Of a stretch of 64,000 nucleotides of DNA, positions 1-64,000 are shown in pieces. The position numbers and the translations under genes were made by a program. Position 1 is the stretch's first letter; each line of letters begins with the position of its first letter. Source of the stretch: Galbibacter marinus (GTDB taxonomy: Bacteria; Bacteroidota; Bacteroidia; Flavobacteriales; Flavobacteriaceae). A model generated the notes under the pieces. That model worked only from the letters and a program-made list of their open reading frames with translations, was not told where the DNA came from and did no database searches. The stretch spans positions 1 through 64,000 of the forward strand of contig NZ_AMSG01000006.1 of the NCBI RefSeq assembly GCF_000300875.1. Reading direction: 5' to 3'.

Positions 1-241
1 CACCAATTTGAACGTCTAATTTATAGGTACCCTCAGCGTTTTTATATGCTTTCGAGATAGCTGCTTCTGGATAATCAGCTGCTAGAGCTTCTTGAATAGC
101 TGCTGGAACTTCCTCTACAGCGATTTCTTGATATTCATCTTGCATAGTGATTACAAGATCGTTGTTTACTGTCACTGGTGCAGCTGCAAATGCTGTCAAT
201 CCACCTAGTGCTAGGGCTGCTACTAAAATTACTTTTTTCAT
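1..241 (-). CDS. Small exported protein, PepSY-like/BLIP-like periplasmic protein (3' end cut by window edge)
   Basis: ATG at 241 (minus) gives MKKVILVAALALGGLTAFAAAPVTVNNDLVITMQDEYQEIAVEEVPAAIQEALAADYPEAAISKAYKNAEGTYKLDVQIG; signal peptide and PepSY-like pattern; open to the window edge. Confidence 0.7.
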   Translation of the reverse strand, partial: MKKVILVAALALGGLTAFAAAPVTVNNDLVITMQDEYQEIAVEEVPAAIQEALAADYPEAAISKAYKNAEGTYKLDVQIG

Positions 242-515
242 GATTCTTAAAATTTATATTAAACTTATGTTCTCAATTTGTTTCGCTTAAGTAATTGCTA
301 TTTTTATGCCACTGCATATAGTTTGGATTAAGTTGTTGATTAACAACGTTTTAATTATGAGTGCCATCGATTTTGTAAGAGTGAAAATTGTGTAAAGTGT
401 GTAAGAAGATGTGTAATTGTTACCCATTTTTGTGAGAATTCAGGTATGTGGCATACCCGACTATTCTATTTTGCTATAATAAATGGAGAAGTTGTTTAAA
501 TAACCACCTTAAGGC

Positions 516-1718
516 TTATGATTTTTTCACCCTATTATCATCAAAGGCGGAGGGAAGTAGGGTAGGTATTAATTTAATAAAGATAGGAAGTAATATCGCT
601 CCACCTGGTAGTGCGAAAATCGCTAAGGATGGAATCGACTTAAAGATATCAAGTAATTGCTCCTTTATTTTTCGCCGTTCCTGGTCGGTGAGTTCTGTTG
701 TAGTTGATTTGCTCAATAGGTAAATTAATTCTTTACTCTCACTAAGTTCTCTCAACAGCCGTTTACTGTTTCTTTTTATCAATCGTCTGACTAATTGATG
801 GGAGTTTTCAAAGAATTGTAAGATAGGATTGGCGGTTTTAAAAAGGCTAACACTGTCTTTGTGTTTTTCAAAAAACACGGCCACGTGATTAATGGCGTCT
901 TTTACAACGTCTTGGTCAAGCTCAAGAACCAGTGCAATCTCTTTAATGAAATCTGATTCAGTATATTCTATTTCATGATCTTCCCAAGCAGCTAGTGAAA
1001 CGATATCGATGAAATATTGTCGCTCTGAGGAAGAGTAGCTTCCTTTTAAATCATCCTTATAGGTGTTCACAATAGGATGGTCTTCCATGTCGTGGTAGAG
1101 CAAGGAAGCGCTAAAAAGTTTTAGAAGCTGATTGTCGTTTTCTGTTTTAACCTGTTTGGCATCTATGGCGTAAAAGGCCAGGCTCATTAAGATCCGTTCT
1201 AGTTTTTTCGCCTGTAATTGAATGTCTGATCCCCCTTCTAGGTAATAGACAAACATTAGAACATCTACAAAGAGTAATGAATTGGTCAGTAATTTACTGA
1301 AGTTTTTGGTCAAGAGGTTCTCCATCACATGAACCCTTTGATGGATGATTTTCTCAAGCTTTGCGCTTGGTTTGTTGTCGGTAAATAAACTGGCCAAAAA
1401 TGAAGCCTTCTCAATCTCTAGCTTGGAATAAAAATCAAGAACCTCTTCTAAAAATAAATCAAAATTTATAGGTTGATCCTTTGTGCTGTGGAATTGATAG
1501 GTAGAATAAAGAGCAGTCAATAAGTTGACTTTAGCCATTTCATCCTCTGTAAGTTCATTATCAATGTCCAGAACAGCTGCGACATTTATGTTCGCACCGT
1601 AGATGAACCCAAAACTTCGTAATTCACGATAAAGTACTTGTTCAGAGGGATAAGGGAAATCCTTATCCTTTACAACGTATGCGAATTTGTCAATCCAACC
1701 TTGGGCTGAAGGGTTCAT
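516..1718 (-). CDS. LETM1-like domain protein
   Basis: 400 aa ORF; C-terminal LLRELSESKELIYLL...LFALPGGAILLPIFIKLIPTLLPSAF is LETM1-like. Confidence 0.75.
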   Translation of the reverse strand: MNPSAQGWIDKFAYVVKDKDFPYPSEQVLYRELRSFGFIYGANINVAAVLDIDNELTEDEMAKVNLLTALYSTYQFHSTKDQPINFDLFLEEVLDFYSKLEIEKASFLASLFTDNKPSAKLEKIIHQRVHVMENLLTKNFSKLLTNSLLFVDVLMFVYYLEGGSDIQLQAKKLERILMSLAFYAIDAKQVKTENDNQLLKLFSASLLYHDMEDHPIVNTYKDDLKGSYSSSERQYFIDIVSLAAWEDHEIEYTESDFIKEIALVLELDQDVVKDAINHVAVFFEKHKDSVSLFKTANPILQFFENSHQLVRRLIKRNSKRLLRELSESKELIYLLSKSTTTELTDQERRKIKEQLLDIFKSIPSLAIFALPGGAILLPIFIKLIPTLLPSAFDDNRVKKS

Positions 1719-2090
1719 AGCTTCTTAAAACTTTAGGGTGCTAAAATACGATAGTTCTTTTAATATCCTTTTGGAAGCAGGTAAAATTAAGGCGAACAAA
1801 ATGTTCCTAAAATGTGTGTTATGTACTATTTGTTTATTGCACAGTGTGGAGTTAACAATTTTTAACTACTGTGCTTTTGGATTCCTTAAGTCCAATTAGT
1901 AAATGCAACAACCTTTGGTTTTTTGTGTTGCATCTCAAAGGTGAAATTTGAGGAACAATAATCCCTTACTCTTTTTTAAACCTTTAGGCCGTTATGGATT
2001 GGGTATTAAAAATTAATAGATTTTTTAAGCGTTGCTTTATAATAACATCCAAATAGCGTAATTTGGTCTGTAGATACTAACTAAAAAGAC

Positions 2091-3098
2091 ATGAAAAAAT
2101 ACTTTGCAGAAGAAAACCGATATGAAAAAATGCAATACCGTCGATGTGGCAAAAGTGGAATAAACTTACCGCTTTTATCACTTGGGTTATGGCACAATTT
2201 CGGAAATAACGATGACTTCAAAAATGCAGCGCAAATTTTGCGTTCTGCCTTCGATCATGGGATTACGCATTTTGATTTGGCAAACAATTACGGACCTCCT
2301 TACGGAAGTGCTGAAAAGAATTTTGGTAAAATTTTCAAAAGAGATTTTAAATCCTATAGAGATGAGCTTATCATATCTACCAAAGCAGGTTGGGATATGT
2401 GGCCCGGGCCTTATGGGAATTTCGGATCCAGGAAATACCTAATCTCAAGTTTGGATCAATCCTTAAAACGAATGAAACTGAACTATGTAGACATCTTTTA
2501 CCACCATCGTCCTGATCCAGATACCCCATTAGAAGAGACTATGGGAGCACTTGATCAGATTGTGCGATCCGGAAAAGCGTTATATGTAGGTATTTCACAA
2601 TACAATGCTGCAGATACTAAAAAAGCGGCAGCTATCTTAAAAGCTCAAGGAACACCATTTTTAATTCACCAACCAAGGTATAATATGCTTGATAGATGGG
2701 TTGAAGATAAGCTTCTTGATACCTTGGATCAAGTAGGTATCGGAAGTATTGTGTTCTCGCCTTTAGAACAAGGTATTCTCACCTCCAGGTATTTGGATGG
2801 TATTCCAAAAGATTCAAGAGCAGCCACAGAAGGCAGCTACCTAAAGGCTGACAGGATAACTCCTGAACTTATCGCTAAGATTGGAGCGTTAAATGCTATA
2901 GCGGAGAAAAGGGGTCAGAGTCTGGCACAAATGGCCATAGCGTGGCTTTTAAAAGATCAAAGAGTAACCTCTGTACTTATTGGCGTAAGTAAGGTATCTC
3001 AATTAAAGGATAATATTGAGGCTTTGGACAATTTGAAGTTCACCGCCAAGGAATTAAAAGAAATTGAAACTATTGTTGCTGATGTAAAACTCAATTAA
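2091..3098 (+). CDS. Aldo/keto reductase (YghZ/L-glyceraldehyde-3-phosphate reductase type)
   Basis: 335 aa; FDLANNYGPPYGSAE, DIFYHHRPDPDTPLEETM, GISQYN, SPLEQGILTSRYL motifs. Confidence 0.93.
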   Translation: MKKYFAEENRYEKMQYRRCGKSGINLPLLSLGLWHNFGNNDDFKNAAQILRSAFDHGITHFDLANNYGPPYGSAEKNFGKIFKRDFKSYRDELIISTKAGWDMWPGPYGNFGSRKYLISSLDQSLKRMKLNYVDIFYHHRPDPDTPLEETMGALDQIVRSGKALYVGISQYNAADTKKAAAILKAQGTPFLIHQPRYNMLDRWVEDKLLDTLDQVGIGSIVFSPLEQGILTSRYLDGIPKDSRAATEGSYLKADRITPELIAKIGALNAIAEKRGQSLAQMAIAWLLKDQRVTSVLIGVSKVSQLKDNIEALDNLKFTAKELKEIETIVADVKLN

Positions 3099-3153
3099 TT
3101 GTTGACTAATAGCAAGAATTCAGTGCTATACAAGCTTTAATTAAAAGCATAAA

Positions 3154-3192
3154 ACCATCAAATGCGGTACTCTAAATACCGCATTTGATGGT
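3154..3192. terminator. Bidirectional terminator-like hairpin between convergent genes
   Basis: ACCATCAAATGCGGTA-ctctaaa-TACCGCATTTGATGGT, 16-bp perfect stem. Confidence 0.85.
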
Positions 3193-3215
3193 AATAGAAA
3201 AACTTATAAGCCTCA

Positions 3216-4601
3216 TTATGGCTTAATGTTTTGATTGATTCGAAATAGATTTTTAGGGTCATATTTCTGTTTTATTTTCTGAAGCCTAGTATAATTGTCA
3301 CGATAACTGGCCTTTATTTGATCTTGGCCTTCATCCATCATAAAGTTTATATACCCTCCTCCCAGAGAATAGGGGTGTATGGCCTCCCAATAAGATCTTG
3401 CCCAATGCGTTATTTTAGGGTTGTTTGTGGGGTCAGGATCAACACCAACGATAACTTGTGACCAATTGGCATCGCGATTCCCCCAAGCACTATCACTGTT
3501 TTTTTTATCATGGCACGCACCATTTACGGGGTAAAAGTGTACTGTAGAATGGGGTGTTGGAAGTCGATTTGCATGTATGATGTTTTGACTTATTGCCTCC
3601 TGGCTGAGGTCCTTTAAAAATGCGGCTTTCCAATACCATTGTAATCCGGAAGGATAGAGGGCGTCGAAAAGTGATTGTAATTGCACGTATGGCATGATTT
3701 CTACATAGTCAAGCGCAGGAGTTTTAAAGCTTCTGAATCGTTCCAACGCTGCGTTAGACTTAATGGTACTCCCGAGATTACACCAAACCAGACCACACAT
3801 TTTTTTAAGGTGTAAATTTTCAGGGAAGATAGCAACCGGAGGTATTGTGAGAAACGCGAAATAGCAGTAAATTTCTTTGGGCGCCTTTAATATAAAGTCT
3901 CTATAAAAAGGCATTATATGCTTGGCCTCTTCCATATGCCATAGCATTGGGCCTCCCTGTATTTTTCCGGCAGGATGGAGCTCAAATAAATACGAGGTAA
4001 CAATTCCAAAATTGCCGCCACCGCCTTGTATTGCCCAAAATAGATCTGGAAAGTTATGTTCATCCACCGTAATTAGTCTACCATCAGCTAAAACGATGTC
4101 AGCTTCTAATAAACTATCTATAGTCAGCCCATAGGCTCTCGAGAGATGACCAAAACCACCGCCCAACGTAAGGCCGGATATTCCAGTTGTCGAAAAAATC
4201 CCTGTTGGAAAAGCCTTACCAAAGGGATCTAGAGCATGGTCAATATCACCCAATAAACAGCCCGCCTCTACTCGTACAGTATTAAATTTTAAATCCACTT
4301 GGATGCCGTTCATCAGACTAAGGTCTATCACAATGCTTTGGTCAGCAACGCCTAGGCCTGCTGCATTATGCCCTCCTGCTCGAATTGCAATTGGGATGTT
4401 GTGTATTTTACCAAATTCCAGGCTATATAAGACATCGGCAATGTTCTGACACCTAACGATCAAGGCAGGTTTTTTGTCAATCATTCCATTATACACTCTT
4501 CTGAACATATCGTAACGATCACTGTCAGGAGTGACTAGTTCTCCTTTTAATTGATTTTCAAATGCTTCTAAAGCTTTAGAATCCAAATGTTTAGTTTTCA
4601 T
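3216..4601 (-). CDS. FAD-binding oxidoreductase with BBE domain
   Basis: 461 aa; PALIVRCQNIADV, IRAGGHNAAGLGV, GGGFGHLSRAYGLTIDSLL, C-terminal YDPKNLFRINQNI. Confidence 0.93.
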   Translation of the reverse strand: MKTKHLDSKALEAFENQLKGELVTPDSDRYDMFRRVYNGMIDKKPALIVRCQNIADVLYSLEFGKIHNIPIAIRAGGHNAAGLGVADQSIVIDLSLMNGIQVDLKFNTVRVEAGCLLGDIDHALDPFGKAFPTGIFSTTGISGLTLGGGFGHLSRAYGLTIDSLLEADIVLADGRLITVDEHNFPDLFWAIQGGGGNFGIVTSYLFELHPAGKIQGGPMLWHMEEAKHIMPFYRDFILKAPKEIYCYFAFLTIPPVAIFPENLHLKKMCGLVWCNLGSTIKSNAALERFRSFKTPALDYVEIMPYVQLQSLFDALYPSGLQWYWKAAFLKDLSQEAISQNIIHANRLPTPHSTVHFYPVNGACHDKKNSDSAWGNRDANWSQVIVGVDPDPTNNPKITHWARSYWEAIHPYSLGGGYINFMMDEGQDQIKASYRDNYTRLQKIKQKYDPKNLFRINQNIKP

Positions 4602-5055
4602 TTTTATTTTTTGTTGGTTGGTTGAGTAGGTTGAATTCTAGAGTGGGGACAAGGTGGGTTATTGATTCTTCAAACTCTAACTTGCTTTGCAGTATAAAAT
4701 GCAAGGAAAGTTTATCCGATAAACGCGCAAAAAAGTCAATGTTAGTGTTCTTCATAAGGCCATTACAGTGTCTTCTTGTGCATAATAGATAGTAACAAAA
4801 AAGTCAGCTGCATATTCGCAATAATTATAATCGAAACAACCCTTAAATTACTAAATATCCAAAGTTGCAATGTCGAATTAGGATGAAGTGCGAGAAATTA
4901 ACTATAAGAGGTCAATCCTGTCCTAAATAAATTTAAGGCACTCAAAATCTAACCATTTTATGTGGTGCTGGCGTCTGTCCTGTGGAAGTTTCAGTTCCTT
5001 TGATTTATGTTCATTTTGAAGAAGAAGGTAAAATTATCTATATTATGATTTCTGA

Positions 5056-6021
5056 TTGAACGAATATGCAGATTTTGATTTGGAACGAATTGCTAAATAT
5101 GCAGCACTAAAAAATGTACGTCTAATCGGGCACCATAGAACTGCAGGAGCTGCGAAACATTACGAAAGTCAAATGGATTCGGCTTTTCAGCTTTATCACA
5201 AAAATGGAATAAATACGGTCAAAACAGGCTATGTGAATAAATACCTGGACACCAGCCAGTGGCACGATAGCCAATATGGAGTAAGACACTACAGAAAGCT
5301 GGTGGAGACCGCAGCGAGGTATCAAATCATGATTAATAATCACGAACCCGTAAAAGGAACTGGTCTTCAGCGAACCTACCCCAATTTAATGACTCAGGAA
5401 GGGGGGAGAGGCCAAGAGTATAATTCCTGGTCTATCGATGGTGGAACCCCACCGGAGCACGCCACTATACTTCCTTTTACCAGAATGCTTGCCGGACCCT
5501 TTGATTTTACTCCAGGAAATTTTGATTATCAAACTCCCAATGGAGCATTGGTGAACACAACTCTAGCCAAACAATTAGCATTATATGTAATTATTTTTAG
5601 CCCATTACAAATGGCTTCCGATTTACCCGAAAATTATAAGAATAAACCCGCTTTTGATTTTATAAAAGATGTTCCGGTAAATTGGTCATTCACTAAGGTC
5701 TTAGATGCTAAAATTGGAAATTACGTGAGTATGGTAAGAAAGGGTCGCAACAGTGAAAATTGGTATCTGGGCGCCATAACCAATAAAGATGGACGAACCG
5801 TTGAGATTCCTTGTGATTTTCTGGATGAAGATAAGCGTTATGAAACTATCATTTATACCGATGGAGTAAATGCAGATTATAAAACCAATCCATATGCCAT
5901 TGACATTGTCTACAAAAGAATCACGGCTAAAGACACCTTAACATTGCAACTGGCGCCAGGAGGAGGAACAGCCGTTTCATTTAAAGCAGTACAACCCAAC
6001 TGTGACATGATAAAGCGCTAA
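5056..6021 (+). pseudogene. GH97 alpha-glucosidase/galactosidase (SusB-like), N-terminally truncated remnant
   Basis: GHHRTAGAAKHYESQMDSAFQLYHKNGINTVKTGYV, NNHEPVKGTGLQRTYPNLMTQEGGRGQEYN are GH97 core motifs; the expected N-terminal half is absent and the ORF opens mid-domain with TTG. Confidence 0.8.
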
Positions 6022-6068
6022 TAAGTCCTATAGATATTCTCATATGGTGTTACAAGGGAAATAAATCA

Positions 6069-6689
6069 TTAATATGCCACCAGTAAACCCATTAAGATGA
6101 AAACAATTCCGCTGATGGTATTGAGGTGAAACATCGTTTTGGGGTTTGTTTTTAATCTTTGAGAAAATCCACTGGCCAAAAGAGAGAGCGTTATATACCA
6201 TATGGTTCCCATAATGGCATAACTTAAGCCCAATGTCATAAATGGTATTGGGTTATTTATCTGCTCCGGAACAATGAATTGGGGGAAAAAGGCTAAAAAG
6301 AGTAATGCAACTTTCGGATTTAAAGTATTGGTAACAAGTCCGGACCAATAGCTGTTCGTTTTCCTACCGTTTCGATGGGAGGATGAATCAATATTGACTT
6401 TTGACTTTCTATTTATAAGAGCCATTGTGCCTACATAAACCAAGTAAGTCGCGCCACAATATTTTATGGCAATAAGGGCCGAAGGAACCTTGGAAATGAG
6501 AACAGATAATCCTAAGGCACCAAGTAGCGTATGGATGATAATTCCTGAATTCACACCTAAAGTAGCGTATATTCCGGATTTTCTTCCTTCTCCGATTGAT
6601 TTGTTTAAAACAAATACGGTGTCCATCCCGGGAGTAATAATAAAAAATAGTGTACTGATAATAAAGGTATAAAAGTTTTCGATCCCCAT
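6069..6689 (-). CDS. LysE family translocator
   Basis: 206 aa; ITPGMDTVFVLNKSIGEGRKSGIYATLGVNSG, TLNPKVALLFLAFFPQFI. Confidence 0.92.
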   Translation of the reverse strand: MGIENFYTFIISTLFFIITPGMDTVFVLNKSIGEGRKSGIYATLGVNSGIIIHTLLGALGLSVLISKVPSALIAIKYCGATYLVYVGTMALINRKSKVNIDSSSHRNGRKTNSYWSGLVTNTLNPKVALLFLAFFPQFIVPEQINNPIPFMTLGLSYAIMGTIWYITLSLLASGFSQRLKTNPKTMFHLNTISGIVFILMGLLVAY

Positions 6690-6797
6690 GTTTTTCTTTT
6701 TTTAAATGAATGACAGAATCACAGTGCAAATAAAGTAGAAGAGCTACAAAAGAAAAATACTTATTTTTGCTTAACTAATGCATAAAGTGAATTAATT

Positions 6798-7694
6798 ATG
6801 ACAATTCAACAACTTAGATATTTTTTAGCTCTTGCTCAAGAATTACACTTTTGGAAAACCTCTGAAAAGATGTACTTATCGCAATCGACATTAAGTCGAC
6901 AAATTTTATCATTGGAAGAGGAGTTGGGTTGTAAGTTATTTGAGAGGGACAAAAGAAATGTGAAACTAACAGATGCCGGGCGGTATTTACAAGAGAAATG
7001 GACGGTGCTGATTGATGAGTTTGACAGAACAGTTCAACAAGCTAAAAAAATAGATTTGGGAACCACCGGGGCAGTTAGTATTTCATATCCGGGATCCATA
7101 ATTCATAATTTTCTACCAGAGGTATTAGAATTGTTTTCCAGAGATCTTCCTGAGGTGAAAATCGAATTAATGGAACCGGTAGATAAGGATCAGGAGCGTT
7201 TGCTGCTGGATTACAAAATAGATATATCCTTTAGTAGAGACTCTACTTTGCATCCTTCATTGCTTTGTGAAAAGCTGTACACTGAACTGGTGTGTTTGGT
7301 TGTGCCAAAACAGCATTGGTTAACTCAAGACACCTTTGAGAATCTAAGGGATCTTAAAGATGAAAAGTTTATTACTTCCGGTTTACATCACAACACCTAT
7401 TTTGCTTCGCTACTACGTCAAATGTTTAGTAGTGCGGCAATAGAACCTGAGATACAAATTGAAACCGACTTTGGGGGAATTATCTTAAATCTTGTTTCAC
7501 AAAATCTCGGAGTTTCCATTCTACCTATGTCATTTTCAAAGGCAGAAAATGAGAATCTTCGATTTATTCCATTGGAAGAAACCGTAGACTTATATGTACA
7601 CTGGAGAAAAAACGATCCTAACAGAATTCTCGAACAACTCGTTGTTTATGCAAAGGAGCTTGGTGCAAAGTATGCCTTAAAATCCAAACGTTAA
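6798..7694 (+). CDS. LysR family transcriptional regulator
   Basis: 298 aa; N-terminal wHTH MTIQQLRYFLALAQELHFWKTSEKMYLSQSTLSRQILSLEEELGCKLFER. Confidence 0.95.
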   Translation: MTIQQLRYFLALAQELHFWKTSEKMYLSQSTLSRQILSLEEELGCKLFERDKRNVKLTDAGRYLQEKWTVLIDEFDRTVQQAKKIDLGTTGAVSISYPGSIIHNFLPEVLELFSRDLPEVKIELMEPVDKDQERLLLDYKIDISFSRDSTLHPSLLCEKLYTELVCLVVPKQHWLTQDTFENLRDLKDEKFITSGLHHNTYFASLLRQMFSSAAIEPEIQIETDFGGIILNLVSQNLGVSILPMSFSKAENENLRFIPLEETVDLYVHWRKNDPNRILEQLVVYAKELGAKYALKSKR

Positions 7695-7926
7695 AATCAA
7701 ATGATCCAACTAGTTCTAAGTGATTTTCCTTGTGATTAAGATCCTTCATTTGGGTATTTAAATTCACCCATGGGGCTGTTTGGTGAATGCTTGAGCGGAA
7801 GTAATGTAGTATTCTAGTAAATTAGTCGAGTTTCTATGGTTTCACCGCGGACGTTTGTTAAATTTTTCGGATCTTTGTTGTAAGTTTTTTGTATATTCTA
7901 GACTAAAGTAAAAATTAAAAAAAAGC

Positions 7927-10278
7927 ATGACAAAAGAGGCTCCATTCGAGGTTTTAATTAGCTTTCATAAGCTGTTGGATAAGTATGAGTCCTTAGCACA
8001 AAGCAAAAATAAGCTTCAGGCAAAAAAAGCCAAAGAAATTTTGGAGTTAGCCGGTAGCCATAGTGAGCTACGCAATGGTATAGTGGATAGAAGCAGGGTA
8101 GGTGAGTTTCAAGAGATTATTGACGCTATGCTTCAGGATTCTTTCTCTTCGATACTTTCGGAAAATGAAATTAAAATCGCCGGGATTCCTTTTGAATATG
8201 CTAACTTCCAGACCACACAACGATTCGATAAGATTATAGAGGACGCAGGTAAGGATTTCTTTTTGCATATGAGGGATCTTCCTGATGGTCAAATGTACGT
8301 ACTCCAATGTGCCATAATACTTACGATGTACTATAAAATTGATATCAATTTTAAACGGACATTGTACTTTGATATTCCTGATAAATATGGAATAATGAGA
8401 CATTACCGTATTATGTACAATGCGGATTTTATGGACTTTATACCCACAGATAAAGCAAAGGATTTAACCCAAGAAGATATAGAGGAATTGCTGGATGGAT
8501 TTGATAATTTGGAATTGTGGAAGGAAAAATTCCCGCCCAATAGCTGGATTGCAAAAGGTTTTGTCATTTCAAGTCTCTTTGATACTACTCTGGATCATTC
8601 GATCTCCAACCTAAAAACGACCCTACTGGAACGCAGTAGTGGAGATTTGCACCTGATTCAGAGGTTACAAAATATATTTAGATCCTTTTTTAATATTCGT
8701 GATCTGGAAGTAGGTTTCTCAATCTATGATAATCGGAACTTCACTTTTGAACGCTTGACCTCCGGTCTGCCTAGTTTCCTGTTATGTGATCTTAAAGAGA
8801 TGGATTGTAAAACGCTCCTTTGTCAGCAAAGCAGGGAGGTGCTGCTTAAGGATAAAAGGTACCTTGCCATTTCGGATGTTGAGAAGAAAACAGCAATGCA
8901 GTGTGGGGATATGCCTTATAAAGTTCTTAACGATCAAGGACTTAAAAGTGCGATCTTAATACCAATAAATACTGGAGAAAAATTGGTTGGTGTTTTGGAA
9001 TTAGTTTCCAAAAAGAGCTATGAACTCAACAGTATCAACGCTAAAAAATTAGACGATATTTTACCCTATATCACCGCTGCGGTGGTACGCTCAAATAATG
9101 AATTAGAAAATGAAATAGAAGCTATTATTCAAAATGAATATACTTCGATACATGAGAGCGTGAAGTGGAAATTTGTCAAGGAAGTAAAACGCTTTATTGA
9201 CGAGCGTGCAATTGGCAACAACATGGCCTTTAAGGATATTACCTTTAAAGAAGTGCAGCCTCTTTACGGACAGGTAGATATACAAAATTCTTCCACTTCA
9301 AGAAATAAAGCTACCCAGAGAGATTTGGCAAAGCAGCTTGAACTTTTAGGAGAGATATTCAGTACCTTAATGAGTATTCACCGCATACCGATCTATGAAG
9401 AATACCAATTTAGAGTATTCAACTTTTTGGAAGAGGTGAAGAAATCATTTAAGACAGGTACTGAACAACGAATCATTGATTTTATCAATGAAGAAATACA
9501 TCCTTCCTTGGATCAAATAGCATTGATGGATCCTTCGTTAGATGTTTTAGTAAGCGGTTATAGGGATCATTTGGACACGAATTTACAAATGGTCTACGAC
9601 CACAGACAAAATTATGACGATGCGGTAACCGCTGTAAACAAGCGCTTGACGCGTGTAATAGACCAGCACCAAAAAGACGCGCAATTGATGTTTCCTCATT
9701 ATTTTGAGCGCTATAAAACTGATGGCGTGGAGCATACCATGTATATAGGTGAATCCATTACTCCTGGAGCCGGTTATAGCGACTTGTACCTTCAGAATTT
9801 GAAACTGTGGCAATTGGAAACAATTTGTGCCATGGAAAATGCATTTTATGAGCTTAAGCCGGAATTAGAAGTGGATTTTGAAGTCACCTCTATGGTTCTA
9901 GTGCACAGTTCTCCTTTATCAATAAAGTTCCGAATGGATGAGAAACACTTTGATGTGGATGGTACGTATAATGCCCGCTATGAGGTTATTAAAAAACGTA
10001 TTGATAAATCTTTGATTAAAGGAACCAATAGACGTATTACGCAACCAGGAAAAATTGCAATCATTTACTCCCAGGAGAAAGAAGAGCTTGAATACCTACG
10101 GTATATTCGCCTTCTGCAAGCCAAGGGGATGTTGAATGACAAGATTGAGATTCATGAGTTAGAAGAACTGCAGGGTGTCAGTGGATTAAAGGCCATTTCA
10201 GTGGAAATCCTTTATTCCAATGAGGCTAATGAAAAGAGTAAATTGACCTATGATGACCTTGTGAAGTCTATGGCTTAG
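7927..10278 (+). CDS. GAF domain-containing protein (783 aa)
   Basis: Long ORF; central LKSAILIPINTGEKLVGVLELVSKKSYELNSINAKKLDDILPYI is GAF-like. Confidence 0.75.
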   Translation: MTKEAPFEVLISFHKLLDKYESLAQSKNKLQAKKAKEILELAGSHSELRNGIVDRSRVGEFQEIIDAMLQDSFSSILSENEIKIAGIPFEYANFQTTQRFDKIIEDAGKDFFLHMRDLPDGQMYVLQCAIILTMYYKIDINFKRTLYFDIPDKYGIMRHYRIMYNADFMDFIPTDKAKDLTQEDIEELLDGFDNLELWKEKFPPNSWIAKGFVISSLFDTTLDHSISNLKTTLLERSSGDLHLIQRLQNIFRSFFNIRDLEVGFSIYDNRNFTFERLTSGLPSFLLCDLKEMDCKTLLCQQSREVLLKDKRYLAISDVEKKTAMQCGDMPYKVLNDQGLKSAILIPINTGEKLVGVLELVSKKSYELNSINAKKLDDILPYITAAVVRSNNELENEIEAIIQNEYTSIHESVKWKFVKEVKRFIDERAIGNNMAFKDITFKEVQPLYGQVDIQNSSTSRNKATQRDLAKQLELLGEIFSTLMSIHRIPIYEEYQFRVFNFLEEVKKSFKTGTEQRIIDFINEEIHPSLDQIALMDPSLDVLVSGYRDHLDTNLQMVYDHRQNYDDAVTAVNKRLTRVIDQHQKDAQLMFPHYFERYKTDGVEHTMYIGESITPGAGYSDLYLQNLKLWQLETICAMENAFYELKPELEVDFEVTSMVLVHSSPLSIKFRMDEKHFDVDGTYNARYEVIKKRIDKSLIKGTNRRITQPGKIAIIYSQEKEELEYLRYIRLLQAKGMLNDKIEIHELEELQGVSGLKAISVEILYSNEANEKSKLTYDDLVKSMA

Positions 10279-11462
10279 ATCAGTCCGAATGACAACCCGA
10301 AGGTTAGCACTGAAATGATCAGCCCAAATAGAAACACATAATAGGTTATTCTAAGGAGTCTATACTTTTTTGCCAGGACTGTTCCTAAGGAATGAAGATC
10401 CTTTGTCATGGATTCGTAAATATAATCTCGTTCTTGGATCATCTCCATAACTGCGTCTTCATATTCTTCATATTTCATTTTGTGAAAATTTCCAAAAAAG
10501 AGGAGGTTAACATTTCTGTTATCTAAATCCTCTCTGGTAAACTTGCCGGAGGATAGGTTTGGCTTTGTGGAGAGTACTGCAAATATTACCGAGACAACAC
10601 TAAAGACGACCAATACTAAGGTGGGTATTATGAGGTGTTGATTGGATGGGCTGTCTAATTTAGGAATAAGATTTGAAAGTGCTAATGAGATGATAATGGC
10701 ATTGATAGATAAAAGAATATTGGCTTTAGTGTCTGCAATGGCACTGAGTTGAATATGATTTCGTAATGAAACTCTAAATAAGGTTTGAACACCTCTATCC
10801 GGATTTTCCTGTTTGTTTTTAGCTTTTTGGGTTTTTCGAATCAGTTCATTAATATTGTTCAACTTCCCGAGTCCCCAATTTTCGCGCGCAAAACTAGTAT
10901 AGTACTGATGCTTGTTGTTTAGTACTTCGATGTTTTTTTCCCTCCATTGTTCCGTGGTGTATTCAGCAATTCCCAGTAACTGAAGTTCTTGTTGTAGTAA
11001 TTCTGATATTTTGGAGAAATTCTCATCGGAAAAGTGATAACTATCGGCGTCCTTAATGATTTCTTCCATAAGGTTGGTAGGCTTATGATCCATTTTAGTG
11101 GCCATGATGACCTGTATGACAGCGTCAATTTTTTCGACATCATAGTTTTGTTGCGTCAAGAAATTTTTAGTGATTTGACAACTCGTTTCTTCATGAACCT
11201 CATTACCTTTGGTATACCCTAAATCGTGTAACCAGGCCGCGATGATAATTATTTCTTGCTCAGAAGGACTTACTTCTAAGGCTTCACAAATTGTTTTTGC
11301 CGCGTTGACTACTCTTTCTGTGTGAATGAGGTTATGATATAGATAGTTTTTGTCTAATTTAGTAGTTAGTAAATTTTTGGCGTATTCTGATACTTTATCT
11401 ATAATCATAACTTGTGGTAATGCGTAAGTGGAAATTTCATATAATATTACAAAATTAAACAT
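10275..11462 (-). CDS. HD domain + Pycsar effector-like (PycTM/DUF5706-like) transmembrane protein
   Basis: N-terminal HD phosphohydrolase motifs (YHNLIHTERVV, AAWLHDLGYT, EIIKDADSYHF); C-terminal TLFRVSLRNHIQLSAIADTKANILLSINAIIISLALSNLIP plus TM helices typical of Pycsar effectors. Confidence 0.8.
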   Translation of the reverse strand: MFNFVILYEISTYALPQVMIIDKVSEYAKNLLTTKLDKNYLYHNLIHTERVVNAAKTICEALEVSPSEQEIIIIAAWLHDLGYTKGNEVHEETSCQITKNFLTQQNYDVEKIDAVIQVIMATKMDHKPTNLMEEIIKDADSYHFSDENFSKISELLQQELQLLGIAEYTTEQWREKNIEVLNNKHQYYTSFARENWGLGKLNNINELIRKTQKAKNKQENPDRGVQTLFRVSLRNHIQLSAIADTKANILLSINAIIISLALSNLIPKLDSPSNQHLIIPTLVLVVFSVVSVIFAVLSTKPNLSSGKFTREDLDNRNVNLLFFGNFHKMKYEEYEDAVMEMIQERDYIYESMTKDLHSLGTVLAKKYRLLRITYYVFLFGLIISVLTFGLSFGLI

Positions 11463-11477
11463 ATTCTAAATACAAAG

Positions 11478-14400
11478 TTGATGAAAAAATCTTGGTTCCT
11501 GTGGCAGTTAATTTTACTTGGAATAGTAGTAGGTTCATGTGCTACTTATACTTCTAAAGTTAAGGTAGGTTCAAATTCATCTAACTATCCACTGGATAAA
11601 CAGTTGGATCATAGATTTTTTTTAATAGGTGACGCCGGTTTATCCAAAAATGGAAAGCCGTCTGACGCCCTGACAATTTTTCAAAACGCAGTATCCAAAA
11701 GCACCAAAAATGATGTTGTTCTTTTCTTGGGCGATAATATTTACCCCAATGGCCTGCCGGAAGTAGGGGAGCCGGGAAGAGCGGATGCGGAATTTCAGCT
11801 TAACACTCAGCTCAATGCGGTTAAGGATGCCAAGGCTCAGGTGCTGTTCATTCCCGGAAACCATGATTGGTATAGTGGTGGCATTCCAGGGCTGGAGCAA
11901 CAAGAAGAATTTATTGAATCCGTGATACAGCAAAAAAAAGTGTTTTTACCGAGCGATGCATGTGGATTGGAAGATGTTGATATTTCCGAAAGTGTTCATT
12001 TGATTATAATCGATTCAGAGTGGTTTTTGGAAGATTGGGACAAACATCCTACCGTTAATGACGATTGTGAAATAAAAACTCGAAAGAAATTTTATGAAGA
12101 ATTCGAGGGGATGCTTAAAAAGAATGAGGGTAAGACTGTTATTGTAGCGATACATCATCCCTTAAATACCTATGGTACCCATGGAGGGTATTTCTCAGCA
12201 GATAAACATCTTTTTCCTTTTCAAAACAAAGTACCGCTTCCAGTGATTGGTAGTCTGATCACACAGGTTAGAAAAACAGGAGGTGTGTCGGTCCAAGACA
12301 TTCAAAACCAACGCTACAAAGCCCTTAGGGATCGTTTAGAAGCTATTGCCATGGTGGCTCCGGCGAATGTAATTTTTACCTCCGGGCATGATCATTCCAT
12401 GCAGTACATAGAAAATGACAACTACAAACAACTGATCTCGGGTTCTGGTTCAAAAGAATCCCCGACTAAACTCACCGGAGATGCACTTTTTGTATCCGGA
12501 AAACAAGGTTACGCCACATTGGATGTTTTTAAAGACGGCTCGGTATGGGCACGTTTTTATACTTCAAGAAACGGGCAGCCTTATTTAGAATTTCAAAAAG
12601 AAATATACCCTGCTCAAGAAGATCAATATGTCGATGAATTTCCAAAGGAGTACCCACAGCATGTGATGTCGTCTATTTATCCAACTGACGAGACTATCAA
12701 ATCTAAAGGATATCAAAAGTTTTGGGGAGAGCATTACCGGAAACTTTACGGGACACCGATTAAGGCTAGAGTAGCGCTTTTGGACACGCTCTATGGGGGA
12801 CTGACTCCGGTGCGTAAAGGTGGAGGGCATCAGACCAGGACCTTGCGGCTTGAAGATCCTCAAGGTAGGGAGTACAATATGAGAGCTGTTAAAAAAAGTG
12901 CTGTTCAATTTCTACAAAAAGTGGTATTGAAGGATCACAAGCTTTCTATCGACGATCTTTCAGAGACCTTGCCGGAATCCTTACTGATGGACTACTATAC
13001 GGCATCTTATCCTTATGCGGCATACCCTGTATCAGAACTTTCCAAGGCCATAGAGATTTATCATACCAACCCTGAGCTATTTTACATTCCTAAACAACAG
13101 CGTCTGGGGAAATATAATTCAGAGTACGGAGATGAATTGTATTTGATTGAAGAGCGCCCTGCAAAGGAGCATCAGAATGTTGCGAGTTTCGGGTATGCTG
13201 AAGATATTGAAAGCACCGATGACCTGTTCAAAAAACTTCGAAAGGATGAAGAGAATGTTCTGGATGAAAACGCTTATATCAGAGCGCGATTGTTTGATAT
13301 GCTTATAGGAGATTGGGATCGTCATGGAGATCAGTGGCGTTGGGCAGAATTTAAGGGAGAAGAACAAACGGTATACCGATCAATTCCAAGAGATAGGGAT
13401 CAGGCCTTTGCAGATTTCGACGGTAGCTTTTTAGCTGTAGTTCGGGCCTTAATGGCTCCTGCAAAAATGTTGCAACCTTATGGGCCGGAAATTGATCATC
13501 TGCGTTGGATTAATACTGAACCATTGCCTATGGATAGGGCCTTAATCCGAAATAGCGATCAAGAGGATTGGGTGAGGGAAGCTAAGTTTATTCAAGATCA
13601 CCTGACTGAACAGGTTATCGACCAGGCTTTTATGACTGTTCCTGCCGAGGTACGAGAAGAAACAATGAAAAAAGTAAAGCCTTTGTTAATGCAGCGACAC
13701 GATGGATTAGTAACTACAGCTAAGGATTATTATAAATTGGTGGACAAGGTTGCGATATTACACGCAACTGATAAGGATGATTATATAGAAGTGATACGAT
13801 CCGGTCCAAAAGAAACCAGGGTTGTAATTCACAGGATAAAAAAAGGAGAAAAGGCTGATCTGATTGTAGATAAAACCTATCATAAGGATGTCACCAAAGA
13901 ACTGTGGATATACGGGCTGGATGACAAGGATGTTTTTGAGGTTAAAGGACAAGGGAAACAACCGATGCTGGTACGATTAATAGGCGGGCAAAACAGGGAC
14001 ACCTATAAAATACGAAACGGTAAAAAAGTACGCTTTTACGATTTTAAATCTAAAGATAATATTGTTGAGGTCAATAATGGGGGAACCAAACGCTTTAGCG
14101 ATAAATACGATACTAATATTTTCACCTTTGGAAAGAGTAATTACAGTACCTATACACTGTTGCCGAGTTTAGGTTATAATGCAGATGCCGGCTTTATCGC
14201 AGGGGTGAATTATGCTATTACCAATTATGGATTCGAGAGAAATCCATTTAGTTCAAAACATAGTATAGGAGTTAATTTCCATTTTGCCACTTCCGGTATT
14301 GAATTGAAATATGATGGGGAAAGTTCCGGGATTTTCCATAAGCTGAATTTAGCGTATGGTTTAAAATATAACAGTCCGACTTATGCCAGGAACTTCTTTG

Positions 14401-15185
14401 GCTTCGGAAATCAAACCATGAATTTAGAAGATGATTTTGGGAAGGATTATTATCGCTCGAATTGGAGTAACCTAAGGGGGTATCTCGGACTGGTAAAAAG
14501 GTCTGAATATGGGGGTGTGCTCTCTGTCAAAGCAATTTTTGAAGGAGCTCAGGTAGAGGATACGCAGAATAGGTATATTACCACATATAATTCTGATGCT
14601 TCCTTTTTCGATTGGCGCTATTTTGCCACAGCAGAGGTAGGTTTTGAGTATGAAAGCTACGATGTTCCGGTAAATCCCAGTCGTGGAATGTATTTTAAAA
14701 CTACTCTTGGTTATACCCTTAACTTATCGGGTAGCAGCACATCCTTTGCTTACTTAGATCCACAAATCACTTTTTATAATCCTTTGAGCCAGAATCATAG
14801 ATGGGTGCTAAAGACCAATGTACAGAGCCAACTTAATTTTGGAGATGATTTTGAGTTTTACCAGGCTCCTTACCTAGGAGGGAATAGTGGTCTTAGAGGC
14901 TATCGCATCAACCGATTTACCGGAAACAAAAGCTTGGTGTTTAACGGTGATATTCGACACACCTTCAACTCTTTTAAAACACCGATTCTTCCCGTAAATT
15001 TAGGTGTTTACGGCGGAGTGGATCTCGGTAGAGTATGGGTTGACGGTGAAGATTCCAAACAATGGCATAACTCCGTTGGAGGGGGTGTGTTTTTAGTGGC
15101 CAGTGAACTGGTAAACTTAGACCTATCCTACTTTAACTCTAAAGAAGGAAATAGATTTACCCTTGGGTTTAGGGCGAGTTTTTAA
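11478..15185 (+). CDS. Metallophosphoesterase with FAM20/PI3K-like motif region and C-terminal BamA/TamA-like outer-membrane barrel
   Basis: 1235 aa; lipoprotein signal; FLIGDAGLS...FLGDNIYPNG...IPGNHDW...SGHDHSMQ metallophosphoesterase motifs; C-terminal surface-antigen type barrel ending FTLGFRASF. Confidence 0.85.
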   Translation: MMKKSWFLWQLILLGIVVGSCATYTSKVKVGSNSSNYPLDKQLDHRFFLIGDAGLSKNGKPSDALTIFQNAVSKSTKNDVVLFLGDNIYPNGLPEVGEPGRADAEFQLNTQLNAVKDAKAQVLFIPGNHDWYSGGIPGLEQQEEFIESVIQQKKVFLPSDACGLEDVDISESVHLIIIDSEWFLEDWDKHPTVNDDCEIKTRKKFYEEFEGMLKKNEGKTVIVAIHHPLNTYGTHGGYFSADKHLFPFQNKVPLPVIGSLITQVRKTGGVSVQDIQNQRYKALRDRLEAIAMVAPANVIFTSGHDHSMQYIENDNYKQLISGSGSKESPTKLTGDALFVSGKQGYATLDVFKDGSVWARFYTSRNGQPYLEFQKEIYPAQEDQYVDEFPKEYPQHVMSSIYPTDETIKSKGYQKFWGEHYRKLYGTPIKARVALLDTLYGGLTPVRKGGGHQTRTLRLEDPQGREYNMRAVKKSAVQFLQKVVLKDHKLSIDDLSETLPESLLMDYYTASYPYAAYPVSELSKAIEIYHTNPELFYIPKQQRLGKYNSEYGDELYLIEERPAKEHQNVASFGYAEDIESTDDLFKKLRKDEENVLDENAYIRARLFDMLIGDWDRHGDQWRWAEFKGEEQTVYRSIPRDRDQAFADFDGSFLAVVRALMAPAKMLQPYGPEIDHLRWINTEPLPMDRALIRNSDQEDWVREAKFIQDHLTEQVIDQAFMTVPAEVREETMKKVKPLLMQRHDGLVTTAKDYYKLVDKVAILHATDKDDYIEVIRSGPKETRVVIHRIKKGEKADLIVDKTYHKDVTKELWIYGLDDKDVFEVKGQGKQPMLVRLIGGQNRDTYKIRNGKKVRFYDFKSKDNIVEVNNGGTKRFSDKYDTNIFTFGKSNYSTYTLLPSLGYNADAGFIAGVNYAITNYGFERNPFSSKHSIGVNFHFATSGIELKYDGESSGIFHKLNLAYGLKYNSPTYARNFFGFGNQTMNLEDDFGKDYYRSNWSNLRGYLGLVKRSEYGGVLSVKAIFEGAQVEDTQNRYITTYNSDASFFDWRYFATAEVGFEYESYDVPVNPSRGMYFKTTLGYTLNLSGSSTSFAYLDPQITFYNPLSQNHRWVLKTNVQSQLNFGDDFEFYQAPYLGGNSGLRGYRINRFTGNKSLVFNGDIRHTFNSFKTPILPVNLGVYGGVDLGRVWVDGEDSKQWHNSVGGGVFLVASELVNLDLSYFNSKEGNRFTLGFRASF

Positions 15186-15323
15186 GCCTTACTTAATTAC
15201 ATATGTCTAACATTCCAGCTTAAATTGGAATCAAAACTCATATGAGCATCGTTTGTTTTTTAATCTATGATAGGAATTTGACAGCGTCGTGTTGCGTGGT
15301 ATTTAGTTGGGTATTACCTTTAC

Positions 15324-15605
15324 TTATTGATAGTTAAGCTCGTAATTTCCTTTGGTTACCTTCAAAGTATGGGCAATCCATGAATTTCCGGGATTATTTA
15401 ACTTAATGAGCTTTACATCAGTGATTTTTAGATCTTTATACTCCTTGTTAATACCTTCACTTTGTGGAGATTCGTCCGTTTTTTGATCAGTGTCGACCTC
15501 TTCAGTAACATCACTACTAGTATCTTTTTCCTTTTTATTATTACATGAAATCAACACCATCAAACTCGCCATATAAAGTACCTATAGAAAACGTGATTTT
15601 TTCAT
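15324..15605 (-). pseudogene. Small predicted lipoprotein interrupted by an in-frame TAG in the signal peptide
   Basis: From ATG at 15605: MKKSRFL*VLYMASLMVLISCNNKKEKD...; lipobox LISC; TAG at 15582-15584 in frame with ORF 15324..15572. Confidence 0.65.
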
Positions 15606-15617
15606 TTTAATTATTTA

Positions 15618-15923
15618 TTAAAATTGCCTTTCCAGGCATTTTAATAAACTTGAAGAATCGTAATAATTCTTACCATTATCATCAGTCGCATTTGCTTTAG
15701 TTGTATAGGCAAATAGCAGACTACCATTTTTAATTTCCTCAAATAATATGTTTTTAAGTTTATTGTTGATAGTTTCATTCTCGAAAGGATCAATGGCAGG
15801 ACAGCCATGGCTTCTCCCTACTACTCCGGAGTTTTCTTTGACGTAACTGGCGGTATGCATCATGATTCCACGTCTTTGAGCTTTATCATTGATATCTTTT
15901 TCTAGTACGTAGAATATTAACAA
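15618..15923 (-). pseudogene. Murein L,D-transpeptidase catalytic-domain protein, N-terminally truncated
   Basis: RRGIMMHTASYVKENSGVVGRSHGCPAIDPFE matches the L,D-transpeptidase SHGCPA motif; only about 100 aa remain. Confidence 0.65.
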
Positions 15924-16110
15924 AAATCAGCTATCATTTTAATATGGCGAACCAATTGTGTTACATTTTGAATCAATTATTATTCATATAATTTTCTTTG
16001 ATAAACAAACATCCATAATGTGATAAGCTTGTTTGCTAAAGTTTGTAAATTGCGATATCTGGTTTGAGAAAGGATAAGGCAATGCATAACTGATTTTTTA
16101 AATTAAAGAC

Positions 16111-17001
16111 GTGATGGAGAACGAGGTCGAAACATATAGATTTCACAAAACAGATTGTGGTGTTGATTTTCTTTTGAATGTTGTTCATCTAGAGAACACA
16201 CATGGAACCTATCTTAAGGATATCCCGTTCAATACAGATTTCTTTGAAGTAGTGTTTTTTAAAAAGGGTAGTGGTCGGCTTATATTAAACCATCAGCAGA
16301 TTGATTTGAAGGATAACAGTGTGGTCTTTATATCTCCATATCAAAAAAGACAGTGGCATTTTGATAAGGAAAGTGAACAGGATTTTACAATTCTCCTGTT
16401 TCAGGAAGATTTTCTTAATGAGTTTTTCGCCGATAAGCTTTTTACTTACAAACTTCTTTATTTTTACCAACTTCATTTTCCTGTGCAGATGAACGTTGAC
16501 AGACCTTTTATTGAAAAATACTGTGCATTACTTACCGAAATAAAGGATGAACTTGTATATACAAAAGCCGGCAGTGTCCACATTATACGGTCCCTACTTT
16601 ATTACATCCTCCAAAAACTTAATAGGGAGTATGCCCTTAGAAATGATTTAGACTTGGAAAAGGAGAATAATCACTACGCTTTCAAATTCAAGCAATTGAT
16701 CGAAATTAATATAAAGAAAAAACAACGTATCGCTGATTATGCCGAGATGCTTGGTATTAGCAGGGTTTCTTTAAATACCGCCGTCAAAGAACAATTTAAC
16801 GTAACGGCTACACATCTATTAAAACAACGGTTGTTGCTGGAGATAAAGAACTATCTGATCCACTCAAAGCTGACTGTAAGCGAAATTGCTTATCAGCTCA
16901 ATTTTTCAGAACCGAACCATCTGATGCGTTTTTTCAAAAATCAAACAGGAATGACTACCAGTGAATTTCTTACCGATAACGGATACAATTTGCATTCCTG
17001 A
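16111..17001 (+). CDS. AraC family transcriptional regulator
   Basis: 296 aa; C-terminal RIADYAEMLGISRVSLNTAVKEQF...LTVSEIAYQLNFSEPNHLMRFFKNQTGMTTSEF. Confidence 0.95.
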   Translation: MMENEVETYRFHKTDCGVDFLLNVVHLENTHGTYLKDIPFNTDFFEVVFFKKGSGRLILNHQQIDLKDNSVVFISPYQKRQWHFDKESEQDFTILLFQEDFLNEFFADKLFTYKLLYFYQLHFPVQMNVDRPFIEKYCALLTEIKDELVYTKAGSVHIIRSLLYYILQKLNREYALRNDLDLEKENNHYAFKFKQLIEINIKKKQRIADYAEMLGISRVSLNTAVKEQFNVTATHLLKQRLLLEIKNYLIHSKLTVSEIAYQLNFSEPNHLMRFFKNQTGMTTSEFLTDNGYNLHS

Positions 17002-17121
17002 AACCTCCCTTGGTAATCAATTTTATTTATCATAATGGTAGTTTTAACTCCTGCTTTGGTAGGTTTATCCATTCTAAAACAAGAGAACTTTGTATAATAC
17101 AATGTTAACGAATAAAAATAG

Positions 17122-17676
17122 ATGAAAATGAGTAAAAAAGCATTAATAGTAATTGACATTCAGAATGACTACTTTGAAAATGGCGCATGGGAACTTGTGG
17201 GTGCAAACGAAGCAAGTTTAAAAGCACAAAAGATGATTAATCACTTTAGAGAGAACAATTTACCAATAGCACACATTCAGCATTTTGCTGTTGAGGGTAA
17301 TATTCCGTTTTTCCACCCGGGAACACCAGGTGTTGAAATCCACAACAATGTAAAACCGCTAGAAGGAGAGAAAGTAGTTAAAAAGAATTATCCAAATAGC
17401 TTCAGGGATACTGATTTAATGGAATACTTGAAAGAAAACGACGTATCAGAAGTAGTCATCACCGGGATGATGTCACATATGTGTGTGGATGCAACAACAA
17501 GAGCTGCCAAGGATTTTGGATTTGATTGTACGGTGATTAGCGATGCCTGTGCCTCTAAGGATCAGGAGTTGGATGGTAAGCTGGTCAAAGCCGCTGATGT
17601 ACACACCGCATTTTTAGCAGCATTAACATTCTTCTATGCCAGGATAACTACAGCCGAAGGCTATATTAGTGCATAA
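17122..17676 (+). CDS. Cysteine hydrolase, isochorismatase-like family
   Basis: 184 aa; ALIVIDIQNDYFENGAWEL, VVITGMMSHMCVDATTRAAKDFGFDCTVISDACAS. Confidence 0.95.
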   Translation: MKMSKKALIVIDIQNDYFENGAWELVGANEASLKAQKMINHFRENNLPIAHIQHFAVEGNIPFFHPGTPGVEIHNNVKPLEGEKVVKKNYPNSFRDTDLMEYLKENDVSEVVITGMMSHMCVDATTRAAKDFGFDCTVISDACASKDQELDGKLVKAADVHTAFLAALTFFYARITTAEGYISA

Positions 17677-17682
17677 TAATTG

Positions 17683-17716
17683 AGTAACAAAAACTGTTAA
17701 TACGGTTTTTGTTACT
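17683..17716. terminator. Terminator-like hairpin after isochorismatase-like gene
   Basis: AGTAACAAAAAC-tgttaatacg-GTTTTTGTTACT, 12-bp stem. Confidence 0.75.
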
Positions 17717-17847
17717 TAAAACTAAAAGAGAAATTCAATTTTTTCTTCCAGGGATGAAATATCACATAGGTAGCAGAGATATGTTAAAATAACTTAAATT
17801 ACAGGTTGTCACTTGCTCCCTTAATCAATAAAAACTAATTTTGATAA

Positions 17848-18270
17848 TTGATGAAAAGGACAATTCTAAATATTTCAACGAATTTCAAGCAATACTTTCT
17901 TGTGTTGACAGCAATACTTTTTGTATTGCTTTCGTCCTGTGCCATCAAATCCAGTATTAAAGAATTGACAGGTATTTCTGCGAACACAGAGCAGGGAGTA
18001 CCACAAAACAGTCGTAATTTATTTACAAATTCAGTTGAAAAATGTCCGTCTTTTGACATTTCAGATTCACAAGTCGTTCAAAACATCTCTTCTCATTCGG
18101 ACGATTTACTACCACTAATTAGCTTTAAAACTGCATTTTTATTTTTGTTTGACTTTCCTTCACTAGAAAGTGAAAGTATACATCCACTTTATAACGGCAG
18201 TAGAAAAATCCAAAGTTCTATTCCCATCTTCTTGGAATACCAGAAACTGATTATCCATTACTCCTGCTAA
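17848..18270 (+). CDS. Small exported/lipoprotein-like protein of unknown function at the left end of the efflux/thiol cluster
   Basis: 140 aa; signal + lipobox-like LLSSCAIKSS; shares a pattern with ORF 29904..30281. Confidence 0.6.
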   Translation: MMKRTILNISTNFKQYFLVLTAILFVLLSSCAIKSSIKELTGISANTEQGVPQNSRNLFTNSVEKCPSFDISDSQVVQNISSHSDDLLPLISFKTAFLFLFDFPSLESESIHPLYNGSRKIQSSIPIFLEYQKLIIHYSC

Positions 18271-18385
18271 AAAATTTTCTTTCGCCTATCGACCCCCTGG
18301 TCAGCTAGGCTAAATTTCTGTTATATCCATTTTAAAAACAATCTACGGTCGATCCATGTGATCTTTCCAAAATATGTAACGTAAT

Positions 18386-19771
18386 ATGATTAAACATATT
18401 AAGGTGACCTCATTATTGTGGTTAACCATTGTTGCAGTGTATCCAATAAATGCGCAGCAACATAAGGAGTATACTTTAGGCAAAATATGGTCTAAAGTGG
18501 AACGAAATTATCCTGGAATAGGAGCCGAAATCTCTACTGTGGAGGCAGCTAAGCTCAATGAGAGAGTAATTAAGAGCGGCACACTTCCTCAGTTAAGTGC
18601 ACAGGCACAGAACACATACGGAACCTTTGAAGGAAGTGCAGGAGCTTTTTTTCCCCAGCCGGGTTTATTCAATGTCAGTGGTTCGGCTATACCACTGCAA
18701 GGCAGTTCTACTACTGCCAATAGTTTTGGTTCAGCCGTTGTTGAATGGGAGTTGTTTTCTTTCGGGAAGAACCGCAATCACAAGAAGGCTGCAACTACTT
18801 TGTATCATAAATCAGTAAGTGAAAAGGATGCTTACTTGCTCAAGCTTAAAAAGACGTTATCCCAGCGCTATATTTTTCTATTGTACAACGATGCCAAGTT
18901 AAAATTATCCGAGAAGAACGTTCAACGCTTGAATGAAATTCTGAAAATTACTTCTAGATTGTCGGCATCGGGATTAAGGCCTGCAGCAGACAGTCTTCTA
19001 GCCTCCTCCTCGCATATTCAAGCTTTGGGCGAACACGATAAATGGGAGGGACTTAAAAACGCTTCTATTATCAAGTTGTTGGAGCTATACAACGAGGATA
19101 CCATTGTATATGCCGCATCCGCCAAACAATTCAGTAATCCTGTGGAAAATGGATTAAACCAGAAGCGTATCATAAATACTGCTCACCCAATCTTGACTGC
19201 TTTGGAAATGCAATCTGAGTATTTTAAGTTAAGTGGTAAGGCAGAAAAAAGAGCCTCATTGCCATCGATAAGTCTTTTAGGCGGTTATGCTTTTAGAGCA
19301 ACTGGTATCAACCCCAATGGTACAGTAAGTGGAGCGTGGGAAGAAGGGTTTAAGAATTCAACCAATAATTTTCTAGCCGGTATTGGCATTACTTGGAACT
19401 TAACAAACTTGGTAACCAATCGAATAAAAGGAGAACAGTTACTTAAAGAAGCAGAAAGTGCGGAACTACTTCATTCGCAATACCAACAAGGAATGCAGGC
19501 AGATTTATCGGCTTCCCAGGCAAAAATTATACAACAGTACCAACAACTTCAAAAAGCCTTGCTAGCTGTTAAGCAATCAGAAGACGCGTACCGAATGTAC
19601 CTCGCAAGATACAAAAGTGGGTTAATCACCCTGAGCGAGTTGCTACAGATTCGCAGTATGCTTGAACAAGCAGAAAATGCGCATATAGAAGTCTCTAGAG
19701 ACTATTGGGTATTACTTACTTACCAAGCCGAGCTTACCGCTGATTTCGAGTACTTATTTAATAACCTTTAA
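18386..19771 (+). CDS. TolC family outer membrane efflux protein
   Basis: 461 aa; signal peptide, coiled TolC-like pattern, VEWELFSFGKNR, YKSGLITLSELLQIRSMLEQA. Confidence 0.9.
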   Translation: MIKHIKVTSLLWLTIVAVYPINAQQHKEYTLGKIWSKVERNYPGIGAEISTVEAAKLNERVIKSGTLPQLSAQAQNTYGTFEGSAGAFFPQPGLFNVSGSAIPLQGSSTTANSFGSAVVEWELFSFGKNRNHKKAATTLYHKSVSEKDAYLLKLKKTLSQRYIFLLYNDAKLKLSEKNVQRLNEILKITSRLSASGLRPAADSLLASSSHIQALGEHDKWEGLKNASIIKLLELYNEDTIVYAASAKQFSNPVENGLNQKRIINTAHPILTALEMQSEYFKLSGKAEKRASLPSISLLGGYAFRATGINPNGTVSGAWEEGFKNSTNNFLAGIGITWNLTNLVTNRIKGEQLLKEAESAELLHSQYQQGMQADLSASQAKIIQQYQQLQKALLAVKQSEDAYRMYLARYKSGLITLSELLQIRSMLEQAENAHIEVSRDYWVLLTYQAELTADFEYLFNNL

Positions 19772-19781
19772 CTAATCGTTT

Positions 19782-22700
19782 ATGAATATTATAAGATTTG
19801 CGTTAAGGAAGCCTATTGCCATAATGGTTGTTGTATTGACCATAGCTTTCTTTTCCTATAACACGGTAAAAAATATAAACGTTGATATATTTCCAGAAGT
19901 GGAACTCCCTGCGATGTACATAGCCATGCCTTACGGAGGGCTATCCCCTGAGTATATGGATGGATTTATGGCTAATGAATTTCAAAAAGTGCTACTGTTT
20001 GTAAGTGGTGTGAAGAACATTGACTTTAAAAGTGTACAAGGCCTAACCTTAATGAAATTAACTTTTTATCCGGGGACTGATATGGCGCAGGCGGCAGGAG
20101 AAGTATCCACCTCTGTTTCAAGAGCAATGGGTTTTTTGCCTCCTGGTGCGGTTCCGCCGATGGTGGTGCGTTTTGATGGTAGTTCACTTCCCGTGGGACA
20201 GCTAGTCTTTGAAAGTGATCAGCGATCGGTTAATGAACTGCAGACTCTTGCCATTTCTAAAATCAGACCTATGTTTACAACTATTCCGGGTATTACTGCC
20301 CCGGCTCCATTTGGAGGGAATAGTAGAACCATAGTAGTAAATGTAGACCCGGTTGCCATGCATTCTAATGGGCTTACACCTGAGGATATCACAGTCGCCA
20401 TTACCAACAACAGTCTACCGTCTCCGGCTGGAAATATCCGTATAGGAGAAGAAAACTTGATGGCACCCATTAACTCCATTTTAAAAGGGCCTGAAGAGTT
20501 TTTAAATACACCGGTTAAAACAATAGACAACCGTACTATATATGTGAAAGATGTTGCCAGCGTTGAGGACGCAGCTGATCAAACTGTAGGCTACGCCTTA
20601 ATTAATGGAAAGCGTTCAGTTTATCTGCCAATTATTAAGAAGGCAGATGCTTCCACTTTGGAAGCGGTGAAAAACCTGAAAGCATCTATTCCAATGCTTA
20701 AAAATCAATTGCCGGAGGATGTACAAGTGAGTTATGAATTTGATCAATCTACCTATATCCAGCGCTCACTTTCAAATCTAATCCACGAAGGTCTATTAGG
20801 AGCACTATTTACCGGATTGGTGATACTGATGTTCTTGGGAGATACACGAGGCGCTCTTATTGTAGTATTCACTATTCCAATTTCTATTCTTGCAGCCGTT
20901 ACCGTACTGCATTTATTTGGACAGACTATCAATATGATGACCTTGAGCGGTCTAGCCTTATCTATCGGAATCCTAGTGGATGAAGCTACTGTAACTATAG
21001 AGAACATACACCAACATATGGAACTAGGCAAACCCAAGCAGAGAGCTATTTTAGACGCTTTACTCGAGATCTCTATTCCAAAATTTCTCATAATGCTTTG
21101 TATTCTTGCGGTATTGACTCCTGCCTTTATTATGACCAGTATTCCAAGAGATATGTTTATGCCTTTATCCATGGCTGTTGCCTTTGCAATGATTGCATCC
21201 TTTTTGGCTTCTCAAACCTTTGTGCCTATACTGGCGAATTGGATGATGAAAAATAAGCACGTTAAGATAACTAAGACAAAACGAAAGCGAGCATTCTTTG
21301 AAAAATTCCGTGTCAATTATTCTTATAGAATGCGCAAGTGGTCTACTAAAGCACTCTCGATTTTTGCTATTTATGTTTTGGTAGCGGGGACTGTAGCCGG
21401 CATACTATTGACTGTGGTGGGTACGGATGTAATGCCTGTTTCAAATAACGGCGACTTTCAGATTCGTCTCCTGGCTCCAGAGGGTAGCAGGATTGAAAAA
21501 ACAGAGCGTCTGGTCAAGGGAATTATTGGGACTATTAAAGCTGAATTACCTGAAAACGGATTGAATATTACATCCGCTTTTGTGGGAATGCATCCCTCAA
21601 ATTCACCTATCAATCCGATATTTCTTTTCAGCAGTGCTTCTCATGAAGCCGTCTTGCAGGTGTCTGTAAATCAAGATATTTACGATGGGTCGATGGAGGA
21701 TTTTAAAGATAAAATACGTACGAAGATTTCACAAACACACCCTGAGGCTACGTTCAACTTCGAACCCATGGAGCTAACAGAAAAAATTATGGGGCAAGGC
21801 GCGATGACCCCGATTGAGGTAAAAGTGAGTGCCAATAAGTTAGGTACTGCAGTTAATCATGCTGAAAAAATTGAAACAAATTTGAAAAATGTTTCATACT
21901 TGCGTGATGTTCGTATTGCAGAATCCACGTCTTACCCCAGTTTAGCAATTGATGTAGATCGGGATCTTGCCGGACAGTTTGGTTTGACCATGAAGGATAT
22001 TACACGCAGTTTGGTTTCGGCTACCTCATCAACTCGTTATACGAATAAAAATTTATGGGTTGATCCAAACTCCGGACGGGTATTTCAGACTCAAGTACAG
22101 CTTCCTGAAGGAATTATGTCGGAAGAAAAACTACGATCCCTTCCTTTGAAATCCGGAAGTCTTCGTCCTGTTCTGGAAGATGTGGCCACCATAAGTAGTG
22201 TAACCACGCCAGCACAGGTAAACCGCAAAGGGCCAAACCGATACGTCACCATTGTCGCCAATGTTTACGGCGAAGATCTAGGTACGGCTTCACGTGCGGT
22301 TGATACGGCTATCAAAGATGCTGGAGAGCCCCCACGGGGTACCCTTGTTTGGACTGAAGGAACATTGCAACTTTTAGAAGATACCCTAAGTAGCCTATTG
22401 GCAGGTTTAGGTGTGGCTATTATCGCCATATTTCTGATGCTGGCGGCCTACTACCAATCGTTTAAAGTTCCGTTGATTATTCTTTCCGTATTGCCTGCCG
22501 TGATTGCAGGAAGTCTCACTGTCCTGTTTTTGACGGGCAGTACACTAAATCTGCAATCATATATGGGAATCATTATGTCGCTTGGCGTCTCGGTTTCCAA
22601 TGCGGTATTGCTAGTTAATCAGGCAGAATATTATCGCAAAAAACTGGCGCTAAAACCCGCTAATGCCGCGAGGCTTGCTGCTTCATCAAGATTAAGACCT

Positions 22701-22961
22701 GTTCTTATGACTGCCGCAGCAATGTTCGCAGGGATGTTGCCGATGGCAATGGGATTAGGAGATGGAGCAGAACAGATAGCGCCACTAGGTAGGGCAGTTA
22801 TTGGAGGTTTGATTGCCTCTACGATAACTATTCTTTTGTTAGTTCCTCACTTTTTTTCCTCATTGATGTCTAGGACTTCTATTGTAAGCCCTTCATTAGA
22901 TCCTGATGATAGCCAAAGCAGGTATTATTTGGAACAGTCCAAACAACAAACCGTATTATAA
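19782..22961 (+). CDS. Efflux RND transporter permease subunit
   Basis: 1059 aa; NVDIFPEVELP, GILVDEATVTIENI, MGIIMSLGVSVSNAVLLVNQAE, two RND repeats. Confidence 0.96.
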   Translation: MNIIRFALRKPIAIMVVVLTIAFFSYNTVKNINVDIFPEVELPAMYIAMPYGGLSPEYMDGFMANEFQKVLLFVSGVKNIDFKSVQGLTLMKLTFYPGTDMAQAAGEVSTSVSRAMGFLPPGAVPPMVVRFDGSSLPVGQLVFESDQRSVNELQTLAISKIRPMFTTIPGITAPAPFGGNSRTIVVNVDPVAMHSNGLTPEDITVAITNNSLPSPAGNIRIGEENLMAPINSILKGPEEFLNTPVKTIDNRTIYVKDVASVEDAADQTVGYALINGKRSVYLPIIKKADASTLEAVKNLKASIPMLKNQLPEDVQVSYEFDQSTYIQRSLSNLIHEGLLGALFTGLVILMFLGDTRGALIVVFTIPISILAAVTVLHLFGQTINMMTLSGLALSIGILVDEATVTIENIHQHMELGKPKQRAILDALLEISIPKFLIMLCILAVLTPAFIMTSIPRDMFMPLSMAVAFAMIASFLASQTFVPILANWMMKNKHVKITKTKRKRAFFEKFRVNYSYRMRKWSTKALSIFAIYVLVAGTVAGILLTVVGTDVMPVSNNGDFQIRLLAPEGSRIEKTERLVKGIIGTIKAELPENGLNITSAFVGMHPSNSPINPIFLFSSASHEAVLQVSVNQDIYDGSMEDFKDKIRTKISQTHPEATFNFEPMELTEKIMGQGAMTPIEVKVSANKLGTAVNHAEKIETNLKNVSYLRDVRIAESTSYPSLAIDVDRDLAGQFGLTMKDITRSLVSATSSTRYTNKNLWVDPNSGRVFQTQVQLPEGIMSEEKLRSLPLKSGSLRPVLEDVATISSVTTPAQVNRKGPNRYVTIVANVYGEDLGTASRAVDTAIKDAGEPPRGTLVWTEGTLQLLEDTLSSLLAGLGVAIIAIFLMLAAYYQSFKVPLIILSVLPAVIAGSLTVLFLTGSTLNLQSYMGIIMSLGVSVSNAVLLVNQAEYYRKKLALKPANAARLAASSRLRPVLMTAAAMFAGMLPMAMGLGDGAEQIAPLGRAVIGGLIASTITILLLVPHFFSSLMSRTSIVSPSLDPDDSQSRYYLEQSKQQTVL

Positions 22962-22970
22962 ACTTTAAAA

Positions 22971-24089
22971 ATGCATATTTCAATGTTTCACAGTATTTCA
23001 ATATATAGAAGATTAATCACAATATTGGTGTCCGCCTCACTATTGGGATTTCTATTTTCCTCTTGTTCGCAACAAGACGGGCAAAAGAAGGAGTTACAGT
23101 ATAGAACGTCAATTTCCGAAACCTATCCTACCGCTCCAATAGCGGTCATGAATCCTCAGTACCAAATATCCGTTCCTGCGGAATTAAAACCCTACGAGCA
23201 AGTAGCGATTTATGCCAAGGTAACGGGATTCGTCAAACAAATTCGTGTTGAACGTGGCGACCGCGTAAAAAAAGGACAGCTCTTGGCTGTTCTGGAGGCC
23301 CCTGAGATGCAGCAACAGTATCTTTCTGACAGATCCACAGAGCAAAAAGTATATAGCGATTATCTCTATGCAAAACAGGCCTATGATCGCCTCGTTGTGG
23401 CTTCAGAGACTACAGGGGCAGTTGCGGAGATTGAACTTGATAGAGCTAAAAGCGCTATGGAAAGTGCCAAATCCGCTTATGATGCTTCAAAGGCAGGTAC
23501 AGGGCATACCTCACAGTTGCAAGAGTATCTTCATATCACAGCACCGTTTAACGGAATAATTACTCAAAGAAATGTATCCGTAGGGGCATTGGCAGGAAAA
23601 GCAAATCATTTGCCGTTATTTAGGGTTGCGCAGGATGATAAACTGCGGTTGACCTTATCTCTGCCCGAAAAACACGCGTCTTCTGTTTACCCAGAGATGC
23701 CGGCTACTTTCACTATTAGTTCACAGCCGGGTAAAATTTTTGATGCCAAGCTTTCCCGCACCTCTGGTATACTCGATCCGCATGATCGCTCACTTGCATT
23801 GGAGTTTGATGTAAGTAATTCTTCAGGCCAATTGCAGGGTGGAGATTATGCACAAGTTAAATTGAAATTAAAACGTGAAAACCCTTCCAACTGGGTCAAG
23901 AGCCAAAGCGTCTTGAAAACCCAGTCAGGAAAATATGTTTTAACATTTAATAACAACCAGGTAAAACGGATTGCTGTAAATGAAGGAAATCGATTAGATA
24001 GCTTGACAGAAGTCTTCGGAAATCTATCTCCCAATGACAAAATCATTATTAAACCATCAGAAGAAATTAAAACAGTTAAAATTAATTAA
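22971..24089 (+). CDS. Efflux RND transporter periplasmic adaptor subunit
   Basis: 372 aa; lipobox FSSCSQ; VTGFVKQIRVERGDRVKKGQLLAVLEAPE biotinyl-lipoyl-like hairpin. Confidence 0.95.
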   Translation: MHISMFHSISIYRRLITILVSASLLGFLFSSCSQQDGQKKELQYRTSISETYPTAPIAVMNPQYQISVPAELKPYEQVAIYAKVTGFVKQIRVERGDRVKKGQLLAVLEAPEMQQQYLSDRSTEQKVYSDYLYAKQAYDRLVVASETTGAVAEIELDRAKSAMESAKSAYDASKAGTGHTSQLQEYLHITAPFNGIITQRNVSVGALAGKANHLPLFRVAQDDKLRLTLSLPEKHASSVYPEMPATFTISSQPGKIFDAKLSRTSGILDPHDRSLALEFDVSNSSGQLQGGDYAQVKLKLKRENPSNWVKSQSVLKTQSGKYVLTFNNNQVKRIAVNEGNRLDSLTEVFGNLSPNDKIIIKPSEEIKTVKIN

Positions 24090-24096
24090 GAGAACT

Positions 24097-24654
24097 ATGA
24101 AAAAGCATATTAATAAAATAACAGTAGTCTTATTATTAATCGTCACAGGTTGGGCAAATGCTTCAGAGCAACAAAGAACTTTGCCGGTTTATGAAATCCC
24201 CAATAGTAAAAAGATTTTAGAGACACCATCACAACAATTTCCGGAATTAAAATTCAAGGACGAAACTGGTAATATCATTTCACTTAAATCCCTAAGAGGG
24301 AAGGTCGTTTTCATCAATCTTTGGGCCACATGGTGCCCCCCGTGCATTCATGAGATGCCTTCAATTAACGGGCTTCGAAACACCTTTAAGGATAATGATG
24401 ATTTGATATTCCTGATGGTCGATATGGACAATAAAATTGAAAAGTCCAAAGCCTGGATGGAAAGTAATAATTATGACCTTCCGGTGCATGTTATGGACAG
24501 TAGATTGCCTCGGGAACTGTTCAGTGGTTCCATTCCAACGACAATTATTGTCGATAAACAAAACAATATCGTAGCCCGGCATGTCGGTATAGCGGATTAT
24601 AACTCCCCGGAGATTATCGAGTTGATGGAGAAACTGTTAAATGAAAAATTATAA
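24097..24654 (+). CDS. TlpA family disulfide reductase (copy 1)
   Basis: Start corrected to ATG at 24097 (MKKHINKITVVLLL...); WATWCPPCIHEMPSINGLRNTF. Confidence 0.93.
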   Translation: MKKHINKITVVLLLIVTGWANASEQQRTLPVYEIPNSKKILETPSQQFPELKFKDETGNIISLKSLRGKVVFINLWATWCPPCIHEMPSINGLRNTFKDNDDLIFLMVDMDNKIEKSKAWMESNNYDLPVHVMDSRLPRELFSGSIPTTIIVDKQNNIVARHVGIADYNSPEIIELMEKLLNEKL

Positions 24655-24676
24655 TTAATTCGCAAAAGATATTGAA

Positions 24677-25123
24677 ATGAAAAAAAATCTAATATTGGTA
24701 GTGCTTCTTTGTATAAGTGCTGCGTCATACGGACAAATATTAAATCCAGTAAAATGGTCTTATGCTTCAAAGAAAATCAACGACAAGGAAGCTGTGATAT
24801 TTTTAAAGGCTACTATTGACCACGGTTGGAATATCTATGCACAAAAAGTTCCTGAAAACGGTCCGGTGCCCACGACCTTTTCGTTCAATTTATCGGAATC
24901 ATATCAATTAAACGGAAATACCAATGCACCACATCCGGTGGTCAAACATGACCCCACATTTGATATGGAGATCGGTTACTATTCAGAAACGGTGGTTTTC
25001 CAACAAAAGGTAAAATTATTGGAAAATTCAACTGCTGTTAAAGGAACACTGAGTTACATGGCATGTGATGACACACAATGTCTGCCACCAGAAGAAGTGG
25101 CTTTTAATATCCCAATAAAATGA
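24677..25123 (+). CDS. Stand-alone DsbD N-terminal-like domain protein
   Basis: 148 aa; signal peptide; DHGWNIYAQ..., GTLSYMACDDTQCLPPEEVAF typical of the DsbD alpha domain. Confidence 0.85.
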   Translation: MKKNLILVVLLCISAASYGQILNPVKWSYASKKINDKEAVIFLKATIDHGWNIYAQKVPENGPVPTTFSFNLSESYQLNGNTNAPHPVVKHDPTFDMEIGYYSETVVFQQKVKLLENSTAVKGTLSYMACDDTQCLPPEEVAFNIPIK

Positions 25124-25127
25124 ACTA

Positions 25128-26795
25128 ATGATGAAATTTAAAATGAAATTAGTTGTGATGCTATTGCTGAGCGCATTGACGTATTTTCCAGCAAGTGCCC
25201 AAGATAGCCTCATTTCATTCGATGATGTAGAATTTACAGAGATAAAACAACAACCTGTAGATAACGTGATACTTGGTGAAGGGCAGACGACCAAAAAAGT
25301 GACTAACGCAGTCACAGATTATGAAGCACAAAACAATAAAAGTTCTTTATGGACGATATTCATTGCGGGTTTTATCGGAGGTTTTGCGGCTCTGATTATG
25401 CCTTGTATTTTCCCAATGTTGCCACTAACGGTGAGTTACTTTACAAAGAGTGGAAAAGCAAAGGGTAAAGCAACGGCACATGCAATGTTGTACGGTTTGT
25501 CCATCATTGTCATTTATGTTTTATTAGGTATTCTGATTACTGTTGTTTTCGGAGCAGATGCATTGAATAGCCTTTCCACCAACGGAATCTTTAATTTTTT
25601 ATTTTTCGTTCTTTTGGTGATTTTTGCTTTTTCATTTTTGGGAGCATTTGAACTTCAGTTGCCATCCTCGCTTGCCAACAAATTAGATCGAAATTCAGAT
25701 CGCGGAGGTCTATTAGGGCTTTTCTTTATGGCAGCAACATTAGCCGTTGTATCATTTTCGTGCACGGGTCCTATTATTGGAACATTATTGGTGCAGGCAG
25801 CTACAATGGGTGAACTTTTAGGTCCTGCTATCGGGATGCTGGGCTTTGCATTAGCTTTGGCTATACCATTCACCATCTTTGCTATGTTTCCTAGTCTTTT
25901 GAAAAGCCTGCCCTCCTCAGGAGGCTGGCTGAACAGTGTAAAGGTTACACTCGGATTCTTAGAATTGGCTTTAGCGCTGAAATTTTTGAGTAACGTAGAT
26001 CTCGCTTACCACTGGAATTGGTTTGATAGAGAAGTGTTTTTAGTCCTTTGGATAGTTATTTTTGGATTTTTAGGACTTTATTTATTAGGGAAAATTCGTT
26101 TTTCCAATGATGTCCCAATAGACAAAATGAGCCTACCAAGAATGGTATTTTCAATGCTGGTGTTTTCCTTTACGCTTTATATGGTTCCCGGCTTATGGGG
26201 AGCTCCGTTGAAATCTATTTCAGCATTTTTACCTCCACAGACAACTCAAGATTTTGACTTGTATACCTCCTCATTTGGGACAACGCAGGCAGGTCATACT
26301 ACAGAAGGTAAAGCTCAAAAATATGCCGATATATTCCATGCTCCATTAAACTTGAATACTTTTTTTGATTATGAAGAAGGGATGGAATATGCAAGAAAAG
26401 CGGATCAACCTGTAATGCTAGATTTTACAGGTCACGCTTGTGTTAATTGTCGTAAAATGGAAGCATCTGTATGGTCAGATAAACAGGTGTATAGGTTGTT
26501 AAGTGAAGAGCTTGTTATCATTCAGCTTTATGTGGACGACAAAACAGAACTACCGCAAGCAGAACAATTCACATCATCTTACAGCGGAAAAAGTATACGT
26601 ACAATCGGCAATAAATGGAGTGATTTTCAAGCCAGTAAATACAATTCCAATTCGCAGCCATACTATGTGATGTTAGACCCATACAGCGAAGAGCTATTGC
26701 TAAAACCCAAAGGAGCAGACTATAACCCTGAAAGTTATTACAACTTTCTTCAGTCAGCCATTGACCGATACCACAATAAAAAGAACCAGAATTAA
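25128..26795 (+). CDS. DsbD-like thiol:disulfide interchange protein (CcdA membrane core + C-terminal thioredoxin)
   Basis: 555 aa; MPCIFPMLPLTVSYF, SFSCTGPIIGTLLV, C-terminal LDFTGHACVNCRKMEASVW. Confidence 0.93.
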   Translation: MMKFKMKLVVMLLLSALTYFPASAQDSLISFDDVEFTEIKQQPVDNVILGEGQTTKKVTNAVTDYEAQNNKSSLWTIFIAGFIGGFAALIMPCIFPMLPLTVSYFTKSGKAKGKATAHAMLYGLSIIVIYVLLGILITVVFGADALNSLSTNGIFNFLFFVLLVIFAFSFLGAFELQLPSSLANKLDRNSDRGGLLGLFFMAATLAVVSFSCTGPIIGTLLVQAATMGELLGPAIGMLGFALALAIPFTIFAMFPSLLKSLPSSGGWLNSVKVTLGFLELALALKFLSNVDLAYHWNWFDREVFLVLWIVIFGFLGLYLLGKIRFSNDVPIDKMSLPRMVFSMLVFSFTLYMVPGLWGAPLKSISAFLPPQTTQDFDLYTSSFGTTQAGHTTEGKAQKYADIFHAPLNLNTFFDYEEGMEYARKADQPVMLDFTGHACVNCRKMEASVWSDKQVYRLLSEELVIIQLYVDDKTELPQAEQFTSSYSGKSIRTIGNKWSDFQASKYNSNSQPYYVMLDPYSEELLLKPKGADYNPESYYNFLQSAIDRYHNKKNQN

Positions 26796-26811
26796 GAATC
26801 ACTAAAAATTA

Positions 26812-27381
26812 ATGTATATGAAAATGCAAGCCAGAAATGTGGCAGTCAGTCTCGGATTTTTCATTTTTATAGCCATTTTGTTGGCTTCCTGCGGGAATAT
26901 CGAAGGTAAAAAGAGCAAACAAGACACCCGTGCCCAAGAGGCGACGAAAGTTGAAATTCCAGCGCCTGAAGATTCAGACCTTTCATTTAAAGACAAAAGC
27001 GGAAACATCGTTACTTTAAGCTCGTTGAAAGGTAAAGTAGTTTTTATTAATTTTTGGGCTACGTGGTGCCCACCTTGTATACATGAAATGCCCTCAATTA
27101 ACGAACTGAAACACTCTTTCAAAGACAGTGACAATATAGAATTTTTGTTGGTTGATGTGGATAATAAAATAGAGAAATCCACGGCCTTCATGGAAGAAAA
27201 CGACTATGATTTACCCGTGTTTGTTCCAGCTAGTATTATACCATCTTCCTTTCTAGGGGGTGCCATACCAACAACTGTTATACTTGATAAAAATGGAGAA
27301 ATGGTAGCCCGCTTGGAGGACGGTCGTGATTATACACACCCACAAATCATCAAAGGTTTGAATGAACTGGTCGCAAAATAA
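26812..27381 (+). CDS. TlpA family disulfide reductase (copy 2)
   Basis: 189 aa; lipobox LLASCGN; WATWCPPCIHEMPSINELKHSF. Confidence 0.93.
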   Translation: MYMKMQARNVAVSLGFFIFIAILLASCGNIEGKKSKQDTRAQEATKVEIPAPEDSDLSFKDKSGNIVTLSSLKGKVVFINFWATWCPPCIHEMPSINELKHSFKDSDNIEFLLVDVDNKIEKSTAFMEENDYDLPVFVPASIIPSSFLGGAIPTTVILDKNGEMVARLEDGRDYTHPQIIKGLNELVAK

Positions 27382-28028
27382 TGAGTTTAAAAAAAAGAAA
27401 AATTATGTTGAACGATCAAGAGGTAGTTGAAAAGAAAACTCAGGTAAACGGATTTATCGGGTTTTTGAAAAAAAACGGATTCAATATCATTATGCTGCTT
27501 CTAATCCTTGTACTGATAATTCCTGATGCAAAATCCTACGTACTTCAACAACTAATGGTAACGGGATTATTTAATGCGAGCATGGATGTAAACGAAGTGG
27601 ATAAGGGGAGTAAGGCTCAAATAGATTTTGAATTTGTTGACGAAAAAGGAAATTTGAAACATACATCATCCTTAAGGGGAAAGGTTGTCTTTATTAACTT
27701 TTGGGCTTCATGGTGTCCTCCTTGCCGCGCTGAATTTCCCTCCATTGAAACACTTTACACAAAATTCAAAGATAACCCGGATGTTTTCTTTTTGACCCTT
27801 AATGAGGATAGTGACTTAGCCACCGGGAAAGCTTATCTTGTGGAGGAGGGGTTTTCTGTACCCATGTATACCTCCAGAGGCAATATCCCGACACAGGTGT
27901 ATTCTGGGGCACTGCCTACGACCGTTGTGCTTGATAAGGATGGAAGAATTAGGTACCACCATACAGGCTTTGCAAATTATGCAGCACCTAAATTTATCGA
28001 GCAAATTGAGAACCTGATAAGTAAATAG
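27381..28028 (+). CDS. TlpA family disulfide reductase (copy 3, membrane anchored)
   Basis: 215 aa; N-terminal TM; WASWCPPCRAEFPSIETL; start overlaps previous stop by 1 nt. Confidence 0.93.
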   Translation: MSLKKRKIMLNDQEVVEKKTQVNGFIGFLKKNGFNIIMLLLILVLIIPDAKSYVLQQLMVTGLFNASMDVNEVDKGSKAQIDFEFVDEKGNLKHTSSLRGKVVFINFWASWCPPCRAEFPSIETLYTKFKDNPDVFFLTLNEDSDLATGKAYLVEEGFSVPMYTSRGNIPTQVYSGALPTTVVLDKDGRIRYHHTGFANYAAPKFIEQIENLISK

Positions 28029-28120
28029 TTCATTCTTAAGATTTACTTGTATCGGATTAAACCTTCTCAAACACCAATTTAGCGGTGCAGCATAAAGGAT
28101 CCTTTCTTTAAGGGTAGTAC

Positions 28121-28149
28121 TAGTAGTTGCCGATATATGGCAACTACTA
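28121..28149. terminator. Bidirectional terminator-like hairpin between convergent genes
   Basis: TAGTAGTTGCC-gatatat-GGCAACTACTA, 11-bp stem. Confidence 0.75.
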
Positions 28150-28203
28150 AGTTACTACAAAAGCTGTCAACTGTTTATTTGATAAAATTAACAGCAGAGG
28201 ACG

Positions 28204-29220
28204 TTATATTTCAATATGATGTTGCCAATAAACACCACTGATGTCAGTGATCTTTATAGTGTAAGTCCCTTTTTTCAAGTTTTTCAAGTTATCATGTTGT
28301 AGGTTTATTTTAGCCTTTGCTCCCAAAGGAACAATCAAACTGTGTTTAGCAGATTTAATTTTGGCGATATAATAATTGGAAATACTTTCTTTGGGTAAAA
28401 AGGCCAGGTCTTCTTGTGAGTACGTTAGAATGGCATTGTTTTGCTGGTCATAAAGTTCTATACCAATAACCCAAGAGCCATATACATCAGCACCTTCTGT
28501 TCTGAAGACATCAAAGGAAAGGGTGTTGTTAGCGATTACACCTTCGGTAATCTCCAGTTTAGGTTTTACTGACTTATTGTGGAGTGTACCCCACAGGCCG
28601 CCATGAAACACCTGATTGGTCATCAGGGTCATCCCTAGTATGCATAGCGAACCGATTAAAACGACTTTTGGGAAAATATTTTCTTTAATGGGAAGTACAC
28701 CCGAGCCAAGCCACGCAAAAGATTTCTTTTTGGTGATGGCATAGTTGTTTTTCATCATATAACGATCTAAAGAATATCGCCCACTACCGGTAAGGAATAA
28801 TACAAAGCCAGTTGCGATACCCAATACTCCGATTTGCCATTCGTCTAAACAGGTAGTCCCAATCCAACCGGAACCAAGTAAGATTCCCATGGCCAGACCA
28901 AATACACCAATGCTCATAAGTCGGGTAAACAATCCAAAGATGATCAGTAGACCTACTATCCCTTCAATGATTGTAAAGAGTACCATGCTGATCCAGAGAA
29001 TATCAGGATTTTCTACCAGGTATAGAATGATAGGTTTTATACCCAAGGCATTGGGTAAAAAGTGGTTAAATTTTTCTCCGATATAACCTGCTAATTCAGG
29101 ATCCAGTTTGTCCGCTAATATAGTTCTTCTCCAAAAGGCTGAAAAATATGTCCAGCCTATAACAAGCCTTGTTGCCAGAGCCAAAAGGCCAGCGTCATTT
29201 TTTACACTTATATGTTGCAT
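28204..29220 (-). CDS. DoxD/DoxA-like fusion (thiosulfate:quinone oxidoreductase small-subunit-like, DoxX superfamily)
   Basis: 338 aa; N-terminal multi-TM DoxX/DoxD (LVIGWTYFSAFWRR...IFGLFTRLMSIG...SGWIGTTCLDEWQIGVLGIATGFVLFLTGSGRYSLD) plus C-terminal DoxA-like soluble domain. Confidence 0.8.
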   Translation of the reverse strand: MQHISVKNDAGLLALATRLVIGWTYFSAFWRRTILADKLDPELAGYIGEKFNHFLPNALGIKPIILYLVENPDILWISMVLFTIIEGIVGLLIIFGLFTRLMSIGVFGLAMGILLGSGWIGTTCLDEWQIGVLGIATGFVLFLTGSGRYSLDRYMMKNNYAITKKKSFAWLGSGVLPIKENIFPKVVLIGSLCILGMTLMTNQVFHGGLWGTLHNKSVKPKLEITEGVIANNTLSFDVFRTEGADVYGSWVIGIELYDQQNNAILTYSQEDLAFLPKESISNYYIAKIKSAKHSLIVPLGAKAKINLQHDNLKNLKKGTYTIKITDISGVYWQHHIEI

Positions 29221-29229
29221 AAATGAATA

Positions 29230-29643
29230 TTAAATGGTTAATGAAATGAATCCTTTTTTGCTGAATTGAAATCCAAAAAGAATTCCATTCTCAGTCCTAA
29301 TTAATTGGTCAGGAAGCTCACTAGGGTCTACTTGGAATTTATCCAACGAAATGCCACAAACAAAAACTTTCACATGCTGCTCTTTGGCTTTTTTGAGAAG
29401 TTTTTTAAAGCTATTATTATCAGGAATATCTTTTACCGTTTTGCCGCATATTACCACATAAAATTCACCATAGGAATTACCATCTTCCTTAGCCAATTCT
29501 TCTGCGGTTAATAGTACAGGCTTGAGTTGGTTGATGTTTTTGGTAAGCAAAAGATAATTGTTCTTTTGTGGATCAAAATCCTGTGCTTGGACAACTCCGA
29601 AAGATAATAGGAGCGTAGATATAAATAGAATAAAATGTTTCAT
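29230..29643 (-). CDS. Exported DsrE-like protein
   Basis: 137 aa; signal peptide; YGEFYVVICGKTVKDI...VKVFVCGISLDKFQVDPSELPDQLIRTENGILFGFQ resembles the DsrE family. Confidence 0.65.
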   Translation of the reverse strand: MKHFILFISTLLLSFGVVQAQDFDPQKNNYLLLTKNINQLKPVLLTAEELAKEDGNSYGEFYVVICGKTVKDIPDNNSFKKLLKKAKEQHVKVFVCGISLDKFQVDPSELPDQLIRTENGILFGFQFSKKGFISLTI

Positions 29644-29903
29644 TTTTTTAATTTAAAATTGGAATTTATATTGACAAGAGCGGTGCCCGTAAATACAGGC
29701 TTTCGCCACTTGAATCTAATGATGCTAGGAATTACTGATAAAATAGAATTACGGCAGTCGATCTATTGGATGATCATTTGGCTAAACCGAAAGATTGACA
29801 CTAGTCTCTAGATGGATCTTTACGGTTAAAACCACCATGGACTAACATATAATACTTTGGAGCAATGCTGCAACTGACTCTAATTATTCTATCAGAAAAT
29901 CAA

Positions 29904-30281
29904 TTACGAATAAATCTTTAGATTCCGGTATAAAATGTATAAAGGAACATCAGAAATTAAAAGGTATTTCGATGGAGGTGAAATTACAGGATATTGGTAG
30001 AAATGACCTGTGAAATCATCAGGACAAACCGCATTAAATAGCAGCTTTGTTACTGTGATAGATGGTTTAATGACTGTTTCATCAGATTGGGAAATTTCAA
30101 CTGAAAAGCAACCGAACTGCGAAATTGTCGATTGACTTTTATTCAATGCTTGGGTCTGAGATACACCCAATTTGGACTGCATAAAATTTCGGACCTTACA
30201 TGGGGAAACTAAAAGCAACAACGCCAGTCCTGCAATGGAAAGCATAGTGACAATAGGTCTTATGTATAGTCTTTTTTTCAT
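29904..30281 (-). CDS. Small exported protein of unknown function at the right end of the efflux/thiol cluster
   Basis: 125 aa; N-terminal hydrophobic segment then SPCKVRNFMQSKLGVSQTQALNKSQ...; C-terminal VPLYILYRNLKIYS. Confidence 0.6.
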   Translation of the reverse strand: MKKRLYIRPIVTMLSIAGLALLLLVSPCKVRNFMQSKLGVSQTQALNKSQSTISQFGCFSVEISQSDETVIKPSITVTKLLFNAVCPDDFTGHFYQYPVISPPSKYLLISDVPLYILYRNLKIYS

Positions 30282-30428
30282 CTATGCAAAGGTAGTAAAA
30301 ATGAATACCAATAAGATGTTATAAATTTCTTAATGCATCAGCAGATTTCCAAAATACGGGAGAGATGAGCCTCGCATTCTCAATTTATATGTAAAATTCC
30401 AATACTATAGAGAGCCACACTATTGAAT

Positions 30429-31376
30429 TCACAACTTAAGCCACTGAAAACTGTTTTTAACAGCTTGTATTTTATAATTCTTAATTTGTATAGAAATAAT
30501 GGCGGTTTTTCGTGGTGCGACCTTTGTATTTGAAAAATGAGTATGAAATACATAGTATGCCTTACCGTTATGATTATAGAGTAGATCGCCATGACCACTT
30601 CCGTTTTCACCAGTAACAGTTCTTGAAATAAAAGGACTGTCTTTTATCTTCTTCCATGGGCCTTTGGGCGACTCACTGATGGCATAGCCCACTGCGTAAT
30701 CCTGATTTCTAAAATCATTAGCAGAATAGAGCATAACATACTTTCCATTCTTTTTAAATACCGTAGGACCCTCTGCTACTGGCCATGCTACTTTTTGAGT
30801 GTCTTCCCAGCCGGTTTCGGCATTAATGCATTCGGTAAGTGTTTCTGGTTTAATAGCCCGTAAGTTATCAGACAGCTCTGCCACGAAAATTCGATTGCCG
30901 TCTTGAAGTCTGACATGATACAAATAAATCTTATCACCATCAAACAGCACATAGGGATCTATTTGTTTAACATCCGACTCTAATACATTTCCGTTATTGA
31001 TGAAAGGGCCTAAGGGGTTATCACTGGTTGCAATGGCAATATGCTCATTAGCCGTATAGGCCATATAGTATTTTGAATGGTACTTAAAAACCTGTGGTGC
31101 CCAGAATCCTTTAGTTCCAAAAGCATCTCCTTTTTTTAAAGCAAACCCATCAGTTGCACCAATGGGGCCTTCCCAGTTTTTTAGATCGGTCGAACGATAT
31201 ACCAAAAAGCCTTCACCCTCAATGCGGGGGTCACCCTTTGTTCCATACAGATAATAAGTGCCTTGATCCTCAAAGATCGTGGGATCGGCCAGGTAAATCT
31301 GATCCATACTGAGCTCTTGACCAAAAAGCTGAATTGTAAAAATCAATAGTAGTACTTGAAAGCTTAATTGTTTCAT
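30429..31376 (-). CDS. Glycoside hydrolase family 43 protein
   Basis: 315 aa; signal peptide; YLADPTIFEDQGTYYLYGT, GFWAPQVFKYHSKYYMAYTA, WPVAEGPTVFKKNGKYVMLYSA. Confidence 0.93.
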   Translation of the reverse strand: MKQLSFQVLLLIFTIQLFGQELSMDQIYLADPTIFEDQGTYYLYGTKGDPRIEGEGFLVYRSTDLKNWEGPIGATDGFALKKGDAFGTKGFWAPQVFKYHSKYYMAYTANEHIAIATSDNPLGPFINNGNVLESDVKQIDPYVLFDGDKIYLYHVRLQDGNRIFVAELSDNLRAIKPETLTECINAETGWEDTQKVAWPVAEGPTVFKKNGKYVMLYSANDFRNQDYAVGYAISESPKGPWKKIKDSPFISRTVTGENGSGHGDLLYNHNGKAYYVFHTHFSNTKVAPRKTAIISIQIKNYKIQAVKNSFQWLKL

Positions 31377-31404
31377 TTTTGATGAGTTCTATAATTTGTA
31401 AAAA

Positions 31405-32577
31405 CTATTCCGGCGAATTGGCTAACGGCATTGGTTTTGGCGTTGTTGAAGGTCCGTGGACTACTAATTTTCCATTGCCCAGAATTTTCATTTCATCAAT
31501 AAAAACTACACGTTGATCTCCAGTAGCCTTGGTTCTGCCGTGATACACGCAGTATATTTTGTTGTCATGAGAGGAAAATACCAAGCTATTATGCCCGGTA
31601 CCCGTTACCTCACCGCCACTACCTATGTTTTTCTCTAAAACAGGATTGTTGTCTGCTTTGGTGTAGGGTCCCAATGGGGAAGAGGCTGTGGCATAGCCTA
31701 CTGCATAATTTTCACCTCCAAAATAATTAGCGGAGTACATCATATAATAGGTGTTCCGGTGTTTAAAAGTGAAGGATCCTTCAGTCCACCTTCGGTTTAC
31801 CTCCTTTGAGGTCACCGATCGGCTTTCCCATTCTGCATTTTTATCCTCCAATGTTAATGGAGGACGGAGCAATAATACGGGATCGCCTATTACCCCTGAA
31901 AAATCCGACTTTAGTTTTATGCCATACACCCAACTTTCTTCAATTTCATCAAACCAACCTTTTTCCCTCGCCCATTTTGAGATTTCTGATTCTACAGGGT
32001 GTTTATAACATACCCTGGAATAGTATAAATAAAACTCCCCACTATCGTCCTGAAATACATTGGCATCTATAATGGGATAACCCGGGTCAAAAAGAGGTTC
32101 GTCTTTAAGATCCTCAAAGGGTCCGGTAGGACTATCTGCTACTGCAACACCTATTTTAAAATTCTCAAGTTCATTGTTGGGATTATGTTTCCACTGAGCG
32201 CTGAAAAACATATAATATTTGCTGCCGAATTTGTAAACCTCAGGAGCCCAAAAAGCACTTGTACTCCAAGAATCATTTGTGTTTCCTGTGTATACCTGTC
32301 CCATAAATTCCCAATTTATAAGATCAGTCGACATATAGGTGGCAAAACCATCTTTTGCACCACCACCCGTACCATACATATAGTAGTTGCCATTGTCATC
32401 ATTTAGAATAAAAGGATCGCCAAATTCCACAGAAAGGGGATTGCTATATGTTTTTTCGGACGATATTTTGTCTTGATCTGTACTATCATACTTGGAAGAT
32501 TTAGTGGTCTTGCGATCAGCACACGACAAAATCGTGATGCACACTAAACATTTTACTAAAATGAATTTTAATTTCAT
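31405..32577 (-). CDS. Glycoside hydrolase family 43 protein (lipoprotein)
   Basis: 390 aa; lipobox ILSCAD; FGDPFILNDDNGNYYMYGTGG, AFWAPEVYKFGSKYYMFFSA, WTEGSFTFKHRNTYYMMYSA. Confidence 0.93.
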   Translation of the reverse strand: MKLKFILVKCLVCITILSCADRKTTKSSKYDSTDQDKISSEKTYSNPLSVEFGDPFILNDDNGNYYMYGTGGGAKDGFATYMSTDLINWEFMGQVYTGNTNDSWSTSAFWAPEVYKFGSKYYMFFSAQWKHNPNNELENFKIGVAVADSPTGPFEDLKDEPLFDPGYPIIDANVFQDDSGEFYLYYSRVCYKHPVESEISKWAREKGWFDEIEESWVYGIKLKSDFSGVIGDPVLLLRPPLTLEDKNAEWESRSVTSKEVNRRWTEGSFTFKHRNTYYMMYSANYFGGENYAVGYATASSPLGPYTKADNNPVLEKNIGSGGEVTGTGHNSLVFSSHDNKIYCVYHGRTKATGDQRVVFIDEMKILGNGKLVVHGPSTTPKPMPLANSPE

Positions 32578-33210
32578 AATTTTTATTATATAACCTGCTA
32601 CGCAAAGGAATTAAACAATGTCGTTATTTTTGGAATATCGTCCCATCTTTCGAGATGAGTTATTCCATGACACCCTGGTGGTTTTAATGATGGGGGGTGC
32701 CTGTTTCTCCAGAGTGCAACAAGCTGAATACTTTTCTGCTCAAAGTAGCTGAATTATATGTGAATCTTAGAGTTTATACGTTTCAATAATTCTACAGATT
32801 AATTCAACTTTAAAAATAAAGCTAAATATCAAACCATTGTGCATCAATTTATTGACTGAAAGCACTAAATGAAATATCTAAACTGGATTAACTAAACTGG
32901 ATTATCTGATTGATTGCGCTTCATACCCTATAAATGCTTTGTAATGGTGGTAGGCAATTTGTTGATTTCAGTTGACCCTAGGATGTTTAATGCGCAGCCG
33001 GTTACTTGATGTAAGTTATGTAGTCAAAGTGCACTTAGAGGGAAATAGGGGAGTGTAGTTTACAAATTCTGTCCGGTTTCTCCATCCTTTAGGCTATCCA
33101 CAAAGGAAGCTATCATTAAATGAATATTGATTGGCAGGGTACTCTAAGTTGATAACAATTAAAACGGAGTAAGCTTGAGTTAATCAATTGAAACTGCTAT
33201 TAATGAATTT

Positions 33211-33250
33211 CGGGTCTATGTTGAATACCAACTATTCAATATAGACCCGG
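33211..33250. terminator. Strong terminator-like hairpin
   Basis: CGGGTCTATGTTGAATA-ccaac-TATTCAATATAGACCCGG; 17-bp stem with one G:T wobble; downstream of minus-strand ORFs 34221->33340. Confidence 0.75.
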
Positions 33251-33339
33251 AGTTTTGTTATTCACTATTCCTTCGCTTTCTTTTTTTGTAATTATGGAAC
33301 AGTGATTTGCATCTCTGTAAGAATGTTTTTATTTAAATT

Positions 33340-34221
33340 TTAATAGGCTTTTAAAAACTCTAAACTTCCCTTAGTTTCTTCCCACAAGTCCTTATTTGCC
33401 ATTACATAGGAAGTTGCCTCGCTAGAATCTCCAAGGCTAATGTATTCAGGATGATTTTTAGGTAATCGTTTTTTGCCTGTTAAATACCCAATAACGTGCT
33501 CGTTGGATTTTATTGCTTGCTTTAACTGAGATTTTGCGTCTGCCATATTAGCATTTTTTAAATATTACAGTACCCTGTTGTAATTCCAGTGGGCAGCACT
33601 TTCGTCAGGAGTTAATTTGTATAACTTCTCATACCCTTTAAAATCATCCATTTTTAAAAGTAGTGAAGATAATTTATATCGGATACCCTGATTATCGTTA
33701 GGGTTTAAATCCAACATCTCCCAATATATAGAAGCAGCTTCTTGATGTTGTCCTGAGAGTGCCAAGCATTCTTCTAATCCTGCTTTAGCACGCATATAAG
33801 GGCGTGTTTCTAAAAGACCCCAGAAATGACCTTTGTCTTCTTTGAATGCTTGTTTCCCTAATTTTTTCTCTCCTGCCTTTACTCCCTGTTTATATAACTG
33901 TAGTGCTTTTTCAAAATTGGGTTCTTTTTCAGCCAAATAATTGTAAATATCTGCATTGTCCGCGTCTAATTCTAACGCTTTTTCTGCTAGTTGTTTTCCT
34001 TTTTTTACCGTTGAGTCATAGGCTTCATAAATGAGGTCCTGCGCTTTTTGTTCATTTGAAAGGTCTCCTGAGCATATATTGTCTATAGACTTTCCAGCCA
34101 TTCCATTCATAAAAGATCGAACCTGATCTTCGGACTGTAATACTTCTTTTTGCATTTCTGCGAATATCTTAGCCATCAACTGTTCGGTAAGCATTTTACG
34201 TGAAGTCTTTTTATTTCCCAT
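33340..34221 (-). pseudogene. TPR protein resembling bacterial ST7-like proteins, split by one in-frame TAA
   Basis: ORFs 33565..34221 and 33340..33546 are in the same frame; junction reads ...SAAHWNYNRVL*YLKNANMADAKSQLKQAIKSNEHVIGYLTGKKRLPKNHPEYISLGDSSEATSYV... Confidence 0.75.
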
Positions 34222-34432
34222 TTCATGAATGTTTATATTTCAAAAATAATAATTTTGACCAGTATCGTTGCGAGTTCAAAATACAATTTCGCATTTTTAA
34301 CAGTACTGAAATAAGTTTAGTAGAATAGCGCCACATGCCTTGGAGGTATAGCATCCTAGACAATTGGCCGGTTATTTCTATGCGCCTTATCGGGAAACGA
34401 TTTTTCGGAGATATCTATAAAATTTCAGGGAG

Positions 34433-34633
34433 TCAAAAACCCTTTCGGATACATGCAACTTCCCCAATTATTTCAAAATTTCGAATCATAGCATCTTGCT
34501 CCATCCACTTTAACTCAAATTCTTCAAATTTTTGAAGTCTTTCTACTAATTCAAGAATCTTGTCAATACATTCCTCTATGTCCCTTAATCTAAATAAGTC
34601 TCTTTCCTTTTGCTCTATAAAATATCTTAGCAT
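34433..34633 (-). pseudogene. HepT-like (DUF86) protein, C-terminally truncated
   Basis: RDIEECIDKILELVERLQKFEEFELKWMEQDAMIRNFEIIGEVA matches HepT; the RxxxH region is missing. Confidence 0.6.
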
Positions 34634-34895
34634 CAGTTAAAATTCTGTCCTTTAGTCCCGGGTGGATCGCTATAAATTCCACTAAATCTACATTTTTTTT
34701 AAGCAATTCCTGTAGTTTTATTTGGAGCCCTGCCAAGTCAAATAAAGATTATTTAGAATTAAAAGAATAGAATATATCAATATCACTACTTTCTATAGAT
34801 TCATTTCTTGCCACCGAACCAAACACCCCAATTTTAATGGGATTAAATGGTTTCATGGTGTTTATAATGATATCTATCTGACTTTGTGTTAGCAT
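34590..34895 (-). pseudogene. MntA-like nucleotidyltransferase antitoxin with in-frame stop
   Basis: MLTQSQIDIIINTMKPFNPIKIGVFGSVARNESIESSDIDIFYSFNSK*SLFDLAGLQIKLQELLKKNVDLVEFIAIHPGLKDRILTDAKIF...; GSVAR..SDIDI nucleotidyltransferase motif; TAA at 34749-34751. Confidence 0.7.
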
Positions 34896-35180
34896 ATAAA
34901 ATATAGCAATTTTGTGGATTAAAATGAATTTAATCGGTACCTTAAAACGGTACAACAATAAATGAGGTTAGCCATAACAGAATCATTCTATGCCAAAATT
35001 AACACGTTCGCTGCACAGTTTAGAGAGGTAATAAATGTGGAATCCTTTCATTACAGATTAACCACAATATTTGCATAAAACACAGCATTTAGGTATGATC
35101 CATACTTTTCGATTGAAATATGGTCCAGTAAATACAGATTATCCCGTCCTAAAAAAACTTTACAGGATTTGTTATAATTA

Positions 35181-35426
35181 CTAATTGAACTTTAGCTGCG
35201 GAAAAAGACTTTCCGCATGTTTAAAGAAATCTGAAAGGTTCATACCTTGGGTTTCGCAGATATTTATGATCGTTTGCAGACTGGCACTTTCAGTCTTAAG
35301 ACCTTTAATGTTGCGTACCGTCTTTTCGTCAATATTATTTTTGTTAGCAAATTCTGTATTGTTAGTAACCTGCTTTATCCATAGCTCATTCAAGGCCTTT
35401 ACTATATATACATTCCTATCATCCAT
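35181..35426 (-). CDS. Helix-turn-helix (XRE-like) regulator
   Basis: MDDRNVYIVKALNELWIKQVTNNTEFANKNNIDEKTVRNIKGLKTESASLQTIINICETQGMNLSDFF. Confidence 0.75.
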   Translation of the reverse strand: MDDRNVYIVKALNELWIKQVTNNTEFANKNNIDEKTVRNIKGLKTESASLQTIINICETQGMNLSDFFKHAESLFPQLKFN

Positions 35427-35621
35427 TTTAACAAATAAAAGGATTGTAAATAAAAACATCTCGGATTTAAATCCGAATAAAGGTAGTTTTTACGTAATTG
35501 ACTTCTGCTTTGAGTTTAGAAAAATGCATTCTTATTAAGTTGTAGTCACTGGATCTATTTTTTTAGAATTCGATTGGTTATTATGCACCCTTTAACTTGT
35601 TACGACTCTTTAGCTCCACTA

Positions 35622-36740
35622 TTATAATTCTAATGTTTTCTTTGCCCCGGTTTTACATACTTCATAAATAGCATCTATAATTTTAAGGTCTTTAACTGCT
35701 TCCACTCCGTCAACCGGTACCACTGCTTGTTCACCTGCTAAGATAACCCCTGCCATTTTATCCACTTGCAGAGTCTGGTGGGTGACATGTGGCTTTGTTA
35801 ATTCACCCTTATGTGTGCGTCCTTTTATTGGCCCATAGCCCGTAGAGGGTTGTAGTTCGGCAAATCCCTTGTCTCCATTTAAGAAAAATCGGTCTAGATG
35901 ATTCATACTGTATGTGGACAAACAGGAAGCAACCGCTCCTGTGGGAAAGCCCAGCTGAAATAAAATAGTTTCGTCTACACCTTCTTTGAACTTTATAGGA
36001 TCCGTTTTGGTTTCCTGGGCGGTAACCCAGATGGGGTCTTCACCTACCATATAACGGGCACCATTAATGGAGTAAACACCTATATCCATTAAGGATCCGC
36101 CACCTGCCAATTCTTTATTCAGTCGCCACTGATTGGGGTCTCCAATTTTGAAACCACTGAGCCCCTCGAAAAATAAAATTTTTCCAAACTCTCCTTCATT
36201 TCGCATTCGGATAATCTCCAGTGTATTGGGTTCAAAATGCATGCGATAACCCACCAATAATTTTACATTTGCCTTATTGCATGCATCCACCATTTCTTGT
36301 CCCTGTTGTGCATTCAAAGCCATTGGCTTTTCACATATGGCATGTTTTCCGGCTGCAGCTATTCGAAGTACTGCTGGATGATGAAGGGCATTGGGTGTGA
36401 TAACATATATGGCATCAATGTCCGGGTTGTCTTTAACACTGTCGTAATTTTCATAATTATAGCAATTCTTCTTTGGAATACCATATTTGGCTTGCCAGTC
36501 TTTAACTTTAGCAGGTGTACCACTGATAACACCCACGAGTTTGGCACGTTTACAATTTTGCATGGCCTCCGCTACTCGGGTACCATAGCTTCCCAATCCC
36601 ATAATGGCTACACGTAACACAGGTCCGTCATATAATTGGTCGTAAAAATTGAATTGTTCTGATGAACCGTATAGTGGTAAAAATGGTATGGCTACAGCCG
36701 AAGTAGTAAGTTTTTGTAGAAAATCGCGACGTGAATTCAT
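35622..36740 (-). CDS. Gfo/Idh/MocA family oxidoreductase with Tat signal
   Basis: 372 aa; MNSRRDFLQKL Tat motif; VAIMGLGSYGTRVAEAM, AICEKPMALN, MDIGVYSINGARYM. Confidence 0.95.
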   Translation of the reverse strand: MNSRRDFLQKLTTSAVAIPFLPLYGSSEQFNFYDQLYDGPVLRVAIMGLGSYGTRVAEAMQNCKRAKLVGVISGTPAKVKDWQAKYGIPKKNCYNYENYDSVKDNPDIDAIYVITPNALHHPAVLRIAAAGKHAICEKPMALNAQQGQEMVDACNKANVKLLVGYRMHFEPNTLEIIRMRNEGEFGKILFFEGLSGFKIGDPNQWRLNKELAGGGSLMDIGVYSINGARYMVGEDPIWVTAQETKTDPIKFKEGVDETILFQLGFPTGAVASCLSTYSMNHLDRFFLNGDKGFAELQPSTGYGPIKGRTHKGELTKPHVTHQTLQVDKMAGVILAGEQAVVPVDGVEAVKDLKIIDAIYEVCKTGAKKTLEL

Positions 36741-37057
36741 GAAATATAATGTTTTTGGTATGGTGTTCTAAAAATAGGGAAAAAATAGAGTTTTCTTAAG
36801 GCCTAATTTGAGTTTTATTATATATAGTACCCAAAGAGATATTTTTATCCTACCTAAAATCAAAACACCCACAATGAGTTGTATACATGGTTGAGTGAAT
36901 AAGGTGTTTGACAGTAATGCGCTTGTTTGTTGTCTTGTGAGCCTAGTACACCTAAGGTTTTTGAAGCCTTAATAAATACTGAACTATTTTTAGGCATGCC
37001 AACGTACAAATCTAGAGTATGATAATTACCCCAATAGCCTTCCAAATGCTTTAGGGT

Positions 37058-37738
37058 TTAGATAAGCCCCAATTCTCTTGCAGTTTCTATCAATTTTCGG
37101 TTTTCTGCGGACTTCACATTAAGGCGTATTCTTAATTGTGATTTTCGCTTTGCTAAAGCGGACCTAGATAGTGGTACGATTTCTGCTATTTCACTGAGGT
37201 TTGCTCCACTGGCGAGTTCGTATAATATGCGGCGATCTATCTCATCGAGATTGTAGTCATTTCTCATATAGGATTCCAATACCGTTAATACTGTTGGGCT
37301 GTAATACTTAACGCCTGTTATAATTTGACGGATAATAAGATAAAATTCCTTTGGATCCAGATCACTTTTTATTAAAAAGGCAGCCGGGTCTAGTTGCTTT
37401 AGTAAGGTACCTATCCTATAGGGTTCATTATAGGTTGTAACAATAACGATTTTACTTTTTGGATATCTCTTTTTGATCATTAAACCAATGTCTTCACCGG
37501 TAATTATATTTTTTTCAGCCATGTGCGGTAATTTTATATCCAGAAATACAAAATCTATGGTATACGCCAAACTGGTTTGTTCTAATAGATCCATAGCCTG
37601 AGCGGATGAATGAACCTCTACCGTATTAATACGCATGGATTCTTTTTCACCTACCTCTTGTATTATGTCTTTTAACTGTTTGGTAAACATCCGGTGATCA
37701 TCAATTACCACTACATTCATTACTTTTTTTTCCATCAT
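37058..37738 (-). CDS. Response regulator with C-terminal HTH (pair 1)
   Basis: 226 aa; VVVIDDHRMF, DFVFLDIKLP, C-terminal LSEIAEIVPLSRSALAKRKSQLR. Confidence 0.9.
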   Translation of the reverse strand: MMEKKVMNVVVIDDHRMFTKQLKDIIQEVGEKESMRINTVEVHSSAQAMDLLEQTSLAYTIDFVFLDIKLPHMAEKNIITGEDIGLMIKKRYPKSKIVIVTTYNEPYRIGTLLKQLDPAAFLIKSDLDPKEFYLIIRQIITGVKYYSPTVLTVLESYMRNDYNLDEIDRRILYELASGANLSEIAEIVPLSRSALAKRKSQLRIRLNVKSAENRKLIETARELGLI

Positions 37739-37748
37739 GAAATCATTA

Positions 37749-39815
37749 TTAAGTTAGCGTTGGGATGCGGCCATGGATCCTTGTTCCTATTCCGGGTTGG
37801 GGATAGAATACTATTTTTCCGTGAATTTCTTCAATGTTTCTATGCATTAGCTTAAGCCCTAATGAAGCTTTAGTTTCTGACTTTATAAAACCGCTGCCAT
37901 CATCTCTTATAACAAAATGCAAGCCTGGCTCAAAACCATAGAATACAACTTTAAAATGTCGAGCGTTGGCGTACTTAATACAGTTGTTTAAACTCTCTGA
38001 AATAATATAATATAGTTTAATCTTAATAGGTAATGTTATAGTTTCCCATTGGATATACTGGTCTGTATGGAGTTGAAACGCAATTTTGGCATCGTCACAG
38101 CGACTTTTGAATTTACCTGTTATATCATTTACAAAATCCGTTTCGAAAGAATTTGCATTGGAATATAATCCGTTGGATAAATCCCTAAGGGTTTTTTCGA
38201 CTTTATGAAGTAGGTCGATATCGGACAATTGTTCTCTGATTTGCTCATTAGATCCATTTAAATATAGCCTGAACCACTTTAAACGCAGTACACTTAAAGA
38301 TCCCATAACCTCTGTATGTAATATGTTTGAAATGCGTAACCGTTCTTTTTGCTGACCACTAAAGTTTTCGTTCTCCAATTTCAGTATTCTTTCTTCGATA
38401 TTCTTTTGTATATTTTTAAGCTTAAGAACTTTAAGCTTAGAAGACTGGTAGGAGTCGAGAATTATCTTAGTTAAAACTACTATGACAAGGACTGCAAATG
38501 CGGTAATATGGTAATTTTTATTTTGTAGAGCCCTCGCTTGCTCCCGATACTCTTGGGTTTCATATTGGATTCGCGCAAATTTATTGTGCACCTTACTTTG
38601 TACTAAATAAATTTTATCGCTAAGTGTCTTGTGAGCCTTCAAATAGTGATTGCTTGATGCTATGTCAAGTTCAGAGAGCAATGTGAGACATTTCAAGGTT
38701 TCACTATGACTTTTAATTCTTCTGCTTATTTGTAGTGCAATTTCTGCAAGAAATATGGCCTGTGCAGTATCTTTTTTTATAGCATAAAACTCAGCTAAGT
38801 GCAAGGTGCCGGTCACTATACCTATGTGATCTTGGTTGGATTTACGTATTTGTAAAGACTCATTAAAGTCATCTGCCTTTACTTTGGGATCACCCATTAA
38901 TAATTTGGTATACGCAATATTGTCAATTATTCGCGCCAAATGGGCTGAGTATGTATCAGAAAGTTCAGGCACTTGCAATGCTTGATTAAAATGTGCCAGG
39001 GCAGTGGTGTACTCTGTTTTTTCGCGAAACAGGACCCCTATATTATTATTCAACTGAGATTTTAGAAGTTCCTCATTATCCAGCCTATCGATATATCTCA
39101 TGGCTGTTTTGTAGTAGCTTAGCGCATTGTCAGGTTCTTTTAATTTGCTTTGTATGATACCTAAAAGATTATAGCAAAGCGCAAGCTGTTTATACTTGCC
39201 TAGTGGTTCGAAATAATTGATGGTAGCGATGAGCAAAACTTCACTTAAGGTGTAGTTTTTTATTCTACTTTGAATAATGGCCATATGGTATAGCATCTTC
39301 CCGCTATAGTAGGAGTGTCCAGCTATTTCATAGAGCTCATACGCTTTTTTATAATGAATATAGGAACTGTCAAACCTTTGGTTTCGAAGGTGGAAAATGG
39401 CATAGTTCCAATGAGATTCAGCTAATAATTCTGTTTCACCTTCTTTTAAGGCGTATTCTATGATTTTCGCGTTGATAATTCTAAAGCTGCCCGAATCCTT
39501 TATCTTTAAGTATGCTGAGGCTACTTTAGATAGGTAATCATACTTTAAGGAATCATTCGAGACGGCTTTGGTATAATGATAAGCGCTGTCTATGATAATT
39601 TTCTTTTCTGCCCTGGATCCTGTACTGTTTTTCTTTCGTTTCAGCCATAGGGATACCTGGTCCTTGTTGTAGTCATGTTTTTCGAATATTTCACTGATAC
39701 AGGAATAATTAGAAATAACAATTACAAAAAGAACAAGGTATTGGCAATATATTAGCTTAACGTCAATACTTGAAAATTTAATGTAAACTACTAAATAATT
39801 GAAAGCCTCCAACAT
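37749..39815 (-). CDS. TPR-containing sensor histidine kinase (pair 1)
   Basis: 688 aa; TPR array; HisKA_3-like KERLRISNILHTEVMGSLSVLRL; HATPase SESLNNCIKYANA...GLKLMHRNIEEIHGKI. Confidence 0.9.
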   Translation of the reverse strand: MLEAFNYLVVYIKFSSIDVKLIYCQYLVLFVIVISNYSCISEIFEKHDYNKDQVSLWLKRKKNSTGSRAEKKIIIDSAYHYTKAVSNDSLKYDYLSKVASAYLKIKDSGSFRIINAKIIEYALKEGETELLAESHWNYAIFHLRNQRFDSSYIHYKKAYELYEIAGHSYYSGKMLYHMAIIQSRIKNYTLSEVLLIATINYFEPLGKYKQLALCYNLLGIIQSKLKEPDNALSYYKTAMRYIDRLDNEELLKSQLNNNIGVLFREKTEYTTALAHFNQALQVPELSDTYSAHLARIIDNIAYTKLLMGDPKVKADDFNESLQIRKSNQDHIGIVTGTLHLAEFYAIKKDTAQAIFLAEIALQISRRIKSHSETLKCLTLLSELDIASSNHYLKAHKTLSDKIYLVQSKVHNKFARIQYETQEYREQARALQNKNYHITAFAVLVIVVLTKIILDSYQSSKLKVLKLKNIQKNIEERILKLENENFSGQQKERLRISNILHTEVMGSLSVLRLKWFRLYLNGSNEQIREQLSDIDLLHKVEKTLRDLSNGLYSNANSFETDFVNDITGKFKSRCDDAKIAFQLHTDQYIQWETITLPIKIKLYYIISESLNNCIKYANARHFKVVFYGFEPGLHFVIRDDGSGFIKSETKASLGLKLMHRNIEEIHGKIVFYPQPGIGTRIHGRIPTLT

Positions 39816-39861
39816 TGGAATGCCGGAGGTTATTCACAATTTTAAATATCAGAAGAAAATC

Positions 39862-40029
39862 TTATTCATCTGCGTCTTTTTCATTATCCGGAGGTATACT
39901 TACTTCATCTCCCGCATCTAAACGGTTAGTGTAAAGTTCATGGTGTTCAGTTATATCCTCCGGCGGATTACAGGATTGTACTAAGATAATGACTGCCATC
40001 AATAGCAGCGTAGTGCCTATTTTTTTCAT
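39862..40029 (-). CDS. 55-aa predicted lipoprotein (absent from the supplied ORF track)
   Basis: MKKIGTTLLLMAVIILVQSCNPPEDITEHHELYTNRLDAGDEVSIPPDNEKDADE*; lipobox VQSC; directly upstream of the pair 1 kinase. Confidence 0.6.
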   Translation of the reverse strand: MKKIGTTLLLMAVIILVQSCNPPEDITEHHELYTNRLDAGDEVSIPPDNEKDADE

Positions 40030-40538
40030 GACTAAAAAGTTTTAAATAAATCAATAGTGAATTACCCTTCGATGAGGTTTATTGTAATTCCGTAGTGCAC
40101 TTGGAGGTATGAGTGTCGCAATCATTACCCATACAGGAATCAGATTTCCAGAAGTAAAGATAGTAGGAGTATAGCTTTGTGTAGGGTTCAAACCATACCG
40201 TAGAAGTAGGCGTTATGAACACTTTTTTAGAAATACCATTGAAAGGCCAAGGAAAAATAGCGTATCGCCTGTCAAAGTAAAGTAACTCAACAACAACTAC
40301 TAAGTAGAAGGGCTTACCCATATACAAAGACCGAACCCTTCAATATGATATTCATCTCCGGTCTATCGGAGGAACGAATAGCTTGTTGTTGATGCTTCGT
40401 TTTTCTAGTTCAAATAGTTTGATTTCTTTTTTGCAGGCACATGAAAAATAAGATACAGAAATGAGGTACCCCTAGACCTTTGACGTTTTTCTAAAAGTGA
40501 CAATCAAAAAATAATAATAAGGGTAAATATATAGTAGA

Positions 40539-41150
40539 TTAGACGCTCTCTTTCTTCTCGAATTCCGGACAATCCAGGCGTATTTCATGATTCATTAATT
40601 CTGTTTGAAGTAGGTTGCAATAATCAGAGTCCGGGTTTTTTTGATAAAATTTACATCCGTAGCAAGTACGTTGAACGTCCAAGATTCCGTGGCGGTTTAA
40701 TTTATAAATTAATTGGCTTAAGGTGGAAAATAAGCTTTCCAGTTCAACAGTGGAGAAACTATCCACTTGTGTTTTTAGTGGATCTGAGAAGTCATAGGTG
40801 TGTGCTATTAAATCATTTCCTGAATCCGATAAAGAAATGGAATAACTTCGATTGTCCGTATTGGAGTAATCTTTAATAATAAATCCTTTCTTATCCAATA
40901 TTTTGACAGCATCACTTACCGTTGGCTTGGTTACGTTAAACTCTTTGGCGAGGTGACTTACATTACACAAATTTTGTTTGTGAAACGCAATAAAAATCAG
41001 AATCTGGATTTGAATTGGGCTCAAACCGACTAATTTTGCTTTTTCCCATAACAAGACTTTAAACACCTCAGAGACACGTTCTAACCCTGCAACGATCTTG
41101 CTTGAAATATCTTTTTGTTGTTGTTTTGGATTAAATATACTCTTGTCCAT
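40539..41150 (-). CDS. MarR family regulator with C-terminal four-cysteine motif
   Basis: 203 aa; wHTH CNVSHLAKEFNVTKPTVSDAVKILDKKGFI; C-terminal CYGCKFYQKNPDSDYCNLLQTELMNHEIRLDCPEFE. Confidence 0.88.
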   Translation of the reverse strand: MDKSIFNPKQQQKDISSKIVAGLERVSEVFKVLLWEKAKLVGLSPIQIQILIFIAFHKQNLCNVSHLAKEFNVTKPTVSDAVKILDKKGFIIKDYSNTDNRSYSISLSDSGNDLIAHTYDFSDPLKTQVDSFSTVELESLFSTLSQLIYKLNRHGILDVQRTCYGCKFYQKNPDSDYCNLLQTELMNHEIRLDCPEFEKKESV

Positions 41151-41203
41151 AAAAAAACCTGTTGAATTTGAGTTCGACAGGTAAAGTTAGTTATCCTAAT
41201 TAA

Positions 41204-41467
41204 TTAATCACAATTTTCCATTTCAATAATGGCATATCCATTCCCTTTAATGGATGCTTCCATTTCTTTTGTCGCTTGTTCAATGTGACAAAATCGGCAT
41301 TCTTTAGAGGTGATCTGGCCAGTTTGGAATGCCTTGGATTTCAGATAATGTTTTCCAAAATCAATAATGGTGTTTTCATTTTTCAGCGCACTTGGAACAA
41401 GAATGTCGAAGTGCATAATTTGATTGTCTTTTCTCTTTACATAGGTGTCCCAGACTGCAATTTCCAT
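41204..41467 (-). CDS. DUF2024 family protein
   Basis: 87 aa; MEIAVWDTYVKRKDNQIMHFDILVP...ECRFCHIEQA. Confidence 0.8.
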   Translation of the reverse strand: MEIAVWDTYVKRKDNQIMHFDILVPSALKNENTIIDFGKHYLKSKAFQTGQITSKECRFCHIEQATKEMEASIKGNGYAIIEMENCD

Positions 41468-41498
41468 ATTGTTTTTAGGTTTTAATTGTTTTTTATTT

Positions 41499-41538
41499 TT
41501 TCACATGGAGTGAAAAACATACTTCACTCCATGTGAAA
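41499..41538. terminator. Terminator-like hairpin
   Basis: TTTCACATGGAGTGAA-aaacatac-TTCACTCCATGTGAAA, 16-bp perfect stem. Confidence 0.8.
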
Positions 41539-41585
41539 CTTAACCAACCATTGATGCCATATACCACCATGGTGATCTCCCTTTC

Positions 41586-42302
41586 TTATTCACTGACTTT
41601 ATAAGGTAAGGATAAATCCCCGCTGGCTATGCTATAAACTTCGTATACTCCTAACATCGGAAGATCATCTATACTGGTGTTAACTTTCATAAAAGCAGTA
41701 ACTCCGTCATAATTAAAGTCTTTACGGTTATTAATTCTATAATCGGGAACCACTACTCTGATCACATCTTTTTTGGCCGTTACCGGATATCCCGGAGAAT
41801 CCATATACATTGGCATTCCTGGATTGGTAGGGGGAAGGACAACGGTATCATCAGCTTTTTTAAATTCTTTCACGGCAAGACCTCCTTTAACACGGTCATC
41901 CTTGTGAAGAACTACCCAATGGGGATGCCAAATTATACCATCATTATCGTAAGCTTTATCATTGTTTTCATCCCATAATGGTGTGTCGTCAAAATCTGGA
42001 TGAGAGGTCAGCGCAAGGGCTAGAATACCTTCGGTTTGACTAAAACCTACATCGGTTGGGTTTAAGTTTGTCGGGAAGACGTAACCTAAAACAGGTGCAC
42101 CGTCAAGCTGACCGGCCTTAGTAGGTGTTGTGGCTCCTGCTTTACCCTGTACATGAATTTCCCAAACGGTTACACCATAATCTGCCTTGTGTAAAACCTG
42201 AACGCTAGTGATGGCAAAGTCATCATTTTTATAACTTTCTTGAGCATTGATTCCGCTAATGCTAAAGAACAACAGTGCTGAAAATAATAGAATAGATTTC
42301 AT
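41586..42302 (-). CDS. Hypothetical exported protein
   Basis: 238 aa; signal peptide MKSILLFSALLFFSISGINAQ. Confidence 0.75.
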   Translation of the reverse strand: MKSILLFSALLFFSISGINAQESYKNDDFAITSVQVLHKADYGVTVWEIHVQGKAGATTPTKAGQLDGAPVLGYVFPTNLNPTDVGFSQTEGILALALTSHPDFDDTPLWDENNDKAYDNDGIIWHPHWVVLHKDDRVKGGLAVKEFKKADDTVVLPPTNPGMPMYMDSPGYPVTAKKDVIRVVVPDYRINNRKDFNYDGVTAFMKVNTSIDDLPMLGVYEVYSIASGDLSLPYKVSE

Positions 42303-42604
42303 TTGTTTTGTTTTTAAAAGTCAGGATTATCTCAAGATAGGATTCCTAACTAGGTTAGTTAAAAAGTTTAATCATCTACCTTAACAGGTAGGGATCAAGG
42401 TTATACAAATATAGTAAGGAATCCTAACTAAACAAATTTTGAGATACTTTTTTTAAAATAGTATACATGATTGGTCCGTTGAGGGGGTTAGAATTCTTTG
42501 TGATCCGGTTTCCGCTATAGGCATTAAGAAGGGAACAAGAATAGGATACTATAGCGACCATCCTTAAAATCCACTTAAAAAGAAGAAAATTAAATTCAAT
42601 AAAT

Positions 42605-43678
42605 TTGAAAAAATATTTCAGTGTGCATATTTATGATACCATAATTATAGGCGGCGGGCAAGCGGGGCTCTCTACGGCTTATTTCTTAAGAAGAAGTGAC
42701 TTGGACTATTTGATTATAGATGATCAAAAGCAAGCGGGAGGCACCTGGCTGAACACTTGGGAGAGCTTAAAATTATTCTCGCCGTCAGAGTATAGTTCAT
42801 TATCCGGTTGGCAAATGCCGAAAAGTAATTATGAATACCCTACCAGATATGAGTTTATCAAATACCTTACAGCCTATGAAGAACGTTATAATTTTCCGCT
42901 TAAGAGAAATACTCTTGTCTATAGGGTAGTAAAAGAAAATGATATTTTCAAAATAGAAACCAACCGGGGAAATCTATATGCCAAAACAGTAGTAAGTGCG
43001 ACAGGAGCTACTAGAGTTCCATATGTGCCTAATTATCCAAATCAAGGTCTTTTTATGGGCATGCAACTGCATTCCGTGGAGTACAGGAACACTAAAAAAT
43101 TTGAAGGTAAAAAAGTACTTGTGGTTGGTGGAGGTAATTCCGGCGCTCAGATACTCGCCGAACTCTCCGAAGTAGCCCGGACCAAATGGATCACATTGGA
43201 TGCTCCTCGTTTTCTTCCGGAAGAAATGGATGGACGCTATTTGTTCCATCAAGCGAACTCAAGGTATTTTAAGGGGGAAACTCTAAATCAGCATGGGGAA
43301 GCTTCATTAAGTGATATTGTTCAGGTGGAAATTGTTAAAGATGGTCTCGAAAGAAATATTTATAAAGATTTAAGACCTTTTGCATCATTTTATGAGCAAG
43401 GAATAATCTGGTCTAACGGAGAAAAAGAAGCTTTTGATGCTATACTATGGTGCACCGGATTCAGACCGAATCTTGACCATTTGAAACCACTTAACATTAT
43501 TGAAAACAACCGCATTAAAACAGAACATACCCGCGCCCTAAAAGAACCACGACTTTGGTTGGTGGGTTATGGTAATTGGACAGGTTTTGCTTCAGCTACA
43601 ATATACGGTGTAGGGAAAACTGCTAGAGCCACGGTAAAAGAAATAAAAGCTTATTTTGAGAACATGGCTGAATCTTAA
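42605..43678 (+). CDS. Flavin-containing monooxygenase, ArsO-like
   Basis: 357 aa; IIGGGQAGLSTAYFLRR, VLVVGGGNSGAQI, LWCTGFRPNLDHLKPL, VGYGNWTGFASATIYGVGKTARATV; probable TTG/GTG start. Confidence 0.85.
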   Translation: MKKYFSVHIYDTIIIGGGQAGLSTAYFLRRSDLDYLIIDDQKQAGGTWLNTWESLKLFSPSEYSSLSGWQMPKSNYEYPTRYEFIKYLTAYEERYNFPLKRNTLVYRVVKENDIFKIETNRGNLYAKTVVSATGATRVPYVPNYPNQGLFMGMQLHSVEYRNTKKFEGKKVLVVGGGNSGAQILAELSEVARTKWITLDAPRFLPEEMDGRYLFHQANSRYFKGETLNQHGEASLSDIVQVEIVKDGLERNIYKDLRPFASFYEQGIIWSNGEKEAFDAILWCTGFRPNLDHLKPLNIIENNRIKTEHTRALKEPRLWLVGYGNWTGFASATIYGVGKTARATVKEIKAYFENMAES

Positions 43679-43699
43679 TTTATTTCTTATATTATTTAC

Positions 43700-44260
43700 T
43701 GTTGCAATTACACTTGAAACTTGTCCTAAATATCCGAAAATTACTGGTATTTCCAGATGTTTTTCCAAATCCATAGATGCGTGGATATTACCGAATATTT
43801 TGGAAATGTAGTTCATCAGATTTCCTCCCCCAATAGTATGGTCAAGCTTTTCAAAGTCGATACCTCGCCGGTAAATAAAGGAAAGACATTATTGTATCGG
43901 ATATTAAGTTGCTGATTAAAATCAGGAAATTCAATGGCACACTTAGTTCTAGTACTGCGTTACATTCTCCCAGCGGTGAAACCCTGCTCCAGAATTATAC
44001 CTGGGTCGCTTCTGTCTTTATTACTTACTTTTTCCTTTTATTGGCATTACTGCTGATAAACATCTCATTGCGCTCTTCCGATATAATAGCTAAGAATCGA
44101 TCATAATGTTTTAGGACATCTGAAATCAATTCATTTTTTGTGAAATAGTGGATGTCATAACCTTTTCTTGAATCTCCGAAATACGCTTTCGGGAAGTACG
44201 TTTTACTTTCTTCAATATCAGGATGGTTTTCTTCATTTAGGAGGCTGATTTTACTTTTCT
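43700..44260 (-). pseudogene. Decayed coding remnant of unknown family
   Basis: Minus-strand fragments in different frames: KISLLNEENHPDIEESKTYFPKAYFGDSRKGYDIHYFTKNELISDVLKHYDRSLAIISEERNEMFIS... and CAIEFPDFNQQLNIRYNNVFPLFTGEVSTLKSLTILLGEEI*. Confidence 0.4.
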
Positions 44261-44596
44261 ACTGTTTTTGATATTGTAGAAGTATTGATTTTTAATTTAA
44301 AACAAAGCGTAATCGCTAAAAAATTAAATGATTTTTCAGCCAAAATGAGAATAATCAGTTAAAAAGTTTATTTTTTTATTGAAATATTCAACTTTCATTT
44401 CTTAGAAATAATGTGATGGGAACCCTTGGATTTACTGTAACATAATTGGGATTAGAATTCTGCTAATGTATATTTAAACACCTTTAAGTGGTTTTAATTC
44501 AATGCTTTAGCGGTTTGTGTTAAATTTTTTATTATATTTAAGGTTTATTTATCATAAAGATAACCCTCTAATGTAGCTGCTGCTTTTTTCTAAAAA

Positions 44597-46663
44597 ATGG
44601 GAAAAAATATGGTCAGATATCAGATTGTTGTACTTCTTTTTGGTATAGTGCTGATAGTATTTTTTAACCGTTGTCAAAAGACTTCCCATAAATCCGATCA
44701 GACCTACACCGATACAGAAGCCAAAGCCGCTATGCTTATTTCCAAAGCAAAAGCAAATCACTCTGATTCCACTATTATATACTTAAAAGAAGCCTTAGGA
44801 CTTGTCGATCATCTAAAGCAGGATTCTACTGCCGGAAAGTATCTTGAAAAGATTAGCACTCAAGCGATATATCTAAAGGACTCCGTCCTTTTTAATACGG
44901 CCAATGCCAAAGCCATGGAACTTGCGGTAAAGACAGGGGATTCATTAAGTATGGGACATGCGCATTGGAACTATGGTATTTGGTATCTTAATGAGGAACG
45001 CTTTGACAGTGCGTATTATCAGTATGATAAAGCCCAACATCATTTTGAAAACCAAGGACATTTATATTATGCCGGAAAGATACATTATAATAAAGCCTCT
45101 ATCCTTTGTCGAAACAAACATTATACAGGAGCTGAAGTGGAAGTGTTTAGGGCGTTAAAGTTATTTGAGCCCAATAAAAACTACAAACAGCTTTACCTGT
45201 GTTATAATCTTCTAGGGATCATCTATAACGAATTAAAGGAATATGAAAACGCAATTGATGCTTATACCAAAGGTTTAGGGTATTTAAAAAATGTGAAAGA
45301 TCCCGGTCTTTTTCGTGACCACACCCTAAACAATGTCGGAGTCCTCTATCATAAGTCCGGAGACTATCAGAAGGCTGTTTCTTATTTTGATAAGGCACTG
45401 GAGAATCCAGGGGTACAAAAAACGGATAAGGCGCTTTATGCCCGATTATTAGATAATAGAGCTTATAGCCGACTAAAGCTTAAAGATACCACAGGACTTT
45501 ACACGGAGTATAATCGGGCTTTAAAGATCAGGGATAGTTTGGAATCCAAACTGGGAGTGATAACAAGTAAGCATCACTTGGCTTGGTACCGTGCTTATGC
45601 AGGAGATACCCTAAGGGCAATCCAATTAGCCAAGGAATCGTATCAATTGGCAAAGTCGATTCAAAGCAATAGTGATGTGCTTGATAACTTAGAATTGCTG
45701 GCTGCAATTGATCCTGTGAATGTCGCGGGGTATCAAAAAGAACAGATTTCTTTAATTAATAAATTACGTAATCACGAGCGCCAGACCCGTAATAAGTTTA
45801 TGGCGATCCAATATGAGGCTCAGAAATATAAACAACAGACTGCGAAGCTTTCTGTAATAAATAACAAGAGACTCAATCTTATAGGGTTTTTGCTTGTCTT
45901 ACTGGTCTTTTTATTTATCTGTTATCGACAGCATGTTCGATACAAGCAGTTACAGTTAGAAACTGCCCAGCAGAAAGCTGATATGGATTTATATATTTTA
46001 CTACACAAACAATTGGAGAAATACGAAGAGGGCAGAGAAGAGGAGCGCCTTAGAATTTCCCAGGAGCTTCACGAAGGATTGCTTCCTGAATTTTATGCTG
46101 TTCGGATGGATCTGGAAGATTTAAGTCTCGAAGGGGATGCTGAAAGTTTAACACGCTATAGAAAATGCATTGAAGAACTCAAACATATTTATAAAGGGAT
46201 ACGGGGTGTCTCTCATACTTTAAGAGCCAGCAGAATTTTTACATCTGTAAACTTCACAGCTATTATTGTAGATCTCGCAAAAGAAAGGGCTGTCACCGGA
46301 AAATTTAAGCTTATTATAGATACCGATTTAAATATTGATTGGTCGAAATATGAGAGGCTCACTAAAATGGATCTTTACTATTATATCAATGAAGCATTAC
46401 AAAATTGTATTGTACACGCTAAAGCTACCAAGGTTACATTAAAACTCAAAATTCAGGGGCAGTCCCTGGTGGTAATCGTTGCAGATAATGGAGTAGGGAT
46501 GTCAAAAGTGAGCTCCAAAGGTATCGGTCTTAAAAATATGCAATCTCGCATTGATAAATTAAAAGGAAAATTCACTATTGAATCTACCCAGGGTAAAGGA
46601 ACTAAGCTAGTTATGACCATTCCTTACCCAACTTCAAATAGCCTAAACCCAAACCTTTCATGA
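44597..46663 (+). CDS. TPR-containing sensor histidine kinase (pair 2)
   Basis: 688 aa; TPR array; EERLRISQELHEGLLPEFYAVRMDL; HATPase NEALQNCIVHAKA...GIGLKNMQSRIDKLKG. Confidence 0.92.
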   Translation: MGKNMVRYQIVVLLFGIVLIVFFNRCQKTSHKSDQTYTDTEAKAAMLISKAKANHSDSTIIYLKEALGLVDHLKQDSTAGKYLEKISTQAIYLKDSVLFNTANAKAMELAVKTGDSLSMGHAHWNYGIWYLNEERFDSAYYQYDKAQHHFENQGHLYYAGKIHYNKASILCRNKHYTGAEVEVFRALKLFEPNKNYKQLYLCYNLLGIIYNELKEYENAIDAYTKGLGYLKNVKDPGLFRDHTLNNVGVLYHKSGDYQKAVSYFDKALENPGVQKTDKALYARLLDNRAYSRLKLKDTTGLYTEYNRALKIRDSLESKLGVITSKHHLAWYRAYAGDTLRAIQLAKESYQLAKSIQSNSDVLDNLELLAAIDPVNVAGYQKEQISLINKLRNHERQTRNKFMAIQYEAQKYKQQTAKLSVINNKRLNLIGFLLVLLVFLFICYRQHVRYKQLQLETAQQKADMDLYILLHKQLEKYEEGREEERLRISQELHEGLLPEFYAVRMDLEDLSLEGDAESLTRYRKCIEELKHIYKGIRGVSHTLRASRIFTSVNFTAIIVDLAKERAVTGKFKLIIDTDLNIDWSKYERLTKMDLYYYINEALQNCIVHAKATKVTLKLKIQGQSLVVIVADNGVGMSKVSSKGIGLKNMQSRIDKLKGKFTIESTQGKGTKLVMTIPYPTSNSLNPNLS

Positions 46664-47325
46664 AAAAACATTACAAAACACTCATTGTAGAAGATCATGT
46701 CTCCACCGCAAATGGAATAGCAGGTTTCCTTGACGAAATTAGTAATTCTACTGGTACCGAATTTACTACCCGAATTGCTTATAATTTGGCTGATGCTTTA
46801 ACTGCATTGAAAACAAAACCGTCCTTTGATTTGGTGTTTTTGGATATACGGCTGAAACCACAACCGGAAATTGGAATGAACTCCGGGGAGGATCTAGGAA
46901 GTGAGATACGCAAGCTTTATCCCGAAACCCTTATAATAGTTTCCACAATTCATGATGAACCCTTCTATATAGAGAATATTATGAAGAATGTTACTCCCGA
47001 AGGTTTTTTTGTGAAAGGCGATTTGGATCCTAAAAGTTTTGTCAGTGCTATTAAAACTGTACTCGATGATAGTCCTTATTTAAGTAAAACCGTTGTAAAA
47101 TATGTATCCCATAAGTTCAAGACTGATATTACCATTAACAGTTTAGATCGACAATTACTTTTCGAAATGGAGAAGGGTTTTACCATGAAGAAAATTGCAG
47201 ATAATCTTTTTTTCTCTAGGTCCACTGTTACAAAAATGAAGAAAAAACTAAAAATTACTTTAGGAGTAGAAGGTGGCAGTAATAAGGATTTAGTGGATAA
47301 AGCTCGTGAAATGGGCTTCATATGA
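46660..47325 (+). CDS. Response regulator with C-terminal HTH (pair 2)
   Basis: 221 aa; LIVEDH, DLVFLDIRLKP; 4-nt overlap (ATGA) with the kinase gene. Confidence 0.92.
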   Translation: MKKHYKTLIVEDHVSTANGIAGFLDEISNSTGTEFTTRIAYNLADALTALKTKPSFDLVFLDIRLKPQPEIGMNSGEDLGSEIRKLYPETLIIVSTIHDEPFYIENIMKNVTPEGFFVKGDLDPKSFVSAIKTVLDDSPYLSKTVVKYVSHKFKTDITINSLDRQLLFEMEKGFTMKKIADNLFFSRSTVTKMKKKLKITLGVEGGSNKDLVDKAREMGFI

Positions 47326-47760
47326 AAAATAACTTTTTGTTGTATGACTAATCAAGTATCTTTAAATACCAACACTCAAAAGCAAGCAATTCACATGAGT
47401 ACGTGCGCCTTTTTTATCGATCCATGTCTTAATTGTAACCTATTCCATAGACTCAATGGGCAATCATCATTCCTGATATAAAGCGCCATAACGCAAGTTC
47501 TTTTATATGGGGCTTTCTGTATTTTTCCGAATGCACTATTCTCTAAATCATTGTTCTAAGAATTTTAATTTAATATCTAAAAGGCATATGTTCGTTGGTA
47601 TAGCCTTACCTGAATTTCTGATAGGTTATTTACGGTAAAAGCACATAAAACAGGGCTTTATAAAGGATTTATTCAATGAATTTCAAAATTTCCAATTCCT
47701 ATATTGTATGAATTAGCTTATGAAAATCTTCGTTGGGTGTACTTTTTGCGTAATTTTTTT

Positions 47761-47817
47761 ACCCACATTGGCTCGTAGTATCACCCACTTTGGGTAATAT
47801 ATTTATCCACATTGGCT
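47761..47817 (+). promoter_or_regulatory. Triple 13-bp direct-repeat element, 22-bp period, upstream of the MauE-like gene
   Basis: ACCCACATTGGCT (47761), ACCCACTTTGGGT (47783), ATCCACATTGGCT (47805). Confidence 0.65.
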
Positions 47818-47892
47818 CAAATTTTCAATCAGAATGTAAACCACTTTTTAAAAATCATATCCTAACTTTATCTTGTTTGAAATCAGGTAATT

Positions 47893-48369
47893 ATGAAAGT
47901 TTTGAAGTGGAATAAACAGTATAGCGGAATTATTATAGAGATCATTAGTGTTCTCTTTATAGTGTTGTTTGTGTATGCGGGGCTTACGAAACTTATGGAA
48001 GGGGATAAGTTTTTTAATAATCTGAATAACTCTCCCATTTTACCTGGTGATGCAACAGCTTATATTTTGAGCTGGGGAGTTCCAACCTTGGAGTTAGTAA
48101 TTGCCTTACTTATTGCAATCCCCAGAACAAAGCTTAAAGGGTTGTATGGCGCTTTAGGTCTAATGATTTTGTTTACACTCTACGTTGCAGGGATTGTATT
48201 TTTTAGCCCTTACACGCCTTGTTCTTGTGGAGGAGTATTGACACTGTTATCCTGGCCTCAGCATCTGGTAGTTAATATAAGTTTTGTGCTATTAGCGGTG
48301 TCGGCGATACGGTTATACCACATAAGGAAATTACCAAATAGAGAACTGCCTCATTACAAAGTGGAGTAG
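47893..48369 (+). CDS. MauE/DoxX family redox-associated membrane protein
   Basis: 158 aa; four TM helices; FVYAGLTKLMEGDKFFNNLNNSPIL..., FFSPYTPCSCGGVLTLLSWPQHLVVN. Confidence 0.88.
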   Translation: MKVLKWNKQYSGIIIEIISVLFIVLFVYAGLTKLMEGDKFFNNLNNSPILPGDATAYILSWGVPTLELVIALLIAIPRTKLKGLYGALGLMILFTLYVAGIVFFSPYTPCSCGGVLTLLSWPQHLVVNISFVLLAVSAIRLYHIRKLPNRELPHYKVE

Positions 48370-48446
48370 GGGATATTGCTCTTATTCCAATGACAGCCTA
48401 CTTAATGAATTAAAAGTTTAGACCTAATTTTTTAGGTGTCAAGATA

Positions 48447-48464
48447 TTTTGTTGGCCAACAAAA
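48447..48464. promoter_or_regulatory. 18-bp perfect palindrome upstream of the DUF6520-like gene
   Basis: TTTTGTTGGCCAACAAAA. Confidence 0.4.
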
Positions 48465-48515
48465 GAAGGGAAGATCAGCCGAAAACCTGCCCAGAAGTAG
48501 GCAAAATTATTAATC

Positions 48516-48851
48516 ATGAAAAACACTAGAATCATGAGAAATTTAAAAACAATTTTACCGATGTTAGCCTTCGTATTGGCCATCGGTATGTCATTTGCGT
48601 TTGTAGGCGCAACGGAGGAGAAAGAGGTCTATGATACAAAATTCATCTTAGTGGAAGAGCCTAATGGTTGGGCTACAGTCGAAGGTGTAATTTGTGAACC
48701 TGACAATGACCAGTGTATCGTTAGGTTTGCTGAGGACCTTTCAACAGAGTATACTCTCTATAACTCTAAAAATGTAAATGATCCTGCAGAAGGGAATGGA
48801 GTTGTAATAACAAAAACGGGTTCGGCTCCTGATCCCGATCCTGAATTTTAG
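48516..48851 (+). CDS. DUF6520-like small exported protein
   Basis: 111 aa; MRNLKTILPMLAFVLAIGMSFAFVGA N-terminus typical of the family; cysteine pair VICEPDNDQCIV. Confidence 0.75.
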   Translation: MKNTRIMRNLKTILPMLAFVLAIGMSFAFVGATEEKEVYDTKFILVEEPNGWATVEGVICEPDNDQCIVRFAEDLSTEYTLYNSKNVNDPAEGNGVVITKTGSAPDPDPEF

Positions 48852-48859
48852 TATTAATG

Positions 48860-48890
48860 ATATAGGAGTGCACTAATGGCACTCCTATAT
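48860..48890. terminator. Bidirectional terminator-like hairpin
   Basis: ATATAGGAGTGC-actaatg-GCACTCCTATAT, 12-bp perfect stem between convergent genes. Confidence 0.8.
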
Positions 48891-48995
48891 TTTATAACTC
48901 TAACCGAGTCTATCCCGAATTTTGTGTTTTTCAAAATCATTTCTCTAGCTTGGTTCCAGGAAGAATACAAAATATTTTACAGTCCCCTCTAACCT

Positions 48996-51854
48996 TTACT
49001 GTTGTGATTTTTTATTCAACATTTTAAATTCAAAAGGATCTCTATTGAATAATTGTTGTGCTGTATTCAGAATATCACTCGGTGTGAGAGATTTTATATA
49101 TTCCACTTCCTGTTTCACACTTCTCCAAGGATATCCGCTTTTATAATAATCATGAATTTTCCCACTCACTTGTCTTCCACTAATTTTTTCCGCCTTCATA
49201 GATTGTAATTTTTCATTAATAAATTGTTCTAAAAACTCTACATCAACTACATTATTTTTGAAGGATTCAACAAATTCTTTTACTTGCTGAATTATTTGGT
49301 CTGTATCCTTTGGTCTAGAGCTAAATTCTATAAAAATTTCATTAAATAAGCGAGATTTATCAGAATTGGCGTATACTCCAATAAAATAAGTTTGTTGTTC
49401 TGCTTTTGATTTATATCTAATCTTTTGCATCATTAATGTGCTCATCATTTGTTGTAATAGCTTTAGTTTTATTTCCTCTTTCCAGTTGAGATTTTTATTA
49501 TCTAAAGGTGAAAGGTATACCAACCTTCCTTTTATCTGTTGCATGAACTCAATGGATGGTATAGTTAATGAATAAGATGCCGGTAGATCAACACTTGTTG
49601 GTTTATTTATTGTTTTACATTTCTCTTTTTTATTTGTTGGTAAATTCCCCAAGTATTTTCTAGTTAAAGCTAATATTTTATCCTTTTTAAAATCCCCGGT
49701 GAAAACAAAGGTAAAGTCTTCCGCATTACCAAAGACATTCTGATAAATATCAAATGCCTGTTCCATATCTGTTCGATTTACACTTTCTAATGAATTATGG
49801 TTGTTGGGAAAAAGAGTACCATCTCCAATGATATCTCTAATCTTACTTCTAAACGCATCTTCGTTGATCGTTTTCATAACTAATGATGAACTACTTTTAA
49901 TTTTCCAATCTTTAAAAGCTAAACTATTTTTATTGGGAGCGGTAAAATATAAATACATTAATTGTAAAGCTGTTGTTAAATCCTTAAGTTTTACATTTCC
50001 TTTTATGCCTGCCTCATTATAGTTTATATATGGGGATATTCTTAGGTTTAAATCCTTGTCTCTAAAATATTTTTCCAATTCAAATCTATTCATTCCATTT
50101 ACACCTGAATTCCTTATAATCTCAGTTGAATTTAGAGCCGAATAATAATCTTTTTTTGGAAAACAACTAACCCCTTTAGAAGTAAAGCCATGAAAGCTTA
50201 TATTATCTCGCAGTTTATTACTTATTGAGGACAGTGAATCAAAAGGCTTGAGCACTATTCTCACACCATTATCCAGTTGGTACTCTTTAGCTCCAGGAAT
50301 AGAAACAACTTTTTCTTGAATCTTACTGGGCTTTAAATTTCGTATGGTAGATGGAGATAATAATACTTCGGGAATTCTCAGTTCTTTAAATTCAGATACA
50401 GGTGAATTATTAGCATCTTTAATCCATCTCCTGATTTCCTTTTCCGTATATGATAATGCATGATGGTTCGGAGGAGACAATATTATTATATCAATGTCAT
50501 TTGGATTAGTTTTAATATATTGTTTTATAAATTTATTAAATTCCGTTAAAGTAAGTTCCCTTATCAGTTTGGTTAAAATTGCTTTTTTATTTGATGGTAA
50601 TGCCTTTCTGTAAATGAAGTGGTCTCTGATGTTATTTCTCCAATAATGTATTCCTGTAGTATCTTTTTTATTTAAAGATCTGAGTTGTTTCTTTTTGCCT
50701 TCCATAAACTCCCTTTTAGAGAATCCCTTACTTTTTAATTGTTTTAAAAGCTGTATAGATTCTGAAATAACCTCTTTCTCTGAACCGTCTTCTATCCTTA
50801 TTTGCAAAGCTATCCCTAATGAAAAAGGTTTTATAAATGCTGGAAGTACATAAAAAGAAGTAGCATATTGCTGTTGTTGTTTTGTAATAAGCATTTCTCT
50901 TAATATATTCATGAATAACTGTCGTTTTTGATCATTTTTCAGAACGTTCAAGCCATACACCTCTTCCTGTATTTTTTGGCGCATGTATAGACGCATATAT
51001 ACAGCATCGTCTTTTGAATTTTTTTTTAAAAAAGGATGTTCTTCGCTAATAAATTGTGGAAAAGAATTCCTGTATTCTTCATAATTATTAATTGGAGATT
51101 GTAGGTTTTTGTTAGGTTTGGTCTTAGAAAACTTTTCTTTTATTTCATTTTCTATAAGATCCACATCTTTAATATCACCAATAACAACAATAGCCATTAA
51201 ATCAGTTCGGTACCAATCTTTATAAAAACGTTTAAGAGTTTTTTTCTTGAAATGTTCTATGTGTTTTATAAAATCGATTGGCGGAGTAGCTCCTCTTCCG
51301 ATCATCACACTTTCGAAATCACTAATCAAAGAGTTCGCTAGATATCCCCCCCTTTGTGCTTTTTCATTAATAATTACCCCGCGTTCACTATTAATGTATT
51401 CATCTTTAAACTCTAAATTCCATATAATATCTTGACATAACTGAAAAGCAATTTCTCGTTGCTCTTTTGTGCCAACTGATTCAAAAAAATACTGCGTAAA
51501 ATCAAAAGATGCGCTGCCATTGATTTGCCCTATTTTAAAACCTAAATCTTGCGCTTTTTCAATAGTCATATGCTTGCCTGATTTAAAGGCTATGTGTTCC
51601 ATAAAATGAGCAGACTCGTATTCATTTTCTAATGCAGATCCAGCCTTTATGAGTAATCGTACATCGAGTTGAGAGGATCCGTCTTTTATAGGTTTGATGT
51701 AATATTCGAGACCATTTAATAACTTTCCATGCCGTATACTTCTATCCAGAGGTATCGTATCCTGACTTCCTGATGAATGAACCATAAACATTCCCCCCAA
51801 GAAAAAGGTCAATAAAAACGATAAGACTTCTTTTTTTATGAATTTATTTTTCAT
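48996..51854 (-). CDS. M16 family zinc peptidase (exported, two-domain)
   Basis: 952 aa; signal peptide; HFMEHIAFKS (HxxEH) with downstream ERGVIINE glutamate. Confidence 0.93.
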   Translation of the reverse strand: MKNKFIKKEVLSFLLTFFLGGMFMVHSSGSQDTIPLDRSIRHGKLLNGLEYYIKPIKDGSSQLDVRLLIKAGSALENEYESAHFMEHIAFKSGKHMTIEKAQDLGFKIGQINGSASFDFTQYFFESVGTKEQREIAFQLCQDIIWNLEFKDEYINSERGVIINEKAQRGGYLANSLISDFESVMIGRGATPPIDFIKHIEHFKKKTLKRFYKDWYRTDLMAIVVIGDIKDVDLIENEIKEKFSKTKPNKNLQSPINNYEEYRNSFPQFISEEHPFLKKNSKDDAVYMRLYMRQKIQEEVYGLNVLKNDQKRQLFMNILREMLITKQQQQYATSFYVLPAFIKPFSLGIALQIRIEDGSEKEVISESIQLLKQLKSKGFSKREFMEGKKKQLRSLNKKDTTGIHYWRNNIRDHFIYRKALPSNKKAILTKLIRELTLTEFNKFIKQYIKTNPNDIDIIILSPPNHHALSYTEKEIRRWIKDANNSPVSEFKELRIPEVLLSPSTIRNLKPSKIQEKVVSIPGAKEYQLDNGVRIVLKPFDSLSSISNKLRDNISFHGFTSKGVSCFPKKDYYSALNSTEIIRNSGVNGMNRFELEKYFRDKDLNLRISPYINYNEAGIKGNVKLKDLTTALQLMYLYFTAPNKNSLAFKDWKIKSSSSLVMKTINEDAFRSKIRDIIGDGTLFPNNHNSLESVNRTDMEQAFDIYQNVFGNAEDFTFVFTGDFKKDKILALTRKYLGNLPTNKKEKCKTINKPTSVDLPASYSLTIPSIEFMQQIKGRLVYLSPLDNKNLNWKEEIKLKLLQQMMSTLMMQKIRYKSKAEQQTYFIGVYANSDKSRLFNEIFIEFSSRPKDTDQIIQQVKEFVESFKNNVVDVEFLEQFINEKLQSMKAEKISGRQVSGKIHDYYKSGYPWRSVKQEVEYIKSLTPSDILNTAQQLFNRDPFEFKMLNKKSQQ

Positions 51855-51868
51855 TGTAGTTTGCTAAT

Positions 51869-53263
51869 TTAGTACCCGTTATTTTGTGTCAGGTTAGGAT
51901 TTTTACTTCTTTCTTCTTCAGGTATGGGGTATAAAACATCAGTGTCCTGCCAGGATGTTTTTGTGCCACTTAAAATCTTTGGAGCCATTCCTGTACGTTT
52001 TATATCTAACCACCGATGGCCCCATTCGGTAAATAACTCTCTTTGTCTTTCTATCTGAATGGAGTCCAATAAAGCTTCTCCTGTAATGCCGGAATTTAGA
52101 TTCATAATCAGATCGAGATTTGCTCGCTCCCTTATTTTATCCAGATCTGTAATAGCTCCGGTTAGATTTTCTAGATGAACTTTTGCCTCCGCCCGTATAA
52201 AATATTGTTCTGCCAAGCGCATTACCATAGAATATTCCTTGATACCCTCTGAATCATGAATTCTATATTTAGTTGGATAGTAATAATCTTTGACATCAGT
52301 AGGAAATACACCTAACCAGTATTCAGATCTAATGTCTTTTTTTGAATATAACATCAATTGTTTTTTGGTAATGGCGGTGGGTTGATTAGATTGTGGAGGA
52401 GCACTTGTTAAAATAAAAATTCGAGGTTCATTTGGAATAACGCTTAAGGCCCTACCAGCTGGAGATATTTGCCAAATAGCTTCTTGGCTATTGGCTAAAA
52501 AAACCTGATCTAGGTCGTTTAGTAAAGCATAATTCTCAGTGCTGTTGATTACTTGAGTACTATATGTTTCCGCTTTTTCCCAATCTTCCAGAAATAAATA
52601 TACCCTAGCCATTAGAGCCATTGCTGTATATTTATTAGGTCGTATACGTTCTCCACCCTCATAGGACTCTCCTAAAATAGCAACAGCATTCTCTAAATCA
52701 TCAATTATAGCTTCATATATTTCTGTTTTTTCAGCCCTCGATGCTAAGGCATTTTCTCTGTAATCTGGGGATTGTATTAAAGGTACTTTCCCATATAAAT
52801 TGACAAGGTAGAAATAGACAAAAGCTCGCACAAATTGTACTTCGCCCATTAATTTAGCTTTCATCTCTTCAGATACTCCATTATATTTTCGCAGACCATC
52901 GATTACTGCATTACAGAGGTAAATAATATTATAGGCACTTGACCAAAGAGCTAAATTGTATGAGTTTTCTATTAAGATTTCGCTCTCTTCAAATTCGATC
53001 ATCTCTTCATTTAATGCAGTGGTTTGCAGTTCACCAGCAGATAATCCTCCCAAGAGAGTGACAGAACGGAAATTACCATTAGAAAAATCAGCCTTGAACA
53101 ATTCATTGTATATGCCAATTACAGCATTGTTTGCAGCTTCATCGCTACCGAAAACAGTTTCACTTACAATTTTTTGGTCGGGGACATCTACTTCAACAAA
53201 ATTTTCACAGGATGACTGCATAAAGAAGAAGAAAATGATTATAATATGTCTTGTGTTTTTCAT
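51869..53263 (-). CDS. RagB/SusD family nutrient-uptake lipoprotein
   Basis: 464 aa; lipobox QSSCEN; AEQYFIRAEAKVHL, IQIERQRELFTEWGHRWLDIKRTG. Confidence 0.95.
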   Translation of the reverse strand: MKNTRHIIIIFFFFMQSSCENFVEVDVPDQKIVSETVFGSDEAANNAVIGIYNELFKADFSNGNFRSVTLLGGLSAGELQTTALNEEMIEFEESEILIENSYNLALWSSAYNIIYLCNAVIDGLRKYNGVSEEMKAKLMGEVQFVRAFVYFYLVNLYGKVPLIQSPDYRENALASRAEKTEIYEAIIDDLENAVAILGESYEGGERIRPNKYTAMALMARVYLFLEDWEKAETYSTQVINSTENYALLNDLDQVFLANSQEAIWQISPAGRALSVIPNEPRIFILTSAPPQSNQPTAITKKQLMLYSKKDIRSEYWLGVFPTDVKDYYYPTKYRIHDSEGIKEYSMVMRLAEQYFIRAEAKVHLENLTGAITDLDKIRERANLDLIMNLNSGITGEALLDSIQIERQRELFTEWGHRWLDIKRTGMAPKILSGTKTSWQDTDVLYPIPEEERSKNPNLTQNNGY

Positions 53264-53273
53264 GATATAGATA

Positions 53274-56200
53274 TTATAAGGTTACTTTAATACCGCAGGT
53301 AATAGTTCTTAATGGAGGAACCACACCCGATCCTCCCTGTGGGTCTAAGCCTTTATATGAGGTTATGGTGAAAAGGTTTTGTGCATGTACATAAATCTGA
53401 CCTGATTTTACGTTTATTTTTTTCAGAATATGTTTAGGTAAGCGATACGACAGAGAAATATTTTTTAATCTTAGAAAGGAAGCATCTTCTATCCCCATAG
53501 TACTATTGGCCGTATTGTAAAAAGGGTCTATTGCTAAAAATGATTGTGAAACCTTTTGAATGTTTTCATTATCTCCGGGTCTTTCCCAAGCTTCTAAAAA
53601 TTCTACAGGTTTGTTTCCAGAAAAACCAGGCGGAGTTGCTCTAAATATATGACTCCCGTTAAATTGTTTAATATATTCGAATAGGAACTGTAAAGAAAGT
53701 CCCTTATAACGGATATGGTTATTAATACCCCCGTAATATTCCCTTCCCATATTTTTTATAACTACCCTATCATCATTATTATATCGTCCATCCTCATTAG
53801 CATCCACTATTTGATAAAAGCCAGTTTCTTGGTTAATACCATCATATTGATAAAAGAAGGAAATGTTTAAGGGGTGTCCCACTCGGTATTGGCTAGCATA
53901 TGAGGTATCGTCAATATTATCAAACTCCAGCAGTTTATTCTTTGGAATGGTCATATTTATTGAAGTTTGCCATGAGAAATTTTTACTACTTAAATTCATG
54001 GAGTTTAACAATACTTCCCAACCGCTGTTCTGCACCAACGCGGGTAGATTAGCCTGTACTGAGGTAAATCCTGTAATTGCAGGAAGTGGATATCCTACCA
54101 ATTGATTGGAAGAACGGTTTCGATACCAACTGACCTCCATATTGAAATGATCATTAAGAAATCCTAATTGTAATGATGCCTCTATTTTTTTATTAACCTC
54201 CCAGGAATAATCTGGGTTAAATAGTTGGGTCGGATATAATCCTCCAATACCTTCTGTTGCCTCATACGTATCCAAAAAGCCATAGTCTGGTATCTGATCA
54301 CTTCCAGTGGTACCATAACTAGCTCTTAATTTTCCAAAACTCAAGAAAGAAATATTCTCCTCAATTACCTTCTCACCCGAGAAAATCCAAGCACCCCCTA
54401 TAGCCCAAAAATTAGAAAAACGTCGATCAGAGCCAAAGCGGGAAGACCCATCCCTTCTCCCTGTAATATTTAGGAAATATTTCTTGTACCAGTTCAATCC
54501 CATACGACCAAATAAAGCAGCATAGCGATAATGTATGTTGGCATCATTTGTAATTCTAACTTCCTCAGCTGCATTAAGATTGCTCATTAAACTTTTGTCG
54601 GGATAACCATTTGCCGTTATGCTTAAAAAGTTGCTCTTATTATCCTGGAAAGTCCCACCCATTAATGCATCAATATTTATTTTACCATAAGTTTGATTAA
54701 AAATAATTTGGGGTTCTAATATCCAGGATCGTCTTTTAGAATAGTTCTGATTTACGCCGAGTTTTATCCTCTCCCATCTATTAGGATTGTACCGTTCTTT
54801 ATAATATTTTATTCCATCTTCATTATCTAATTTGGAAAAACCCGTACTAATTTTAAATCTCAACCCTTTTATAATACCATATGAAATATTCAAATTCGTT
54901 AATAGATTATCTGTTTTAATATCCTGTGGTTGTTTCAAAACTGCCAGTGGATTATCTACTGTCCAATTTTCCCAGTTTAGACTACCATCGTCCTTATAAA
55001 TAGGAGGTGCATTTGGCGGAACGGAAAGTGCATAGTTGACAAAATTGGCTCCATTAAACACTTTGTTATTATCTACCCCATAGTTAGCAGAGAAGCTTAA
55101 TTGAAATCTGTTATTATCTGATTTATGGCTAAAATTCACATTTGCCGTTAGTTTATTGTAGTCAAAATCTCCAGGGAATACAGAGCCTAGTTTATTATAT
55201 GAGCCTCCAATCCTATAAGTGGTATTCTCATTACCACTAGAAATTGCCATGTTTATATTGTTAGCGAAGGCTGTACCTCCAAACAGAACATCCTGCCAAT
55301 CTGTATATCGATTTTGATCCCATACCATAAGGTCAGGAGCATTTGTTTCTGTAGGAATGACTCCATCATTTTCAAAGGCTTGTTTTCTCATGGAAATGTA
55401 TTGTCGGGTATTTAGTAGCTTCATTTTATTTGAAACTTCGGATATGCCTGAATACATGTTGATCTCTAATGAGCTCTTCCCTTGATTTAATTTCCCCTTT
55501 TTACTAGTAATCAATACTACACCATTGGCTCCCCGAGAACCATAAATCGCAGTAGCATCCGCATCTTTAAGCACTTCTATACTTTCTATATTATTGAGAT
55601 TTAGGGTGCTCAAAGGGTCTAGTCCTGTTATTGTTAAAGTGCCAGGGCTTTGTATTGGTGCAGAGACAATTGGAATACCATCTATAATATATAATGGATA
55701 ATTTCCATTATCATTGCGGCTGTTTCGTAAACTGTTTTGTCCACGTATTCGTATGGTCGGTGCCAAACCAGTAATTCCGCTTCCTTGTTCTACTTCCACT
55801 CCAGCCATTCTCCCTTCTAAACTCTGGAGCGGACTTACAATAGGTTGTAACTCTATTTCTTCTGAAGTTACTTTTGCGATACTTCCAGTTCGCTCTCTTT
55901 CCTTAACGGTGTAATACCCTGCATTAACAGTGACGGCTTCCAAGTTTGTTACATCCTCTTCGAGTGCCAATGAAAGTTCCTTTGAAGTTCCAACTGTCAC
56001 TTCAAGAGGCTTAAATCCGATATAGCTTAATATTAAAACATCGGTAGGGGCGGCATCCACGTAAAAGTAACCCTCTTTATCTGTGAAAGTGCCATAAGAA
56101 GTCCCTTTGATTTCTACGTTCACTCCGGGAATCGGAATGCCGTTGGAATCCTTGACCTGCCCCTTAACCCGATGTTGGTAATCAGCTAATTCTAAAAAAT

Positions 56201-56303
56201 TGATAGTTTTATTATTTCCGAATAGGGAATAGGTCCCAATAGAGAAGATGAGAAGGAGTACCAATAGTATACACCTATCTCTAATGATATGTTTATTTTG
56301 CAT
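53274..56303 (-). CDS. SusC/RagA family TonB-linked outer membrane protein
   Basis: 1009 aa; carboxypeptidase-like N-terminal repeat, plug motif SIEVLKDADATAIYGSRGANGVVLITSKKG. Confidence 0.97.
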   Translation of the reverse strand: MQNKHIIRDRCILLVLLLIFSIGTYSLFGNNKTINFLELADYQHRVKGQVKDSNGIPIPGVNVEIKGTSYGTFTDKEGYFYVDAAPTDVLILSYIGFKPLEVTVGTSKELSLALEEDVTNLEAVTVNAGYYTVKERERTGSIAKVTSEEIELQPIVSPLQSLEGRMAGVEVEQGSGITGLAPTIRIRGQNSLRNSRNDNGNYPLYIIDGIPIVSAPIQSPGTLTITGLDPLSTLNLNNIESIEVLKDADATAIYGSRGANGVVLITSKKGKLNQGKSSLEINMYSGISEVSNKMKLLNTRQYISMRKQAFENDGVIPTETNAPDLMVWDQNRYTDWQDVLFGGTAFANNINMAISSGNENTTYRIGGSYNKLGSVFPGDFDYNKLTANVNFSHKSDNNRFQLSFSANYGVDNNKVFNGANFVNYALSVPPNAPPIYKDDGSLNWENWTVDNPLAVLKQPQDIKTDNLLTNLNISYGIIKGLRFKISTGFSKLDNEDGIKYYKERYNPNRWERIKLGVNQNYSKRRSWILEPQIIFNQTYGKINIDALMGGTFQDNKSNFLSITANGYPDKSLMSNLNAAEEVRITNDANIHYRYAALFGRMGLNWYKKYFLNITGRRDGSSRFGSDRRFSNFWAIGGAWIFSGEKVIEENISFLSFGKLRASYGTTGSDQIPDYGFLDTYEATEGIGGLYPTQLFNPDYSWEVNKKIEASLQLGFLNDHFNMEVSWYRNRSSNQLVGYPLPAITGFTSVQANLPALVQNSGWEVLLNSMNLSSKNFSWQTSINMTIPKNKLLEFDNIDDTSYASQYRVGHPLNISFFYQYDGINQETGFYQIVDANEDGRYNNDDRVVIKNMGREYYGGINNHIRYKGLSLQFLFEYIKQFNGSHIFRATPPGFSGNKPVEFLEAWERPGDNENIQKVSQSFLAIDPFYNTANSTMGIEDASFLRLKNISLSYRLPKHILKKINVKSGQIYVHAQNLFTITSYKGLDPQGGSGVVPPLRTITCGIKVTL

Positions 56304-56556
56304 AATGTTGTTCTAATAGATTGTTTTTAGTTAATTATAAAGATTCCGATCACCTGTCAAATGCACTGAGAATCTTTTCCTTGTTAGATTAAATTAGTAT
56401 GATGTCTGTTGTATTCTATCTCGTATATGTCTTTGTTTTTAAATGTTTTGTAATAGGGTATTCGTGATCTAAATCCATAATCCTGAACTATAATTTAAGT
56501 GAGTTTTAAACACACTATCATTAACTCAATCATGAATTGTCACTAACAGAGTAGTG

Positions 56557-56584
56557 GTATACTTTTCGATTAAAAAAAGTATAC
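56557..56584. terminator. Terminator-like hairpin upstream of the SusC gene
   Basis: GTATACTTTT-cgattaaa-AAAAGTATAC, 10-bp stem. Confidence 0.45.
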
Positions 56585-57455
56585 GTACATATCAGTCTAA
56601 ATTCCATTCTTCCTTGGCCACTGCTACAATAATGGTATCTGGGCTAAATAGGATTTTTTCTTTTCTTCCGAAATAACCTATATGAAGGTGATACCTGTAT
56701 CTTCTTTAAATAGTGAGATATGATTTCACAATTCAAATAAGTTGATAGATCCTTTGAACGTGATATTTCTATAAAAACCGACCCTATGCTGCAAGACCTT
56801 AATAAAACGACTTGCAAAAATGTTAAATACGGGTTACATTCGTAATCAATGCGACTTGACGAAAAATGTGACCTTTTAATTTCCTGAGGGAAACACGTTT
56901 GGTTACCCAAACATAAGATCGGTACTACCCAACAGATACTGTCGGGAAGATTTTTTTTGTTTAAGTGTGTATAATAGTTTTTTGAAATAGATACGAGAGG
57001 TTGTGACCAATTGGAATCACCAATAGTGATGTCCGCGGCCAGTGGGCTGCGGATAAAAGGTTTTGGCGGTATGTTAAACTTCGTTTTCATAATCATGTTG
57101 GTTATGTAAACGATGTGTACTCGATAAGCAAAGAAAGTTCCTCAATTGGTAAAAAACCAATAAAGCGAGCCTCAATGCTTTGAATGTGGTACCGTCAAGA
57201 ACCGCCACAACCGAAGTTGTGGTTCCCCAAAGACTTACATGAGACCCGCCTATTGGTTTATATCGCGAAGATACAAAATCCAATAGAAAGCGAGCTCACG
57301 GTCTGCTCATAGGGAAAATTGACGGTTTTCATTTATGAGTGACATCGTATTAAGATTGAGTTAAAAACTCTTTCTTCTAATCGTCGCTATTGTTACTGAT
57401 ACAAATATAATGCATAAATCTATAAAAAACAAGAATTAAGGTTTTTATATAAATA

Positions 57456-58040
57456 ATGAAATACAACATAAAAAGTGAATTCGGTAGACAAGCGAAAAAG
57501 TTTAGGTTGAAATTTGGGCTGAGTCAGAAGGAGTTAGCCGAACTTAGTAATATGAGTCCCTCTGAATATGGTGTTTTAGAAAAGGGAATTACAAATTATA
57601 ATGTTGAAAAACTTCAAAGAGTCGCTTCGGTATATGGCTTAGTATATTACCAATTTGGCAATCCAAACTGTGAATTCCCTATATTCAATAAATTACCGAA
57701 TAAAACAAGGAAAGCCATTATTTTACGGGAAAAGCCACTTAGGATCTATAAAGAGAGGTTAATAATTGAGCATTTGACGCTGTTACTAGGTGAATTGTCT
57801 ACAGGTAATGAGTTTTTAATCAAACATTTGCGGACTAATATTAACAAAGAGTATAGTATCCTATACGAGGACGAAGAGATATCGGGAACTATAAGTAAAA
57901 ACTTTTCAGAATACGTTATTAAAACTGATGATCAATATATGACTAAACAAGGTGTTGGAGCTAAACCTTTTTATTATAAATTAATTAAAAGAATACCTGC
58001 TCGAGTTATAGCTGAGGCAAAAGAAAAAGTTGGAGAATGA
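57456..58040 (+). CDS. XRE family HTH protein
   Basis: 194 aa; FGRQAKKFRLKFGLSQKELAELSNMSPSEYGVLEKGITNYNVEKLQRVASVYGL. Confidence 0.88.
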   Translation: MKYNIKSEFGRQAKKFRLKFGLSQKELAELSNMSPSEYGVLEKGITNYNVEKLQRVASVYGLVYYQFGNPNCEFPIFNKLPNKTRKAIILREKPLRIYKERLIIEHLTLLLGELSTGNEFLIKHLRTNINKEYSILYEDEEISGTISKNFSEYVIKTDDQYMTKQGVGAKPFYYKLIKRIPARVIAEAKEKVGE

Positions 58041-58073
58041 TACTACCGATGAAGCTCCTTGTGCCCGTTAGGA

Positions 58074-58304
58074 TCAAACTTTATTATCACCATTAATCGT
58101 TGAGTCATCAATAGGTGTTTTCACCACAAAATGCACCCTATTTTGTATTTTGAGTATCCCTACTTCAAAGACATCTCCATTTTTTAATTCAGCTCTAAAG
58201 CTTTTAGCTATTGGGATTTGACTTTTAAAGTAATATCTTTTTGTTGCCGGAAAATCTTGCTTTATATATGTCATCGATAAAGAATTCTTGTCTTCCTTCT
58301 TCAT
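58074..58304 (-). CDS. Hypothetical small protein
   Basis: 76 aa ORF in an otherwise sparse region; soluble, no recognised family. Confidence 0.45.
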   Translation of the reverse strand: MKKEDKNSLSMTYIKQDFPATKRYYFKSQIPIAKSFRAELKNGDVFEVGILKIQNRVHFVVKTPIDDSTINGDNKV

Positions 58305-58922
58305 TTACTCTCACAGTTACCCTTTTCGTGGTTGCGATAAATGCGTGCGATTCAGCTGTAGTCTATTGTACCTGGTAATCAGGACTCCCAAAGATTAGCT
58401 TCCCTTCTTTGGTATACAGCGAAAAAAGGCGCTGATTAGTTGTCCCTCCTAGACCAGTTCATATTCAATTTTATCCCATAATCCTTTTACATGAAGTAAT
58501 CTGAAAAAACTTCCATCCATATTGCCAGTTATCATGAAACCCTGCACCTACAAAAAGACCGTATCTTGATTTTTGAATAATTACAGTGTCATACGCTTGG
58601 TTTGATGCTAAGGTTTTAGGCTTAAACTTGTGGGCTTTTGCCTAAATATTTATCCAAATTCCAGTTTTTTGCCTCGTTAGCCCCAGTAATTACTGCCCTT
58701 ACAACTTCTTACAACTAAAAGTTGTAATTGATTCGTATTCTTTTTTTGTTCATTGTGAGTGCTTTATAAGTGAAGAGTATTATAGATCTAAACTTTTAAA
58801 AATTGTCGACATAATTAAAAGGAACTAATCTTCACAAATTGGTAGAATCAGTGTTTAACCTGAATGGGGACTATCACATTAAATAACAGGTTGTGATTGT
58901 CCCCTTTTCATAAAACCCTTGT

Positions 58923-59213
58923 ATGATGACAAGACTTATTACTTTAGATGATTTTCAAGAACTTAAAAAAGAAATACGCGAATATTGTAAACAGTCCATT
59001 GCTCTTCAAACCACTGGAGTAACCAGGAGATACCTTAAGTCGGATGAAGTAATGGACTTACTTAGGGTAAGTCCCGGAACACTACAGAATTTAAGGATCA
59101 ATGGAACTCTGTCTTACATGAAATTAGGCGGAACGATTTATTATGACTTTAATGAGATTCAAAATGTAATGGAGAAGAATCGCGTGCAACACAGGCGAAA
59201 ACCAAAACCCTAA
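58923..59213 (+). CDS. Helix-turn-helix (HTH_17/excisionase-like) DNA-binding protein
   Basis: 96 aa; RRYLKSDEVMDLLRVSPGTLQNLRINGTLSYMKLGGTIYYDFNEIQNVMEKN. Confidence 0.85.
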   Translation: MMTRLITLDDFQELKKEIREYCKQSIALQTTGVTRRYLKSDEVMDLLRVSPGTLQNLRINGTLSYMKLGGTIYYDFNEIQNVMEKNRVQHRRKPKP

Positions 59214-59565
59214 ATCTCATTAATACACGCAATACAGCTTTGAGAAGTTCTATTCAGATAGATGATTGTTGAAGTACGATTTAATTTCAATTATATGCGG
59301 TTAAAAACCATCTAAGGATTTGGAAAAAGTAAAGGCTATTGCATTAATGATCTGAAAGTAGAGCCTTCTGTTAGGCTCTACGTGAAAGACCTGAATGTAC
59401 CGATAGGAGAGAAGGTACCATCCAATAAAGGGGTGCGGTACTGTTGTCCGATTAACTTTGTCTAGATTTTGGGGTAACTAGCTTACGCATTTTATATTTA
59501 TTTCAATCCAAAAGTATACCATTTAGGATGCAAGCTATTTGTTCCTTATAATTGAACTACTTGTT

Positions 59566-60528
59566 TTATTTAATAAACAAATGGTTTACAAATAATGTAT
59601 GGGGAGCACTTACCAGATTGATGTCAAATTTTAATGAGGATTCCACCCTGGAACTGGCACTGTGTATACGAAATGAAATTTGCCAGCCTTCATCAAAGGT
59701 AGCCAGCAATGTATTATCATAGCCATTTTTAAAGGAGAGCTCTATAATGCGGGAGGGGAGGTTTAACTTCTGAACCTTTGCCTTAGGTTTGTGTTTTCCG
59801 AAAGATTTATTTAAAGAACCCATTAAGTTAAAAGCCTGAATCTCTACCTTTTTCTTTCCTTTTATGACCTTATAGAAATCTTTGTTTCCAACTAAATAGA
59901 GAATCAGGTTTTGAGCAAAGTTATCAGGGGCTTGTTTTTCTAAAGCAAGCATTTCTTTTTTAAAAGCTTCTAAAATGGGTTTGTATACCTCTTGATATTT
60001 ATCCTGTATTACTTCATCCCATTTGGTGGTGTTATCATGCTTTCTAATTTCACTTAACCGGTTAAAGACAACATTGACTTGATCAAAGTATGTAGTAGAA
60101 CAAGGGAGACCAACCCAGCTTTTACCGAAATCTAATTTTCCGGATAGTCGAGAGTGTTTTAATGCCCTATGATTGTTCTTTGCAGAAATTCCAATCTCCC
60201 ATTTCTGCTTTGCTCTTATAATAATGACATCCCTGACATCACCCTTTTGTCCCTGGCTATCTGTAGCGATTTCTAATTGCAATATATCTTCATTGTCAAT
60301 TCCATAGGAGAGTCTCGGCTCCAAATCAATAAGAAAATTCACGGCAAAACTGGAACTTAAAACATACGCATCCTTTTCCTCTGAAGGAAAAGCATCAAAA
60401 CATTCCCTCGCGGTTAAATAGGCATGATTCTCAATAATATTTACAGTTGTAATATCTTTCAGTCTTGAATGAAATTCATGCAATAAGGAATACTCAAAAG
60501 CCTTACCGGTTTTTGTTTGCTTAGCCAT
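59566..60528 (-). CDS. HaeIII family type II restriction endonuclease (predicted GGCC)
   Basis: 320 aa; QKGDVRDVIIIRAKQKWEIGISAKNNHRALKHSRLSGKLDFGKSWVGLPCSTTYFDQV resembles the HaeIII REase family; adjacent to cognate-type MTase. Confidence 0.88.
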   Translation of the reverse strand: MAKQTKTGKAFEYSLLHEFHSRLKDITTVNIIENHAYLTARECFDAFPSEEKDAYVLSSSFAVNFLIDLEPRLSYGIDNEDILQLEIATDSQGQKGDVRDVIIIRAKQKWEIGISAKNNHRALKHSRLSGKLDFGKSWVGLPCSTTYFDQVNVVFNRLSEIRKHDNTTKWDEVIQDKYQEVYKPILEAFKKEMLALEKQAPDNFAQNLILYLVGNKDFYKVIKGKKKVEIQAFNLMGSLNKSFGKHKPKAKVQKLNLPSRIIELSFKNGYDNTLLATFDEGWQISFRIHSASSRVESSLKFDINLVSAPHTLFVNHLFIK

Positions 60529-60543
60529 GGGAATAGATATAGA

Positions 60544-61635
60544 TTAGGAATTCACTAATTCCAGCATTTTCTCCTTGATATAATTGCCATTAATAGGCGT
60601 GGATGAAGTGTCTGCTTTATTTGTTTTAATTTGTTTTTTAGTTTTTAATTGATTTAAGTCCTTTTTGATTTGCGATGCAATAACATGAGCAAGATCAACA
60701 GGAACTGCATTTCCTATCATTTTATAACCAGCTGCAACCGCTTTATAATGGAAAATGAAATCATCTGGGAAAGTTTGTATACGGGCACATTCCCTAACGC
60801 TTAATCTTCTATAAAGATGTTCTTTACCCGGAGCAAAAATCCTTACATCTGGTCCGGTAAGAACCATTTTTGGCGCCTGAGGATGGATAGGAGCATGGCG
60901 TCCGCCAGCTTGTATGGTAAATGAAGTTTCATCCCAACTGCGCACCCGGTTTCGTGACATATACATAGAAGAAAAGCCTCCGATCAGGTATTCATGATTT
61001 GGAACAGAACATTGATCACCATTAGTGTAGTTTCCCTGTAAAGCAGGGATTGCTGTTTCTTTTAAATCCGAAATTTTATTTTCAAGGGTGATTTTTTTCT
61101 TAGATGTGGTAGGTTCCGGAAATTTAAACTTAATACCTAAGTCTTTTCTATACCCTACAAAAAACACTCTCTTTCTGTCTTGTGGAACGCCATAATCCGA
61201 AGCGTTTAGCATCGTAAATGACAAATTATAGCCACATTCATTGAATAATGCTTTAATATTCTCCAATGCTTTGTGGTTGCGCTCTAATAGCATTCCAGAT
61301 ACATTCTCAGCCAGAAAGAATTTAGGTTGTTTATCAGCTAATATTCGAATAAAATCAAAAAATAGTTGTCCTCTTTTGTCCTGAATTCCTCTCAGTGATC
61401 CAGCTTCACTCCAACTTTGACATGGAGGTCCACCGATGATACCATCACATTGTGGAACTTCCTCAGAAAGAATATCAACAATACTACGTTTATCTAAAAA
61501 GGTATCTAAATGATTTTCTTCGTAAGTTTTCCAAATATCTTTATCGTATTCATTTGCCCATACCACATTGAAACCAGCTTTTGAAAAGCCTAAATCAAGA
61601 CCTCCAGCACCTGAAAAGAAAGAAACTAAGTTCAT
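60544..61635 (-). CDS. DNA (cytosine-5) methyltransferase, M.HaeIII-like
   Basis: 363 aa; [99 protein letters not shown]. Confidence 0.97.
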
Positions 61636-61790
61636 ATAAATTCTGGTTATAAATTGTTGAGTAGAGATTATTTCTCTAATGTCAATCCCTTAAATAAAAA
61701 GGGAATTGATAAGGTGTCAAAATTAATAAGATTTCTTTAAATAGAGCAGCTTATTTTGTTTAGTTAATATACATAAATTAATTTAAATAA

Positions 61791-63110
61791 CTACAAAACC
61801 TTTTCCGTTTTGGGATCATTTTTTAGCATGGTTACATTTTCTCGAAAGGCGTTTATGGTTGGAATGTCTTTGATGATAACATGTGAGGATACTTCACAAT
61901 GAATTCCATAAAATGATTTCTTAGGCATGTGTTCGAATGAATCAATCCTTACCTGATCTAAATATATAAATTGGGTAGGAGTGAAGTTGTATGTGCAAAA
62001 AATCAATAAATCATCAATGATAATATACTTAGAATGAATATTGGCATTAATATAATAAGCCGTTGATGGGTTGTCTTTTATATGCTTGTAAAAGTTACTA
62101 TAACTTTTTTTGTTAACTAGGGTTCTAAATTTATGATCCACTTCTTTATTACCGGTGGCTAGGGTCTGCGATAGATAGGTTATATTCACTCCTTTGAGAG
62201 ACATGTCTGAAATAGCACGTAAAATACCGGGTTTGGTATTGGATTGTAGGTTTATTTTTGAATGGAAGGGATTATAAAATTTATAATCAAAAGCAGATAA
62301 ATGCTGACCGCAAATTATAATTTCTTTTTTTGCTGTTTTAATATGCGTTATTAGCTTTTCTTCCATTTTATTTGCTGAGTCAAAATAAAATGGTGCGCTA
62401 TAAAAATTCTTTGAGTTATTTGCAGTGGTCAAAGGCTTAAGTTCGCGCCTAAGGATATTGAAGTTTTTATTAAAGCTTTTGATATGGATGCTATTTGCGA
62501 TGATATCATTGAAAAATTGCCTGGTATTATCTTCATAACCCAGCTCATCTTCTATAATGAGTAAAGACTCATATTTAACTTTATCTCTGACAGCTAAGTT
62601 AGAGGAGCTCAATAAACTGATATACCCGTCCTTCTTTTTTATATATCCATTTTTAATATGAAGGGAGTATGGGAAATCTCCCTTTGAAAATTGCTTTATA
62701 TACCTACTTCTAACATAGATGTGATTAAAGAAATATATGTTGTAATTGGCATAGTTATTAAAATAGTAGTCTTTGAAGATTTCTTCAGCTAAGCTGTACT
62801 TGGTATATTGAGATTGGCCGATAACATTTGTGTCTATATCTGTTAGTTTCTGAGCGGATTTGTTATCATACCCCTCTAAAGGGATGGTAATAACATTGAC
62901 TTTAATGCCTTTTTGAGCGATCCGTTTTAGATAATTGTGTAATATCTTATTATTAAATAAATACCAACATAAATTTACTTCTTCAATGGCATCTATATTC
63001 CCTTCTATCGTGTCAATGATCGTTTTAAGTAACTTAGGAGAGCCACCTTGTAAGTAATGATTTGAATTTTGATAATCGTCTGGGTTTTCAAAAAAAGACT
63101 TAAATGGCAT
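61791..63110 (-). CDS. Phospholipase D-superfamily protein (two HxK motifs)
   Basis: 439 aa; HIKNGYIKKKDGYISLLSSSNLA and HSKYIIIDDLLIFCTYNFTPTQF. Confidence 0.8.
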   Translation of the reverse strand: MPFKSFFENPDDYQNSNHYLQGGSPKLLKTIIDTIEGNIDAIEEVNLCWYLFNNKILHNYLKRIAQKGIKVNVITIPLEGYDNKSAQKLTDIDTNVIGQSQYTKYSLAEEIFKDYYFNNYANYNIYFFNHIYVRSRYIKQFSKGDFPYSLHIKNGYIKKKDGYISLLSSSNLAVRDKVKYESLLIIEDELGYEDNTRQFFNDIIANSIHIKSFNKNFNILRRELKPLTTANNSKNFYSAPFYFDSANKMEEKLITHIKTAKKEIIICGQHLSAFDYKFYNPFHSKINLQSNTKPGILRAISDMSLKGVNITYLSQTLATGNKEVDHKFRTLVNKKSYSNFYKHIKDNPSTAYYINANIHSKYIIIDDLLIFCTYNFTPTQFIYLDQVRIDSFEHMPKKSFYGIHCEVSSHVIIKDIPTINAFRENVTMLKNDPKTEKVL

Positions 63111-63278
63111 AGAATAATATAAATAGTTTAGCTAATCAAAGATAAAAATTATTCTGAGGTTGGATGTTGCAGTTTTATTAGTGAGGCTAATTTATGGATC
63201 TGTATGATTAAATCTGGCTAATTCTCTTGTGTCTCCAAAATTTCATAGGTGTATCTGTGGACAAAAGAGCTAAAGTTT

Positions 63279-64000
63279 TTATTCCGTTAAACTGTTCAAT
63301 TCTTTTTCTAATTCCGTTGTTCCATTTTTAATCTTACAGGTTTTAATCAATTTAGATTGGCTTTTAAAATATTCAAATAGAAGTTTGGATTTATGGTAAC
63401 ACTTATTGTCATTTGTTATAAATGCTTTACAAATTGAACCATAAGCCGAATGTTTTGCGTCATTCAGTAAGTTACTATACTCTCCTTTTTCATTCATTGA
63501 GTCTGGAAAAAAGCCAATCAAGTCTAAATTCATATATGCAGTTGTATAATAATCAATATATGTCAAAGGATGTGTTGAAGTATCTCCTCGAAGCGATAAT
63601 CCAAATTCAATGAATTCCTTCAAGGAACCACTTATACCTAACATTTTGATTAGTTCATCCAATTGAGATGCTGAAAAATTACAGATACTCTTTGGGTCTA
63701 ATTTAAAGTGTATTTTGATTATATCATCCCTTAATGAACCATATGTGTCTGTCATTTGTTTTATGGCAGTGTGCGATCCAGCCATTGGTATTGAATTGTC
63801 ATAAACATTTTGTTCATAGAATTCAAGGGCATTTCGATTTTCAACATCGACATAATCACGTCCAAAATATTTAACAATTACTAAATCCTTTGCTTTTTCA
63901 GAAAGATAGGTCAAGTCATTTATTCGTTTACTCGATAATCCGCCGGATGTCTTTGCTAGATCTCCAAGGTGTGCATCTGAATAAACTAAAGTGATTTTAT
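63279..64000 (-). CDS. PIN-like domain candidate / unknown accessory protein (5' end cut by window edge)
   Basis: Frame is open to position 64000: KITLVYSDAHLGDLAKTSGGLSSKRINDLTYLSEKAKDLVIVKYFGRDYVDVEN...AFITNDNKCYHKSKLLFEYFKSQSKLI; track start at 63914 is an internal TTG. Confidence 0.55.
   Translation of the reverse strand, partial: KITLVYSDAHLGDLAKTSGGLSSKRINDLTYLSEKAKDLVIVKYFGRDYVDVENRNALEFYEQNVYDNSIPMAGSHTAIKQMTDTYGSLRDDIIKIHFKLDPKSICNFSASQLDELIKMLGISGSLKEFIEFGLSLRGDTSTHPLTYIDYYTTAYMNLDLIGFFPDSMNEKGEYSNLLNDAKHSAYGSICKAFITNDNKCYHKSKLLFEYFKSQSKLIKTCKIKNGTTELEKELNSLTE

Follow-up and report, generated by a model that had tools for sequence, protein, structure and literature searches.

The Pfam family PF00149, that of the calcineurin-like phosphoesterases, occurs in front of outer membrane barrels in one described group of proteins. 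Heinz and Lithgow listed this combination of phosphoesterase and Omp85 barrel in 2014 as the 'Metallo' subfamily of Omp85 proteins (PMC4104836). Their survey read PF00149 as a metalloprotease and named no domain between it and the barrel, and the functional guess offered there therefore rests on a misreading; Omp85 subfamilies without POTRA domains were already known (PMC4104836). CotH, HipA_C and DUF4135 are listed as families of the PKinase clan (PMC9758233), and mutants of CotH at Asp228 and Asp251 are inactive (PMC7821199). A search of open-access papers found no paper on a kinase domain in phosphoesterase-Omp85 proteins, and none that describes the middle domain treated here. The protein described here, from the window (the whole 64,000-nucleotide stretch of Galbibacter marinus DNA that was analysed), carries between its phosphoesterase and its barrel a domain that, judged from its predicted structure, almost certainly has a kinase fold.

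The gene lies on the plus strand, in an ORF of 1235 codons that extends from a TTG at 11478 to 15185, with an ATG directly after it at 11481. The predicted lipoprotein (11481-15185; 1234 aa from the ATG, 1235 from the TTG) consists of phosphoesterase, kinase-fold domain, linker and Omp85 barrel. The ORF check and the Pfam scan agree with the initial annotation of this locus, which had reported a 1235-aa ORF with a metallophosphoesterase, a middle segment and a barrel in that order. The N-terminal signal peptide (11481-11540) is followed by the Cys of a lipobox, VGSC (Cys21), as judged from the position of the motif, and almost every full-length homologue likewise has a Cys behind a hydrophobic stretch, most often as C-A-T. 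Pfam matches above the cut-off were obtained for Metallophos (residues 46-248, E 8e-14) and Omp85 (residues 1022-1158, E 1.4e-9), with no credible Pfam family between them in the scan of the window protein. Scans of this protein against Pfam, NCBIfam, PHROGs and PADLOC did not convincingly assign the middle domain to any family, and no Pfam or NCBIfam family for it was found; a PADLOC match (PDC-M03A, E 8e-4) spans 24 residues at the catalytic-loop helix.

The metallophosphoesterase domain (11613-12602, plus strand) was assigned from PF00149, its motifs and a structural match to GAP50. All five motifs of the purple acid phosphatase type (DxG, GDxxY, GNH(D/E), xxH and GHxH) were found, as GDAG (residue 51), GDNIY (85), GNHD (127), IHHP (225) and GHDH (303), and searches with simple patterns recovered them in 132-146 of the 155 ORFs of full length. 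Weak sequence matches of this region were to purple acid phosphatase and GAP50 proteins, and the purple acid phosphatase-like GAP50 was the sole non-barrel protein among the structural matches listed for the full-length model. Matches of the phosphatase region to designer PPR proteins were short and helical and were taken as compositional.

At the other end of the protein, a 16-strand barrel of the Omp85 type (14142-15182, plus strand) is present in the full-length AlphaFold2 model (pLDDT 86.7, pTM 0.82), where it matches BamA and TamA in structure searches. Besides the 16 strands and the PF01103 match, it possesses the (V/L)RG(F/Y) L6 motif of the Omp85 superfamily, here GLRGYR (residues 1138-1143, 14889-14906, located by motif position). 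No POTRA domain was detected at the N-terminal side in the Pfam scan of the window protein, and none is evident in the full-length model. The barrel is preceded by a linker (13758-14132, plus strand) that is β-rich in this model and contains the RTX-like repeats YGLDDKD (residue 812) and IGGQNRD (residue 835). The GGxxxD and GLDDxD patterns of this linker (13911-14000) are common to most barrel-bearing relatives; from their sequence, calcium binding is possible.

The middle domain (~365 residues; residues ~395-760, 12660-13757, plus strand) was modelled with AlphaFold2 from a 68-row alignment with high confidence (pLDDT 90.2, pTM 0.90). A Foldseek search of this model against 350,542 PDB chains gave kinase-fold proteins as all 50 of the 50 matches listed. 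The top match was CtkA (E 3.6e-4, probability 1.00), and the list included PI4KII-alpha (0.99), CotH (0.98), WaaP (0.95), HipT (0.95), a FAM20-type Golgi kinase (up to 0.89), RIO2 and COQ8A. In BFVD, a library of viral models, most matches were again kinases, the first being a phage protein with a PI3/4-kinase domain (E 1.1e-6). TM-scores against CtkA are modest (0.38 by query, 0.49 by CtkA) and indicate that the match covers a partial core fold and that the middle domain is a divergent member of the superfamily, without a close relative among solved kinases. The structure check thus upholds the suggestion of the initial annotation that the middle segment is an atypical kinase-like domain. Its range (12690-13450) encloses the motifs, starting about 30 bases late and ending short of the folded domain, and of the FAM20/PI3K likeness that it proposed, PI4KII and FAM20 were indeed matched, with CtkA/HipA and CotH closest and FAM20 further down.

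The elements of the model follow one another as in kinases. A glycine-rich hairpin, with the loop GGGHQT between two strands (residues 448-453, 12819-12836), is followed by a strand (residues 465-473) that ends in the predicted strand-3 lysine K473 of the sequence AVKK (12885-12896). A helix (residues 597-610) leads into the predicted catalytic loop ARLFDMLIGDWDRHGDQWRW (residues 603-622, 13284-13343), with D614 as the predicted catalytic Asp. Directly after a hairpin of two strands (620-626 and 631-637) comes the predicted metal-binding motif PRDRDQAF (residues 637-644, 13386-13409), all on the plus strand; the D-R-D motif as originally delimited corresponds to residues 633-649 (13374-13424). 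The triplet GGG (448-450), K473, D614 and D639/D641 are near-invariant and in kinase order.

At the sequence level, each match to a kinase family lies below the curated cut-off of that family. A more diverse profile of the domain, compared with PDB sequences, gave CtkA first (E 0.03), in an alignment that extends from a DRHxxNW loop through a C-terminal LxxRRxxL helix, and the first profile also aligns CtkA. Aligned by hhalign to CotH proteins from within the phylum, the domain scored 37.4 (E 3.5e-4), where 30 column shuffles reached at most 22.3; D614 is paired with the loop Asp of CotH, and the DRD with its DxD. The corresponding HipA comparison is barely above shuffles (25.0 vs 22.4). Pfam scans of the window protein and of the members of both profiles gave no match for FAM20C (PF06702) or PI3_PI4_kinase, and none above the gathering score for CotH (PF08757; best member E 0.013) or HipA_C (PF07804; best member E 0.09). 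Sub-threshold matches of members to CotH, HipA_C and DUF4135 occur among unrelated chance matches. A match to EnY2 (E 0.007), comprising 32 helical residues, was under the cut-off and was taken as chance. Taken together, the weak sequence evidence and the structure make a convincing case for the kinase fold.

Of 60 related genomes, 38 have relatives of the middle domain, for the most part in frames of ~1220-1270 aa; in a sample of 297 genomes across the phylum Bacteroidota, relatives occur in 114. The closest named relative is in Galbibacter pacificus (64% in the domain), and Flavobacterium johnsoniae encodes a homologue (locus L116). Four architectures occur: the domain between phosphatase and barrel; the domain with linker and barrel lacking the phosphatase (~860-960 aa); the domain with linker only (~500-590 aa, with a lipobox in most); and the domain alone after an N-terminal membrane anchor (~425 aa), with a conserved C-F-x-C end. 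Copies of this last, stand-alone form are those at L032-L037 and L168. The tree groups the sequences largely by architecture, with the anchored stand-alone copies together in a single clade; no neighbour gene common to the stand-alone copies was seen across the examined loci. A phage search gave no relatives, and a plasmid search gave five Bacteroidota records, four of them annotated as hypothetical protein.

Two neighbours of the window gene recur. A divergent gene on the minus strand (10275-11462) encodes a protein with an HD domain and a PycTM membrane domain of the Pycsar effector type; a relative of it is found at 56 of 80 examined loci, in 51 cases on the opposite strand. The setting of this HD-PycTM protein is conserved and apparently non-defence. 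The second, a weakly GAF-like protein of 783 aa (7927-10278, plus strand), is conserved at 42 of the 80. The two neighbours hint at a link to signalling.

Conservation of the putative active site was assessed in 176 distinct homologue sequences of the middle domain. D614 is found in 170 of the 176, Q619 in 164, D639 in 166 and D641 in 171; K473 is present in 171 of the 172 homologues that have the column, and the residues of the GGG loop are kept in 164-167. The conserved landmarks are GGGxQ, K473, D614 within GDWDRHxDQW, Q619 and D639-R-D641. The near-invariance of these residues means that the D-R-H and D-R-D motifs are not a product of chance, and their conservation in homologues, on which the original proposal hinged, is borne out. 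The Asn that kinases carry five residues after the catalytic Asp is absent, with Gln (Q619) in 164 of the 176 and Asn in one homologue (L170). D607, D612, W613, W620 and D686 are further invariant residues beyond the usual kinase set, and the stand-alone relatives, at ~30% identity, keep the same residue set.

Changed sites are found in tandem or nearby second copies, which carry H619 with N639, or S639 with N641. Such full-length second copies with changed residues (H619, N/S639) were observed at L042, L043, L069, L078, L086, L093 and L105; the four included in the tree form one clade. In family f23, Ser replaces D614 in L156 and L157, and other copies beside them keep the Asp. The active site is lost in at least four barrel-fused relatives (L165, L166, L167 and the first ORF of L169), whose genomes are distant within the phylum, which suggests that the domain also has uses that do not require catalysis. 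Kinase families often contain active copies next to inactive ones.

The N-terminal part of Omp85 proteins is periplasmic. The lipobox, the placement ahead of an Omp85 barrel and the precedent of PlpD make it probable, by analogy, that the phosphatase and kinase-fold domains of the window protein face the periplasm. The periplasm is generally thought to be without ATP, and a periplasmic kinase would thus have no obvious donor. The explanation that we favour, with moderate confidence, is that of an outer-membrane-anchored lipoprotein with two enzymes, one of them a periplasmic domain with a kinase fold of the CtkA/HipA/CotH type. From the conserved residues and the model, this domain is fairly likely to be an active phosphotransferase or nucleotidyltransferase. 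The Omp85 barrel would sit in the outer membrane, with the N-terminal lipid as an additional anchor, and the purple acid phosphatase-type and middle domains would hang in the periplasm. GGGxQ would bind the phosphates of a nucleotide and K473 position them, D614 would serve as catalytic base, and Q619 and D639/D641 would bind metal. The domain would most likely transfer a phosphate, or another nucleotide-derived group, onto a protein, lipid or glycan of the envelope located at the barrel or close to it; the phosphatase in the same chain would remove the transferred group or act on the same class of molecule. That kinase and phosphatase act on one substrate is doubtful. Only tentatively is it proposed that a phylum-wide Bacteroidota family of outer-membrane enzymes, each combining kinase fold and phosphatase in a single polypeptide on an Omp85 barrel, phosphorylates envelope molecules reversibly in the periplasm, or modifies them in a related, nucleotide-dependent way, with a phosphate donor that would be new to this compartment.

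The kinase fold could be real and the role of the domain chiefly a structural or regulatory one, as a pseudokinase-like platform that replaces POTRA under the barrel and recruits clients. Such a role, which is rather unlikely, would suit the supposed lack of ATP in the periplasm, the absence of any visible POTRA where Omp85 proteins normally have one, and the several barrel-fused relatives without catalytic residues; against it, 93-99% of the 176 homologues retain K473, D614, Q619, D639 and D641, among them proteins without the barrel and stand-alone copies, in which a platform would have nothing to hold up. An active kinase-fold enzyme with an unusual use of donor is somewhat less probable. 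It might adenylylate, as does SelO, an adenylylating kinase-fold protein, or employ a lipid-diphosphate donor, which would suit the periplasm, and both the intact site in a supposedly ATP-free compartment and the Gln at the Asn position, with the five extra invariant residues, would be in keeping with this. However, eukaryotic extracytoplasmic kinases that use ATP exist, namely those of the FAM20 group.

The initial annotation had instead proposed a surface protein. Export of both enzyme domains through or with the barrel, by type Vd secretion as first claimed for PlpD, would place them there, and that early proposal is discussed in PMC11116518. The patatin domain of PlpD was, however, later found to remain periplasmic, as has been shown (PMC11116518), and the tail after Cys21 of the window protein (ATYTSKVKVG) lacks an acidic export signal. 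Surface lipoproteins of Bacteroidota carry such a signal. With the lipobox and the position before the barrel also favouring the periplasm, a surface-exposed enzyme is quite improbable. Least credible of all is a coincidental likeness of the D-R-H and D-R-D motifs within an unrelated fold, for although every Pfam kinase match is sub-threshold and the motif weakly resembles the DWDxHHG stretch of HDAC6, the HDAC6 matches in the PDB cover ~40 residues at DWDxH and are absent with the more diverse profile, and kinases were retrieved from two independent structure libraries (PDB and BFVD).

On the preferred reading of a periplasmic two-enzyme lipoprotein, the fold itself is of a known kind, and it is the sequence family, the fusion and the location that set this protein apart. 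An unannotated domain, present in more than a third of the sampled Bacteroidota genomes, gains a concrete and testable identity. If active, it would bring kinase chemistry into the Gram-negative periplasm, ATP-free as that is thought to be, and suggest a role for an uncharacterised Omp85 subfamily; if inactive, it would represent a kinase fold occupying the site of POTRA under an Omp85 barrel. Either outcome would be new, and the homologue in F. johnsoniae lies in a tractable host.

Among known proteins, CtkA of Helicobacter pylori (PDB accession nos. 3akj, 3akk and 3akl) is the best match of the middle domain both in Foldseek and, with the diverse profile, among PDB sequences. The two share the DRHxxNW-type loop and the alignment of the C-terminal helix, whereas identity is ~10%, the Asn of CtkA is Gln here, and CtkA itself has no outer-membrane or phosphatase fusion. 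CotH (PF08757; Bacillus cereus, 5jd9) is the best profile-profile match and has in common with the domain the pattern G-[ND]-W-D ... [NQ] ... I-P-x-D-x-D; this alignment covers the C-lobe only, and the CotH proteins of the phylum are separate proteins. HipA_C/HipT kinases resemble the domain in the fold of HipT, a DxHxxN-type loop and sub-threshold HipA_C matches, but are cytoplasmic toxin-antitoxin proteins, unlike the outer membrane protein described here. FAM20 (4kqa/4kqb) and type II PI4K (4hnd) are kinase-fold matches with probabilities of 0.72-0.99; FAM20 is likewise extracytoplasmic and ranks under CtkA and CotH. In PlpD, too, an enzyme domain precedes an Omp85 barrel (PMC11116518), the difference being that it combines a lipase with POTRA and the window protein a phosphatase with a kinase fold. 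By its published description, the 'Metallo' subfamily has PF00149 N-terminal to a POTRA-less barrel, as here (PMC4104836). From sequence profiles and predicted structure, the putative kinase domain is most closely related to the CtkA/HipA and CotH types, and less so to FAM20.
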